Assembly (NCBI RefSeq): GCF_025399195.1
Contig: NW_026252120.1
Coordinates: 62,001 to 126,000, forward strand
Reading direction: 5' to 3'
Length of the DNA stretch: 64,000 bases
Source: Umbelopsis ramanniana AG
Taxonomy: Eukaryota; Mucoromycota; Umbelopsidomycetes; Umbelopsidales; Umbelopsidaceae
Part shown: piece by piece, positions 1 to 64,000 of the stretch
Numbering within the stretch: the first letter of the stretch is position 1
Layout: every line of letters begins with the position of its first letter
The notes under the pieces: generated by a model
Databases searched by the model: none
What the model was told of the DNA's origin: nothing
The model's input: the letters and a program-made list of their open reading frames with translations, nothing else
Position numbers and translations under genes: made by a program

Positions 1-594
1 GACAGTATTGGTTCGTGCTGTAGACGATTTCATGGATATGGATGTATATTGCTTGGCCATTTGCATGAAGCCAGTAGCGGGTTCTTCGTTGGACTCTAGT
101 GTGGTTGCAGCAGGGGGCGATGATAGAATGTGAGATTTATCATGATTAGCATCTTGCTTCTTGGCGGATGGAACTTCACTGTCAGGGACATCTTGTATAC
201 TGGTTGAAACTGAATTAGTGTCAGCAGGCAAGGCGGATTCGGAGGAGGTTGCAAGTGGGATGGATGAAATGATATGAGATTGGCTGTGAGTTGCGTTGGG
301 AGTTTCCGGCAAAGGAGGTTCTATCGCAGGGCTACTTGTTATGGCTGAGCTGGCCACAGTAGACGATGGTTTGATTGAAGGTTGCGGAGACAGGACGGAG
401 CTGCTGGCGTCTATCACCGTCAAACCAGAGCACTGCCTGTCGTACTCTTCCACGGAGAGGCCGTGGAGTGCGTTACCCAGAATTTCAGTGTCTTTGGCAG
501 TGACGATGTCATCTAGAGCATTAGGCTTTTCGTAAATTTGTAATTCATCGACATTGGTAGGTTCTTCGTAATAACGTTTCTGTTCCTGAGTCAT
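1..594 (-). CDS. Ser/Pro/Thr-rich hypothetical protein, N-terminal part
   Basis: The minus strand is open without a stop from an ATG at 594 down to base 1 (198 codons), so the gene continues outside the window. I do not recognise the product. Residues 1-60 are charged and ordered-looking (a YYEEP stretch, then an EYDRQ stretch); from about residue 65 onward it is low-complexity Ser/Thr/Pro/Ala, probably disordered. No signal peptide or membrane segment is visible. The start lies 117 bp from the start of the divergent methyltransferase gene, so both probably share one promoter. That the frame stays open for 594 bp with fungal-like codon use is the main support; function unknown. Confidence 0.6.
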   Translation of the reverse strand, partial: MTQEQKRYYEEPTNVDELQIYEKPNALDDIVTAKDTEILGNALHGLSVEEYDRQCSGLTVIDASSSVLSPQPSIKPSSTVASSAITSSPAIEPPLPETPNATHSQSHIISSIPLATSSESALPADTNSVSTSIQDVPDSEVPSAKKQDANHDKSHILSSPPAATTLESNEEPATGFMQMAKQYTSISMKSSTARTNTV

Positions 595-710
595 TCCAAC
601 AAGTGGCGAAAAAAGGAAGCGTAGAGGAGTTTTTAAATTTATCGAGGGCCTATTTTTGAAACTTTCCATGCATAAGCCACTCCTGCCAAGGCCGTCTCCT
701 TTCCAAGCTA
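595..710. promoter_or_regulatory. Shared divergent promoter region
   Basis: This 116-bp gap lies between two head-to-head start codons (594 minus, 711 plus). It is too short for two separate promoters, so a bidirectional promoter is inferred. No clear TATA box is visible; there is an AT-rich stretch at about 631-655. Confidence 0.4.
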
Positions 711-2345
711 ATGGACTTGTCGACTTTACCTCCGTCGTTCAATGAATTTCTCAAAATCAACGACGTCGATCCAGTCATTTACACTGTAAAAGATTTGCCA
801 AGGTTTGTTCGATGGAACACCCGATTTCCCAAATCTGAATTGCCTTCAGCCGAAGAACTCCAACAACAGTTGAGAGCGCGGAAAGTGTCGCCTGTCAAAG
901 GTGTTGAAGGATTTTTCGGTATCCAACTTGGCGAAAATTTACCCGACAGTGAAAGCGAGAGTGACACGATGCAGAATACACGAATTGTTGATATACCAGC
1001 GTAAGACCCTTGTTCAGCATCATGGTTAAATTATACTTGACCACCTAGCTCTATTTCTGATGCCTTATCGACTTTCACTAGATACCGTGAAAACAAAATA
1101 TTCGGAATTGATCTCAGTTCTGGTCTCGCTGTACTAGCGCTACAAGTTCAGCCCAATGATCACGTACTCGATTTGTGCTGTGCTCCAGGTAATGGCCATG
1201 AAGTGATTTGATGGGCAAGGTGGAACAATGTAAAATCTGTGCTAATTGGACTTGTAGGCGCAAAGCTCTGTATGATCTCGAATATCATAGGCTCAGAGGG
1301 AACAGGAACGGTCACAGGCGTGGATATCTCACCCCATCGAGTTGCAACATGCAGGTCTCTTGTGAAGCGATATCAGGTCGCTGAACGTGTTCGACTGTTC
1401 AATGCTGATGGCACGACATTTAAGGTATATGCTCCATCTCGATTAGGAGCGCGAGTGATTAGAGAGGCAGATGGTGAGAATCCAGACCGCAAACGACAGC
1501 AAATCAGCCAGGGACAGACTGCAGAGTCTTCCAAACCTGCCAGCATTAAACCATTTTACGCGCCAAAAATTTTACGATTTGACCCGCAAATGCAAGGAGA
1601 GGAATATCTGTACGATAAGGTGAGGAATCTTAATACTTGACAATACCTGTGTAGTATAGTTTAATGATGATGAAAATGCATGCAGGTTATTGTCGATGCG
1701 GAATGTACCCACGACGGATCCATCAGTCATATATTAAAGGTTTGTTAGCTGAAGATGACCCGTCCTGTCAGCCATGTGATATTGACTTTAACGCATCGTA
1801 CCACCAGTATCAAACTTGGGGATGGGATGCTTTTGAAAAAAACTTTATGGACCCAGACCGATTACGGGATATCTGTCAATTACAGGTAAGCTTCTTTTGT
1901 GCATGAAATTTCAGCCTACTTTGGCTTATAATGCTAACTCAATGGGGGGTGACAGCGAAACCTCATAGAGTCAGGCTGGTCATTACTGGTAGACGACGGC
2001 ATTTTGGTATATAGTACATGCAGTCTTTCGGTACGACAGAACGAAGAAAATGTTGCTTGGTTTTTGCACAAGTACGGCGATGAAGTGGAGTTGGAAAGTA
2101 TACCCAACATCCATAATGTGGGCATCAAAGCAGCACCGACCAAGCAAGGCTGGACGGTCCCAAACATGACGGACGAGCAGAAGCGGGGTCTCCAAGCGTC
2201 CATTGAACGCTGCTGTGTGCGATTTGACCCAATTACCAGTGCGACCAGTGGCTTTTTCGTAGCTCGATTTAGGAAGGTACGCAAGAGGCTGGAAAGGAAG
2301 GACCATAGCAATACTATAGCACCCATCCACAATCGCGCGGAGTAG
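711..2345 (+). CDS. NOL1/NOP2/Sun-family RNA (cytosine-5) methyltransferase
   Basis: SAM-dependent methyltransferase that would make 5-methylcytosine in tRNA or rRNA. Exons read 711-1000, 1082-1188, 1258-1619, 1686-1739, 1808-1885, 1956-2345, giving 426 residues. Motif I VLDLCCAPG lies at about residues 125-133 (SAM binding). Motif IV reads VDAECTHDGS at about 256-265, and motif VI VYSTCSL at about 315-321, so both family cysteines (about 260 and 319) are present; the Cys of motif VI is the nucleophile in this family. The usual Pro before the motif IV Cys is Glu here, a variant I associate with a less-studied subfamily rather than NOP2 or Trm4. The N-terminal 95 residues are conserved-looking but carry no domain I can name. 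The C-terminal tail is basic (KVRKRLERK). RNA target and compartment cannot be told from sequence. Confidence 0.85.
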
Positions 2346-3730
2346 GTGATGGTAGCCTTAAATCGAACACTGGGATACATTTTATCACACATCTTGTTAA
2401 GATTGTGAACAGGTTCAGAGCCGCTAACAACGTGTGCTGAATCGTACTGTGTGGGTGGGGGTCGGAGTATGGTTGGCCTTTTGCTAGGTCTAGCGAAGTT
2501 TGAAATTTGAAGTTCCTGCCATGTTATTCGTTACTGATGATCGGCACAATGACAAACTATGTTCCTAGAGCTTGCCTTAATTTTCAAGTGTATAAAAAAA
2601 TTCTTGTACATAAATTCATAAATTCATTAGCCACCACAAATAAATATTGATTGCTTTGTCAGTAACATTTCCTTTCAAATGAGTGACTGAATTCAGGATG
2701 AATTTCTGGTTATGGTAAGCATATGGCAAAACGCTGATCGGGGTACCACACCAGTTTGAGCTATGGCTTCGAAAGGATAAATGTCGATAACAAAAGTTAA
2801 TCCATTAAAAGTTAGTCAGATAGCAAGGAAGAAGTATTTGTACTTCTAGCAGCTGTCAGCTCCACAACACTAAACTTTTATGAGCCAACGTAATTAGTTT
2901 CCTAGAATAACCGACATTCGGACTTGATGTGCTAAACTGCTGTCTAGCAGAGGCGACTTACCGTATATCTGATATGTGCCAAAAATACGATAGAGTTTCT
3001 ATACGCTCGATGGCTTCAGCCACACATGCAGCGGCCAAAGCTGGCTGGCGGAAGGTATATTGTGTTGTAGTATCTAGTTTGTAAATTTTTCAAAATAGAC
3101 GTTATGAATATTTGGCTTATCAAGAAGGTCGGTTGAGATAATGGCTTCTTCTTCTTTCAAGGTCAAAGCGTTACGGCACTCCCGTGCATCAGTACCGTTT
3201 AACAGATTGGGCGCTGTCGCATTAAGGGCCAGCTCCACCGAATCTAGCTTGTATTATGGCGGAGATCTTTTAGCGTCCAAGAAAGGCACACCGAAAATCC
3301 CATTCATCCCAACTTTCCTTTTTATGTTTCTGACCAAAATCAAAATGCCCACTGTTTTGAATTTGCGGGTCAGTTCATTCAAATGGCAAGCCAAAGCAGT
3401 CTTACGAATTACAAACCATACTAATAATCATATGCGAGTAAAGCGATTAGGACTGAAGCGAAAATTTAAGCGGTTTTTTGTTTACGTGGGGTAGCGTGTT
3501 TTTATGTGGTGTGGGTAGACAGTCTGTTCTCTTCACATGTCTTCAGTTGTATTGTATTTTTTTTACTCTTAATGTACTGTATCACCAAATAAGCGGCCCT
3601 TTCGCCACATTAAACCCCGCCCGTCGGTTTATTTCATATAATTTACAAAGCCTGAACGAACAACAACATCCCTCTTTTTTTCTACCTTCCTTTACTCACT
3701 TGTCTTCCTTTTCAATCGTTTTCCTTCAAC
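2346..3730. other. Intergenic stretch, no supported gene
   Basis: About 1.4 kb. It holds the 3' region of the methyltransferase gene and the promoter of the membrane-protein gene. One 117-codon plus-strand ORF (3141-3494) starts with a plausible ATG but has no recognisable domain, no intron signals and a low-complexity end; I do not call it. CT-rich stretches at 3670-3730 probably belong to the downstream promoter or 5' UTR. Confidence 0.5.
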
Positions 3731-5496
3731 ATGACTCACTTGAGCGACTTCAGTTTCCTACGTATGTTCAATTTCAACTCGACAATGTCATCATCGTGAA
3801 TAGAGCTTAATGCCGCCCTTCATTTGCAGAACGAGCGGTTGAACTGGTCGGTCTATACGTCTTCTTCGTTTATCGCGTCTGGAAGGTTCGTCTCAATCAC
3901 CATGCCCGAGCAATTTCAAACTCTAGTTTTTTAATGATCAATTTGTTCAGGTCAACCGATTTCAATGCTTAAGACCTTCGAAATTTCGACAAGGCGAGTT
4001 GAAATCCATCATGACGTTCCTAGTAGCGATAGCTATACCGTTTCAGCTATTTTATGGTAAGCTTTTTGATGGCACAACTGGGTGATCTGCCATGGAGTTG
4101 CGACTGAAGCAATGGTATTTCAGATATAACGTCGACTCGTATAAAGTATCAAGAAGGCTTCGCCCAGGTACCTTACAATGGTCAGATAGAGATCATGTCC
4201 AAGCCTGAAGTAATGTGGACCAAGGCTGATCAAGATTTGGTTATTCCAAGTATGTTTTGGATTGCCAATCGATTAACTTCATTTTGAAATTCGCACACGT
4301 TGTCTAATTCATTTTCGTTCTAGCCGATTATTCCTTATGCGTCGGATTTTCATTGCAAACGTACGTGGGTTCTAACTCCGTTCTATCGCGATTCCGCAGA
4401 CTTAATTATTCGTATTTTTAACACTTGATTTCAACTTACCAGTGGCACGTTGCTACTTCTGCAATGCTTTTGGAATTACTTGTCGGCCAGTGTTGCCAAA
4501 ACTTCATTCATGTCCAGCTTTGAATTCCGCTTTTATCTCATTTGGTAAGTTGATTTACGACATATTCAGTATAAACCCCTGTTGGGTTGCTAATGTCGTT
4601 TTGTAGGTGTGTACTGAGTGTGGTGATGTTCCCTCTGTTACAATGGGAGTTCAGTAAATCCAAGTACGACCCGAACTGGAAAGAAATCATTCCTGAGCTG
4701 GCTTATGGTTGCGAGCTATTCATTGTTGCCCTGCTCGGTATTTGGGCTAGTTTCCGTTTCAACCGTCTCATCAAGCAGACTCGCAATTCAGCCAACGCCA
4801 AGGAAATTTTGAGCCGACTCAACTACTTTGTCGATTTAAACGCTACCTTGACTGTTTCCTTGTTGATCGATTCAGCTTGCTTCGTCATCCTTAGTGCTGA
4901 CGGCCTGACCACTGCGCAGTATTTGAATGGTCACAAGTAAGTATCGACCCCAAAGTGTTCAGCAGCATGAGATCTACATATTCTAACGGGCTTATCTTTT
5001 CAGATTCTCAGCCGATCTTTTCATTTGTGTTGCTAACTTTGCTAGTGTTATCATTTGGTTCTTACTTATCATGATTTTCCACCCTGATCATGAAATTACC
5101 AATTTGGCTAATACTTATTCCGGCGCAAGAGAACTGTCTGACATGCCATCGTCGCGTGTCGGTCAAGCCATGTCCAGCCATAACGAGTATGTTTCATACC
5201 AACCGATGCACCTACCTGAAAAAGTCTACAATGTTTCGCCAGCGGCCGATCCCAAGTTCGATCGCAATGCCACTCAATCGCCAAACTGGCAGCGCCCAAG
5301 CTCTCCACAATATTCTGACACAAGACCGCTGGCGGTAGAAGAAGGAATCAAATTTTTCCCCGTCACTAACATTGGAGGTGCCACTGGAAGGGAGGAATAC
5401 TCTATGCAAGACGTAGAGGGCCGTGGTGATCGGGACTGGCTTGCCCAAAGCCCAAGAAACCGAGGTGGCATGAAGTATAGCCCTGAATATCAGTAA
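3731..5496 (+). CDS. Seven-helix membrane protein, GPCR-like topology
   Basis: Not a family I can name. Exons 3731-3761, 3830-3885, 3951-4056, 4124-4249, 4324-4360, 4443-4544, 4607-4936, 5004-5496 splice in frame to 426 residues. Hydrophobic segments fall at about 12-28, 49-64, 111-133, 150-166, 184-202, 232-250 and 268-288: seven helices, with a loop of about 45 residues between helices 2 and 3 and a hydrophilic tail of about 135 residues, rich in Ser/Pro/Tyr, after helix 7. There is no cleavable signal peptide. Topology and tail resemble a fungal G-protein-coupled receptor, but classic DRY/NPxxY motifs are not visible, so a transporter-like or scaffold role is also possible. A G-alpha gene lies about 10 kb away; no direct link is shown. 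The start is supported by the short first exon joining cleanly to helix 1. Confidence 0.8.
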
Positions 5497-5763
5497 CATC
5501 TTTTTCCTTACCTTTTACTTCATAAGACCATTGTGTATACTCTGCAAGCTATTTGTGTTCTCTCCCAAATAATTAATATAATATTACTATGTTTTGCACG
5601 CATTCGCTTCCATGGTGTAGGAAGGGGAAAAAAATCCGTTTGAAAAAAGTTGTCACGACGCGCTGATCGCGACGCGACCAATGAGCCGAAGTAAATTTTA
5701 GGAGCCTACCCCGTGCCTGTGATTTAGAGATCGAAATCGCATTACTCTTGGTCACTTCAGCAG

Positions 5764-7522
5764 ATGACTTCTCAATACAAGCGTGCGGCACCCGGTATGT
5801 CCTCTAAGCTTGACCACTTTTGCCTAGTCAGTGGTAGTGAACTCGTCAATAACATGTGTTTCTAACTCATTAGCGGAAGACGACAGCTTCGATGACGGGT
5901 TTACCTTCAAGAAATGTAAGTCAACTAAGCTCATTCCATGCATTACCTGTGGCAACCAGGGAATTAACAGCACTTTAGCAAGAAATTCGGATATCAAGAA
6001 TGATCTTAATAATAAGTCTCCCTATGCACTTTCGCCTCAACCTATGCACCTTGTTAACCACGTAAGACCTAATCAACTGTATCATCATTGCGCATTTAAA
6101 ACTCTTCTTTAATACAATTATCCGATTATTAAAACAGGAAAGAGAACAGGAAAACGATACCCCTTCCAAACGATCATTGTGGAAGCAAGAATCCCCTTTA
6201 CAAAGACGTACGCATGAGAACAGTCACCTGAAAGAGATTTTCAATACCACTCCGTTGGCTATTCAATTTGACGATGAGGATATTCACATCAAGAAAAGCA
6301 GCTGGAATCCAGGGAGACGATCTAGTTTTATGTCTCGCTCCAAACAGGAATCATCTGTCTCTCGCACGTCTGTTGGTAAGGCATTTGTAAACACTTTTGT
6401 TCAACACCACGTTCGGCAGTATACTAATTACTACTGCCAGCATTCCCACATCCACACTTGGAAGCTAAGAACTTTTACAAGCATATTATGCCGGATTTAC
6501 CTGATCCTGTGCGAATGAGGCAACTGTTAGCTTGGTGTGGCCACACGATAATGTCGCAAAAGGCGTCAAAAGCGGATAACAAGATGTCAGTTGCGGAGTC
6601 TGCAGGTACGTATCGAAAGAATCGATTACATCCACCATATTATAGTATCAACGATGCTGATGTATTGAGCAGCATACTCGATACAAAAGGCAATACTTAA
6701 GCAGCTGCAGGACGGCAAAATCAATACCTCCTGGTACACACGCGCAGTAAGTGTCATCCATCATGAAGCAGTCATCCGCGGTCATACTAAGAACATTTTT
6801 CAGCCCACGAATAATCCTTTGGGATATAAGCGAAAAACCAACCCGAGAAATCAGCGTAATTTCAAGTTGGTTGAAAAGTATGAGCGCACAACTGCGATGT
6901 AAGTGATGCTTGGCGAGAATAGCGGATCTGAAGGATAGATGATTCGGAGTGTTGTTGAGTAACATATGGGGCCCCCCATTTTAGCATGGAGAGAGAGGAC
7001 AAAGCTTGGAAAAGTATGGCGGTGAAGCTCAACAATTTTCACGCCGGTGTTTTAGATTCATGCCCACCATTACCCAAACCTCTGGAAAAAGATGAGCACG
7101 CAGATAATGATTTAAAGACTCGATTTCAGCAATATTATCTTGATGGCATCTCACAAGAGCAACTACAATTCCTCAACAAATATTGCACCCCGTCATCCAC
7201 TGATGATGTTGATGCAAAGTTAGTACGCACGGTCAACTCGTTGCAGGCCAAGGTATGAATTATTAATTGCATTGAGCATCGATGGGGTTGCAAGTGACTA
7301 ACATGCGCACTAACGCTTTTGAAGGTTGACCTACTACAAGAGAGCCTAACCGCTAAACTTCACGACCAGCGCAGAGCTGAAGGGTTTGGTAAACAAGTTT
7401 TGGAAAAGGTGACCTCGTTACTTGACAGGCGAGAGGGCATTCAAAGAGATATCTCAGATCCATCCACCATACCAGATCCTATTGAAGTGTTGCGAGTACT
7501 GGCCAATGAGGACGACGTATGA
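5764..7522 (+). CDS. DSN1: Kinetochore protein Mis13/Dsn1 (MIS12 complex)
   Basis: Subunit of the MIS12/MIND complex linking inner-kinetochore chromatin to the NDC80 complex. Exons 5764-5794, 5874-5915, 5979-6061, 6138-6375, 6441-6605, 6673-6746, 6804-6898, 6985-7252, 7325-7522 give 397 residues. The diagnostic block is FYKH...LPDPVRMRQLLAWCG at about residues 143-165, followed by LQDGKINTSWY, both typical of fungal Dsn1/Mis13. Upstream sits GRRSS at about 111-115, matching the Arg-rich Ser site that Aurora B phosphorylates in this family. The C-terminal third is predicted helical (Q/L/E-rich), fitting the coiled complex. The second intron (5916-5978) is 63 nt, frame-preserving and contains no stop, so its retention would add 21 residues; splicing there is my choice, not certain. 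Confidence 0.88.
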
Positions 7523-7880
7523 TGGAATTATCATATGAAAGTTTTGTACTTTAAGAAATTTGTATATAGTGCGTAAATTAACCTTTGATTATAATACACT
7601 CATGAATTTGATTTGCAATGTCTTGGAGCCATAGTATAGTTCATTGGGTGTAGCAACATTGGTAGTGCTTTAATTTTATTTTGCAAGAGATCACACTCAA
7701 ATGTGGGGTAGAATTTCCGCTGACCAACTGGATTTCTTACGTTTTTGCCACATGTGGACACACCAGACACTAGCTTCAGCGTGTGAATAGGCTCGGTTCT
7801 ACCATTGAACCGCTGGTCATTTAAAAAGCTCTAATTTTCCTTGAAATCCTTTTCTCTCATTCATCCATTTCTCTACAATC
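7523..7880. promoter_or_regulatory. Intergenic region, thiolase promoter
   Basis: 358 bp between the DSN1 stop and the thiolase start. It is AT-rich with a pyrimidine-rich tract just before the ATG (7840-7880), a common pattern before highly expressed fungal genes. Nothing else is seen. Confidence 0.35.
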
Positions 7881-9594
7881 ATGCCTAAATCATATGTCGT
7901 TGGTGTCGGTATGACACAGTTCCTAAAGCCCCGTGGTTTGGTCGATTACCCCGGTATGCATCCCCACATTCCACCTGCGCTGACATTCTATGATCCCCAC
8001 AACTCATAACTTTTTTCATAGAAATGGGTTTGGAAGCCGCCACAAAGGCATTGTTAGATGCTGGCATCTCTTATGATCAAGTTGAATATGCTTTCACTGG
8101 TTACGTCTACGGTGACAGCACCGCTGGTCAACGTGTATTATATCAATTGGGCATGACCCAAATCCCTGTTATTAATGTGAATAACAACTGCTCAACTGGA
8201 TCAACTGCTTTGTATCAGGCCCGTCTCCTTGTTGAGAGTGGTGTCGTCGACTGCGCTATGGCCCTCGGCTTTGAGCGCATGGAGCGCGGTTCTTTAGGCT
8301 CAAAGTTCACCGATCGCACCAACCCTCTTGGTAATTTCTCCGCTCATTCTTACATGGCTGTCAATCCCGTGATAATCCCCCAATTTTTCTAAAACAATTG
8401 TTTTTAGACCACGTTATGGGTGTCATGGCAGAAAACCGCGGTTTTGAACCTACTGCCCCTGGCGCTGCTCAGATCTTTGGTAACGCTGGTATTGAATATA
8501 TGGAAAAGTACGGTGCCACCGCCACTCACCTTGCCAAGATCGCTGAGAAGAACCACAGACACAGGTATGATAAACAATGGCAGTCATAATTCATCCTTTG
8601 TTCGCCGTATCTAACGGTTTTCTAGCGCTCTCAACCCATACTCTCAATTCCGAGATGTCTATACCTTGGAACAAGTTCTTAATGCTCCCAAGGTGTTTGG
8701 ACCTTTGACCAAGTTGCAATGCTGCCCTACTTCCGATGGTGCTGGCTGTGCTATCGTTGCTTCAGAAAAGTTCGTCAAGAAGCATGGTCTTATGGATCAA
8801 GCCATTGAAATTGTTGCTCAAGAAATGGCCACTGACTCTCCAAAGATGCTTAGCACTAGTGCCATCGAGTGGGCCGGTGCTGATATGACCAGACGTGCTG
8901 CGCAACAGCTTTTCAAGAAGGCTGGTGTTACTCCCAACGATGTTCAAGTTGTTGAACTTCATGACTGTTTCTCTGCCAATGAAGTGAGTACAAGAACAGA
9001 ATGAACAGCTTTTATGTTCATGTTCTCTAACCTTTTCTTTCCCACAGCTCGTCACTTATGATGCTCTTGGTTTGACCCCTCCTGGAAAGGCACATTCCAT
9101 TATCGATTCCGGAGACAATACCTATGGTGGCAAGTTTGTCATCAATCCCTCTGGAGGTTTGATTTCCAAGGGACATCCTCTCGGTGCTACTGGTTTGGCT
9201 CAATGCTCCGGTAAGAGAACGTTTGCGTAGCATTAAATATTCATTACGTATCAATTGCTGACGATATCTATTTTCAGAACTTGTCTGGCAACTCCGTAAC
9301 TGGGCTGGTGAGCGTCAAGTCCCTAACGTCAAGTACGCATTGCAACACAACGTTGGTCTTGGTGGTGCTGTCGTTATCACCTTGTATAAGAAGGCCAACA
9401 ATGCGAAATCCGAACCTCGTGTTGGTTACAACCCTGTAAGTATAAGTAAAACAATGAGCTGATCGAAACAAAGTTACAGTACTTACCATTCTACTATCCA
9501 GGCTGTTGAAGCTCGTAATGTCACCGATGAGGAAGTCCAAAAGGCATCTGCCAAGGTCAACCAGCGATCTGAGATTCTCTCTGCCAGACTTTAG
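7881..9594 (+). CDS. Peroxisomal SCP2-type thiolase (sterol carrier protein X thiolase domain)
   Basis: Thiolase acting on 3-oxoacyl-CoA, expected in peroxisomal oxidation of branched or sterol side-chain acyl-CoA. Exons 7881-7953, 8022-8330, 8408-8564, 8626-8983, 9048-9210, 9278-9435, 9502-9594 give 436 residues. Visible motifs: VNNNCSTGS (active-site Cys about residue 81), [22 protein letters not shown] (His about 292), [15 protein letters not shown] and KGHPLGATG (His about 342). All are hallmarks of the SCPx thiolase branch rather than Fox3/POT1. It ends in Ala-Arg-Leu, a PTS1-type signal. The SCP2 lipid-transfer domain fused in animals is absent; the protein stops about 30 residues after the thiolase fold. 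Codon use is strongly biased (many C-ending codons), suggesting high expression. Confidence 0.93.
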
Positions 9595-9906
9595 GAAGGC
9601 CAGAAGTGTTCATTGTTTACCTATTGACTGGAGTATTTAAATAAACGCATATCTGTCTACCTTTTGTAAATTTCAACTTGGTCATGCGTGATAGCGCACC
9701 GTATGTCAGACGACTTTATCAAACACTTCCTTTGCCTCAATAAGTCTGCAAATAATAAAAACAGTAAAATCTCTCCACACGCCTTCTCATTATCCACAGC
9801 TGTTTGTCTCACTGCTTGTCAATCTCATCTTTCAGACACCAAAGCCAATTGTCCGCATACAAATTAATTTGGACTCCGAACATCACGTCCACAGACTGTG
9901 TAAAAA
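9595..9906. promoter_or_regulatory. Intergenic region before the VRL1-like gene
   Basis: 312 bp with the thiolase 3' end (an AATAAA-like stretch near 9640) and the upstream region of the next gene. No motif stands out. Confidence 0.3.
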
Positions 9907-12900
9907 ATGAAGTTGGCAAGGCATAGGATCGCCGGGCTCATGGCGTATTCAAATCCGCTGCTCAAGGCTCTTTTATATGAAGAAACCCCGGAAGCAGCCG
10001 AACTACTAGGACATGGGGATGCTTTCATTGTTATTGTCCCTCCACTAGAGACCAAGGATGAGCTCATGGTTGATAGCGACTTTCTTGGTATGTGGTGTAT
10101 GAAAGATTGTGACGAACAGCTTGCCCCAACAACCTAATGGAACTTTTTGAAAATACCAGCATCCCATATAATCCATGTCCCAATGGATGCATCTTCAATG
10201 AGCCTACTACGCTCACACCATACGTCTTTACCTATCCCTACGGCTTCAACGTCCATGTTATCACGTATCACCTCACCAAGGCTTGAACGTATCGGGTCGC
10301 TAAATTTTGGTAATAGTTCAATGGCCGAAGGTCGTGATCCTAGACGAAGAGTTCTATCTTACGATGATGCCAATCGCAACCGATCTACGCTCAGTATTTC
10401 CAGCCTTGAGAAACAAGGCATCACTTATACCACCCTTAATCAGAAGACCATCACCATCAGCGATACCACTTTAAAAGCACAGAAAGGCTTTCAGTATGTG
10501 AAGCGGACAATAAAGTGGAACCGCTTGTATTTCACAAAGAACGGGAAGCATCTACTGCTATTGTATATAGAAAAGGCGTTAATGATACCAAACTCTGAGG
10601 TAAGCAAAGTATGGCTATATACCAATAGACATACAGTGTCTAACGTTTTGTGAATGGATGGTAGATGAATCGTTTATATACTAGAAAACCGACTACCAAC
10701 CCTCAAAACTTTCGGGACATCTTAGAAGCTTTCCCAGCAATCAGCTCTCCAATTTCGGTACAGCTTGAACAATCTATCCAGGCATTTTGCGATCGAGCTA
10801 TTGAATCCCAAGATTTATCCAGCCTTCATGATGATATGAAGGCCTTACTACAGAAGGAATATCAGGTAGGAAAGGTGTGACGGGTGAATAATTGACAGAG
10901 CACGCAGGTGATCTCATTTATGTCTATCCTGCTAGCTTTTGGAAAACGTGGATTGGCTTGTCATCCAGCATGTCATGAAGACGTGTCGTCTTACAAATGA
11001 AGCATTGGATCAGATATATGAGAGGTAACTACTATTTCTTCCGAAATTATGCAATTGCTCCACTTATCATCTAACTTTCCCCTGGGTCATGATAGCTACA
11101 TTATGGAAAGGACATATGATATTGTGTTCTTTAAAATCACCAATTTCCAACAATCTTTAGATTCATCTTTGGGCAATGCATTACATCGGATGTCCAACCT
11201 AGACCTCACACAAGTTGGACTGCCGAATATCAGTGGCATGGCAAAACGACTCTCTAGCGGCCTGGAAGTGTTTCGAGAGATCGGTACCTTTCGTACTCCC
11301 AAAGAGAAGCTGGATTGTCTATTAGCAACCATATCCAAATTAACAAGTTCATCTGTATCCAAAGACAACGAGTCGATAGCAAGTGCCAAAAGTCACGGTA
11401 ATATGATGAGTATATTGACAATTACGATGAATTAAATTGGCTAACATATTGTGATGTTCGTAGAGGACCCACCATTTTTGAACTCAGATGTCCTTATACC
11501 ACTTCTCATCATCACCATCATCCAAAGCCGAGTTTCTAATTTGGTAGCTAACCTAACATACATGAAGGAATATGCTTTCGAACATAATGTCACCACTGGA
11601 GAATACGGCTATGCACTCAGCACGTTGGAAGGCGTGATACAATATCTTGTGGAATCAGAGCATAATTTGAGCGAAATCTCTTTGCGCAATGAACAATTCT
11701 GGGCACATTTACGGGACGGTGACTTGTGCTACGTTAAAGATATCTTTGATGACGAAAATGGAGAGAAACTGGCTCACAGCACGCAAAGTCTTCAACCGAC
11801 CAGGCAAGAATTAGATACTGAAGACGCACCTCCTGATAACTTCCCTTTCTGGACATCAGAGTTGGAGCACTCAGCTGGCACGGAGATCGCCGACATGCTT
11901 GACGAGAAGGAGACGATATCTCGTCCAACTCGACCGAGAACAGGCAGCATTCGATCCATATCGTCAGGGCCGAGATCATTGTCAGTACTTCATACTCGGG
12001 ATCCACAAGGCAATAACGCTCTCCTACTTGCATGCTTTTCTGATAATGCAAAATTGGTAGAATACTTACTCGAACGACAAGGAGGTTGTGGACCTCGTGA
12101 TCTCAACAATGAGCTCAGAACACCGCTTATGGTGGCTGCCATGCATGGCAAAATCGACGTTGTGAAAGTGCTTCTACGAGACAAATATATACAAGAGACC
12201 ATGGAGCGAGAAGATGTGGAGGGCAACACAGCACTACTGTTAGCTTGCGCATATGCTGACAATGAGCACTACGTCAGTGTGGTAGAAGAGTTGATTAACA
12301 CTGGAGGCGCCCGTTTGCGTGTGTCGAACCATCAAGGGAATAGCCCATTGCATGTGGCAGCTATGGGATCTAACGAGGGACACAAGCAAGTATTGCGATT
12401 ACTATCCAAGATGATGTCCAAGGATTTGTTAGACGGACAAAATGCCGAAGGGTCTACTGTCTTTCATCTTTGCGATAGCCCTGACCTTTGTCTGGCGCTC
12501 ATCCAAGAGCGTGGGGCCAATGCTGAGATTGCCGATAAATTTGGACGAAGTCCATTCATGGCGTGGTCCTCAAAATGCAATAGAGATATGGTCAAGTTTT
12601 TTCTCGATCATAATATTGGACGCCTGGACCAGGCTGATGTGCATGGGCAATCTGCTCTTCATCTGGCGTGCAACAGCGATGTGCTTACTGCATTACCACT
12701 TTCTAATGATGAGAATACGAAGCAAGTTCTAGATGTTTTGCATATGCTTTTGGCACAAATCTCTGTTGAGCAACTGAATTGCCGAGATAGAGACGGCAAT
12801 ACGGCTTTACATATTGCCGCCATGCGATCTGGAGGTTGCCCGCTGGTTGAAATTCTCCTGGAAAACAACGCAAGTCTAGACATTTATAACAAACTTGGCC

Positions 12901-14724
12901 AGCGTCCAGTCTATGTCGCAAAGGATTCAGAAACAATTAACCTTCTTGATGGTAAGTGAGCTAGCATCTTTTGGGAATGAAACTGGGGTCAGCAAACTTA
13001 CATTTGGTGCTAAATCCTAATTTCACTCATACTTGTTTTGCCACGTTGGTTTTTGACTCGTGATGCAGATATAACATTGTTCCGTAAGCCAGTCGGTAAA
13101 GATTTTGACCGACAGTGTACAATCACAAGGGCAGAAGTGCAGGAAGCCAAGATCATGTATATCATCAAATGTGGAACGGTAAATATTTTCGGCGCTGTGG
13201 CTGGACTTGAGGAGAATGTGTAAATATTGACAGCTTGATGGTATCCAATTACAGCAGGGCGATCGGCAATCTATTGTAACTGTTCGAAGGTCACTTGAAG
13301 ACTTTCGATTTATCCGGCAACAAATTTCATTTGAACTGCCTGAAACTTTCATGCCAACATTATCCGATATATTGAATCCAGAAGCCTTCGACTTGAAACC
13401 ACCTCCACTCAAATTCCTTGAAACAGCTACGCAAACGCTGAATCGCTTTTTGAAAAATTTATTTGAAAACAACACCTTGAAGATACATGAATTGATTTGG
13501 GAATTTGTTATGGTCCCAGATCTGCAGGTACGTAGAGATAGAGAGAAAGGAAATGGGTTCCATTATGGTGCCTCGTTCCATGAAACTGAAGCTAATCCTT
13601 TTTTCGCCATTTGCACCAAAGCGAGATATCATACGACGACGATCTTCAGCAAAGCGAGACCTACTCTTAGATTCCATTGCAGATGAATATTCTTCTAATT
13701 TGGAAAATTTGGAGAGCGAGAATCACTTTTTTGTGTTTACGAAGAACACCATGCAACCTCTCAGAGATGCCTTCTATCGCGTCTCGTGGTGTATGAAGAG
13801 ATTGCAAAGCTGTGCCGAAGGCAAGTGATTTTTGTAATGTTGCGATCGGATGTTTCGATGGGAGAGAAGAATGGACGATAATAACATTGTACCTGAAATA
13901 GATGTGGATGCTGAATTGGCTCATGTTGGTCAGGAAATTGCTCGAAAGCAGGCTTTTCAGTTGTCAAGCAAATGGCCATGTGTAGCATTTTTAACAGGAT
14001 CTTCTAGCCCTGACAGCCAATATGAAGTGAGTTCTTGCCTATACCTCCCCACATCTTAACCCTTCATTCTAACACTGGGTCTGTAGACCGATACGATGAA
14101 AGCCTCTGAATTTCTTCAAGTCATTCAAGGCGCAGCTGCGCTAGCCGAAGGTGTCCTGGTACGGTCTTTTTAGACTTTATTCGAGTGCATATTGGAATGA
14201 AATAATTGCAAAATTACTCACTTTTCACTGATATGCGTCTAGTTGGGAGTACAGCGACCACTTAACTTAATAGAAACCATACAAGAATCTATAGACGAAA
14301 TGGAAAAGCAAAAGGCGTCTCTCCAACGTGCAGTATCATGGAACGATGTCTTTTCTACTTCAGATCAACGAAAGAAAATAACGGATACGAAAGATCAGAT
14401 GTTGGAGGTAAGAACTCTCATGACCGAATTTTTGGACACGTTTACCGTTATGGGTTGTGTCGTTTGTATTTGCCCACTGATCAGCGGCTGATCGTTTTAT
14501 TACTTCAGTTACAATTCAAAATCACCAAGCTCGCTTGTCAAGTCAATTACAGCCATCAAAGAGTATCAGATGAGATGGCGCAACTGCAAGCTCGACACGA
14601 TAAGCAACTGGAAACAGCCATCAGAAACTATGTTAGGCACAAGATTGCCTCTGAGCGTCGCAAACTCGAGAAAATGCAATTATTATATGAAGGCGTCAAT
14701 AGAAGCAGCGATCAGCTTGCTTGA
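9907..14724 (+). CDS. VRL1: VARP/Vrl1-like Rab5-family GEF: VPS9, ankyrin, PX and BAR domains
   Basis: Likely endosomal guanine-nucleotide exchange factor and sorting-nexin coat subunit. Thirteen exons: 9907-10087, 10160-10599, 10665-10865, 10936-11024, 11096-11397, 11464-12951, 13069-13178, 13255-13527, 13622-13820, 13902-14026, 14087-14158, 14243-14407, 14509-14724 (1286 residues). The N-terminus (NPLLKALL...) resembles VARP. A VPS9-like region spans about 300-470 (a DVLIPLLIITII helix, then NLVANLTYMKEYAF). Ankyrin repeats fill about 575-895 (NNALLLAC, TPLMVAAMHGK, NSPLHVAAMGS, GNTALHIAAM). A PX-like fold follows (VTVRRSLEDFRFIRQQI, then a PPLKFLETATQTLNRFL helix), then a helical BAR-like C-terminus of about 255 residues. 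This order matches yeast Vrl1 of the VINE complex. The intron at 13821 starts with GC (see its entry). Confidence 0.85.
13821..13901 (+). other. GC-AG intron in the VRL1-like gene
   Basis: The exon ends AAG and the intron begins GCAAGT and ends TAG. Reading through gives a stop within three codons, whereas splicing here keeps the BAR-region frame into exon 10. AG|GCAAGT is the typical GC-donor consensus. Confidence 0.7.
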
Positions 14725-15237
14725 ATATTTTTTTTCTTCACCTCGGTAGGCTCAATGACTTATGGCCTAGTGCACACCTTGATATGGCAAAATGGATGGC
14801 ACTGGTAAACGCTCAGGCGCATCGGAGCATGGTCGGACGTCAGCACACGGCAATGATCTACATGGCGGTTCCCACCTCAACACCTCCTTGTTGGGCTGTA
14901 CGGTCTTTCCATTTTGATGTGTAAACCTGTTTACGGGGGGCTGCAAGGTCACTTCTAATCCGCGAGTTTGGCTCCTCCTTCAAAAGCCATGGTTCCATCG
15001 TAGTTGGCCAGCAAAACAAGAGCTGTTACTGCTAGAAAATACGTTTTATATCCTCCTGCTGTTTCCAGTCTAATTACCTCTCTTTCTTCTCTTGCTTTTG
15101 TTTTCCTTCTTCTCTTTTGAGCACCATTCCCCTCAGAGTCTCATTCAACTGACTCATCTCGACATCTCGTCCACCTTTCCTCCCTTGTACAAATATTGTT
15201 ACATACATAAACACTACTGCTTCCAACCTCCATCAAA
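14725..15237. promoter_or_regulatory. G-alpha gene promoter region
   Basis: 513 bp between the VRL1-like stop and the G-alpha start. It contains a long pyrimidine-rich tract at about 15060-15180 directly upstream of the start, typical of fungal promoters. No other element is clear. Confidence 0.4.
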
Positions 15238-16673
15238 ATGGGCTGCTGCCAATCCACTGAAGATATCGAAGGGCGACAGCGTAACGATGAGATCGACAAC
15301 CAGTTAAAGAAAGATCGAATCAATATGAAGAGCGAAATCAAAATGCTCTTACTTGGTGAGGACTTGTATCTCAGGCATCTGTAGACTGTTCGTTGGTAGG
15401 CTAATCACGCATTCTCCCCCCCCCCCTTTTTATTTGGTTCTTTTGAACCATAGGCGCTGGTGAATCTGGAAAATCGACTATACTTAAGCAAATGAAATTG
15501 ATACATGATGGCGGATATACATCGGAAGAACGCGAATCATTCAAAGAAGTTATATTCAGCAATACCATTCAATCAATGAGAGTCACTCTAGAAGCCATGG
15601 AGATGATGGGCTTACAATTCCAGCGATCAGAAAACTATAACTACAAACTAGCCGTTATGGACGCGCCATCACAGATCGATGGATCTCGTCTTGAACCACA
15701 CCTTGCCGATGCTGTCTATTCATTATGGGCTGACCCTGCTACCAAACAGTGTGTTGCGCGAGCTAACGAATTCCAATTGAACGATTCAGCTAGATAGTCA
15801 GTATTTCCGTTTATGTCTTATTTTACCTTGGGTTCGAATCGAGCGTAGCTAACCTGCCTTTCTTTAGCTACTTTGACTCAATAGAGAGAATTGGACAACA
15901 TAACTACTTACCCACCGACCAAGATGTATTACGCTCTCGTGTCAAGACGACAGGTATCACCGAAACCACCTTCGTTATCAGCAATTTGACTTATCGGATG
16001 TTTGATGTTGGCGGTCAACGAAGTGAGCGCAAAAAGTGGATCCACTGCTTTGAAAATGTGACGGCTATCATCTTCTTGATCGCCATATCTGAATATGACC
16101 AAGTCTTGATTGAGGATGAAACAGTGGTAAGTACCACACCATGCTGATATACCATGCCACTTGCTGTTTTTTCCCGAGGGTTCGCTGTCTAAATTGAGCT
16201 TTTCACAGAATCGTATGCAGGAGGCTTTGACCCTCTTTGATTCAATCTGCAATTCGCGCTGGTTCGTAAAGACGTCTATCATCCTCTTCTTGAACAAAAT
16301 AGATCTCTTCAAAGAAAAGTTACCCAATAGTCCATTGGAACGATACTTTCCCGAGTTCCGAGTAAGTTGAAGCGTGCAAACCAGAAGGGTGGATTAGCTT
16401 TAAAAAGGAGATGATCGGTCAGGTTTGATCACATTACGAATTTTTTCTTATTTTATTTTGCTTTTTTCCCTCGGATTACTTTAGGGACCAAGCACGTACG
16501 AAGCAGCGTCGGAATACATCTTGAAGCGATTTGTATCGCTTAATCAATCCAGCACTAAGCAAGTGTATACCCACTTTACATGTGCAACCGACACTCAGCA
16601 AATCAAGTTCGTTATGGCGGCTGTCAACGATATCATTGTTCATAACAATTTGCGCGATGTTGGACTTTTATAA
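15238..16673 (+). CDS. Heterotrimeric G-protein alpha subunit
   Basis: GTPase that couples membrane receptors to cAMP or MAPK signalling at the inner plasma membrane. Exons 15238-15355, 15454-15796, 15868-16126, 16209-16361, 16485-16673 give 353 residues, the standard length of group I fungal and Gi-type subunits. The start MGCCQS carries the N-myristoylation Gly2 and palmitoylation Cys3/Cys4. P-loop GAGESGKST is at 40-48, switch I Arg178/Thr181, switch [10 protein letters not shown] with Gln204, NKID at 269-272 and TCAT at 323-326, so all catalytic residues are intact and numbering matches mammalian Gi. The C-terminus is DVGLL: it lacks the Cys four from the end that pertussis toxin modifies in Gi-type proteins, and it sets receptor choice. 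It is one of probably several paralogues in such fungi. Confidence 0.96.
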
Positions 16674-17087
16674 ACGATGCTCAATTACCCTCCAAAATAC
16701 TTATCTCCTCTCTCTCTCTTTTTTCTTTCTACCAAATTTTGTTAAAATAAAGCCATTGTAATTTTGTTTAAAAGAAAAAAATACCTTTGCCAGAATGGAC
16801 TTGCATATCAAGTTTCTGTTATGGTTAGTGGCGCTTGTCGATCCTACTTGTGGTCGCAAGAGCTGAACATGTGTTTTATCAACGTCAGTATATCAAGTCT
16901 CTTCGGTTGTATTATGATGGATATACGCTATCTCAAGCCTATATGTTTTGATTGGGGATCATAATAATTATGTTGTGACTCCGATAGCCGAGTTTCTCAC
17001 CGTCTGACTCACAAAGTTTTTTTAAATGATAGCAGTCGGGCTCCGAGCTTCGACTTTCACGGTTGTTCCAAACTGGTATCACATAGC
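16674..17087. other. Intergenic stretch
   Basis: 414 bp between the G-alpha stop and the oxidase start. An AATAAA-type polyadenylation signal lies at 16747. The rest is unremarkable. Confidence 0.35.
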
Positions 17088-18795
17088 ATGGGAGCTCCGA
17101 AAATCAATGTCGTTGGCGCTGGCGTTCAAGGTCTTACAGTAGCTCTTATCCTTCAAAAGAAAGGTTACGATGTGACGGTGATCGCAAAGTACTGGCCGGG
17201 AGATCTCAGTATCGAATATACATCACCGTGGGCAGGCAAGTAAAACAGTCCATTTTTACCCAGCAGCTTCCCTGTGTATGCTGATGAAATTTTTTAGGCG
17301 CGGATTGGCAAGCTATGGCTTCCAATGAAGACTTACGATTGCAAAGTAATGACAACACAACGATGATCGCAGCTATATCGAGAAAGCCACATATCTCACA
17401 TGCTCCTTCATGCTTTTACATCTAGAGTTTGAATCCGATACATTCAAAGTGTTATGGAAGCTCTCGCACCTCCGGCCGAAGGAAACCGGGATCATCAGAG
17501 TCCCGTCCGTCATGTACTTTGATGAAAAGACCGAAAATACTGTCGATCCTTGGTGGAAAGACCTGGTACCAGATGTAGGTAGCATCCGTTAAGCGTGGCT
17601 AACCCCTTCCTCGTTTCAAAAACCATGTTTTTTGTTAATTGCCCTTGCCATTAGTTCAAAATAATCCCTCAGGAGGAGTTACCCGGATCAGCGGTAGTTG
17701 GACTATCTCATACCAGTGGTAAATTGTGATTTTTGTTGCTATTATTTTATTGGGGGGGGAGCTGTCTGTGCGCTGGTAAGTACAGGATTAATTGAATGGT
17801 TCTCCCCTTTATTTCCCCAATGGACGCGATCTTACCGTAAATAGTGTGCATCAATACACCCCACTACCTCAAATGGCTCCTGTCAGAATTCACAGCACTG
17901 GGTGGGAAGGTACGCAAACAGTTCCTGCGCCACATTCAGGATGCTGCCGATGAAGACGGCTCAACGGCAGCCATTGTGAATTGTACTGGTTTGCAAGCTA
18001 GATACCTAGGGGGTGTAGAGGACAAGAAGGTGTTTGCCACGCGTGGTCAGACAGTTTTAGTTCGAGCTCCCCATTTCAAGAAGATCCTGACCCACCAAGG
18101 TAAAAAAAGTTCGATACGATGAGATCGGAACTGGGGGAACGGTATACTAAAACCTTTGGTTAGGCAAGGATTATGTGACTTACATTATTCCGCGTTCCAA
18201 TGGAGATGTCATTCTTGGAGGAACACAGCAGCATCATAACTAGTGAGTATGCAGGGGGAATACATGTCTAATGGTAATACTAGAGGTTAATTGGTTATGT
18301 GATACAGTGATCAAGAACCCGATTTCGGCACTGCCCGCGCTATTATGGAGCGCACTTATAAGCACTTTCCCGAATTGACGCATGGAAAAGGCATTGAGGC
18401 ATTGGACATCGTAAGGCAGAATGTGGGCCTGCGGCCGACTCGAGAAGGAGGTCCACGTGTCGAAAATGAGTTTAGCAGTAAGAAACCACGTTGCATTATG
18501 GATTATGTTTCGCAGTGGAGAATCTGACCCTCTCGCTTATTGTAGAGGCACCTTCGGGAAAAACATTGCTCATCACACACAACTATGGTCATGGTGGTTA
18601 CGGTAAGTACCAATAAGGTCACGCGTAATGACAGGGTCACCGCATAAATTGATATCGGTTATGATGATAGGGGTGCAAACATCGTGGGGCAGTGCAACCG
18701 CCGCTGCCAAACTCGTGGTCAGCGGTCTCTCTCAGATTCAAGGAGCAGCTTCCGATGTCCACGGCTTGTTGGATGACCTTTGGAGTAAGCTTTGA
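17088..18795 (+). CDS. DAO: D-amino-acid oxidase, peroxisomal
   Basis: FAD enzyme that oxidises D-amino acids to 2-oxo acids, ammonia and hydrogen peroxide. Exons 17088-17235, 17298-17345, 17426-17574, 17655-17718, 17845-18099, 18164-18242, 18308-18477, 18546-18602, 18671-18795 give 364 residues. The FAD-binding start VVGAGVQGL is at 8-16; TSPWAGADW at about 45-53 matches the family signature. GLRPTR carries the Arg that binds the substrate carboxylate in the family, and HNYGHGGYGVQTSWG near the end is the DAO signature. The protein ends exactly in Ser-Lys-Leu, a canonical PTS1, fitting a peroxisomal site with catalase. Whether it prefers neutral D-amino acids or D-aspartate cannot be told here. 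The first intron has a GC donor. It faces the RPO41 gene tail to tail, 178 bp apart. Confidence 0.94.
17236..17297 (+). other. GC-AG intron in the D-amino-acid oxidase gene
   Basis: The 62-nt intron begins GCAAGT after an exon ending in CAG and ends TTTTTTAG. Only this donor restores the conserved SPWAGADW signature; the alternative GT four bases later would break the frame. Confidence 0.8.
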
Positions 18796-18973
18796 GTCAA
18801 AATATAATATCATGTCTCGGTGGTTTGCAGTATGATCTATATGATTTTAATGACTTTTAAGACAAGAGCTGTGAAATAAACGCAAAAAAAAAAAACTCTC
18901 ACAATGAAAGGAGTAATGTACAAAAATACAAGGTGCTCAAAGTAGAACAACATGGGGTAAAGGGAAGGGAGAA

Positions 18974-21900
18974 CTAATGGAAAAAGTAATCACTCTCTTT
19001 GACTTGCTGGATATCGAATTCTCCCTTGGCAGGCAGAGGCATGAAAGTCAAGTCTTCCCAGCTGTGTGCATATTTTTTACCACGTCTTGCTGCGGCCGAA
19101 GCAGCGTCTGGATCTTCATCGTCATCGTCATCAGCATCTTCTTCGTCATTCACCGTACCAAAGACAGCTGCTAATTCATTGCCCTCGGACTTCTTCATGT
19201 CCTCAAGTTCCTTACGAACAACATCTTCAGAAGCAAATCCCATGCTGAGCACCTCCTTGTGCGCCTTTTCGGGGGAAAGCAACTTCTCAGCTTCTTCCTT
19301 GGCAGATTTCTTCGTTGCTCTGGGTACTTCACGAGATACAGGAACCTTGTATCCCTGGTAACGTTCAATAAACTCAGTACGCAAACTTTCCATAATGGGT
19401 TGTTTGTGAAGTTCAATGAATTGGTCACGGATGATCTTGTTCATGGTATCCACATCGGCTGCATGCGTCCAATAAGAGTCATGTACAGAGGCGAACGCTA
19501 GACCAGCATTTTGACAAGCCACAGCAGACATTAGCATGTGTGTTGCATCAAGAGAATGAATGAAGTTTGGAGGAAAGGCAGTACTCTGCTTGTGGGAGTT
19601 TACAGGGCAAGAAGCATCGGGATCCTCAATAAACACAGTTTGCAAAAGCGTGCTAACTTGTCGTTTTCCAACACGGCGGTAGGGTTGAACAATGGGTAGT
19701 CCCAGTGGCGTGGTCCATACAACAGATGTCATCTGATTAGCTCCTGGGTTGCGAGCAGAGAAGCTCTTCTTCTTGTTGGCAGTAGCATATATTTTCTCGA
19801 TTGTGTACTCCATAGCAGTTTGATCCAACTCACTATTCGAGTCAGCCTTGAATCCCTCACCAATATTGGCATCCATGGCTCGGATGGTTTCTTCTGGTAT
19901 ACTTTTGGCAATACGGCGAGCAGAGTCAGTAAGCCAATCTTGAATTTGTCGTGCGCCATTGAACATCTCTCCAAGCGAAGCAAAGACCTTCTTAGCTAAA
20001 TAGCCAGCCAAATGGTACACTTGATCCGAAGGGATATCGCTTCGTTCTTTCAGTCGATTTTCGATTTGTTGACGTGCACCAACAAATGTAACACCGTACA
20101 CATTAGTCATGACAGTTTGCTTGACAATCTTTCGAGATATCTTGCCCTGCAAGATAACGGCATCTGGATGTCCTTCAGCAGCCTCTAGATCAACAAGTTT
20201 GTTCACCATTTCAGCAACACCGGTATACACATCAGCGGGTCGATCACTGGGTGCAAGATTGACAGCTTGAGCACCAGCCAAATCACCACCAAGTGCTGCA
20301 TAATGCTGTAATCCGTTGCAAGTACCATCTTGATGAATTGGTAGCCGTGATTTGAAATTTTCGGGGTCTCCGCTACGGACTGCAGCAGAAACTTCATAAC
20401 AAGCAGCCAGACATTGCCAAGGATCTTCCGACTGAAGCCACCAACGCTGGCCATTTAACGGATTGTCAGCGGAGTCAAAGATATGATCTAGATTCTCCAT
20501 TACATAGTTCTCTCTTTCAGTGAATGAATGTTTGTCGTAACCATGAAGATTAGCAAGATGAATCTTGAGCCATCGGTAACCAGATGCACCAAGAGGTTTG
20601 GCAACGTCAAACTGAAGCAAGCCGCGACACAAATCGTTACCAAGATGGTTCAAAGTCGGAGGAATAGGATATGCTCGGCCACGGAAATCCATATTGTGAG
20701 GGAAATACATTGGAGTATCCAAGAACTAAACAAAAGTGGGTCGATAAGTTAACTCAATGAATAATGGATAGAATAAAAAAAAAAGAGGATCGCAAAACAT
20801 ACCGCTCTAGCAGTTTCAACTTTGTAGTTGACATCACATCGCAATGAATGATGATTTCGTTCCGTATTTTGTATTTCCTTAACTTTTTTGATCCAGTCCA
20901 GTTTTGCCTTTGGATCTGTGGCATAATTTTCAGGCTTCTCTGGAAGTGGAAGATTACCTTCCGTAACAGGCGGAATGTCAGCTATGGCGTCTCCGGAATT
21001 CCACGCTTGTAATATAACGTCAAACACTGGTCGATTGACTTTCCATCGCGTAGCACCCAAAACATCCAAACCAGTGAGAACTCGATCTAGGTAGCTCTCT
21101 TCAGAAGCACGCTTCAGGTATAAAACTTGTTCCGGGGAATCTTTGATTCGCATACAAATGCTCTTGGTGCTCAAATAACCACCAGAATTCCAGGTGAGCC
21201 AAGGACGAGGAGGAACAAGCATGGGCAGTAGACGAGGATGGAGAGTATCCCGAACAGGTTCCTTTGATAACATCTCAGTCAAGTTTGGTGAGAACTTGAT
21301 GATTCCAACTCGTTTGCCGCGAACATATTGATAGGTGTGAAAAAATGCAGGTATCATTTCAGTTATCTTATTGCCGGTCTCCGGATTAATACTTGGAGTA
21401 GGAATTGTGGCAGCTTCAATGAGCAAACTGGTCAGAACACTTCCAACCTTAGCTCTCGTTGCACTAGGCCATACTGGATTCCACTCGCCGCTATCCAAAG
21501 CAGTGACTGTTTCTCCATCAGTGGTAGTTAATGCACTAGCGGATGATTCGTTTTGGTGAGATAGTCGCATACGCTCACGTCGTAAAGCCATGTTGAACAA
21601 TTTTCCGCTTGAGAATAGAGCATGGGTTTCCTGGTTGCGAGCTCTGCTTTGCTGCGACTGTCTGTCCTTCATAAGAACGGCGTTCCATTCCATCTCCACT
21701 GCTCGGCCAACATCAATCAATGCTCTTGCTGTCTTCATACCATCAGCAACTCCAGAAGATCCGTGTAATCGCATAAGCTCTAGAATGGTAATGACTGACA
21801 GCTTCTCAGCCGGGAGAAGCTTCAAGAATGGTCCATACACCCGTCGGTCTACGATTTATAAGTCACTAGGTATACTTTTGAAAAGGAGTGACATCTACAA

Positions 21901-23222
21901 TTGATCGTCTACTTACCACTGTCGTTTGACTTGTCGCATCTCTGAACTTCTTCCACAATCAATGGTGTCAGCCTTTGATGCCAGTTCCACATAATTCGTT
22001 TCAAAGGACTGAGGTTCATCGCTCCCAACTTGTCGCCACGAGCCAAAGTCTCTTGCTTTTCGTAGTTTAGCTTCTCTAAAGCTACTTCATATGCTCGCTC
22101 CTCAATTCGAAGCTGAAGTTCGTATGGGTCAGTGATGCCTGACTTTTTCGACTTTTCTAATGTCGCGAGATGTTCTTGCAAGAATTTCACACCAGTGGAG
22201 TTCGTTGACCGTGCTTCAGGTACCTGCGACATGGCATCCGCCAAAACATGGGACGCCTCTAGTGCTTGCTCAGTCGGCTCGATATTAAAAACTGACTTGG
22301 TTGCTGCTTCCAACTCTCCCAGCATCTCCGTCACTCCACGAGATGCATTTGAGCGATTCTCCTCAATCAGCTATATCAACATTTGTTTCAGTGACGTACT
22401 CAACGTTAACCGAAAAGATGATTCCAACCTTACCTTGAGAAATAGTTGTTCATCGCCATCCTTCAAGTAAGGTGATCGAAGCACCTGTTCCATTGTGAAA
22501 CTGGTATCTTTCTTCATTTCTTGTAAGATTGCTCGCGCAGTTTGAAAACCTGCCGCTCTGTCATTCGGAAGACATGAATTAGTGCTGTCAAACAGATGCA
22601 GGTGCCTTGCTCATATGTAGTCCTTGACTTACTTCATGAAACCTCTCGTTACAATGGCATAGGTATCAGCATCCGGTGTCAAATTATGCTTTCGCATTTG
22701 ATCAAACCACGTCAAGCATTGAGAAGTCAAAGGTTTTGGTGACGCCTCCACAAATCCTTCCAAGAAAGTGTTATAAATGTGGTTATCGGCAAAAATCTTC
22801 ATTTCTTCTGGCTTGTTCTTGTACAGTTCAACCATGACTCTAGTCGCTCTATCCATATCATGAGAGCGAATGCATGCGTATAATACAGTAAAGCTCTCCG
22901 CGATATTAGTGGGTAATACTCTTGAAGCCACTTTGTAAGCTGGTAACGAAGGGTGTGGAAGTACAATTCGCTTAGGGCCAGAGGTGACTGTTGACTTCAA
23001 TATGTCTAAAGGTGGCATTGAGTTTTTGGCACTCTCTGTAGCATGAGCTCCATTAGATATGGCTTTCTCGGCAGTCGCAATACCAGCACGTCTTTGCCAT
23101 GCTACCGGATTTCGCAAGGTTGCCGAGTGCTGTGCGTGTCGGTGTAGTTGCTGGATTGCCACATTAGGCTGTAGTGACCTATGCGGCAGCTGTCTATACA
23201 AGCTAACAAGTGGTAACGACAT
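18974..23222 (-). CDS. RPO41: Mitochondrial DNA-directed RNA polymerase, T7-phage type
   Basis: Single-subunit polymerase transcribing mitochondrial DNA. Minus-strand exons 23222-22633, 22557-22434, 22370-21917, 21848-20803, 20725-18974 give 1321 residues, close to yeast Rpo41. I chose the ATG at 23222 because it opens with a basic, Ser/Arg/Leu-rich presequence (MSLPLVSLYRQLPHRSL); an upstream in-frame ATG at 23339 is preceded by a Lys run unlikely in a presequence. PPR-like helices lie at about 140-190. Motif A QDGTCNGLQHYAALGGD holds the catalytic Asp at about 871; motif B RKIVKQTVMTNVYGVTFVG and motif C SVHDSYWTHA (Asp about 1154) follow, so it is active. A very acidic run (DDDDDED) sits about 35 residues before the end, an unusual insertion ahead of the conserved C-terminal aromatic residues. 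It starts divergent from the gene at 23427. Confidence 0.96.
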
Positions 23223-23426
23223 GCTACGTAATTGGACCTGCAATGTCGTTGACTTGTCCTTCAATGTTAGCAAGTCCAAGACTTTTTCGTTTTTTACTTT
23301 TTTTTTTTTTTTTGCTGCCAAATTTCCACTCGGCATCAACTTTGACAGTCACAGGTCATCCACCTCCTCAGTGCCACCAGACGGGGCATAGCACGCTGGC
23401 CAACAGGTTTTCTCACTTGCAATGCC
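23223..23426. promoter_or_regulatory. Divergent promoter between RPO41 and a small helical protein gene
   Basis: 204 bp between opposite starts. It contains a 17-nt T run (23298-23314 on the plus strand), a nucleosome-depleting poly(dA:dT) tract of the kind common in fungal bidirectional promoters. Confidence 0.5.
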
Positions 23427-23870
23427 ATGGAACCAACCACCGTTATTGAATTACAAGCCCTAACCAATGCTGCTAATGCGAAAAAGCATGAAGGAAATCT
23501 AGTTGCTAGTATTCCATATCTGGGTAAAATTGTTCATTTATTAGATAGCCAAACCTCCAAACAACGCTCAGCGCAAGACAAAAGTATGGCTCAAACGCTT
23601 GAGCTTATGGCGGCCGAAGCTCGCATAGATTTTGCCAACGCTCTCTTCCAAACCCAACAATATGCTGAGTGCGAAGTTCAAACAGGTTTGGTTTGCAAGT
23701 TTTTCGAAAGATATCTCAAGAAACCCGACCTCAATCAATCGGAACGCATCGGAATGCAGTCGAAGCTTCTAGTACAGTACGACGCGTGGGCTGACTGCTA
23801 TGAAAATTTGGGCAATAGCTTTCTGGCCGACAAAATTCGCAAGCGGAAAGAGAAACTGCTCTCAAAATGA
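23427..23870 (+). CDS. Small TPR-like helical protein
   Basis: Intronless 147-residue ORF. It is almost entirely predicted helix with TPR-like spacing: ANAKKHEGNLVASIPYLGKI at the N-terminus, a middle helix pair with ARIDFANALFQTQQYAECE, then YDAWADCYENLGNSFLADKI and a basic tail. I cannot name the family. No signal peptide or membrane segment. The divergent promoter with RPO41 supports transcription, and the head-to-head pairing could mean co-expression with mitochondrial genes, but that is only inference. Confidence 0.7.
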   Translation: MEPTTVIELQALTNAANAKKHEGNLVASIPYLGKIVHLLDSQTSKQRSAQDKSMAQTLELMAAEARIDFANALFQTQQYAECEVQTGLVCKFFERYLKKPDLNQSERIGMQSKLLVQYDAWADCYENLGNSFLADKIRKRKEKLLSK

Positions 23871-24403
23871 ACAGTCACCTAAGCCACCAACCAAAAAATT
23901 TTATTCTGGGGGAAACACACTATTTAAACAAGCTGCATTCGTGAATATTACGGCTTTCATCTCTCTCTTAGTATTGGTAAGTGTCAAATATTCATTATTC
24001 ATTCCCTTCTTCAAACATCATACGCGGGACGATGAAAATTTCTTTGTCTTCATTTTGTCTTATCGACCATGACGAAATAACCCGCTACGCTTCGCTGAGT
24101 GTAGCTGTATACTTGCCAGTATAAACTCCTGACCGCATCATATCCATACTTTATCAAACTCCACCTTGTTATAAGTCATCCTTCTAACATGACTTCTTTC
24201 AGACTTTTCTCAATACTATAGGAGATGTCCTCTCTTCATTCTCGGGAATAGTCCGCTCTTGGTATGTATGGAGTTCTGGATACATCTGCCAAAGGTCAAA
24301 GAGGATCGATATGATGAACACTTCCATATTCGCAGTTTCCACCGAAGGGACCTTGTTATGGGCTTCTGCTGCAGTGTATATTCTTTTAGAATATGCCCGG
24401 TGA
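23800..24403 (+). CDS. Small two-helix membrane protein, 5' end uncertain
   Basis: Two exons splice in phase 0: one ends at 23977 (donor GTAAGTGT) and the next runs 24203-24403 (acceptor TTTCAG, stop TGA). The first exon codes for KFYSGGNTLFKQAAFVNI and a hydrophobic AFISLLVL that continues into exon 2; the second codes for an amphipathic region and a second helix, TLLWASAAVYILLEYAR, at the C-terminus. The in-frame match across the intron argues for a real gene of unknown function. The only in-frame ATG I see is at 23800, inside the 3' end of the preceding gene in another frame; either the genes overlap by 71 bp or a first exon lies elsewhere. The minus-strand ORF 24199-24525 is its shadow. 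Confidence 0.5.
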
Positions 24404-26278
24404 ACGCGGATGCAAGTAGCCGCTTGCAGTATGTTGCTCTTCCTGATGCTGGCTAGCAATTCTTCCTTGGATGTCTGATCCCGATCCTCTTCATCTTTGG
24501 CAGACTCGTAACAAATGTGAATCACAGTTGCTAATGTAAACTTTTACTTTAGGGCAGAGTATTCTTGTAACTATACCCTTTTACATTATAATGGGCAGCA
24601 ATTTGCATGATGGTGAGTAATCCTTTCGAGTACCTTCATTCCTTCGTGGTTGATATGATGAAAGAAACAAACTACTCAGTAATAGGAAGAGCCGTCTTAT
24701 GGGTTCTTCAAGCCCTGTGCTGACAAACGTTTGAAAACATATCTGAAATACCATACCTTTTCACATACCTATCCAATGCATTCAATAACTAATGCTTACA
24801 ATCGTTTCTTTTCCTATCAGGCTCTTTTTTATGAAGTCCCATCTCAAGTTCTGCAGTGTAGGTAGTTTTTGGTGAATTATTAATAAATAGTGATTTCAGT
24901 CTTCCGAAGTTTTGCTTTTCATGAATGTTTTTACCTTCACCATCACCCATCTTTTTATTCTGTTACACATTCGCTCATATGATGAATCACCGTGTTTTTG
25001 GCACCTCTTGTTTGAATACTCACCCGCCAAAAGGCCGATGAGTATGATGCACGCAAAATCGGATCTGATGAACGATGTAACATGACAATAAAAAGTATCG
25101 CATTTACTATAAAACTCGATTGCATTCCCAATATCACGATACGTGTATTGTTTTGTTCTGAAAAATTTTAAAAGTTGTCGAGAGGTCACAATAGCGGACA
25201 TTAGTGGAGATAGTTGTTCTAGAGAAGCAATGTTTTAAAGCAAGATGGCAATTGAGCTTTCTATGGGATGGGAAGAGTTAAGTCACTGTTGATGTTCATT
25301 TCGCCCGCATACGTTCTTAAAGGAGTGCACCAGCAATTTACAGATGATATCATTTCACAATTGCATGGTAAAACGAAGGCTTCAAACACTACATCGTTCT
25401 AAGAATATATCCCACAACTTGTCATAATTTGAACACTTTTGGCCAGAAACGCAACATTTTTCATGAATGAACTTTAGAAACTACTACGGTTTTAGCGAGC
25501 CGTAGCAAAGCGTAAGATTTTACCAACTTGTGTACCTACCCATGTGCACTGGTGAATGGCAAATCGCAAGAACAACTTTCTCCAACTCACTCGTGTTTGA
25601 TTATTATCAACCACACGATAAAGGGACATACATTTGAATTGCAAAAGTGTGATATTATATAAAAACTTGAAAGGAAAAAAAGAAAATTTTTCATTAACAC
25701 AATGTGGCAGTAAAGATAGGCTCAAACATCATTTATGGTTCCATTACCGACATTACCGACTACTATTATTCTGGGACAGATTACATACAACAAAGTCTTA
25801 TCAGTGGATATTCTTTCTCATATCCAAGTGTTTGTATAGATGTATAGATTACGTATCTTCGATTCTAGTATGCAATATCATTTCTACTGCTCTATGGAAT
25901 AAGGATAGTCTATCAGGCTAGAAGAAATAGTCTGCGAAAGTGGTAATTTGTGTGTTCATAAATAGCTTAAATCTTAGGTGATATACAAGCTATATGTCTA
26001 AGGAAAAGCGAAAGCAAGAGTTTCATGTTAGATCTTCGTTCTTCCTTCGTTTTAAGTCCTCATCGCATGGTCGTCGACGGGCTTTGCCGACGTCAATAGG
26101 TGTTGCTTAGCAACAAACGCCACACAGTTTATTCTTTTAACTCTTTGAGCGTCTGTTGCTAGGTGCACAAACCTGACAATGTGGAATCTGTCTTCGATCA
26201 TTATAAAACGTTTATTCAAGAGTAGTATAAAATATCTACTGGAAAAAAGATAAAAATCCCATGACTCAAGCCTAATCA
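24404..26278. other. Long AT-rich intergenic region
   Basis: About 1.9 kb with only short, non-conserved ORFs. I see no tRNA, repeat or transposon remnant. The right end (26100-26278) is the promoter of the first member of the tandem family. It marks the border between the housekeeping block and the family array. Confidence 0.5.
26102..26114. promoter_or_regulatory. RFX/X-box-like palindrome, family copy 1
   Basis: GTTGCTTAGCAAC, a near-perfect 13-bp palindrome of half-sites GTTGC/GCAAC, 177 bp upstream of the ATG. It resembles the X-box bound by RFX-family factors (fungal Crt1/Sak1/RfxA). TATAAAA follows at 26212. Confidence 0.6.
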
Positions 26279-27415
26279 ATGTTTTCACTCAACCCTTTCT
26301 ACTACCAGCTCTGCGTTCTATTTCCCAAAAACTTGGACATCAAATCTATCCAAAAATGTCCTATAGACGATGAATGCGATTTCACTCCTTTAGAGGGTAA
26401 CGTGGCCAGTGGTAGACTAGGATCAGCATTTGTTATTTTACAAAAAGACCACTTCACTGCACACATTGCTGGCCATACAATCAAATGTGACTACAATTGT
26501 CGAAATCGCGTTATGTCTGTCCTCTCGAGCTACCGGCATCTTGGACGCCTTGATGATGAGAAAGAGATTGTTGAAACTAATTTTGGACTCGACCTTATCG
26601 ATGATGTTGTTCAAAACAATGAACTACCACATTTAATCTTCAGTAATGAAAGGTATCCGGAGCGGCGCAATACTAATACCATCCAGGAGCACTTCATCTC
26701 TGTGGACATCCAAAAGTTTGCAGAAATCACTAAATCCAAACCATGCAACCAAGACTCGTTTATAGTATGTCTGGGACGAAAAAATTACATTCACTATCGA
26801 TTTATGTGTTGCAACGTGAAGACGCTCGAAACATACGAGTACACCAGTGAAACTAAATCTCGTATCGAAAAAGAGTTGATCGACAACGTCGATGGCTGTT
26901 TTGCCATATGGAAAGCTGAAGACGAGGCACGCAAGTTAAGCAAACCTGCTAAAAGGGTTTCCAACTTTCACTTAGTGGATTCCCAAGGCCATCCCGTAAA
27001 GGAGAATACTGATTACTATCTTGAAATGCATGATCAGCCTAACGATGTCCTGAAAATCAAGGAATACAAACCAATTATCTACGCCACATACCACCTCAAT
27101 CGAGCAGACAGGATAGTTGTTAGATATTCCATTATAGATGGAATACACTATCTCATTTGCGAGGATCAATTTTTGCAAGTGCACGATTTTCAGGATGAAA
27201 TCGGATTCAAGGATAAAATTCCTGAGAAAGAAAAGAGAATAGAATTTCATACAACGGAAAATAACACTTTCAGGACCGCTCAATGGGATAATGATATCTG
27301 GCTCACATTTCAAAAGGAAACGCTTAATCATAGTTCAGTAACTTTCAACGATAATGAGGCAGTTGTAAGATGGGATAAACCATTGGAATTGATCTTGAAA
27401 AGAGTACAAACTTAA
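26279..27415 (+). CDS. Tandem family protein, copy 1 (unrecognised family)
   Basis: Intronless, 378 residues, the most diverged copy. Relative to its paralogues it has about ten extra N-terminal residues before the shared LFPKNLDIKSIQKC stretch. Shared motifs: KCPIDDEC, IKCDYNCRNRVM, VDIQKFAEITKSKPCN, MCCNVKTLETYEY, ENTDYYLEMHD, FHTTENNTFRTAQW and a final LELILKRV. No signal peptide or membrane helix, so a cytosolic or nuclear location is expected. The last 140 or so residues look beta-rich and could form a trefoil or jelly-roll-like domain (inference from alternating hydrophobic strands). Function unknown. It is unusual for this neighbourhood in lacking introns. Confidence 0.85.
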   Translation: MFSLNPFYYQLCVLFPKNLDIKSIQKCPIDDECDFTPLEGNVASGRLGSAFVILQKDHFTAHIAGHTIKCDYNCRNRVMSVLSSYRHLGRLDDEKEIVETNFGLDLIDDVVQNNELPHLIFSNERYPERRNTNTIQEHFISVDIQKFAEITKSKPCNQDSFIVCLGRKNYIHYRFMCCNVKTLETYEYTSETKSRIEKELIDNVDGCFAIWKAEDEARKLSKPAKRVSNFHLVDSQGHPVKENTDYYLEMHDQPNDVLKIKEYKPIIYATYHLNRADRIVVRYSIIDGIHYLICEDQFLQVHDFQDEIGFKDKIPEKEKRIEFHTTENNTFRTAQWDNDIWLTFQKETLNHSSVTFNDNEAVVRWDKPLELILKRVQT

Positions 27416-27783
27416 ATAAATGAAGTGTCCCTTTGAGTCAAAGAGTGAGTGTGCTTTTGAAGCTTTGGTTATATCTTCATTTGCAAACCAATGCTGCAGT
27501 CCAATTTTTTAACTTGCATGGAGTTGAAAATTTAGCTTCTCAGATTTTGTATTTTCAGGAATGGTGTTTTTGCTCGTTAGCTGGCAACCAAAGCTACTTG
27601 GCCACTTTTTCATAGCAACCACGTGACTCAGCTATAGAAACTGAGAAAGCGTCCTTGACGACAGATGTCGTACTGCTACCAAATTGGTATAAATATATGG
27701 GCTACAGATGAGAGTTATAAAATTGACAGCTGATAAATTCACAACATTTTCAAAGCACCACCGCTGACCCAAAAAGCACCACT
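27416..27783. promoter_or_regulatory. Promoter of family copy 2
   Basis: 368 bp between copies 1 and 2. It contains a diverged X-box-like palindrome, GTTAGCTGGCAAC (27576-27588), 208 bp before the ATG, a second half-site ATAGCAACC next to CACGTG at about 27613-27626, and TATAAATA at 27688. Confidence 0.55.
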
Positions 27784-28854
27784 ATGGACGTTCTATATCC
27801 TAAAGGCTTTAATCTTTCTTCGATCGAAAAATGTATGATCGACTATGACTGCCACTTCATCGCATACGAAGATGACGAAGCAATCAATTCTAGACTAGGC
27901 ACGGATTTCGTAATTCTGCAAGAAACATGCTTCATTGCTCATGTTAGTCGTGCTTCTACTGGTTATGCTAACGAAGAAGAATTCAAGTGTGACTACGATT
28001 GTCGCAATCGTGTCATGAAAGATTTATATCCGAACAAATGGGAGCGCTCTTTTCAATTTGATCTCGAAACAGTTGATGGTGTCATTCATAACACTTCACC
28101 GCCTTACCTGCTCTTCACAAATGAATGCATACGGGGTTATAGCTCAGATCATAATACTATCATCGCAAATTATACTAGAGTTGATATACCCAAGTTTGCA
28201 GAAATGATCAAGTCCAAACCGTGCAATGACAAGTTCTTCGTTGTATACCTCGGAGATGACCAATATATATGCTGTAACACGCGAACCCTCGAAACATACG
28301 AATACAAGTCAGTGATCAAATATCGTGTCATTCAGATACTATGTGGCGAGTCTGATGATCCATTCATCCAATTGAAATCTGAATACGAACAACTCAGTTC
28401 GATCAATCCACTACCAAAGTTCTCTGATTTCCAATTGAAGGACATTGAAGGACAACCTGTATTAGAAAATACAGATTATCGTCTTGAAATGTATGATTAT
28501 GACGAGGAAGTTTTGGATATGCATGATTCTAAGCTTTACGCAACCTATTATCGGAATGCAACGGGCATGATGGTCGTCCAGTGCTCTATTATCGATGGAA
28601 TATATTACCTTGTTCGGAAGAACAGATACTTACACAGTGCGGAGGATTATAAATATACTGTGAGCTTCACCGATCAAATTCCGGTCAAACACCAGAGGCT
28701 ACAATTTCAAGTCACAGAGAAAAACACATTAAAGATAGTTCAATGGAATCAACTTAACTACCTCACAGCGTGTTCGGTAACCTCTAATTATACCGATATA
28801 TCGCTGGAAGCAGGAAATGATGATCACCTTGAATTGTACTTAAAAAGGTTATAG
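27784..28854 (+). CDS. Tandem family protein, copy 2
   Basis: Intronless, 356 residues, same family as 26279 and 29698. It opens MDVLYPKGFNLSSIEKCM and carries the conserved Cys pairs KCMIDYDC and FKCDYDCRNRVM, TNECIRGY, VDIPKFAEMIKSKPCN, ICCNTRTLETYEY and ENTDYRLEMYDYDEEVLDM. The C-terminal region ends LELYLKRL. Compared with copies 3 and 4, the stretch between CRNRVM and TNEC is reworked (no GISATRG). It is the closest relative of the decayed copy at 30842. No localisation signal visible. Confidence 0.85.
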   Translation: MDVLYPKGFNLSSIEKCMIDYDCHFIAYEDDEAINSRLGTDFVILQETCFIAHVSRASTGYANEEEFKCDYDCRNRVMKDLYPNKWERSFQFDLETVDGVIHNTSPPYLLFTNECIRGYSSDHNTIIANYTRVDIPKFAEMIKSKPCNDKFFVVYLGDDQYICCNTRTLETYEYKSVIKYRVIQILCGESDDPFIQLKSEYEQLSSINPLPKFSDFQLKDIEGQPVLENTDYRLEMYDYDEEVLDMHDSKLYATYYRNATGMMVVQCSIIDGIYYLVRKNRYLHSAEDYKYTVSFTDQIPVKHQRLQFQVTEKNTLKIVQWNQLNYLTACSVTSNYTDISLEAGNDDHLELYLKRL

Positions 28855-29697
28855 AACCCCCCGCCATCAATAAATGTGTAAAAAAAATTACAGTTCAACT
28901 ATGGAAGGATACTATGGTAGTTGATTCAGTGACTTTCTTGTAGCTTGCACTGTGTTGAATCATAAAGAACCGTGCGCCATTTGCACTTGGACAGCACGAA
29001 CCTAGAAACCGCCAATTAGTTAAATGATAGATGTAAGAGTTCAGCATCAACATAACATCCAACGATAGATATTTGGCATATAATAATGTATCTAAGTTTG
29101 ATTACAGAAAAAGAAATCTGACAGTATCTCAATGGTGTTCTTTCTTAGTCTTCTGGAAAAGTTTACAATTATAGGGCGATCAAAGCACATCAGTTTTGTC
29201 TACCTTCAGTTAAATCGAAAATGCCAGAGCATCTCCATATGTACTGTTTCTGTATTCAATGGAGTCGATCTAGTTACTATTTTTTCAAAATATTTCCTTC
29301 CCTTCAGTTTTGTAGGAGCAGCTTTCAATGGCAGCAATAGGCAGACCTCAAGAAGACATGAAACTTTTGAGACACTGCTACAGCTCTCGAGTTGATCATT
29401 CTAACATGAATACGAAGCAGAAGCGCATTATATACAGATATCTATTCAAAATTCTTACAATTCAGTGATAAGAAGCGTTTTCCTTAAGGTTTTGAAGGAA
29501 GAAATATCATGAGTTGCTAAGCAACAAGCGTTACATAACAACCACCGCCATGGCAACACCAACCTTCGTTGTTTGGAGCACAAGTTTGGCAAATATGGAT
29601 TCTCCGACCATAAACGGTACCACCTAATAGAATATAAAATCAGTTTTGAGAAAATAATTCATTTTTCAGACACGGCTTCTTAACATAAAGCAACACT
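28855..29697. other. Spacer between copies 2 and 3, part of a duplicated block
   Basis: 843 bp with no gene. Its sequence is recognisably repeated, with many changes, after the decayed copy (31373-32248): shared landmarks include a TTGGACAGCA stretch, an ACTGCTACAGCTCTCGA stretch and the almost identical last 190 bp before the ATG. So it is the spacer of a block that was duplicated. Confidence 0.6.
29513..29525. promoter_or_regulatory. RFX/X-box-like palindrome, family copy 3
   Basis: GTTGCTAAGCAAC, 185 bp before the ATG of copy 3. A second element, GCCATGGCAAC, lies 22 bp further on (29547-29557) and matches the classic RFX half-site arrangement. TATAAAA is at 29633. Confidence 0.65.
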
Positions 29698-30768
29698 ATG
29701 GACGTTCTATATCCAAAAGACTTTGATCTTACTTCTATCGAAAAATGTATGATGGACTATGACTGCCACTTCATCGCATACGAAGATGACGAAGCAATCA
29801 ATTCCAGACTAGGCACGAATTTCGTAATTCTACAAGAAACATGCTTCATTGTTCATGTTGGTGGTGCTACTACTGGTTCTGGTAACGAAGAATTCAAGTG
29901 TGACTACGATTGTCGCAATCGTGTCATGAAGGACTTGCACCCAAAGAAAGGAGAAAAATTTCGCGGCATCTCCGCTACGAGAGGTACTGATGGTATCTAT
30001 TACAACAATGCAGCACCTTATCTTCTCTTTACAAACGAATGCATAAGAGGATACGCAGGTACGGATAATACCATCATTGCCAACTATACACGAGTCGATA
30101 TACCCAATTTTGCAGAAATAGCCAAGTCCAAGCGGTGTAACGAAAAGTTCTTTGATGTATACCTTGGGAATGATGACTACATATGCTGTAATAGGCAAAC
30201 TCTCGAAACATACGTATACACATCAGTGACCAAACATCGTGTCATTCAGATACTATGTAGCGAGTCGGACGATCCGTTTCATCAATTGAAATCTGAAGAC
30301 GAAAAGCTCAAATTGAGCAAGCCTCTACCAAGGAACTCCTCCGACTTTCATTTGAAAGACATTGAAGGACATACTGTAGAAGAAAATACTGACTACTATC
30401 TGGAAATATACGATCACGATGATGATGTTCTGGATATGTATGAAGATGAACTTTGGTCAAGATACTATGAATACCAAATTGAACAAACAATCGTTCAATG
30501 TTCCATTGTAAATGGAATACATTATCTTGTTTATGGAAACAAATACCTTCACGTTGCGGATGAAAGTAATGCAATAACACTTTCTAACCAAGTACCATAT
30601 CAGCACCAGAGATTACAATTCCAATTCACTGAAAATAATACTTTCCGAACTGTTCAATGGAACCAATGCATCTTTCTCATACTCAACATATTAACGTGTT
30701 CTAGTGGGTCAGTGCAATTCACGGCAGATGATGGTCCACCTCTGGAGCTTTACTTGAAAAGAGTCTAA
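29698..30768 (+). CDS. Tandem family protein, copy 3
   Basis: Intronless, 356 residues. N-terminal half: MDVLYPKDFDLTSIEKCM, DYDCHFIAYEDDEAINSRL, ETCFIVHVGG, FKCDYDCRNRVM, GISATRGTDGIYY, TNECIRGYAG, KSKRCNEKFF, DDYICCNRQTLETY. C-terminal half: HTVEENTDYYLEIYDHD, VQCSIVNGIHYLVYGNKYL, LQFQFTENNTFRTVQW and LELYLKRV. Over the first 170 residues it differs from copy 4 at only about five positions, but the C-terminal half differs at a large share of positions. Eight or so cysteines are conserved across the family. Function unknown; no transmembrane or secretion signal. Confidence 0.87.
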   Translation: MDVLYPKDFDLTSIEKCMMDYDCHFIAYEDDEAINSRLGTNFVILQETCFIVHVGGATTGSGNEEFKCDYDCRNRVMKDLHPKKGEKFRGISATRGTDGIYYNNAAPYLLFTNECIRGYAGTDNTIIANYTRVDIPNFAEIAKSKRCNEKFFDVYLGNDDYICCNRQTLETYVYTSVTKHRVIQILCSESDDPFHQLKSEDEKLKLSKPLPRNSSDFHLKDIEGHTVEENTDYYLEIYDHDDDVLDMYEDELWSRYYEYQIEQTIVQCSIVNGIHYLVYGNKYLHVADESNAITLSNQVPYQHQRLQFQFTENNTFRTVQWNQCIFLILNILTCSSGSVQFTADDGPPLELYLKRV

Positions 30769-30841
30769 AATACATTCTAAAACTACTGAACATTGAAATT
30801 TAGCTGCCAAGTAAAGTAAATACATAAAATATATGGCACAC

Positions 30842-31372
30842 GGACTCTCAAAACATATGACTATAGGTCAGTGGGCTAATATCCGCAAGAATAAGATACT
30901 ATGCGGCAAGGTGGATGATCTTTACGTTCAAATTGAAATCTGAATAAAAACAATTGAAATCGATTAGGTCACTACCAAGGTCCTCTAAATTCCATCGAAT
31001 CCATTGAAAGACAATCTGTATTGAAAAAAACAGATTATCGTCTAGAAATGTATGATTATGACTAGCATGTTTTGAAATGCATAGTATCAACTTTATACAA
31101 CCTATTACGTAAACGGGTTGGACATGATGGTTGCCCGGTGCTTCGTTATCGATAGAATGGATCAACTTGTTCGAAAAACAAAACCCTACACATTCAGGAT
31201 GGTAGAGACACCATGAACTTAACCGAGATATTCCCGGTCAAACATCAGAGATTACAACCTCAAGTCACGATGAAAAACTACCTCAAAGCGTGGATGGTGT
31301 CTCCAATTGTACTGCTCTATTAATAAAAGCAGGAATCGACGATCCCTTGAATTATGCTTCAAAAGGCTATGG
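30842..31372 (+). pseudogene. Decayed fifth copy of the family (C-terminal half, copy-2-like)
   Basis: No long ORF, yet the DNA aligns along its length with the second half of copy 2 (from the TLETYEY codons to the stop). Landmarks kept include the AACAGATTATCGTCTAGAAA region (about 31029), the CCGGTCAAACATCAGAG region (about 31231) and the final Leu-Lys-Arg-Leu codons (about 31360). It carries several in-frame stops and indels, and the N-terminal half is missing. Copy 2 and this relic share flanking sequence, so it came from a block duplication and then decayed. Confidence 0.8.
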
Positions 31373-32248
31373 AAGCTTCTGCAATAAATAACAGTGCAAA
31401 AAAAAATTACATCTCAGATATGGACAATTTTGAAGATACTTGATGTAGTAGTCTTCTTGAAGCATGTTATGAGTTAAAGTTTGAAGCACCCATGGCGTTC
31501 ATTCAACTTGGACAGCATGTTCTAGAAACACAGCCCTCCCATTCCTGTGTTGGCTCAACAAGATCAAAGATGGCAAATATATACATCCGCCATCAGTATA
31601 GCATATGGAAGCAGAAGCTTGACTTGTATGATAAAGGTTTACGTTCTGAAAGTAGGGAAACATTCTCACATCATCTCTGCATACGTTTACTCAACCTTCA
31701 GGATAAATCTACATTACAGGGCCGTCAAACAACATCTTTTTCTCTCGTTCCTTATTTCAATCAAAATTGACAGAGCACATCCATATATATCTGTTTCAGT
31801 TGTCAATGTAGGTCGATATTTAAAACGAGTTCTGAATGTCTCCTTTCCCACAAGTATGCAGAATCGCGCGTAATGGCAGAAATGTCTTGTGATAGTATGG
31901 AACGTTTTAGATACTGCTACAGCTCTCGAATGGTTCTTTCTGAAAATAACTGCAAGAGCAACAGCACCTTCCTCCTCAGGTGTCTATCTATAAGGTATCC
32001 TTGCATTTTGGACGATTACGGATGTTTATTGATTGTTGTAGACGGAATAAATACATTATGTGTTGCTAAGCAACAAGCGTTACATAACAACCACCGCCAC
32101 GACAACACCAACATTGGTTGCTGGAGCACAAGTTCGACCAATGCGGATTCTCCGACCATAAACGGTACCACCTGGAGTAGAATATAAAGATCAGCGTTGA
32201 GAAATAATTCATTTTTCAGGCACAGCTTCTGACACATACAGCAACACT
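31373..32248. repeat. Duplicated spacer and promoter of copy 4
   Basis: This stretch repeats 28855-29697. The first part is diverged; the last 190 bp, from the palindrome to the ATG of copy 4, is nearly identical to the copy 3 promoter, including the ACATAACAACCACCGCCA stretch and the TCTCCGACCATAAACGG stretch. No gene is supported within it. Confidence 0.7.
32062..32074. promoter_or_regulatory. RFX/X-box-like palindrome, family copy 4
   Basis: GTTGCTAAGCAAC, 187 bp before the ATG of copy 4, identical to the site of copy 3. The second element seen in copy 3 (CCATGGCAAC) is altered here to CCACGACAAC. TATAAAG is at 32183. Confidence 0.65.
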
Positions 32249-33292
32249 ATGGACGTTCTATTTCCAAAAGACTTTGATCTTACTTCTATCGAAAAATGTA
32301 TGATGGACTATGACTGCCACTTCATTGCATATGAAGATGACGAAGCAATCAATTCCAGGCTAGGCACGAATTTCGTAATTCTACAAGAAACATGCTTCAT
32401 TGTTCATGTTGGTGGTGCTACTACTGGTTCTGGTAACGAAGAATTCAAGTGTGACTACGATTGTCGCAATCGTGTCATGAAGGACTTGCACCCAAAGAAA
32501 GGAGAAAAATTTCGCGGCATCTCCGCTACGAGAGGTACTGATGGTATCTATTACAACAGTGCGATACCTTATCTGCTCTTTACAAACGAATGCATAAGAG
32601 GCTATGCAAGTACGGATAATACCATCATTGCCAACTATACACGAGTCGATATACCTAAATTTGCAGAAATAGCCAAGTCCAAGCGGTGTAACGAAAAGTT
32701 CTTTGATGTATACCTTGGGAATGATGACTACATATGCTGTAATAGGCAAACTCTAGAAACATACGAATACAAATCAGCGATCAAATACTGTGTCATTCGG
32801 ATACTATGTGGCAAGTCCAATGATCCATTTCGTCAATTGATTAAGCCTCTACCCAGGAAGTCCTCCAACTTCCATTTGAAAGACATTGAAGGGCATATTG
32901 TGGAAGAAAATACTGATTACTATCTAGAATTATACGACAAAGACAGTGATGTTCTGAAAATTTGGGATAATCTCCTTCACTCAGGTTACTATCTTAGCCG
33001 AACAGAACGGATCATTGTTCAATGTTCCATTGTTAATGGAATACACTATCTTGTTTATAAAAACAAATACCTGCACGTTGCGGATGGAAGTGATGAAATT
33101 ACGTTTACTGACCAGCTACCGGATCGGCACCAGAGATTACAATTCCAAGTCACTGAAGATAACGCCTTCCTAATTCTTAAATGGGACCAATGCAACTTTC
33201 TCATACTTGAAGTCATAACATGTTCTTATGGTTCTGTATACTTCACAACAAATTACTATTCACCTCTTGGGCTGTACTTGAAAAGGGTCTAG
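32249..33292 (+). CDS. Tandem family protein, copy 4
   Basis: Intronless, 347 residues, nine shorter than copy 3 because of a deletion before KPLPRKSSNF. The first 170 residues are about 97% identical to copy 3. From the LETYEYKS stretch on it becomes closer to copy 2 for about 25 residues, then diverges from both (YDKDSDVLKIWDN, LKWDQCNFLILEV, LGLYLKRV). This mosaic suggests recombination or gene conversion between members. Conserved cysteines are kept. It lies tail to tail with the BCS1-like gene, 253 bp apart. Function unknown. Confidence 0.87.
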   Translation: MDVLFPKDFDLTSIEKCMMDYDCHFIAYEDDEAINSRLGTNFVILQETCFIVHVGGATTGSGNEEFKCDYDCRNRVMKDLHPKKGEKFRGISATRGTDGIYYNSAIPYLLFTNECIRGYASTDNTIIANYTRVDIPKFAEIAKSKRCNEKFFDVYLGNDDYICCNRQTLETYEYKSAIKYCVIRILCGKSNDPFRQLIKPLPRKSSNFHLKDIEGHIVEENTDYYLELYDKDSDVLKIWDNLLHSGYYLSRTERIIVQCSIVNGIHYLVYKNKYLHVADGSDEITFTDQLPDRHQRLQFQVTEDNAFLILKWDQCNFLILEVITCSYGSVYFTTNYYSPLGLYLKRV

Positions 33293-33545
33293 AAGTACAT
33301 CCTAACATGATTACACGTCGAGTTTTAGCTGTAGAGTAAGAGAAATTCTGAATATTGTCGTTGGCAAAAGGAAGTACCAGGCAATTGCAGCCTATACAAT
33401 GTTTCTTAAATCGGTTTGTGCATTAATTTAAAGATTTGATATTAACAAAAAAGTTGAGAAAAAAAATGAAGAGACAATATTCACGTCAAGCATGAGTGCC
33501 CCCCAATGGGTACGATATTAGTTACGTATAAGGTACTGTAGCTCT

Positions 33546-36500
33546 TCACTTCTTCTCCGCCTTGACACCTTTGTTACAAGTACTAGCCTTTCGCTGCAAA
33601 AAGTCGTCCAACTCTTTTCTTGCTCGCTCGGTACCTGAGTCGTATTCGCTACTATCTTCAGGATCAGTATTGGCTGTGGCACGTTTTGGACTCTTCGCCA
33701 ATGACTTTCTCCCAGAACGAGTAGGCAAATTGGCGGCTTTATGTAAGCTTGTGTGCTTTTGGGAGCTAGCAAACTTTCGTAGAGGGCTATCGTTATCGTA
33801 GTGGACCTTTTTCCGCGCTTTACCAGCCAAATCTTTGTTGACTGCGGGCTCCAAACATGTGTTCTCCTCTTCTCGCTTAAGCTTTGTATCCGGTTTTTCA
33901 TCCCGCCATTCGTTTTCATCCGAAATCATCTTTTGCTTGCTTCGTTCTCTTTTGAGGCGCCTGTTGAATTTGTAGCTTGCTCGCTTGGCATGAAAGCTTG
34001 GTTTTCGATTTACAGCTCTTTTAATCGGCGTGACAGACTTCTCCCCTAAAACGCGATTTATCACGGCTGCCTCCACCCCTTGTATACCTTCCTTGAAAAT
34101 GAGATCGGTTGCTTCCATAAATGACAGACCCCGGCTCATTTTGTGCTTTAACACATCCGCTACTACCTTTTCCTGTTTCTTGGGAGAAGGAAATGGCATA
34201 CACTCGACTTGTTTACCAGTAGGAGTGAGATCCAGCTCAGATTGTTCGGAATCAGATCTGTTGCCTTCTGAATCATCTTGGTTATCGGTGGACGTATTAT
34301 TGCCATCTAGCACCACTTCTTTTAATTCACCCAAAGGTTCCTTAATAACATCAGTCTCGTCCGGTGGTGGTATCCTCTCAGAAACAGATGCCGTCGGAAG
34401 TCCAGTGGTCAGTGATTGCTTCTCTGGTTCAGCTTCAGATATATCGGTAGCTTTGACTTCCACTTCGAAGTGAGGGGTAATTTCAAGTATTTTTTCGCCG
34501 TGAACATCGGTTTCAGCTGTTATATTAACGTTGGCTTCGACTTCGGCACAAGGTTCGCTTCTGTTTTCTATTTCCTCGTCGTTTTCAAGGTCATCGTTGT
34601 CATCGCTTGGTTCCTTCACAGTACTTTTTGACATTTCTACTATTTGCTCTTCGTCTTCTTCATCAACTGTTTCCTCATCTTCCGTAGCCAGCTCTTCTTC
34701 CTCTGAATTTTCATCACTTCCATCAGTCATAGAAAGAGCTTCTTCTTCTATCACTTCTTCACTTTCAGAATCATGTCGATGGCTGTCAGTATCTTCCTGT
34801 GAGAGCTCATCTTGCTCATACTCCTCGGAAGAAGGGTCAAAATCTTCTTCTGTTGCTTTTTGTTGGTAAATAGGTAGTGTTGGTGTTACTCGCGGGATAG
34901 AAGGTGACGTTACATCTTGAACATTCAAATGCAGTGGGGTTGTTTGCGAAGTGACGACCACAAGCTGATCAACAGGATGAGGTTGGTTGGTAGATTTTGA
35001 TAAAGATGGGCGCAATGACTTGATGAACTCCAAAAATTCGTTTCCTTTATGAGCAATGACTTCAATATCATCATCTCTGCAGCTGAGGAAGAATGCTTGA
35101 ATTTCTGCCGGTGAAACGGTGTATGGCCGAATATAATTTGCGAAGCATCTACTGTAAAACTCGAGGTCATTTTTTGAAAATTTTGGCATCTTATGGCTGG
35201 ATTCGTCGCTTATCGATGACACTTTGCGTTTCATTCCTAAGAAGCTTGCAATAGATCCATAGGTGGCTGTGCTAGTATCGTCAGTAGACTGGTTGATTTG
35301 ACGCTGCCCAAAAAAGTTCATGAACATTTGCCGAATCTGAAAGTCATCAGCTAAGTTGAATGGTATCCGTCTGTCAACCCTAGGAATAACATCATCTCAG
35401 TAAATAGGCGGATCTAAAGAATCTTGGAGTGGACAGTAGCTTACCTTCCTGGTCGCAGAAGCGCAGCATCCAAAAGTTCAACTGAATTTGTAGCCATGAA
35501 AACAACTGGAAAAGATATTAGAATGTGCGTTAATGGCAGTAACAATGATTCATATCTCCTTACTTGTGCCTTCCTGTGATGTTACCCCATCCAAGCAATT
35601 CAAAATACTGTGCCAGCTAAGTCCATTGCGTATGTACTTGGACATTGAGGCAAGAGCATCGACATCTTCGATCAAAATCACTGAGTTTTGGGGGATGGTG
35701 TTCATCATTGAATTCAAGTTTGCTTCCGTTAAGGTTGGGTCGGAAAGGTTGATAGTGCATATATGCATGCGAAAGTAGGTAACCAAAGCCTGTACTAACG
35801 ATGATTTTCCTGTTCCTGGAGGACCTTCAAATAGGTACGTGCGTCGATAAGGAATGTTCTGGTGTTGATATAATTTGCTGGATGCGGAGAAACGCTTTAT
35901 GTCTTTGGACATTCGGTTAGTAACACGTAAATTGATATAGTAAATTTTGAAGGCTAATTATCACCTGCTATGAGATCTTCTTTTAACCCAACTGGCAAAA
36001 CCACCGAATCTAAATCCCGTATCTCCTTGTAATATGTCGAAGACCCTGTTATTACAAAAGGTAAATTTAGCTATAAGTTATAGTCCACAGGTCATCCAAA
36101 GAATATTTTGCTTACATCGGTGGTGTGGGCTGATGTATTGATAGATCCGTATCTAATTTTGATAATGTGAGACCGTGTCGTCAGTTTAGACTTAAAATTC
36201 TTATCTATTACCTTTCCATCATGTCTTTTCTCAAATGATTTGATGGCTGTGTCAACAAGTTCTTGGAGACAAGTTGGACTTCTCGATAACGTCCATAGCC
36301 TAATGGTCTTATTCGAAATTTGATGTGTCGCCCGCTGGAAAGGGAACGATGGCTCATTGGACGGTGAATGTTGTTCCAAGGTGTCTTTGCGAATCCGGAT
36401 CTTCTTTCCCTTGAAATGAATACTATGGCTCCCATACCCTGAGTTGCAGTTGATATGAAGACAATTGAGAAAATGCCGATTTAATTGGTACAATGAATTT

Positions 36501-37023
36501 AGCTTGCGTTATTGTTACCTGGCGTATACTTTACAGTTGAACTAGTTTGGCCATCGCTTTGTATTTTACGCTGCTGAAGATTTGACCCTACGATCGTCGT
36601 TGCAAGCAGATTATTGAATTCGTGATGTTTTGATATATCTGCTAAGAATTCTTCAACAGCCTGATACACTTCGTCTCGTTCTTCTATTGTTACGCTAACC
36701 GACACAGCGTTCCATATACGCGATTGCAAGTTGGACAGAGCAGTGTGTGAAGGGCCGAGTAGTGAGCCTAGAAATCTGTGTGAGTATTTAGTCTTATTGC
36801 TGACATTTTGAATTCAACCCGTACCGCATATAAGTAAAAAGGCGCCGGTAGACAAATATTCGTTGCCAACAAGACCGCGAATGGCATCGGTAACGGTTTT
36901 CCCCAGAAGATTCTCAGTATATCCCGGTTCAAATAGCTGCTTAACAGCTGAAAAGCTGGATTCTGTGAGCCGCTGGCTAGTTTCTTTGAGCCACGACCAG
37001 TCGAGATCTTGAAATGCTGCCAT
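33546..37023 (-). CDS. BCS1-like AAA ATPase with long disordered C-terminal extension
   Basis: Exons on the minus strand: 37023-36825, 36767-36519, 36438-36212, 36152-36116, 36045-35965, 35902-35564, 35505-35445, 35379-33546 (1008 residues; yeast Bcs1 has 456). The N-terminus has one hydrophobic segment (YLSTGAFLLICGGSLLG) and a BCS1_N-like region. Walker A GPPGTGKSS is at 291-299, Walker B VILIEDVDA at 339-347, and the arginine-finger stretch ALLRPGRVDRRIPF follows. After the AAA lid (about residue 510) comes an extension of about 500 residues: first acidic (long E/D runs), then basic with a likely nuclear-type Arg/Lys cluster. True Bcs1 inserts the Rieske protein in mitochondria; the tail makes that role doubtful and suggests one of the expanded fungal BCS1-like proteins, perhaps acting elsewhere. 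ATPase call firm, role not. Confidence 0.85.
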
Positions 37024-38615
37024 GTAGACAAACGCAGTATCTCCTGAAGATTTTCAAATATTAAACTCAGATGTACGCGTTTTACAGCGGCTAAACTTCT
37101 CGTGTCTCGTACAAAATTCGGGATATTTCTGACATTTCCATAGCATAATCTTACACCATCCGCATACATGCTCTTACGACATACCAGACAAAGGCTTAAT
37201 TATCTGAACGACATGGGAAAATGATGCAGAAGCTCCCCAGAACAGCTCCAACATATTGGATCAAAGCACTCTTAGGAAACCAAAAAATCACTGTAGGGGA
37301 TCCCGGGAAGCATGAATACCAAGGTGAGCAGAGTCTACGGGAATTGGATATTTAAATTGTGACCTATGCAAACACACGCGGAGCCACTGAAAAGAAGATA
37401 CTTGACTTAACAACTACACGAGCTATCAACTGCTGGCAACTCATACATGAGAGAAGAGTACCCTAGGTTGGCAATCCTTTAGAATAGGCATCAGGAACGA
37501 GTTAACGCGTACGAATTCTAGAAAGCTAGAAAGTGATAAGATGGAAAGGAACCGCTAAACAAGTATCCAGAAGGTATAATACATGTATTTCGTATGATAA
37601 GGAGCGATTTAAGAAAAGCAAGTGTCCTCTAGTATAATATATATTTCCACTTACTGTATCATTTATCATTCATGATGCGCAGCGTCGGCAAAGTTAAAAA
37701 CGGGATTGACCTGCAAGTCGTACTCAAGCCCAGACACCTCTTGAATAGCTATTCCTTTAATTCATGTGTTGCAAGGCTTGCACATGCAATGTCTCGGCCA
37801 TCCTCTTACATCAGTTGAATGCAAAATTTGATGCTATTAATGTAAGTAAGAGTTACATCGTTTGTTAAAAAAGTCGGTCAGTGAAAGGGAAAGAGCCACA
37901 GCGTGACAGAGAGCCGCTGAATGTGGGAGGTGTGAGCGTGCAGTGCAATAAGAAGAAACTTGTCTGTAACTGGAAGCTGCTAAACTTTGACCTTAAATAT
38001 TCTTGGCTTCACTTGCTAGCAGTAAACATTATGGTCATAGTTTGCATTTTAGAGCCCGTTGTATTCTCCCATTAGTTCCATATGAGACAATTTGCAATAC
38101 TACTTACTGCGATCTAAAGGTAAGCAATGATAAATTGTAATACAGTTTGCATAGCCAGTCAATTAGCTTGCTGTCTTCAAAATAAAAACAGTTGAATGGT
38201 TCATTTGGCATACGGACATGTGCAATAATAGGACCATTTAAATTTCTCATATTCTAGACCATCTTGAGTGTAGGCTTATGGTATTTCGATCACAATTTCG
38301 GCTCACTCATTCAGTGCGATGTCAGCCATCTAAGTGAAATAATAAGATAAAGATGAATGAAGCTAGAGGCGTCAACGAGCTACACCTAGAAATCCGGGCA
38401 AAGTACTGCTTATGAGATCGGCCGAAAGGCAACAATGGCAACGTGCGGACACCAATTTCCACACCGCAACCATCAATGTTCCACAAGCTGGATTTTGGAT
38501 CTCAAAATTAGAAAATCAGAGCTATCTGTTCAAACTTCCATCGTTTCCATTCTCTTTCTTCACCGTCAACTCCTTCCACCCATTCCACTCTTTTCACTCG
38601 AGGTTGTCGACAATC
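37024..38615. other. Intergenic region without a supported gene
   Basis: About 1.6 kb between two divergent starts (BCS1-like minus, subtilase plus). Several short ORFs exist but none shows domain, splice or codon support. The last 100 bp before the subtilase ATG are pyrimidine-rich. Confidence 0.45.
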
Positions 38616-40413
38616 ATGGTGCGTTCGATAGTGTTTATGCTATCGCTATGTGTGTTTCCGGGAATGATAAGCGCCCATAAAGCAACTTCATCACCTGGAA
38701 AGTATATCATAGAATTAGGAAATTCGCCAGATATCGATAGCTGTAAGTACCTGGTTCAAGGAGATGCGGAAATCCAAATCCAAATCATATTACTTACTTG
38801 ATTGACATCGAAGATATCGACAAAATATTTGGTACATTGCAAGCAGCAGCACCTATTCCTATAAACAATACCATCCAACTCCTCAGCTACAGCCAAACAA
38901 CTAAAAAACCCAGTAACGACTCAGTCCAGTTGTTACAAAATGTCAGCATTGGCGACTTTCGAGCAGTCACCGTTTCCGCTCATTCTCTCGACATTTTGCA
39001 AAAACTAGTCAAAGATCATCCTGATGTGCTGTCTATTGTGCCTGATGTTGATCTCACTTTCGACCTCCCGAAACCAACTGCCATTGGGTCTGAATATACC
39101 AAGCGATCTCTCAGAAAGGTACATTTGTAGAGTTAACTCAAGCGACTGTTGAACTTCGTTGGAAACTAACACTTAGCCTTGCAAATTTAGAGAAGCAACA
39201 ATAATTTTCATGAATCCACCTATTACTCAAGGCAGTCAGGCGCACCTTGGAATTTGCTCCGCATATCCGAGCGTACCATAGGTGATACTCATAGCTATGG
39301 ATATCGCAAAAGCGGAGGGTAAGTCTTTGCATTGTATTTCATAACGCTTAATGTTCAGTTATCTAAAGCGAATGTAAAGGCAAGGTGTCACCGTCTATGT
39401 CGTTGATGATGGAGTTGATATCTCCCACCCTGATTTTGGAGGCCGCGCCAAATTTGGATGGACTGCCATCCCCAAAGAGAAGAACAGCCCAGGAGGTGGT
39501 CATGGTAAGTCAATCACTAATATTTCGCAACTTTTCGATGGTGATGTCTCGCTAAAGACTCAATTGGCTTGCCACCGGTTCTATAGGAACTCATGTCTCA
39601 GGTATCATTGCTGGTAGCAAATATGGTGTTGCCAAAAAGGCACACTTGGTATCAGTCCAAGTGCTGGATAAAAATGGCAAAGGATCCATGTCGAATCTGA
39701 TTGCTGGTCTCGACTGGGTTGCGAAACATGCCAAGCGAGGATCATCCATTGTCAATTTATCTCTGGGTGTTGCTAAGACCACGCCCGGTGCAAATGCCCT
39801 GAATCAAGGTATGAAGACATCAATGTCCCGTAGTACCATGGCTTCTTTCATGTTCTCATCTGGTTTTAATCCATTTAGCCGTTGATGCTCTCGTTAAAGC
39901 TGGTATTCCTGTCTTCGTCGCTGCTGGTAATTCTGCTAGGTAAACCGGGTTATTCCGTGCCGTACAATTCCATTGAAACAATCTGCTAATATTACCTTCA
40001 AACAGTGACGCATGCAACATCCTTCCCGCCGGTAACAAGAACGTATTTGCCGTCGCTGCTATTGACAATAAGGATGTAATGGATCCCAACGCTTGCTATG
40101 GAAAATGTGTCGATCTTTTCGCTCCAGGTGTAGACGTAACATCAGACTATTTGAACAATAAGGTTGCTACAATGTCTGGAAGTTCTATGGCGTAAGTTTA
40201 ATTTAACCACACTAGACACTGAGAACAAGTGTAACTGACAGCACTTTTCTAAGGTCCCCACATATTGCTGGTCTGGCTGCAATCGAACTACCTTACATTA
40301 AATCCAAGAAACCCGCCGATGTCTACAAAGCGATCACCCATCGCGCCACTGCCAATCACATCAAGAATCTTAAGTCTCACACTGTTAATGGCATAGCGTA
40401 CAGCAAATTTTAG
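38616..40413 (+). CDS. Secreted subtilase, proteinase K/cerevisin type (S8)
   Basis: Serine endopeptidase made as a secreted zymogen. Exons 38616-38742, 38814-39118, 39191-39318, 39380-39504, 39587-39808, 39879-39939, 40006-40191, 40254-40413 give 437 residues. Signal peptide MVRSIVFMLSLCVFPGMISA, then an I9-type propeptide from GKYIIELGN to about residue 140. Catalytic triad: VVDDGVDISHPDFGG (Asp about 196), GHGTHVSGI (His about 228) and SGSSMASPHIAG (Ser about 383). The oxyanion Asn is in VAAGNSA. All are intact, so it is probably active. It may be vacuolar like cerevisin or extracellular like proteinase K; the basic linker YTKRSLRK before the mature domain could be the maturation site. It converges with the first beta-galactosidase gene, 100 bp apart. 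Confidence 0.94.
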
Positions 40414-40513
40414 ACATACTAGAATTTGTAGCAATGCGTGCTAGCTATCAAAATAGCAAGTGATAATAAATTAGTTGCTTAATACATTACAGCTTTACTC
40501 TATAAGGATAGCA

Positions 40514-43500
40514 CTAAAATCGAGTAGCCGGATCATAACCGGGAGAGTTCACTAGTGTTGTAACGCCCTTTGAAGATAGCAGAGTACCATAGGCTTCTAG
40601 TGAGACTTTGCCAAAGCTAGTACTATTATCCAATGGAACGACACCTATAGATAAAGTATTAGGTCCGTTGTGATTTAAAATGCCTTCTGGAATGTAGAAT
40701 AGGCGTTGTGGACCGAGATCGTTTGCTGGAACATTGAAACTGAGCAAAATGCAGCTTGTGGTATAACGGGTTTACTTTTACCTACCATATTTTCCAAGCT
40801 TCCACCCATTCACGAATAGAACGGCTCGATATCGTTTGCTGGTATTATCTTCAAACCTTACACCAATGGGAACGTCATAATTTTCTGGAATGTCAAGATT
40901 GAAAGTTGTGCGATACCAAGAGAGTCCGGTCCTGTTCCTATCATCTGGTACTGAAACCTTCTCCCACTGCGAATCTGGGTAGCCGGGAAGGTGCCAACCC
41001 ATTCTTTCTCCATACAATCCACCTTCATTGTATGGCCCACGGATTTTATCCACGATGTCTTCTCCGTTCAAATTACCTAGCAACAGCAGTTAGAGAGAGT
41101 ATAATCTACCATAGCCTTTTCTTTGAATAACAACCTTGAACCTTCCACTCGATGCCATCAGGTTTGAGGCCGATCAATGATACATCTGTAAAACCACGTG
41201 GTTGTTTGTATGTGTCGTCTGCAGCACCATCCTCTTCGTGCCCAGTAGTCCATGCTAAAAGTGCCAACACATTTTTACCATTGGCATTCAGTATAGTTTT
41301 GTCGATAGCAAATGTTCCTGTGGGTGTCGTTTCACCTCCAAGGTACTCCCCATTCAACCAGGCAATCCAAGCACCGCCAGTTCCTGTGCTTGCAGTGATC
41401 ATAATGTTTGTAACAGAATCGGAGTCATCAAATGTTCCTCGGAACCATAGGCTTCCATAGTGATAGCCTGAAAATGGATGTTGCGGTTAACATGAAAGAT
41501 ATATATTTCATACCTCTTGCTCATTCACTTTACCATATTCGTCACCATAGAGCACTGGGTATGTTGTCGGCTTGTATGGACTATTTGTACTTGTGTGGTT
41601 GGCGTTCATCCAGTCAGAATCATCAAATGACAGTTGCGTTTCTGGAGAGGCGCTAATGTACTGCCAGCTGGCTTTTGAAAGGTCGGTCAAAGTAATGTCA
41701 GCGCTGGGTCCCGGTATGAAGGACGTCCAGGTACCATAAGATGTGTTTCTTAGCTGAAGGGTTTGGTCGTTCCAGGTGATGGTGTTTATACTCTCAGAAG
41801 CGACAATTTCAATGTTAGTGTCTTGGTCTATGTCGCCATACAACGATAACGTGCTTCCTATTACTGAAGCATTGCGGACTAGATATGGTCCAGAAATGAG
41901 TACTCGCTCATCTGGTGCAATCTCAGGTGCCCACCATTTGGTCGCGCTTTCGTACCCAGCTACAAGGACCAAGAGGTCTTTGTTGGGTGATGAGATACAT
42001 ATTGGATTGGTGCCGTCGGGATGATGATAGTTGACCTGAAGGACATTGTTATTGTAGTCGCTTGTTACGTCAAAAGAACTACAAGTCAGATTGGCATCTC
42101 CAGAAGGATATTTCAGCGCAATTTCACCGGCATGTCCTTCATATGCATAAACCAGTAAAACATCTCGGGAATCTTGCACGATATGGGTAAAGATTTCACT
42201 TGTTGAATACACCAAATGTTGTGATCCAAAGTCGTAGTAAGCGGTGATGATTTTGGAATCTCGCCCATCTAGAGTCAAATAGGTACCCTTTTTGGCGGGA
42301 ATAGAGTACCGACCATCTTCTGTACTTATGAATATATTAAAGCTAAAGAGATGACGTTAAGCGAATACTACCATTTATGCTCTGGCTCCTGTGTAACTTC
42401 ACGCTTACTTGCTCACGCTTAAAGAAGACGCTATCAGATGCTGTGCTATGTAAAACTGTGTTTTAGTATTAGGGTCTTGTAGTGAGTCTACAAGGATAGC
42501 AAGGTTGGTCGAAAAGGCAGTACAGTGGTCTGTTGAAGTAAACGGCTTGACGGTGTTGATAAATGTAGCTAAACGTTTTATCAATACAATCATACATAGT
42601 GTCAATAATATTCAGATATAATGACTCACCTTGTAGCTTTACTTCATATGCCTTTGCAGTCATCATTCGAGGCTCTGATATTGAGGCTCCGTAATCGTAA
42701 CTGGTATATACGGCTGAGGCTCATGAGATTCGGTACGAACGGGCAGCAACAAATTTTTGTCTTAACTCACTAGGCTCAGCCATATCTCCCCAAGTCGTTC
42801 CACCTAAAATGGTTGATGATCAATAAAATGGATGAGCTAAAATGACTGTCAATCAAAAATTACATACCATAGGCCATATACAGATTGTGAATGGTAGCTC
42901 CGTGGGCATAGTTGTTCTTGTAGAAAACCTTAGCGAAGCGCTCATTTACCAGTTGTTGGCAGCTGCCATAGCCAGGCCCACCTATTCAAGATAGTCATCA
43001 ATTTCTATCACCCAATATAGTTCCTAAACATTCATCGGAAACACCTTACCCCATGGATCAAAAGCCCCTCCTGATTATGACAAAATGAATCAATAGTTCA
43101 TCGTTTTAAACTATGAGCGTATAGCATTTCGTACCTTGGAACTCGTAGATTGCCAGTGGCTCACTTGGGTTCGTTACCTGATGAAATAGCCGGAAGATCT
43201 TTGGTGTTTTGAGGGGCCAGCTATCGGGATTACTGCAGTCAAATCCGACAGGGTATGAGTCAAAACCGTAAACATCGACGGAACCCTTGCCATTTGCAAA
43301 ATTTCTCAAAGTTGCTGCGTCATTGAAAGTTGTTGGAACAACAATTCCATCGGCACGAACTTTCTCCTCTAGAGCTTGCATGTAGTTAGCATCCACATTG
43401 TAGGTATATTCGTTTTCTGCTCGTCAGTGTATGCGTTAGCGATGTAAAAGAAAGATCAAAGCCGGTTGTCAATTTGAAAAAATTCATTACCGATTTGGTA

Positions 43501-44173
43501 TAGAATGATGGGACCGCCTTGATCGATTTGCTGTTTCTCAATGTAGGGATTGATGGCCGAAAAATATTCTTTCCAGTTTGCTTCGTACTCCTCATTGTTT
43601 TGCCTAGCTTTGCTCTTCATGTTAACCAGCCACCCTGGAAACCCTCCATTGTCAACTTCTGCATTGATCTGATCATTTCGTTATGATGAATGTCCAGCAC
43701 GTTAGTACCTTGACGATAGCTGTAAACAATATTCGTCATCTTACATAAGGGCCCGGCCGAGCAATAACGTAAAGTCCCGCTTCTTGAGCCATCCGCAAAC
43801 ACTGTTCAATATCACGTATTCCTTCGAAATCATAATCGTCTTGCATGGATGAATGGTATGCCCAAGAAAAATACAACGATACAGTGTTGAATCCTAATGC
43901 TTTCATCTTTTGGAATACATCTCTCCATAAATCCGGTGAGGGTAGTCGAAAATACTGCGGGAATGAGAGTGTGAATGATGCCGTTTTATGTAGAGAACGT
44001 TGTAGACATGATCTTACATGAAATTCTCCCGAGAAAATGAACTTCCGCTCGCCATTGATCAATAGAGAGTATTTATCCCAAGTGACTTTGCTGGTAGTAT
44101 TTGTTGCTGTCAGACTCAACACGACATTGATGAAAAAGATGACTACTACAGTCAATATTCCTTTTTGGAACAT
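40514..44173 (-). CDS. Secreted beta-galactosidase, GH35, copy A
   Basis: Five-domain fungal beta-galactosidase of about 950-1000 residues, about 13 exons, releasing galactose from beta-galactosides. I start at 44173, where MFQKGILTVVVIFFINVVL opens a signal peptide; a start nine codons upstream (44200) is possible. Catalytic domain: WDKYSLLINGERKFIFSGEFH, FNTVSLYFSWAYH, ARPGPY, INAEVDNGGFPGWL, acid/base Glu in YQIENEYTYN, nucleophile Glu in YEFQGGAFDPWGG. C-terminal jelly-roll domains include WIAWLNGEYLGG, RMGWHLPGYPDSQW, GLSWYRTTFNLDIP, FVNGWKLGKYG. The codon of the acid/base Glu is split by an intron (G|AA). Unlike copies B and C, its GGTTWGD coding stretch is in one ordinary exon. It is downstream-most of three same-strand tandem copies and probably arose by duplication. 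Confidence 0.93.
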
Positions 44174-44812
44174 CTTTCCAGAACCAAAGAAACAGACCAA
44201 GATTTGTACCTGTTTATAAGTTTTTTGCGCAGTGTCCTGACCTCAAGTGTGAGAAACAGGGTACGCCTTAGACGGTTCCTGCCTTATATGGAGGTTGCTA
44301 GTCAGGCGCACGATCACCAACCTCTCTCGACCCGTGGTTTCAGATACTGCTGACTGGTGAATCAGCGTAGTTACAAATAGTAGTGATGAAGTTAAGGTGT
44401 GTTATCATTTCAATGAAAAAGCTCAGTAAATAAGTACAACTAGAGATTTCAGATCACCGAAGTATCAAAACAGGTAAAGCATCGAATATACAAGTTAGTG
44501 TCTAACCTCTAAGTTGATGTGGCTGAGCACGTGCAATGCAATGGCGTTGAGAATGATGGTGGACTGCATAATTGTCGCGCAAATGCCAGTGCTTCCTCGA
44601 TGAGCGCAGAACCTTGTGAACGAATATATTTAGTTCTGAAGCAAAGACGACTGTGATCATGAAAAAACTCCTGATATGAAATAATGTATATACATGGTGC
44701 TTTCGTCTACTCTAGTCCTAAATATCGTACCGGATGAAATCATCCATCACTTTTCTAACAGCACAGATAGTTCAAAAACTTTCCATTTATTTTATAAATG
44801 ATTTCACTATAC
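44174..44812. other. Spacer between GH35 copies A and B
   Basis: 639 bp holding the promoter of copy A (minus strand) and the 3' end of copy B. No ORF or repeat is supported. Confidence 0.4.
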
Positions 44813-47800
44813 TCAAAAAGATACACGCTCTGCATAAGAAGGTGAATCCACCATGCCAACAGTAGGCTTTGAAGAGAGTAGCTTTCCATACGGTTTGAGA
44901 GTGACTTCTCCTAAAGTCACCGCTTCGTCAACTGCAATGACACCAATAGCAATTGAATTTTTGCCATTATGGTTCAAAAGACCTTCAGGGAGATAGAACA
45001 GTGTTTGTGGCCCCAAGTCGTTAGCTGCAAACAATAAATTTTTGATTCAATAATGGTAAAAGCAATGCGGTGTTTCGCCCAGAGTATGTTGACTTACCAT
45101 ATTTTCCAAGTTGCCAACCATTGATAAAAAGCAGTGCTCGATAGCGCTCAGTTTTGGTATCACTGAATTGGATACCCATTGGAACATCGTAATTCTTGGG
45201 AAAATCGAGCTCAAATGTAGTGCGATACCACGAAACACCAGGTTTTGCTTTAGTGTCTGGAACAGTTGCGTCCCCCCAAGTCTCATCAGGATACTCTGGT
45301 AGGTGCCATCCCATGCGCTCACCATATAGACCACCTTCATTTAATGCACCACGGACGGTGTCAGCAATATCTTGCCCACCACTGTTGCCTAAAAATTGAC
45401 GTGGGCATAGTTCATGTGAGAACCTTGGCATATAGTAAAATGTAGATGCTAAACGTACCTTGGATCTTCCAGGTTATTTCAGTAGTCTGACTTCCAAGTA
45501 AGCTCACATCAGAAAAACCTCTTGGCTGTTTATATTCGTCGTTTGTAACAAAATCTTCTTGATGACCAGTAGTCCACAATAGAAGCAAAATAACATTCTC
45601 CTCTGCTTGGCGAAGAACTGTATCATTCAATTGAAATTCGTAAAAATGGTTTGTCATTCCACCGAGATAATCCCCATTTAGCCAAGCAATCCACGCAGAT
45701 CCAGGTCCCATTGTGGCATTGACTTTCAACCCAGTTATGTCTGATGTGGCGTTGAATTTACCGCGAAACCATAGGCTCCCAGTGTGATAACCTACAGACA
45801 GTTGAACATGTGTAAATATGTGCAGCTTTCAAAAAGGAAATGCCCATTATGTGTTGCATACCATAGTCATCTGCATAAAGTACGGGAAGGTTCATTGGTT
45901 GCCGTGGGTTATTAGTCGCTTGGTGATCGGCAGGAACCCAGTTTGTGTCATTAAAGTCGTTGGCTGTTTCAGGCGAGGCAGGGCTGTACTTCCATGTTGC
46001 TTGCGCCAAGTCAGGGATTTCTACATCTTGTTCTGGCCCAGGAAGCTGACCAGTTAGGGTGCCGTACTGTGTAGGCGTAACCACTACATGGATTCCATTC
46101 CAGGTAACCTCACTGATCACTTCTGAAACAATGATCTCAATGTCGGTAGTAACATCAGTATCGCCCATTAATACCAATTGACTTCCTTCAATTTCAGCGC
46201 TGCGAACAAGGTACGGTCCAGATACAAGAACCGTTTCACCTCCGGAGCTTTGGGGTGCCCACCATCTTAATGCACTACTATATCCTGATACAATCAATAG
46301 CATTTCGCTTCCGTCTTCCGAAGGAGTGGTAGAAATATAAGTGCTACCTTCAGGATGAATGTAGTTGACTTGTAGCACATTATGATCGAACGAGTTAGAA
46401 ACATTTGCATCCACTCCATATGCTTGGATGTCGCCGGATACCGAAGTAATAGCAAATTCGCCGTGTTCGCCTTCATAAGCATATACAAGAATCACATCAC
46501 GGGAATCTTGCTTGATGTGGGTGAATATTTCGCTGGTTGAATAAAGCAAGTGTTGCGAACCAAAGTCATAGCTAGCGGTAAGTATCTTCGCATCCCGTCC
46601 GTTCAAGGTGATATGAGTGTCAAGTTTGCGAGGTATGGCAAATTCACCATCCGCCGTATTGAGCTTAATATGAAAACTTGGTGAGAACATCAGTAAGAAG
46701 TTGATGATAGAGGGATTATGGTTGTCAAAATAAGCTTACTTATCAGCGTTTGTGGTGTTAGTGACTTGGTGTTGAACGATATAAAAAGTGGTTGCTCCGC
46801 TGACGTCTCTCAGCCCGTCCACTCGAATGGCAAAGTTGTCTACTTCAGCCGTGATATTGGTTGTAGTCAAAAACGGTTTGACATCGCGCAGGAAAGTTGC
46901 TATGAAGTAACAGTTATTAGGTACTAAACTGAGTCTCATTTTTGTCGTAAGATTTTAAAGATGATTCAATAGTACCTTGTAGCTTAATCTCATATGCCTT
47001 TGGAGTCATCAGACGAGCTTCTGATATTGGTGCTCCGTAGTCATAGCTAGTATAAACGGCTAAATTGCGTCGGATCAGAATTCATAAAGCTTGAAAGCAG
47101 ATTGAGAGAATTCATTACTCACATGATGTAGGGCTCTCTCCCCAGCTGTTGTGGTCAAAACGTACGGGATAGAAGGGTCAGTCATTTCGTTTTGCCTCCG
47201 CAAGAAAAACCAAAGTCTCTCTATATTCATTTTTACCTTGTACCTCCTACAACAAAAATGATCAGTGTGCGTCAGTAAGAGTTAAAGTCACTTTCTGAGT
47301 CTTACCATAAGCCATATACAGATTCTGAATAGTTGCGCCTTGAGCGTAGTTGTTCTTGTAGAACACTTTCGCAAATTGTTCATTTACTAACTTTCGGCAA
47401 TTGTCATATCCTGGCCCCTAAGATAAAGTTAATGAATGCATAATGTGACATGAACCAACTGGATTTATACTGACACCCCAGGGATCAAATGCTCCTCCTA
47501 CAAAAAGGCATTAGTCACGGAAAATGTAATCGGATCCTAGCTTTACAACTCTACCTTGGAATTCGTAAAGCGCCATTGGTTGAGTCGGGTTCACATTAGC
47601 ATGAAATTCTCGATAATATGTACTAGCGTTGACTGGCCATATATCAGGGTTTCTGCAGTCAAATTGAACTGGGTACCCATCCCATCCATAGATATCAACG
47701 GATCCTTCGCCACGAGCAAAATGGTCACCGGGCCAAGGATCATTGAATGTGGAGGGTACAGTCATACCATCCTCTCTGAATTTGTCTGCAATAGCTTGCA

Positions 47801-48584
47801 TGTAAGAGGGGTCTATACCATAAGCGTATTCGTTTTCTGTAATTTTTTTTTATCAGTTCTACTGATTATGTACTCAAACTTTACATAGTCAATTGCATAT
47901 ACCAACCTATTTGATTGAGGATGATGGCACCGCCTTTGTCGATTTGATTAGGTACAAGATACTTGTCTACTTCTGTTAGCCATTCCTTCCATGCCGTTTC
48001 ATATTCAGGATTTCCTACTCTTGCTTTGCTTTTCATCGTTGTTAGCCACCCCGGATATCCACCTTCTGAAACCTCAGCGTTGATCTAGAGGCTACAGTCA
48101 GAATAATATGACTTCATATTACATATATGAAATGTGCACATACATAAGGACCTGCTCGAGAGATTACATTGATGCCGTACTTCTTCGCAGTTTCCAAAAG
48201 TCTTGAAAGGTCCCTAACACCTTCAAAGTCATACACTCCTTGCTTTGGAGAATGGTATCCCCAATAAAAATAGATGGAGGCAGTGTTGAAACCTAGAGCC
48301 TTGAATTTTTCAAAAATGTCATCCCAAAGACCTGGCGATGGTAGGCGATAGTACTGGTAATTACGAGCGTTGAAGTCAGTGTCACTTTTATAGTTTTACG
48401 AAAAGTTCATGCTTACGTGGAACTCTCCTGAAAAGATAAATTGCCTTTCACCATTGATCTTCAGCGAATACTGATCCCAGGTGACCGGTTTAATAGAGTT
48501 GACTGCAGAGCTATTCAAGCCTGAAGCGGCCCCAATTAATGATAACACCAAGGATATGCTCGTGAAGAGCTTTTTTACAGGCAT
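44813..48584 (-). CDS. Secreted beta-galactosidase, GH35, copy B
   Basis: Same architecture as copy A. Signal peptide MPVKKLFTSISLVLSLIGAA (start chosen at 48584; an ATG six codons upstream is in frame). Catalytic blocks include WDQYSLKINGERQFIFSG, the acid/base stretch INQIENEYAYGID (again split by an intron in the Glu codon), and MALYEFQG with the nucleophile. A 10-nt microexon (47237-47246) codes for part of GGTSWGE. C-terminal jelly-roll blocks: WIAWLNGDYLGG, RMGWHLPEYPDETW, GVSWYRTTFELDFP, LFINGWQLGKYG, QTLFYLPEGLLNHNGKN. The protein ends AERVSF. No frameshift or stop seen, so it is probably functional. Closest relative in the window is copy C. Confidence 0.93.
47237..47246 (-). other. 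10-nt microexon in GH35 copy B
   Basis: GAGGTACAAG on the coding strand, flanked by a TTGTAG acceptor and a GTAAAA donor. It joins ...TATG to CTGGGG to give Tyr-Gly-Gly-Thr-Ser-Trp-Gly, matching copy A's YGGTTWG. Without it the frame and motif are lost. Confidence 0.8.
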
Positions 48585-49094
48585 CGAAATTAGATTTTGC
48601 AATACGTGTTTCCAAGCGAAATATAACGATGCTGATTTTACTATGCTATTAAAATAGGTGTATCGAAATAACTAAACGTTTGATTGAAAAAGTTGAGTTC
48701 GGCGAGTGAAATGGGTATTTATATTGCAAAAAAAAGAAGCGGCTAAGAAAGCTAATTCTATTTCGTGCCGAGGGACGAGCTCAATGTAAAAAATTTCCAT
48801 AATGGATTGGTTTCGGCGGTATATCCCCTTCGCCACATTTCTACCCAAGGCACAGCTGGTCACCTAGGTCATTCTCCGATAAATCGCAGTATGGGCATAA
48901 TTTCACTTTCCAATAGGCAGAATTGATCAGCTTCAAGCTTATTTTTTAGTTAGAAAGAAAAATAAGCAGTAAGCAAGGAAAGATAATACATCTATTTGGG
49001 AGAACAATGTCTGCCAGTCAAGATTGTACCCTGATAAGTGGCTATGACTGACTTAAAGTAATATCTATAGAACATCATCTACTTCTAAACCAAA
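48585..49094. other. Spacer between GH35 copies B and C
   Basis: 510 bp with the promoter of copy B and the 3' end of copy C. AT-rich; no ORF or repeat supported. Confidence 0.4.
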
Positions 49095-52000
49095 TCAATG
49101 GCTTGATTTACGGGAGGCATATGTTGGAGAGTTGACTACTCCAACAGTAGGCTTGCCCGAGAGAAGCTTGGCATACGGTTCAATGGTTACCTCTCCAAGA
49201 GTCACTTCTTCATCAACGGCAACGACGCCAATAGCAATAGTGTTTTCACCATGGTGATTCAAAATACCTTCAGGTACATAGAATAGTGTTTGTGGACCCA
49301 AGTCATTTGCTATAGTGGTGCAAGGAACTTAGTCAGTTGCAGGCCAAACTATTGATTGCTGGTGGAAACGTACTTACCAAATTTACCGAATTGCCATCCG
49401 TTGATGAACAGCAATGCACGAAGGCGCTCAGTGCTGCTGCTCTCCTTGAAGCGAATACCAAGAGGAACATCGTGATTCTTTGGAATATTGAGATCGAATG
49501 TGGTACGATACCAGGAGACGCCGGATCGCTTGGTATCTGGTAGGGATACCTTCTTCCAGTTTTGATCTGGGTATCCGGGAAGGTGCCAACCCATACGTTC
49601 ACCATAAAGTCCTCCTTCATTCAATGCGCCACGAACAGTATCAACAATGTTTTCACCACCAAGGTTTCCTAAAACAACATATCATCGTTAGCCACAAAAT
49701 TCCAAGCAAAATCTTTGGTTTGAAAATCTATTAGTACCTTGCACTTTCCACGAAATGGGAGTCTTCTTACTGCCAGTCAAACTGACTTCAGTAAAACCTC
49801 TTGGGGTCTTGTACTGATCATTCACATTCCAATCTTCTTCGTGTCCAGTAGTCCACATCAATAGAGAAAGAACGTTATCTCCAGATTTCTCAAGGTCGGA
49901 TTGTTTAATACTGAAATCCTTGACAATATCAGTTTCTCCACCAAGGTACTTTCCATTTAACCAAGCAACCCATGCGGAACCATATCCCATGGTAGCGTTG
50001 ACTTTAATTCCAGATATATCTGAAGAAGACTTGAATTTACCACGGAACCAGAGACTTCCAGTGTGATAACCTACAAATAACCATATACATATTAGACCTT
50101 GTGCATAGACACTGTTTCTCCAAAAAAATTAATATTCGTACCATAATCATCGGAATAGAGGACAGGCAATGATGTCGGAGGGAAGGGGTTTGTGGTGGTT
50201 TTATGATCAGCAGCAACCCACTTGGAATCGTCAAAGTCGTTTGTTGTCTCAGGAGAGGCTGGACTGTACTTCCAGGTAGACTTTGTCAAGTCAGGAAGTT
50301 TGATGTTCTTGTTAGGGCCAGAAACCTTGCCAGTGAGTGTTCCATATTTGGTTGATTTGACAGAAACATTAACTCCGTTCCATGTAACTTGCTTGACAGC
50401 GCTAGATACAACAATTTCAAGGTTGGTGGTTGCATCTGTATCACCAGTCAAAGCCAAGCGCTTTCCATTGATCTCGGCACTACGGACCAAGTAAGGACCA
50501 GAAATAAGAACAGTCTCGCCTTTGGAGGTTTGAGGAGCCCACCACTTGACTGCTGTGTCGTATCCAGATACGATCAACAACAACTCTTTTCCGTTCTTTC
50601 CAGTAGCAGAAATGAAAGCGCTACCATGAGGGTACTTGTAGTTAATTTGGAGGACGTTCTTGTTGAGAGTGCTTGAGACACCTGCAGAGGTTCCGTACGC
50701 CTGTACTTTATTGGCCGATGAGGTGATGGCAACCTCGCCATCCTCACCTTCATATGCGTACACAAGGAGCACATCGCGAGCATCCTGTTGAGTATGAGTG
50801 AATATGTCACTAGTGGCATAAAGCAAATGTTGCGATCCAAAGTCATAGCTAGCTGTGATGATTTTTGCATCGCGACCGTTCAGAGTGATTGCAGTGCCAG
50901 ACTTGCGAGGAACAGCGAACTTGCCATCGTTTGTATCAACAGTAACATGGAACCTAGAATTTGTTCTTTAGAATCTCATTCAGAAGATATGGTATGGACC
51001 ACCCAAAAGTACTTACTTGTCGACGTTGGTGGTGTTGCTAAAAGCATGTTGCACGATGTAGAAAGTGGTGTCACTGCTAATATCCTTGATACCATCCACA
51101 CGGATAGCATCGTTGTCAACTTCGGCAGTGGTGTTTGTGGTGGACACGAAAGGCTTGACATCACGCAAGAACGCACCTATAAAGTTAAGTATTAATAAAA
51201 TAAAACTCTATATTGTTTTCTCGTGCGTTTGACTAGACAAGCTGGATACATTCTTACCTTGAAGCTTGATTTCATATGCCTTGGGAGTCATTAAGCCGGC
51301 CTCGGTAATAGGCGAACCGTAATCATAACTAGTGTAGACGGCTAAATGCTCATATGTAAGAAACGCTGACAGTTTTTATCAAAACGATAGACATGATATG
51401 TACCTGTAGTTGGAATTTCTCCCCAGCTGAGGTAAAGAAAAGAAAGCAGGTTTAGCAAGGTGGATTGATTACCAAATTATAATTTCGAAAAAGCCATTAC
51501 CTTGTGCCACCTAAATAATGGACAAAGCATGGTCAGCCTCTGTTCAAAAGTGAACCCACATATTTCAATAAACCTACCATAACCCATATACAAACTCTGT
51601 ATTGTTGCTCCTTGGGCATAGTTGTTCTTGTAGAAGATCTTTGCAAATCTTTCATTGGTAAGTTCGCGGCATTTTTCAAAACCAGCTCCCTAAACCGAGC
51701 GTTAGCAATAATTTCCGTGAAGTATAATTTTGATATCAAGTGGAACACATACACCCCAACCATCTATGGCTCCACCTTGGAACTCGTAGAGAGCCATTGG
51801 CTCCGTCGGGTTAGTGGAATCACGGAAATCTCTGAAATATGTGCTGACGTTACTTGGCCATACGTCAGGGTGACTGCAGTCAAAGAGAACAGGATAGCTG
51901 TCCCAGCCATAGATATCAACAGCCCCTTCACCAGTAGCCCAATGTCCTCCGGTCCATGGGTCATTAAAGGTTGTCGGTACGTCCATACCGTCTTTTTTGT

Positions 52001-52788
52001 ACTTATCTGCCAAGGCAACCATGTAGCTAGGATCCAATCCGACAGCGTACTCGTTTTCTACATACATCACTGTCAATGATGAAACACCTTTGTACCAAGA
52101 TGCTATTGCATTACTTACCGAGTTGATTGAGAATGATTGGACCACCGTTACCAATTTGATTAGGAACAAGGTGCTTATCTACAGCTGTCAACCATTCCTT
52201 CCATGCTTCGTCGTAAGATGGGTTGCTGGTACGTGCTGTTCCGTTAATGGTGGTCAGCCATCCAGGAAAACCTCCTTCCGAAACTTCGGCATTGATCTGT
52301 TTATCTCAGTCAGCACAGTAATTTATCACAATGCCCGCCTTGAATAGTACTTACGTATGGACCCGCACGAGAGATAATATTGATACCATACTTCTTGGCA
52401 GTTTCTAAGAACTTTGAAATATCTCTGACACCTTCAAAGTCATACACTCCTTGCTTTGGAGAATGGTAACCCCAATAAAAGTATATAGATGCGGTGTTGA
52501 AGTTGAGTGCCTTGAACTTCTCAAAAATGTCAGCCCATAGATCCGGTGAAGGCAGGCGATAATACTAAAATCCATCAAGTGTTAAAGTCTTTTACGTCCA
52601 CTATATCAATGCAATGTAAAAGTGCTTACATGGAACTCTCCTGAAAACGTGAAAAGGCGTTCACCGTTAATTTTCAAGGAATACTTGTCCCAAGTGACAA
52701 TCTTGCTGGAGTCGACAGTGCTTCCTGACACCACTCCAACCAGGGATAGTGCAAGAGAAATGCTTGCGACAAGTTTCTTTGCAACCAT
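49095..52788 (-). CDS. Secreted beta-galactosidase, GH35, copy C
   Basis: Same architecture as copies A and B. Signal peptide MVAKKLVASISLALSLVGVV (start 52788; an ATG five codons upstream is in frame). WDKYSLKINGERLFTFSG, acid/base in LNQLENEYAVGLD (Glu codon split by an intron), nucleophile in MALYEFQGGAIDGWG. The 10-nt microexon at 51501-51510 codes for part of GGTSWGE. Jelly-roll blocks: WVAWLNGKYLGGE, RMGWHLPGYPDQNW, GVSWYRTTFDLNIP, LFINGWQFGKFGK, QTLFYVPEGILNHHGEN. It ends YASRKSSH. Codons are more C-ending than in copies A and B, suggesting the highest expression of the three. Probably the parental copy with the longest promoter (about 1 kb). Confidence 0.93.
51501..51510 (-). other. 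10-nt microexon in GH35 copy C
   Basis: GTGGCACAAG on the coding strand between a TTATTTAG acceptor and a GTAATG donor. It restores Tyr-Gly-Gly-Thr-Ser-Trp-Gly exactly as in copy B, at the same position of the gene. Confidence 0.82.
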
Positions 52789-53834
52789 AATTTCACTAAT
52801 CAATGCAACGTGCCTGAAACCGCTGAGCGAAGAAATAAGTGGGGGTTTTATTCAAGCGCCATGGCAATTTCCCCATGGAGTAAACTTTTGAGTTCAAATG
52901 TCACATCCAAAATTAATGCGAGCGTACCGTGGTTGCCGAACTGAGATCTTCACAGCTTTGAGTCCTTACAATCTTTAGCTCTAGCACCATAAGCTCATGC
53001 CGGGTACGACATTGACTCAACAACGTTCAATATGTACTGAATGCATCTCCTACTTGTTGGCTTGTGATGTACAATAAGTTTAGGTTGTGCAGTATTCCCC
53101 ACACTTGTGCATCTCGGAATGCTAAGGAATAATTGAATTTGGGCATTTCTCCGAGCAAGTCTTTCATTCGTGTGCTACGGCATTACTCAAGCATCTCCGA
53201 TTTAGACGGTCTGTCGGCCACGCTCAAGACCACTTCGTCCTTTTCTAAGCTTCGTCACATGGGCCACCGTATTACTGGATAGCCTGTGTACCAATTACCA
53301 CATGCCTTCTTCCCTTTCTATGCTCACTGCATCACGGCCTGAACGCTCCCACTACAACCTTCTATGAAATGAAATTATGTAATCGAGTACGGAGATCCTC
53401 GGATTGCGTATACCTATAGAATGGGGTTGCTTATACTTTTCTAACAAATACATTCTGTCCTTCCACAGTAGATGTAAGGTCTTTTATCGACATCAGTGAA
53501 ATAAATAGCAAGATGTTTAGTAAAGCAAGCTTGAGGGCGTATCAACCGTGTTATTCGGAAGCAAATCGTCTCTGTGCACCAATATTATGTTATGCCCTTG
53601 CCCTCGGTGTAATAGGTACATAATGTGGGGTAACACAAATTGATTACAAGCTACTACAACTTCGGCAAGTATTAGAGAGAAAATAAAAATGTATCTATGG
53701 AGATGCATCAAGGCAGGCCGGATAGACCTTCAAGAGTAGCATCGGTGGCTGGAATTTGTCTTGTATGATAGCGTTTAAGAAAAAGAAAGCAAATTTTTGT
53801 TTTCTACCAACGCTGTTGATATGAACGAGAATCT
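52789..53834. promoter_or_regulatory. Upstream region of GH35 copy C and 3' flank of RTC4
   Basis: About 1 kb. No gene is supported. The part near 52789-52900 should hold the promoter of copy C; I see no strong known motif. Confidence 0.4.
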
Positions 53835-55689
53835 CTAGTCGGCATCGTTGAATAGTGCTGCATTTTTCCCATCATCGTCTTCACTTTCTGCGCCATCTGA
53901 ATTGCTCTGCTCATCAAAGAAATGACTGAATTTGGATTCCTCGACGTCTTCTGTAATGGATGGCTTTCTATTAGGTCTGTTGTCGTCCTCGATCTCATCA
54001 TCAGCGTGTGGATAGATTAAGTTTCCAAACTCAGCGCTCTCATGCATGATCGCTGTGGCAGTCGCCAAAGTATCATCGTCAACACCAGTAGGAGTGCGAG
54101 TTCTGCCAGATTGAATGTCTTGTTTAATAAGCCGTCGGCCACACTCAGGAACCAGAACTTGCTGTAAGTATTCTATAGGGTCTTGAGGGGAAGACTTCGC
54201 TGGTGTCAACTTTCCAGACTCGATTAGTAGCGTCGACAGCACTTTCATGATCCGATGTGAACCCTCTGCACCATAATATCCGGGCTGTGAGAAAAGTTAG
54301 TCAATGCCGAATATCCACAAGCTTGTGAAATCTAGGAAGCAAAACAATACCAGAGTGGACTCGAAGCGTTCCAAAACCTTGAGCGTGCTCCGCGCTTTGT
54401 TCTTGCCAAACTCTTCATAAGCTGCCATAACATTTTGATGAAATACGCTTGATATCTTTCCATTGATAATGTCTTCCATCTCGTCCATAAATAAAAAAAT
54501 CCGCTCCTCCAATTCGTCAAAGTTTATATTCATGTAATAGCCTTTTTGAATGCCTTGTGGGATCATAATCTGTTCCTTCTTGTGCATTCGGCAAAAAAGA
54601 TATCTCTCTCTGTTGGAAGCTGAAACTCGATTTTTGGAATATCGTGGTCGTATAAGTAATTGCATTGATGATGTCTGAGATTCATCCACATTGGGTGCTG
54701 AGCTGTCGTTGTTAGCCAATTCATCCACTGCCTGCTGTTCAGCATCATCATCTGTTGCGAGAACTTTAGCTAACGCATCCTCCAGTGATTTAGACAAGGG
54801 CTTCTCAAGGACTTGGTGACAATACGGGCATTTTAGAGCTGTACCAAAGATTGGGAAAAAAAGAAATGCGTCAGTGGGGAGAATATGTATAATTCATGAC
54901 ATGCAAATTGTCCATACTATTCGCGTTGTCTGATGTGTGATCCAAGGCTGAAACACTGGTCAGTCTTGCCTTGATTTCATCAATACTTTTCAACGATTCA
55001 TTTTCCTTTCTACGACGGCTTTTCCTAGGCTTCGGTAGACTGAGGACATCTGTGCGTATAGTTGTTGAAACTCCAAAGGGATTTAATGGCTTGACTTTGC
55101 GTGGGAGTGATGCAGCAAACAGATCTTTTGTTTGCTCCTGACTAGCACTTGCTAAAGACCCCATGGACTTTTTCTTGAGGTAGGATAATGCTCGAACATT
55201 GCCGCTTGAGGACGGTACCTTGGTTGTCGGTAACTCAGACATATGCGAAGACGACGTGGAAAGCTTTAATGATTTGGTCTTTGGCGTTGACGGCTTGTAG
55301 TCGCTCTCCAATTTTGTGTTCTTCTTTGTTTCTGTATGGCTTTCTGAGAGTTGCAGCCGACTGCCATGCCTCTGTGATTCCGCATTCTCGCTTGGACGCT
55401 TTCTTTTGGAGCTCATGACAGAAGGTGGTACTTTCGAGCTTGCTTGAAAATCATCAAAGTCATCATCAAAAGAGCGAAAGGAGGTCTCTTTACTTGAACT
55501 GTTTTTCAGTGATCCTGACTGCATCCGCCGTGGATCTCCTTGGCGAATATGATGTCTATTGGTTAAATTGCTCATGAGGGAGGGGTGTTTAGGTGGGCTA
55601 CTGCTGGAAACGTTCGTGCTTGTGACTGCGTAGGTGCAGCCAAGTTGACCTGGCTTTGCATTATAGTGAGGTACACTCGCACGGTACAT
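53835..55689 (-). CDS. RTC4: RTC4-domain protein (restriction of telomere capping 4-like)
   Basis: Exons on the minus strand: 55689-54918, 54838-54351, 54284-53835 (569 residues). Residues 1-250 are a Ser/Lys/Pro-rich, basic, probably disordered nuclear-type region (SSKRKRP, PKPRKSRRRK). The RTC4 domain follows: LKCPYCHQVL at about 258, FCRMHKKEQIMIPQGIQKGY, FDELEERIF, KARSTLKVLERFESTLPGYYG with PGYYG starting at 421. An acidic tail ends the protein. Yeast Rtc4 is linked genetically to telomere capping; its biochemistry is unclear. An alternative start is Met39 (55575). Only 57 bp separate it from the TMF1 stop upstream, so its promoter may lie within the TMF1 gene. Confidence 0.85.
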
Positions 55690-55746
55690 TACAAGACATA
55701 GGTGGTATATAAATCAGTTTATGTTACATCAATAACTAAAGATCCT

Positions 55747-58700
55747 CTAAGATTTGCTTAACAGATCGATCTTCTGTACAAGCTCCACAATTTGGCTGCG
55801 ATACATTTCCTTCACGTCCGATATATCAGCCCGTAATTCTTCCACTTGCTCCGTTCTCTCTCCAAGCATCTCCAACGCAGCATGATATCTAGAATAGTAG
55901 TTTAGATACTGTTTGAATCAGTTTTAATACAGAATTTGCATCGCGCCTCACCTTTGATTAAGCTCTTCGTGTTCAGCCTTCAACTTGTCCGCAGTCTTCG
56001 ACTCTTCACGCCTTTGAAAATTGTGTTAAAGAAATGTTTCAAGCTACTTTAGGGAAGGATCGCCCATTACTTACAATTTATCTACATCGTGTGACAATTT
56101 GACTAGCTCTTCGGCGAGTTCATCTAGTTGGAGAACAAATGTCAATGTGGCGTGCTCCAAATGGGTCTAGCATTCAGGTTGAATAGGCTTACCTCTTGAT
56201 TGCGCGGATTGCTGAGCTTGCACTTGATACAATTGATTTTGACCCTCAAGCTGCCTGATTGTAGCATTTAAACGTTCGATAACAATAGTTGGAGGGCCAG
56301 CTGAGCTGGAGACGGGTCCCATGTGAGGACTGCTATCGAAACTAGATCGGTTACTGGTTGCTGGACTCGATTGGTCAAAGGCTAATCGATTCGCTCGTGA
56401 CTCGTCTGTATTTTCATTGACCCAGTTTGCTACAAATGAATTTTGGCGTTTGCTACGCCCGAGCGGAGAGGCCAAAGAAGTGGCTCGAAGCCGCTCTTGA
56501 CGAGCTATTTCCTCCCATTTTTCTTTAGCTTCTTCTAACTGCTGCGCTGCCGTCTGCTCATATCGTCGTCGCTCATCATCCAATGACCTGGAGTGTTGTT
56601 CATCCATCATCTTCAAGTCGTTTTCCAATCCAGATAGCTTTTTCGCCATATCGGCGCTGGCCACTTTCTCTGCAGCCAATTGCTTCTCGCTGGCATCAAG
56701 TCGCTGTTGTAGGTCCTGAATTTGCTGTTGTAGTTTTTCCACTCTTTCACTCTGAAGATGTGCGATCAGTTACCGTCCATACTTCGCCTCTTCATACTTT
56801 GGCACTTACATATTGTGACACGGAAACTTCGAGTTGAGCCTCGTTGGCCGCCGATTGTGTGTGGGATGCTTTAGCCTCTTCCAGCTCCGATGAAAACCTT
56901 GGTGAAACAGTATTAGTTCCTGAATTCTCTATGCTACTCAGTCGCAATCTCAAGTCAAATCTTACCTCCTTTCCATCTCATCCCGGCTCTTCGTCATCTC
57001 GTTGATTTTCGCTTGTAAAACCTCAATTTGCCTCAACAATGGCTGCGTGGAATCATCCATATTAGAATGAACCTCATCAGCATAGGCTTCGGCGGCTTGC
57101 AAACGCTGTTGCAATCTCTGAAATGGGAGGTCAGCATGAATGGCTTCATAGATTACAGACGAATTCTGCGACGTTAGCTTACAGCAATGTCTTTTCGCAA
57201 GTTGTCTTCGCGATAACCAGCTTTTTCCTCGATCGTTTGAATAGCTATTTGAAGTTCGCGGATATTCTTTTTCAACTTTTCTTCAGTTTCCTCCGCTGTT
57301 GATCGAGTCTCGGTCAACTCTTTGTGAAGTCGGTCATTTGCTTTCAATTCTTTTTCTAAAGCTGCTGCATGGGCTGCTGAAGCTTCCATTTCTCCGCTCT
57401 CCTTAGCATCCGTCAACTCCTTCTGCACTTGTTCCAGTTGTGCCTACCAGTTCAACGTAGTGTAAGTTAAAAATGGTGTGAGTCAATCGGTAGTTCGAGG
57501 TTATCATTCTTACCTGACTGGCTTTCAATTCACTCTTTGTGTCTTCCAGGGTTTTCTCAAGTCGTGCGATCGTCTTTTGTTGTTTATTAGTTGCAATATT
57601 TGCGTTTTTCAACGATTCTGTCAATCCATTGATTCAAGATATTAGGTAAATTGATCCATCACGCGCACAATGCTAAATACAATACATACCGCTGTTCTTC
57701 TTTTCGGTTTCAGTCATTCTCGCAACTTTTGCATTGGCTTCAATGAGGTCGCTGGAACCCTTCTCTATCTTCTTCTGAAGATCCTGTACACTCTTGTCAG
57801 ATTCTTGCTTGTCAGCACGCAGCTTTTTCAGAGCATTCATGTGCTTTAGCTCCCTCTTGGATAGCGCCTCTCCTTCTGCCATGAGACCTTGAATCTGAGT
57901 ATCCTTCCCTGCCAGCTGAGAGCGTAAGTCATCCACCACTTTATTTCCGCTCTTGCTGCTCATGAGTTCGTCGATCTTGGATTTCAAGCGAGAAATTTCT
58001 GCGTCGCTTGAATCTTGTAATTGGTGCAATTGTTCGTGCAGTTCAGCATTGGACTTCATGACGCTCAAGACTTGCTCTTCTCGTTGTCGTATAATGGCAT
58101 TCCATTTTTCGTCTTCATTTGCGCTGGCTGCATTGTCTTCTTTGGGAACTGAAGCTGATGTATCGGGTACCAACACCGTTGCTTCCTCTGTGTCGTTGTC
58201 TTCTGGTTCCATGATGGTCTCAGGCTTGTCTTTCTGAATGTCGATACTCTCGGACGGTTTCTCTTCCACATATTCTGTAATTTCTCGTGAAGCTTCATGT
58301 TCAGCTGTAGTTTCCGTAGATTCTTCATTCGCCTTAACTTCTACGGTCACTTCGCTGGCTTCATGTTCATTGGGTGTATTGTCCTCCACTGCTGCGCTCG
58401 TAGGTTCGGGGAGAGGCTGCGGTGTGGTATCTTCAATTTCGCTGTTTTCCTCTTCTTCCGCTATGGGTATTGTATTATCTTCTGTTTGTTCAGGCTCAGT
58501 GCTTTGGGGTTCGTTTTCTTCTCCAACATTTGGTGCATTGTCAGTGGCAGTCGTTTCAGGTTCCGTTTCCGCCTCGCCAGAGGAAATATCTTGTTGTTTG
58601 TCTACAATCGCTTGTTCCCCATCCGTTTCCACCAAAGGCTGCTCTCCTTCTTCTGATTTAGAAACATCATCGTCTTTCTCTACCTTCATTTCGCTTGAAG

Positions 58701-59225
58701 ATTTAGCTTGTGAGGTTAAAATAGCATCTTTGGTGGTCGGTTTAGGTGTAGATCGTCCTGAATTCGATGGACTAGACGGCCTTCCCGCCTTTTCCGACAT
58801 GACTGCCGCTAATCGTGCTGAGAGGTCTGTAGCTGAACGTGATGCCGGTTGGTTGCTGGGGAGCTTTCCTTGGGCGTTGCTTTTAGGAGACTCAGGTGCC
58901 TTGGTTGAATCTACCGGTTTCGTAGCGGTTGACGCTTTTGGTCGTTTACGTTGAATAGTTGTCACCATACCACTGTCGGGATCGACATACGTGTCGGTAA
59001 ATGTTTCTGCGCAAAGGATTGTTAGATTGAAGCAAACTGCGTAGATCTCACCATTTCAAGCTTACCTTCATCTTGGGCATCTCCATTGTTCTTATTTGAT
59101 AAACCTGTGGCATCCTGATCAAGCAGACTGTCGAATCTAGTCTCGACAGAGGAAATGGCTTGCTTGAAGAACCCTCCCCAGGCATTGGCACTGCCTTGCT
59201 TCTGATCGCCACCAAAGAAGCTCAT
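55747..59225 (-). CDS. TMF1: Golgin TMF1/Sgm1 (TATA element modulatory factor family)
   Basis: Long coiled-coil tether on Golgi membranes, a Rab6/Ypt6 effector in this family. First exons are 59225-59066, 59006-57690, then about ten smaller ones down to the stop at 55747. The N-terminus SFFGGDQKQ...WGGFFKQAISSVETRFDSLL is the amphipathic start typical of golgins; residues 60-320 are acidic low-complexity (Ser/Glu/Pro); from about 330 on it is continuous heptad-type coiled coil. The end (LAEELVKLS..., ALEMLGERTEQVEELRADI, then DVKEMYRSQIVELVQK) is the conserved TMF TATA-binding/Rab-binding domain. The old name reflects a DNA-binding claim; Golgi action is the accepted role. The plus-strand ORF at 58238-58954 is its shadow. 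Confidence 0.88.
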
Positions 59226-59772
59226 GCTGCCGATTCCAAGGTGAGTGGTTGTCGGAATACGAAAGAGTGATTGTGAATGCAGCTGTAAATTCTTTAGCCT
59301 TTATGATCGCTCGCCAGGAGCGGTGAAGAGACACAAACACTGGAATAGACGAAGTACTGCAAAAGCCGAATAAATAGGTTACAAGAGCGCTATTGAAACT
59401 TGGTGACACCAAGACTTGCCACGACAACTCCATCCCCACGCAATATAATGGTATTTTGCCTGAAATTGTGAGTGCTGCAGAGTGGCCAGCAAATCTGCTC
59501 TGACCGTCGACAAAATGCATCCCTGGTCCATTCCCTCATTTCACACCCATCTTCATCCGTTTGTTCTCATCAAAAGCATCAATTTTTTTTAAAAGAGCAT
59601 CGTTTTTAGGCTTACTCTACAGAAAATATGTCAGTTGCAATGTTTCTGGTTTTCCAAAGCTTTCGTTACTGATGATAATTCCTTATTTACATTTATGCGC
59701 TAACAAGAGAAACAGTGAAGTGTAAAATGAACAACAATCAATGTTATAAATGAGACTTGAACTCCCTAGGAA
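59226..59772. promoter_or_regulatory. TMF1 promoter and 3' flank of the GH3 gene
   Basis: 547 bp between the TMF1 start and the beta-glucosidase stop, both minus strand. It has an 8-10 nt T run at about 59583. No ORF supported. Confidence 0.4.
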
Positions 59773-62049
59773 TCATATTTGCAGCGTGCCATAAAGGCGA
59801 ATATCCCGACTACTAGCACCAATGTAGACGCCATAATGACCGGAAAGAACCTTCCAAGTTCTACTCGGGGTATCCCAAACGCTAAGCTCTTTGGATATAT
59901 TTACCAGGAATGAGACATTAGACATTTGACCTGGGTTGAGCATTATTTTCTCGAAACCTCGAAGGATTTTAGGTGGCTCTTCCGCACTCTGGGGAAAACC
60001 AATATATAATTGAGGAACTTCCGCTCCACCTGTACCTCCGGTATTGGTAATGCTTGCAGAAATTGTGATAGTTTTTCCTTCATTTTGGATTGAAAGATTA
60101 CTATAGTTAAAGCTGGTGTATGACAAGCCATATCCGAACTCAAAGAGAGGAGTAATGTTTTTAGCATCAAACCATCGGTAGCCGATAAGTAGTCCTTCGC
60201 TGTAATTCACTGGTTGGGTTATCGAGGCATGGGCGGCGTAATCAGAAGATTTTCGAGCAATGGTATATGGAAGACGGCCAGATGGATTAATATCACCGAA
60301 TAGAACATCTGCTATGGAATTACCAGTCTCTTCACCAGGCAACCCAGCATTGATGATGCCCTTGACTTTATCCACCCAGGGCATCAGAACGGCACCAGGC
60401 GTATGGATAACCACTACGATATTTTGATTCACTTGTGCAACTGCGTTTATAAGGTCATCTCCTCCATTCCATAGACTAAGATTGAAGCGATCACTTCCTT
60501 CGCCAGAATCGGCATTGACGAATACCACAGCTACATCTACAGCACCAGCTACTTGTACAGCTGAAAGCAGACTGTTACTAAGACTACTTTTGATGCGAGT
60601 GCTTTTGTTAGCTCGAGATGTAATGCCTTGAATCGGTGTAACAAGATCGAAAAAATAAGACCCTCCAGAGCCCCATCCAGCAGCGATAGTCCCAGTATCA
60701 CACGGCCCTTCAGTACAACCTCCTGGACCATAAAACGCAGCACCCGCATCAGTACCTATGATTCCAAGGCTCGCAACGTTGCTTAGAGGGAGCACCGCGT
60801 CAAGGTTTCTCAATAAGATGGCGGAAGCAGCTCCAATTTCACGGATGGTTTTCTTGTGGCTGTCTTGCACATCAATGAATGGAGCTCTCTGAGGATCTTG
60901 AGAGTTAACACCTACAAGTGGGTAATTTTGATCCTGGCCAAACTTGTACCATGTAGCCAGAATTCGCGCAGCCATTGTGTCTATATTCCTTTGCGTAACT
61001 AGCCCATTCTGAAGCGATGCCAGTAAACTTGCACCCCAGAAAGTATCAGGACCAGGCATATCCATATCAAGGCCAGCCAGCAAACTTTTAGCCCCGGAGT
61101 GAGTTGACCCCCAATCACTCTGGACAAAGCCTTGAAAATTCATTTCTTGTCTCAATATTCGATTTAGTATGTCTTTGTTTTCACAGCCATATACGCCGTT
61201 AACCTGATTATAAGAGCACATGACGGAGCCAACATCTGCCTCAATAGCCCTTGCAAATGGCCACGCATAAACTTCGTGAATCGTTCTATCATCAGCGTTT
61301 GAGGTTCCCTAAATCTGATGTTATTATTTACTTGCTTTTAAATTTCACTATGAGAAAAAATGTCATTTACAGTTAAGCGGTCTGTTTCCTGTTCATTCAG
61401 TATATAATGCTTGGCGGTTGCAATCTGTAATCATATTTCGTTCACTTGTTAGCACAATGGGTAAGATGAAAACTGCTTACTATCAAGATTTTTCTTTTTT
61501 TTTAAAAAAAAAAAAAAAAAAATGGACAGGAGAGCGTCTAAAATTACATACTACACCGTAATCTTGAACACCTTGTATTGCGAGCTGGCCCATAATTCCA
61601 GTCAAATAGGGGTCTTCGCCGAAGCCTTCCCAATTACGGCCAGCTTCAGGAACACGAGCAAGATTAATATCAGGGCCGAGCTGGACGTTTATACCTTTTC
61701 CCCGGAATTCAGAACCTATATCGTGAGCACGTCGAAGAGCCAGGTTGCGATCAAACGTCGCCGCAGTATTAATGCTCGCAATACCACCTGTGACGTTGTA
61801 TGCAACGCGAACGGCCAAAGGAGAGTCTTGAAGACATAAACCTGGCCAATTTATTCTGGTAATGGCAGCTGTATTGCCTATGCAAAGACCACTTCCAGTA
61901 CCAGTTCCTAGTGCGACCTTCTCGTCTAGTGTTAAAGTCGATAGAGCTGTATAAGCTTTTTGGTAGGCTTGCTTCCAGGTGATTTGAGCGGCAGCGTGAT
62001 TAAACGATGCTGTTATGGCTAGAAATATTAGGCATAAATATAGCTTCAT
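59773..62049 (-). CDS. Secreted GH3 beta-glucosidase
   Basis: Releases glucose from beta-glucosides such as cellobiose. Exons 62049-61552, 61424-61371, 61308-59773 give 695 residues. Signal peptide MKLYLCLIFLAITASFNHAA. N-terminal barrel: LTLDEKVALGTGTGSG, GLCLQDSPLAVR, QLGPDINLARVPEAGRNWEG, AKHYILNEQE, CSYNQVNG; nucleophile Asp in GFVQSDWGSTHSG (about residue 249). Then the alpha/beta sandwich (ASAILLRN, LPGEETGNSIADVLFG, NPSGRLPYT) and FEFGYGLSYT leading into a C-terminal fibronectin-type III-like domain (VPQLYIGFP, LRGFEKIML). It is shorter than large fungal beta-glucosidases with an inserted PA14 domain. The first intron carries a long T/A homopolymer stretch (61494-61521). Active-site residues are intact. 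Confidence 0.93.
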
Positions 62050-62591
62050 ATTTGAAGAGGGATAAAAGGATTTTTAAAAGGAAAGTTATGCCAATGCTGA
62101 GAGCAAGAATTCTTTTTTCGTTGTCAGCCCTTCCGTGCCACTATATCGCTACAGTTTACAACATATTTGTAACATCACCAAATATAACTGAAGGGATGCA
62201 ATAGCTTTCGGTGTTCACTAAAAATAATCAAATCATATCCATACATAAGTCTAATTGACCAGAAGAAACATCCATCAGATAACGAAAGTGAGTTAAATAC
62301 GCAAGAAGGGGGTGCACGGACGAAACGGGGAGACGACCGACGATATTGATACTCCAATGTACGTTTCGTTAATATGAACCTTTCCCGCTTGGTTTCATAT
62401 TGTTTCTATTTTGTACCTCAATAACACATATCTTTGGTGCCTTAATGTTCTGTTTCTTTAAACATGGCACGTAGCCTATCGTTATGGTGCGAGCTCAACG
62501 GAGTCCTAATTTTTTTTTTTTTTTGAATTGACAAAATTCAAAATGTTTCAAAGCACGTTGCCGAATCCACCCCTCTCTCTCGTTTACTAAC
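62050..62591. promoter_or_regulatory. Divergent promoter region between the GH3 and MTAP genes
   Basis: 542 bp between opposite starts. A 14-nt T run lies at 62511-62524 just upstream of the phosphorylase gene, followed by a CT-rich patch, both common fungal promoter features. Confidence 0.45.
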
Positions 62592-63557
62592 ATGGTCCAC
62601 GCTCAAGATGTCCCCATTGCCGTCATTGGCGGATCCGGTCTTTACCACCTCGACAACCTCGAAGTTATTGAGGAAGTTAACCCTGAGACTGTAAGTATAG
62701 GTTCAATGGTTCGTTGAATGTTGAAGTTTCTGATAACCAACTACTCTATACAACAGCCCTGGGGATTTCCCAGCGACAAAATTATCATTGCTCGCTCTCC
62801 CTCCGGATGCAAAATCGCCTTCTTGGCTCGCCATGGCCGCGGTCATTACCTCACTCCCTCCGAGGTACCTAGCCGTGCTAACATTGCCGCTTTGAAGCAT
62901 CTCGGTGTTAAGGCCATCCTTGCTTTCTCCGCCGTCGGTTCCCTTCGTGAGGAAATCCCCCCCTGCGACTTCGTTCTGCCTGATCAGGTCATCGACAGAA
63001 CTAAGGGAATCCGCCCATCCACATTCTTTGGTGAAGGTCTTGTTGCTCATGCTATGTTCGCTGACCCCTTCCACGCCGGTTTGGCCGATCTTGTCTATGC
63101 CCAGCGTGAAATTCTTGACTTTGGAGCTAAGATCCACAAGAACAAGACAGCCGTCTGCATGGAGGGACCTGCTTTCTCTACCCGCGCTGAGTCACACATG
63201 TACCGCGCTTGGGGTGCTGATATCATCAACATGTCTGCTTTGCCCGAAGCCAAGCTTGCTCGTGAAGCTGAAATCGACTACCAAATGGTTTGCATGTCCA
63301 CTGATTACGACTGCTGGAGAGTTGAAGAGGAGGCTGTTACCGTAGAAACTGTTATGCAAAACATGGTCAACAACGGTTCCAATGCTAAGAAGCTTCTCTT
63401 GGCTGTGTTGCCTTCCTTGGAGGAGGCCGTTAGCAAGGATGCCTTGTTGCCCAACTACAAGGGTTCCATGAAGTTCTCTGGCATGACTGCTTCCGAGAAG
63501 AGATCCCCTGAAACCGTCAAGAAGTTGGAATATATTCTTCCCGGTTACTACTCATAG
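62592..63557 (+). CDS. MEU1: S-methyl-5'-thioadenosine phosphorylase
   Basis: Cleaves methylthioadenosine with phosphate to adenine and 5-methylthioribose-1-phosphate, the entry step of methionine salvage after polyamine synthesis. Two exons, 62592-62690 and 62757-63557, 299 residues, matching eukaryotic MTAP length. Motifs: IAVIGGSGLYHLDNL at the N-terminus (phosphate-binding loop), FLARHGRGHYLTPSEV, ILAFSAVGSLREEIPP, CMEGPAFSTRAESHMYR, NMSALPEAKLAREAEI and MSTDYDCW (substrate-contact region with the conserved Asp). Codons are strongly C-ending, so expression is probably high. Catalytic residues are all present. Cytosolic or nuclear; no targeting signal seen. Confidence 0.97.
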
Positions 63558-64000
63558 ATTGTATCATTAATTAGACTACTGCGAGAATAAAGATGCCAAT
63601 AACTGTATATCCGTATCTTCCATAGCAGCTGACAATTGCATCGTTGATAGAGCCTTTCTATGAATGAGTGTTATGAGATAAGCATATACAAACGTTGTTT
63701 GTCCAATCAGCGATGTTATAAATAACGACATTGAACATGTGCTACTACACTGGATTAAAGGAAGACACAGTTGATGCCAGCGCTTTGTTTAGACTCATTT
63801 GTATTACCATGTTATCATTATGTTTTTATTTACTAGCTGATAAAAGCTGTACATACTGTCCATTCAATTGGAAATCTTTGGCATAAGAAAGAAAAGTGGT
63901 GATGGAATCGCATACACCTGCTCATGTTGCATTACAAAACTATAGTTAAAAAAAAGTTCCTCTGTGGTATTCCCTTATGGATGGGCCCATATATTATCTT
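63558..64000. other. 3' flank of the MTAP gene, no further gene seen
   Basis: 443 bp to the window edge. An AATAAA-like signal at 63586 probably ends the MTAP transcript. No ORF or repeat supported. Confidence 0.45.

Follow-up and report, generated by a model that had tools for sequence, protein, structure and literature searches.

A tandem array of two-part proteins with a predicted beta-trefoil half and X-box-like promoter sites in Umbelopsis ramanniana

Umbelopsis ramanniana AG, a member of the Umbelopsidales (Mucoromycota), carries a tandem array of intron-free genes for a protein family found so far in Umbelopsis. The proteins join a strongly conserved N-terminal half to a C-terminal half confidently predicted to be a beta-trefoil, and the genes are preceded by an X-box-like promoter element. 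The window, the whole stretch of DNA that was analysed, has 64,000 nucleotides and corresponds to positions 62001-126000 of contig C34 (245,013 bases) in a 22.8-Mb genome of 123 contigs. The preferred reading, given about one chance in three (0.35) for the whole chain, is that these are cytosolic, RFX-controlled trefoil proteins that bind a protease or a glycan as their ligand and serve in defence or stress. By analogy, it appears the likeliest of those considered because RFX proteins control damage responses in several fungi and because trefoil proteins have such roles in mushrooms.

Genes of the array and predicted anatomy of their proteins

Four open reading frames (ORFs) of 378, 356, 356 and 347 residues lie on the + strand of the window, each running from ATG to stop without an intron. 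An earlier note on this DNA had described them, together with a relic, and this description holds exactly for the coordinates and the intact frames; the relic is real too, with stops that interrupt every frame.

26279..27415, + strand: g1, subfamily A, 378 residues; trefoil half at about 26960-27412 (ORF list, alignment, trees)
27784..28854, + strand: g2, subfamily B, 356 residues; trefoil half at about 28423-28851 (ORF list, alignment, trees)
29698..30768, + strand: g3, subfamily B, 356 residues, the modelled protein; N half residues 1-210, trefoil residues about 216-356, at 30343-30765 (ORF list, alignment, model)
30826..31529, + strand: relic, a decayed copy covering the 3' half of a g2-like gene together with its 3' flank, with stops in all three frames
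32249..33292, + strand: g4, subfamily B, 347 residues; trefoil half at about 32864-33289 (ORF list, alignment, trees)

The four proteins align end to end with a mean column identity of 70%, g1 being 42-46% identical to the other three. The alignment contains the Cys-rich motifs of the N half that had been reported (KC...D..C, KCDY.CRNRVM and CCN..TLETY). The relic aligns to g2 and its 3' flank (28262-29009) with 515 identities, 179 mismatches and 64 gaps. For the g3-g4 pair dN is 0.108 and dS 0.262, and for the g2-g3 pair 0.251 and 0.994; the ORFs are hence genes maintained by selection at the protein level. The neighbours of the array are unrelated and include a single-subunit-type RNA polymerase (its gene spans two ORFs), a PPR protein, pieces of AAA ATPases, beta-galactosidases and a GH3 protein. 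The immediate neighbour on the - strand, directly behind the array (33546-35327), is one ORF of 593 residues, which begins with a weak match to a BCS1-type AAA lid (25.9 bits, cut-off 27) and then runs into a long acidic tail. Further along, two - strand ORFs about 3.5 kb apart (41508-42278 and 45758-46690) carry beta-galactosidase domains 2 and 3 and probably represent another tandem duplication within the window.

Structure prediction for each half, proposed in the earlier note, was carried out on g3 and compared by Foldseek. The C half, already suspected to be rich in beta structure, is predicted as a twelve-strand domain of pseudo-threefold symmetry, a beta-trefoil. Its nearest neighbours are Kunitz-STI-type proteins, winged bean albumin 1 among them. 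The N half was modelled with a pLDDT of 88 and gave no convincing fold match, nor anything at E <= 0.001 against a viral fold library. Clostridial toxin-complex and other toxin chains also appear among the fold matches, owing to trefoils of their own, and nothing was concluded from them. The two-part anatomy itself is very probable.

The earlier statement that the proteins contain no known domain stands for sequence families, as neither Pfam nor NCBIfam yields one at E <= 0.001, and falls for the C half with its predicted trefoil. The weak Pfam matches (Pico_P2A best at 0.0011, Acr30-35 at 0.0028, PH_34, WH1, DUF835 and others) and those to NCBIfam (best 0.028) differ between members and were set aside. 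Profile matches to PDB sequences were judged to be chance, both PCNA at 0.0012, for which no stretch passes alone, and ribosomal S3Ae (0.14, 0.25). An internal duplication of the N half was also rejected; the order of strands and helices in residues 1-104 and 104-210 looks alike, and their hhalign score of 19.1 compares with 19.2 for the best of 59 column-shuffled controls. It is unlikely that the N half is an enzyme or a nucleic-acid-binding domain of a known fold, diverged too far to be matched (class II anticodon-binding-like, for example), with the trefoil serving only to target it.

Some plant proteins of the STI fold are storage proteins, and the presence of winged bean albumin 1 among the nearest folds, the multicopy tandem genes and their TATA-like promoters would all suit proteins that have no specific ligand and serve storage or development in spores or hyphae. 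This explanation is nonetheless quite improbable, since the N half is strongly conserved, some of its Cys, Lys and Asp residues being almost invariant, which suggests more than storage. None of 33 family proteins has a hydrophobic run of at least 7 in its first 35 residues, consistent with the absence of a signal peptide, as had been claimed, and the proteins are probably cytosolic.

Distribution, duplication and exchange of halves

A collection of 5.8 billion proteins, searched three times, yielded 35, 47 and 10 matches, amounting to 55 distinct proteins: four from the window itself, 27 with a named organism and 24 without (sources jgi, lgn and ena). All 27 named relatives belong to Umbelopsis (sp. 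AD052 10, U. ramanniana 5 and its strain AG 2, U. isabellina 5, U. vinacea 4, sp. WA50703 1), in a search that needs shared 5-residue words and may let very distant relatives escape. Within the same constraint, all ten matches at E <= 1 to a profile of the trefoil half were members of the family. The view that this is a lineage-specific, duplicating family is thereby upheld. In the genome itself there are seven copies and the relic, hence eight places on three contigs: the window on C34, a pair on C11 and a single copy on C67. The second C11 copy (L005, G000:C11:60415-61377) has an internal TAG and is probably decaying; it adjoins an intact copy with a closely similar promoter. A similar stretch lies upstream of both C11 copies (L031 at about 1660-2172 and its counterpart in L005), with an open frame of 171 residues in one of them, and the duplication unit at this place seems to be larger than the gene.

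The family divides into two subfamilies with a mean identity of 39% (8 and 25 rows, the chimeric P0027 being excluded), and both are present in the window, A as g1 and B as g2 to g4. Members of the two carry adjacent locus tags in U. isabellina (NQZ79_g3164/g3165; P0019 and P0043) and in AD052 (351584/351585; P0009 and P0044), which suggests that A and B are an old side-by-side pair. The split is old because both subfamilies occur in several Umbelopsis species. The "recent expansion" of the earlier note is thus true of g3 and g4, whose first halves were recently shared, and not of the subfamilies. Three public AD052 models (P0044, P0045 and P0047) are missing part of the middle of the conserved N half; introns may have been wrongly annotated there, the family being intronless.

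The two halves have different histories. The proteins of g3 and g4 are nearly identical in their first half and diverged in the trefoil half, and dS between the genes rises along their length (0.058, 0.132, 0.404, 0.464, 0.565). Trees of the N and C halves were built from 34 rows, namely 33 of the 55 database proteins, of 330-400 residues, and g4, with the models P0028, P0044 and P0045 dropped, and they disagree. The N tree makes g3 and g4 sisters (SH-aLRT 99), whereas the C tree groups g3 with AD052 P0002 and P0003 to the exclusion of g4 (98). In AU tests, on groups picked after the FastTree trees had been viewed, the C grouping is rejected on the N data (p 0.013) and the g3-g4 pair on the C data (p 0.0068). 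A union of g3, g4, P0002 and P0003 with the g2 clade, present in the N tree (94, not starred), is likewise rejected on the C data (p 2.6e-8), while the N data do not reject (p 0.21) the union with P0013 and P0014 that the C tree contains (96). P0027 joins a subfamily A start to a g2-like trefoil. The U. isabellina protein P0024 (557 residues) has an extra trefoil-like domain before a complete family protein, suggesting either that the trefoil is a movable module or that P0024 is a gene-model fusion of neighbours. From the dS gradient and the conflicting trees we infer gene conversion of the N half beside diverged trefoil halves, together with shuffling and purifying selection; dN/dS is below 1 and diversifying selection is not supported.

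The genes were multiplied by duplication of DNA and not by retroposition, because promoters and flanks were copied along with them: the copies have a promoter module in common, the relic carries the 3' flank of g2, and g3 and g4 share the upstream repeats D12-D14. The relic also belongs to repeat families D4, D7 and D10. The earlier idea that the family was possibly acquired or retroposed is therefore not supported, and the searches found no source outside the genus.

X-box-like sites and their relation to RFX and RAD51

A shared promoter element, absent from the earlier note, precedes the genes of the array.

26102..26114, no strand: X-box-like palindrome GTTGCTTAGCAAC, 177 bp before the ATG of g1
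27576..27588, no strand: imperfect X-box-like site GTTAGCTGGCAAC, 208 bp before the ATG of g2
29513..29525, no strand: X-box-like palindrome GTTGCTAAGCAAC, 185 bp before the ATG of g3
32062..32074, no strand: X-box-like palindrome GTTGCTAAGCAAC, 187 bp before the ATG of g4
29633..29639, + strand: TATA-box-like element before g3
about 26202/26226, 27688/27716 and 32183: TATA-like equivalents before g1, g2 and g4

The copies outside the window have their sites at -173 and -174 (C11) and -178 (C67). A GTTRCY-N-RGCAAC site or a near match is thus found 173-208 bp before the ATG of all seven located genes, and is strict in six; the left half of the g2 site GTTAGCTGGCAAC is one letter off the published degenerate consensus. 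Six of the seven have TATA-like elements at -53 to -96, with an additional one at -269 in g3; the C67 copy carries CATAAATATC. Alignments among the regions before g1, g3, g4 and the C67 copy score above the best of 30 shuffles. Those of the C11 pair are near or barely above the shuffle maxima against the window genes and not above shuffles against C67.

The pattern GTTGCTNAGCAAC has nine sites genome-wide (the reversed control has one); four of them precede family members and the other five fall within open frames. For the looser GTTRCYNRGYAAC, 26 sites compare with 42 in the reversed control, so that there is no overall enrichment; six of the 26 lie before family members, where 0.0024 would be expected in 7 x 300 bp. 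With g3/g4 and the C11 pair each counted once, there are four looser sites against 0.0017 expected. Because the patterns were derived from sites in the window, independent confirmation comes from the C67 and C11 genes only. At least four of the remaining 15 looser sites (L022, L026, L027 and L044) lie outside any listed open frame; because of these sites and the lack of genome-wide enrichment of GTTRCYNRGYAAC, the family need not be the main X-box target. The genes around the other sites were judged by eye from translations, with confirmation by a family search for Rad51 only.

One RFX DNA-binding domain was found in the genome (93.3 bits), a single RFX being usual for the fungi that have one (PMC2873420). 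The X-box consensus has been given as RYYNYY N1-3 RRNRAC, a degenerate pattern which by itself does not predict regulation (PMC2375033). Fungal RFX proteins are reported to regulate DNA-damage responses (PMC2873420, PMC6315099), and yeast Crt1 to be a repressor that is released on damage (PMC6315099).

The genome's single GTTGCCATGGCAAC (L040, G000:C50:77324-77337) lies 175 bp before the ATG of RAD51, with the start codon placed by eye and the Rad51 identity given by Pfam (6.4e-78). RFX may therefore control RAD51 in this fungus. An ACGCGT stands near the site. The distance falls within the family's range and, with the reported part of fungal RFX proteins in damage responses, raises a somewhat unlikely alternative: that the family belongs to an RFX (Crt1-like) regulon with RAD51, for DNA damage or cell-cycle stress, and acts internally on a cell that is damaged or arrested, for instance as an inhibitor of one of its own proteases. 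RAD51 is, however, one gene spotted after the fact; its site has a spacer of two bases against one in the family, and the two-base-spacer pattern has seven sites against 17 in the reversed control. In the first 1600 bases of three ribonucleotide-reductase loci (L048, L049 and L050) there is no strict or intermediate X-box; the loci have 0, 2 and 1 half sites, and fit the degenerate consensus at 1, 3 and 2 places. Moreover, a shuffling family confined to one genus would be unusual for a core damage response.

Proposed role and comparison with known systems

In the preferred reading, that of cytosolic defence or stress proteins, the C-terminal trefoil would offer variable loops to a ligand, protease or glycan, on a conserved Cys-bearing alpha/beta platform provided by the N half. 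The genes would multiply through tandem DNA duplication, gene conversion would keep the N half uniform, and trefoil halves of different ages would be kept or swapped. With an X-box some 180 bp before each ATG (one of them imperfect) and mostly a TATA box, they would probably form a regulon switched jointly by the genome's RFX factor. They would be induced in defence or stress and act in the manner of the mushroom lectins and protease inhibitors that are cytosolic beta-trefoils. The earlier suggestion of a recognition or defence role looks reasonable given the trefoil. Against the preferred reading, the fold is common to proteins of many functions, dN/dS below 1 gives no sign of diversifying selection, the QxW of ricin-type lectins occurs in the trefoil of one in 33 proteins, the X-box of g2 is imperfect, and the RAD51 site points to DNA damage or the cell cycle and not to predators. 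A bolder and distinctly doubtful proposal is an RFX-controlled, damage-inducible arsenal confined to Umbelopsis, in which a uniform new N domain would present diverged trefoil heads to different targets.

To our knowledge, few defence proteins or defined regulons have been described in early-diverging soil fungi. If the bolder proposal is true, such a fungus would hold a constant-plus-variable recognition system on the switch of RAD51. If the preferred reading is right, Mucoromycota would gain a multicopy family that joins a trefoil to a domain not described before. The array would also let the shuffling of domains through gene conversion be read directly from the sequence. The RFX target set, with its near-unique site, would make a fungal RFX role outside yeasts directly testable. 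No earlier description of such a family as an RFX target, or of a fungal defence protein with this two-domain make-up, was found in the literature searched.

The closest systems are Kunitz-STI-type beta-trefoils (the soybean trypsin inhibitor family, WSCP and winged bean inhibitors). Kunitz legume (STI) proteins have conserved disulphide cysteines and are secreted, whereas the proteins described here lack conserved trefoil cysteines and a hydrophobic N-terminal run; g3 has three cysteines in its trefoil, retained in 53, 29 and 24% of the 34 rows, and the trefoil consensus has no Cys. The STI N-terminal signature, in a PROSITE-type pattern, is present in 35 of 47 proteins; two of the other 12 (P0046 and P0047) lack the looser core too. 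PF00197 (Kunitz legume, STI) is absent from the five families listed when 15 pieces of the trefoil were searched at E up to 10, a search in which HMMER filters drop most matches above about 0.1, and from the nine listed for 33 members at E up to 1. The family also differs from ricin-B-type (QxW) lectins, a QxW after residue 200 being found in one of 33 proteins.

The promoters resemble RFX/Crt1-type X-box regulons in the GTTRCY-N-RGYAAC sites similarly placed before six of seven genes, in a genome with an RFX domain, and these six fit the degenerate consensus of PMC2375033. They differ in the imperfect g2 site, which does not fit it, and in the ribonucleotide-reductase loci examined, which lack a strict X-box; RFX binding is putative here. 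The mushroom trefoil proteins without a secretion signal are described as a nematotoxic lectin or as protease inhibitors (PMC3355094, PMC9104457), and the cocaprins as encoded by a tandem of three genes (PMC9104457). The family resembles the CCL2 lectin, the mycocypins and the cocaprins in having a trefoil in a fungus, in the absence of a secretion signal (CCL2, cocaprins) and in tandem genes (cocaprins). Those are, however, small mushroom proteins, whereas the proteins of Umbelopsis lack QxW and are built of two parts.
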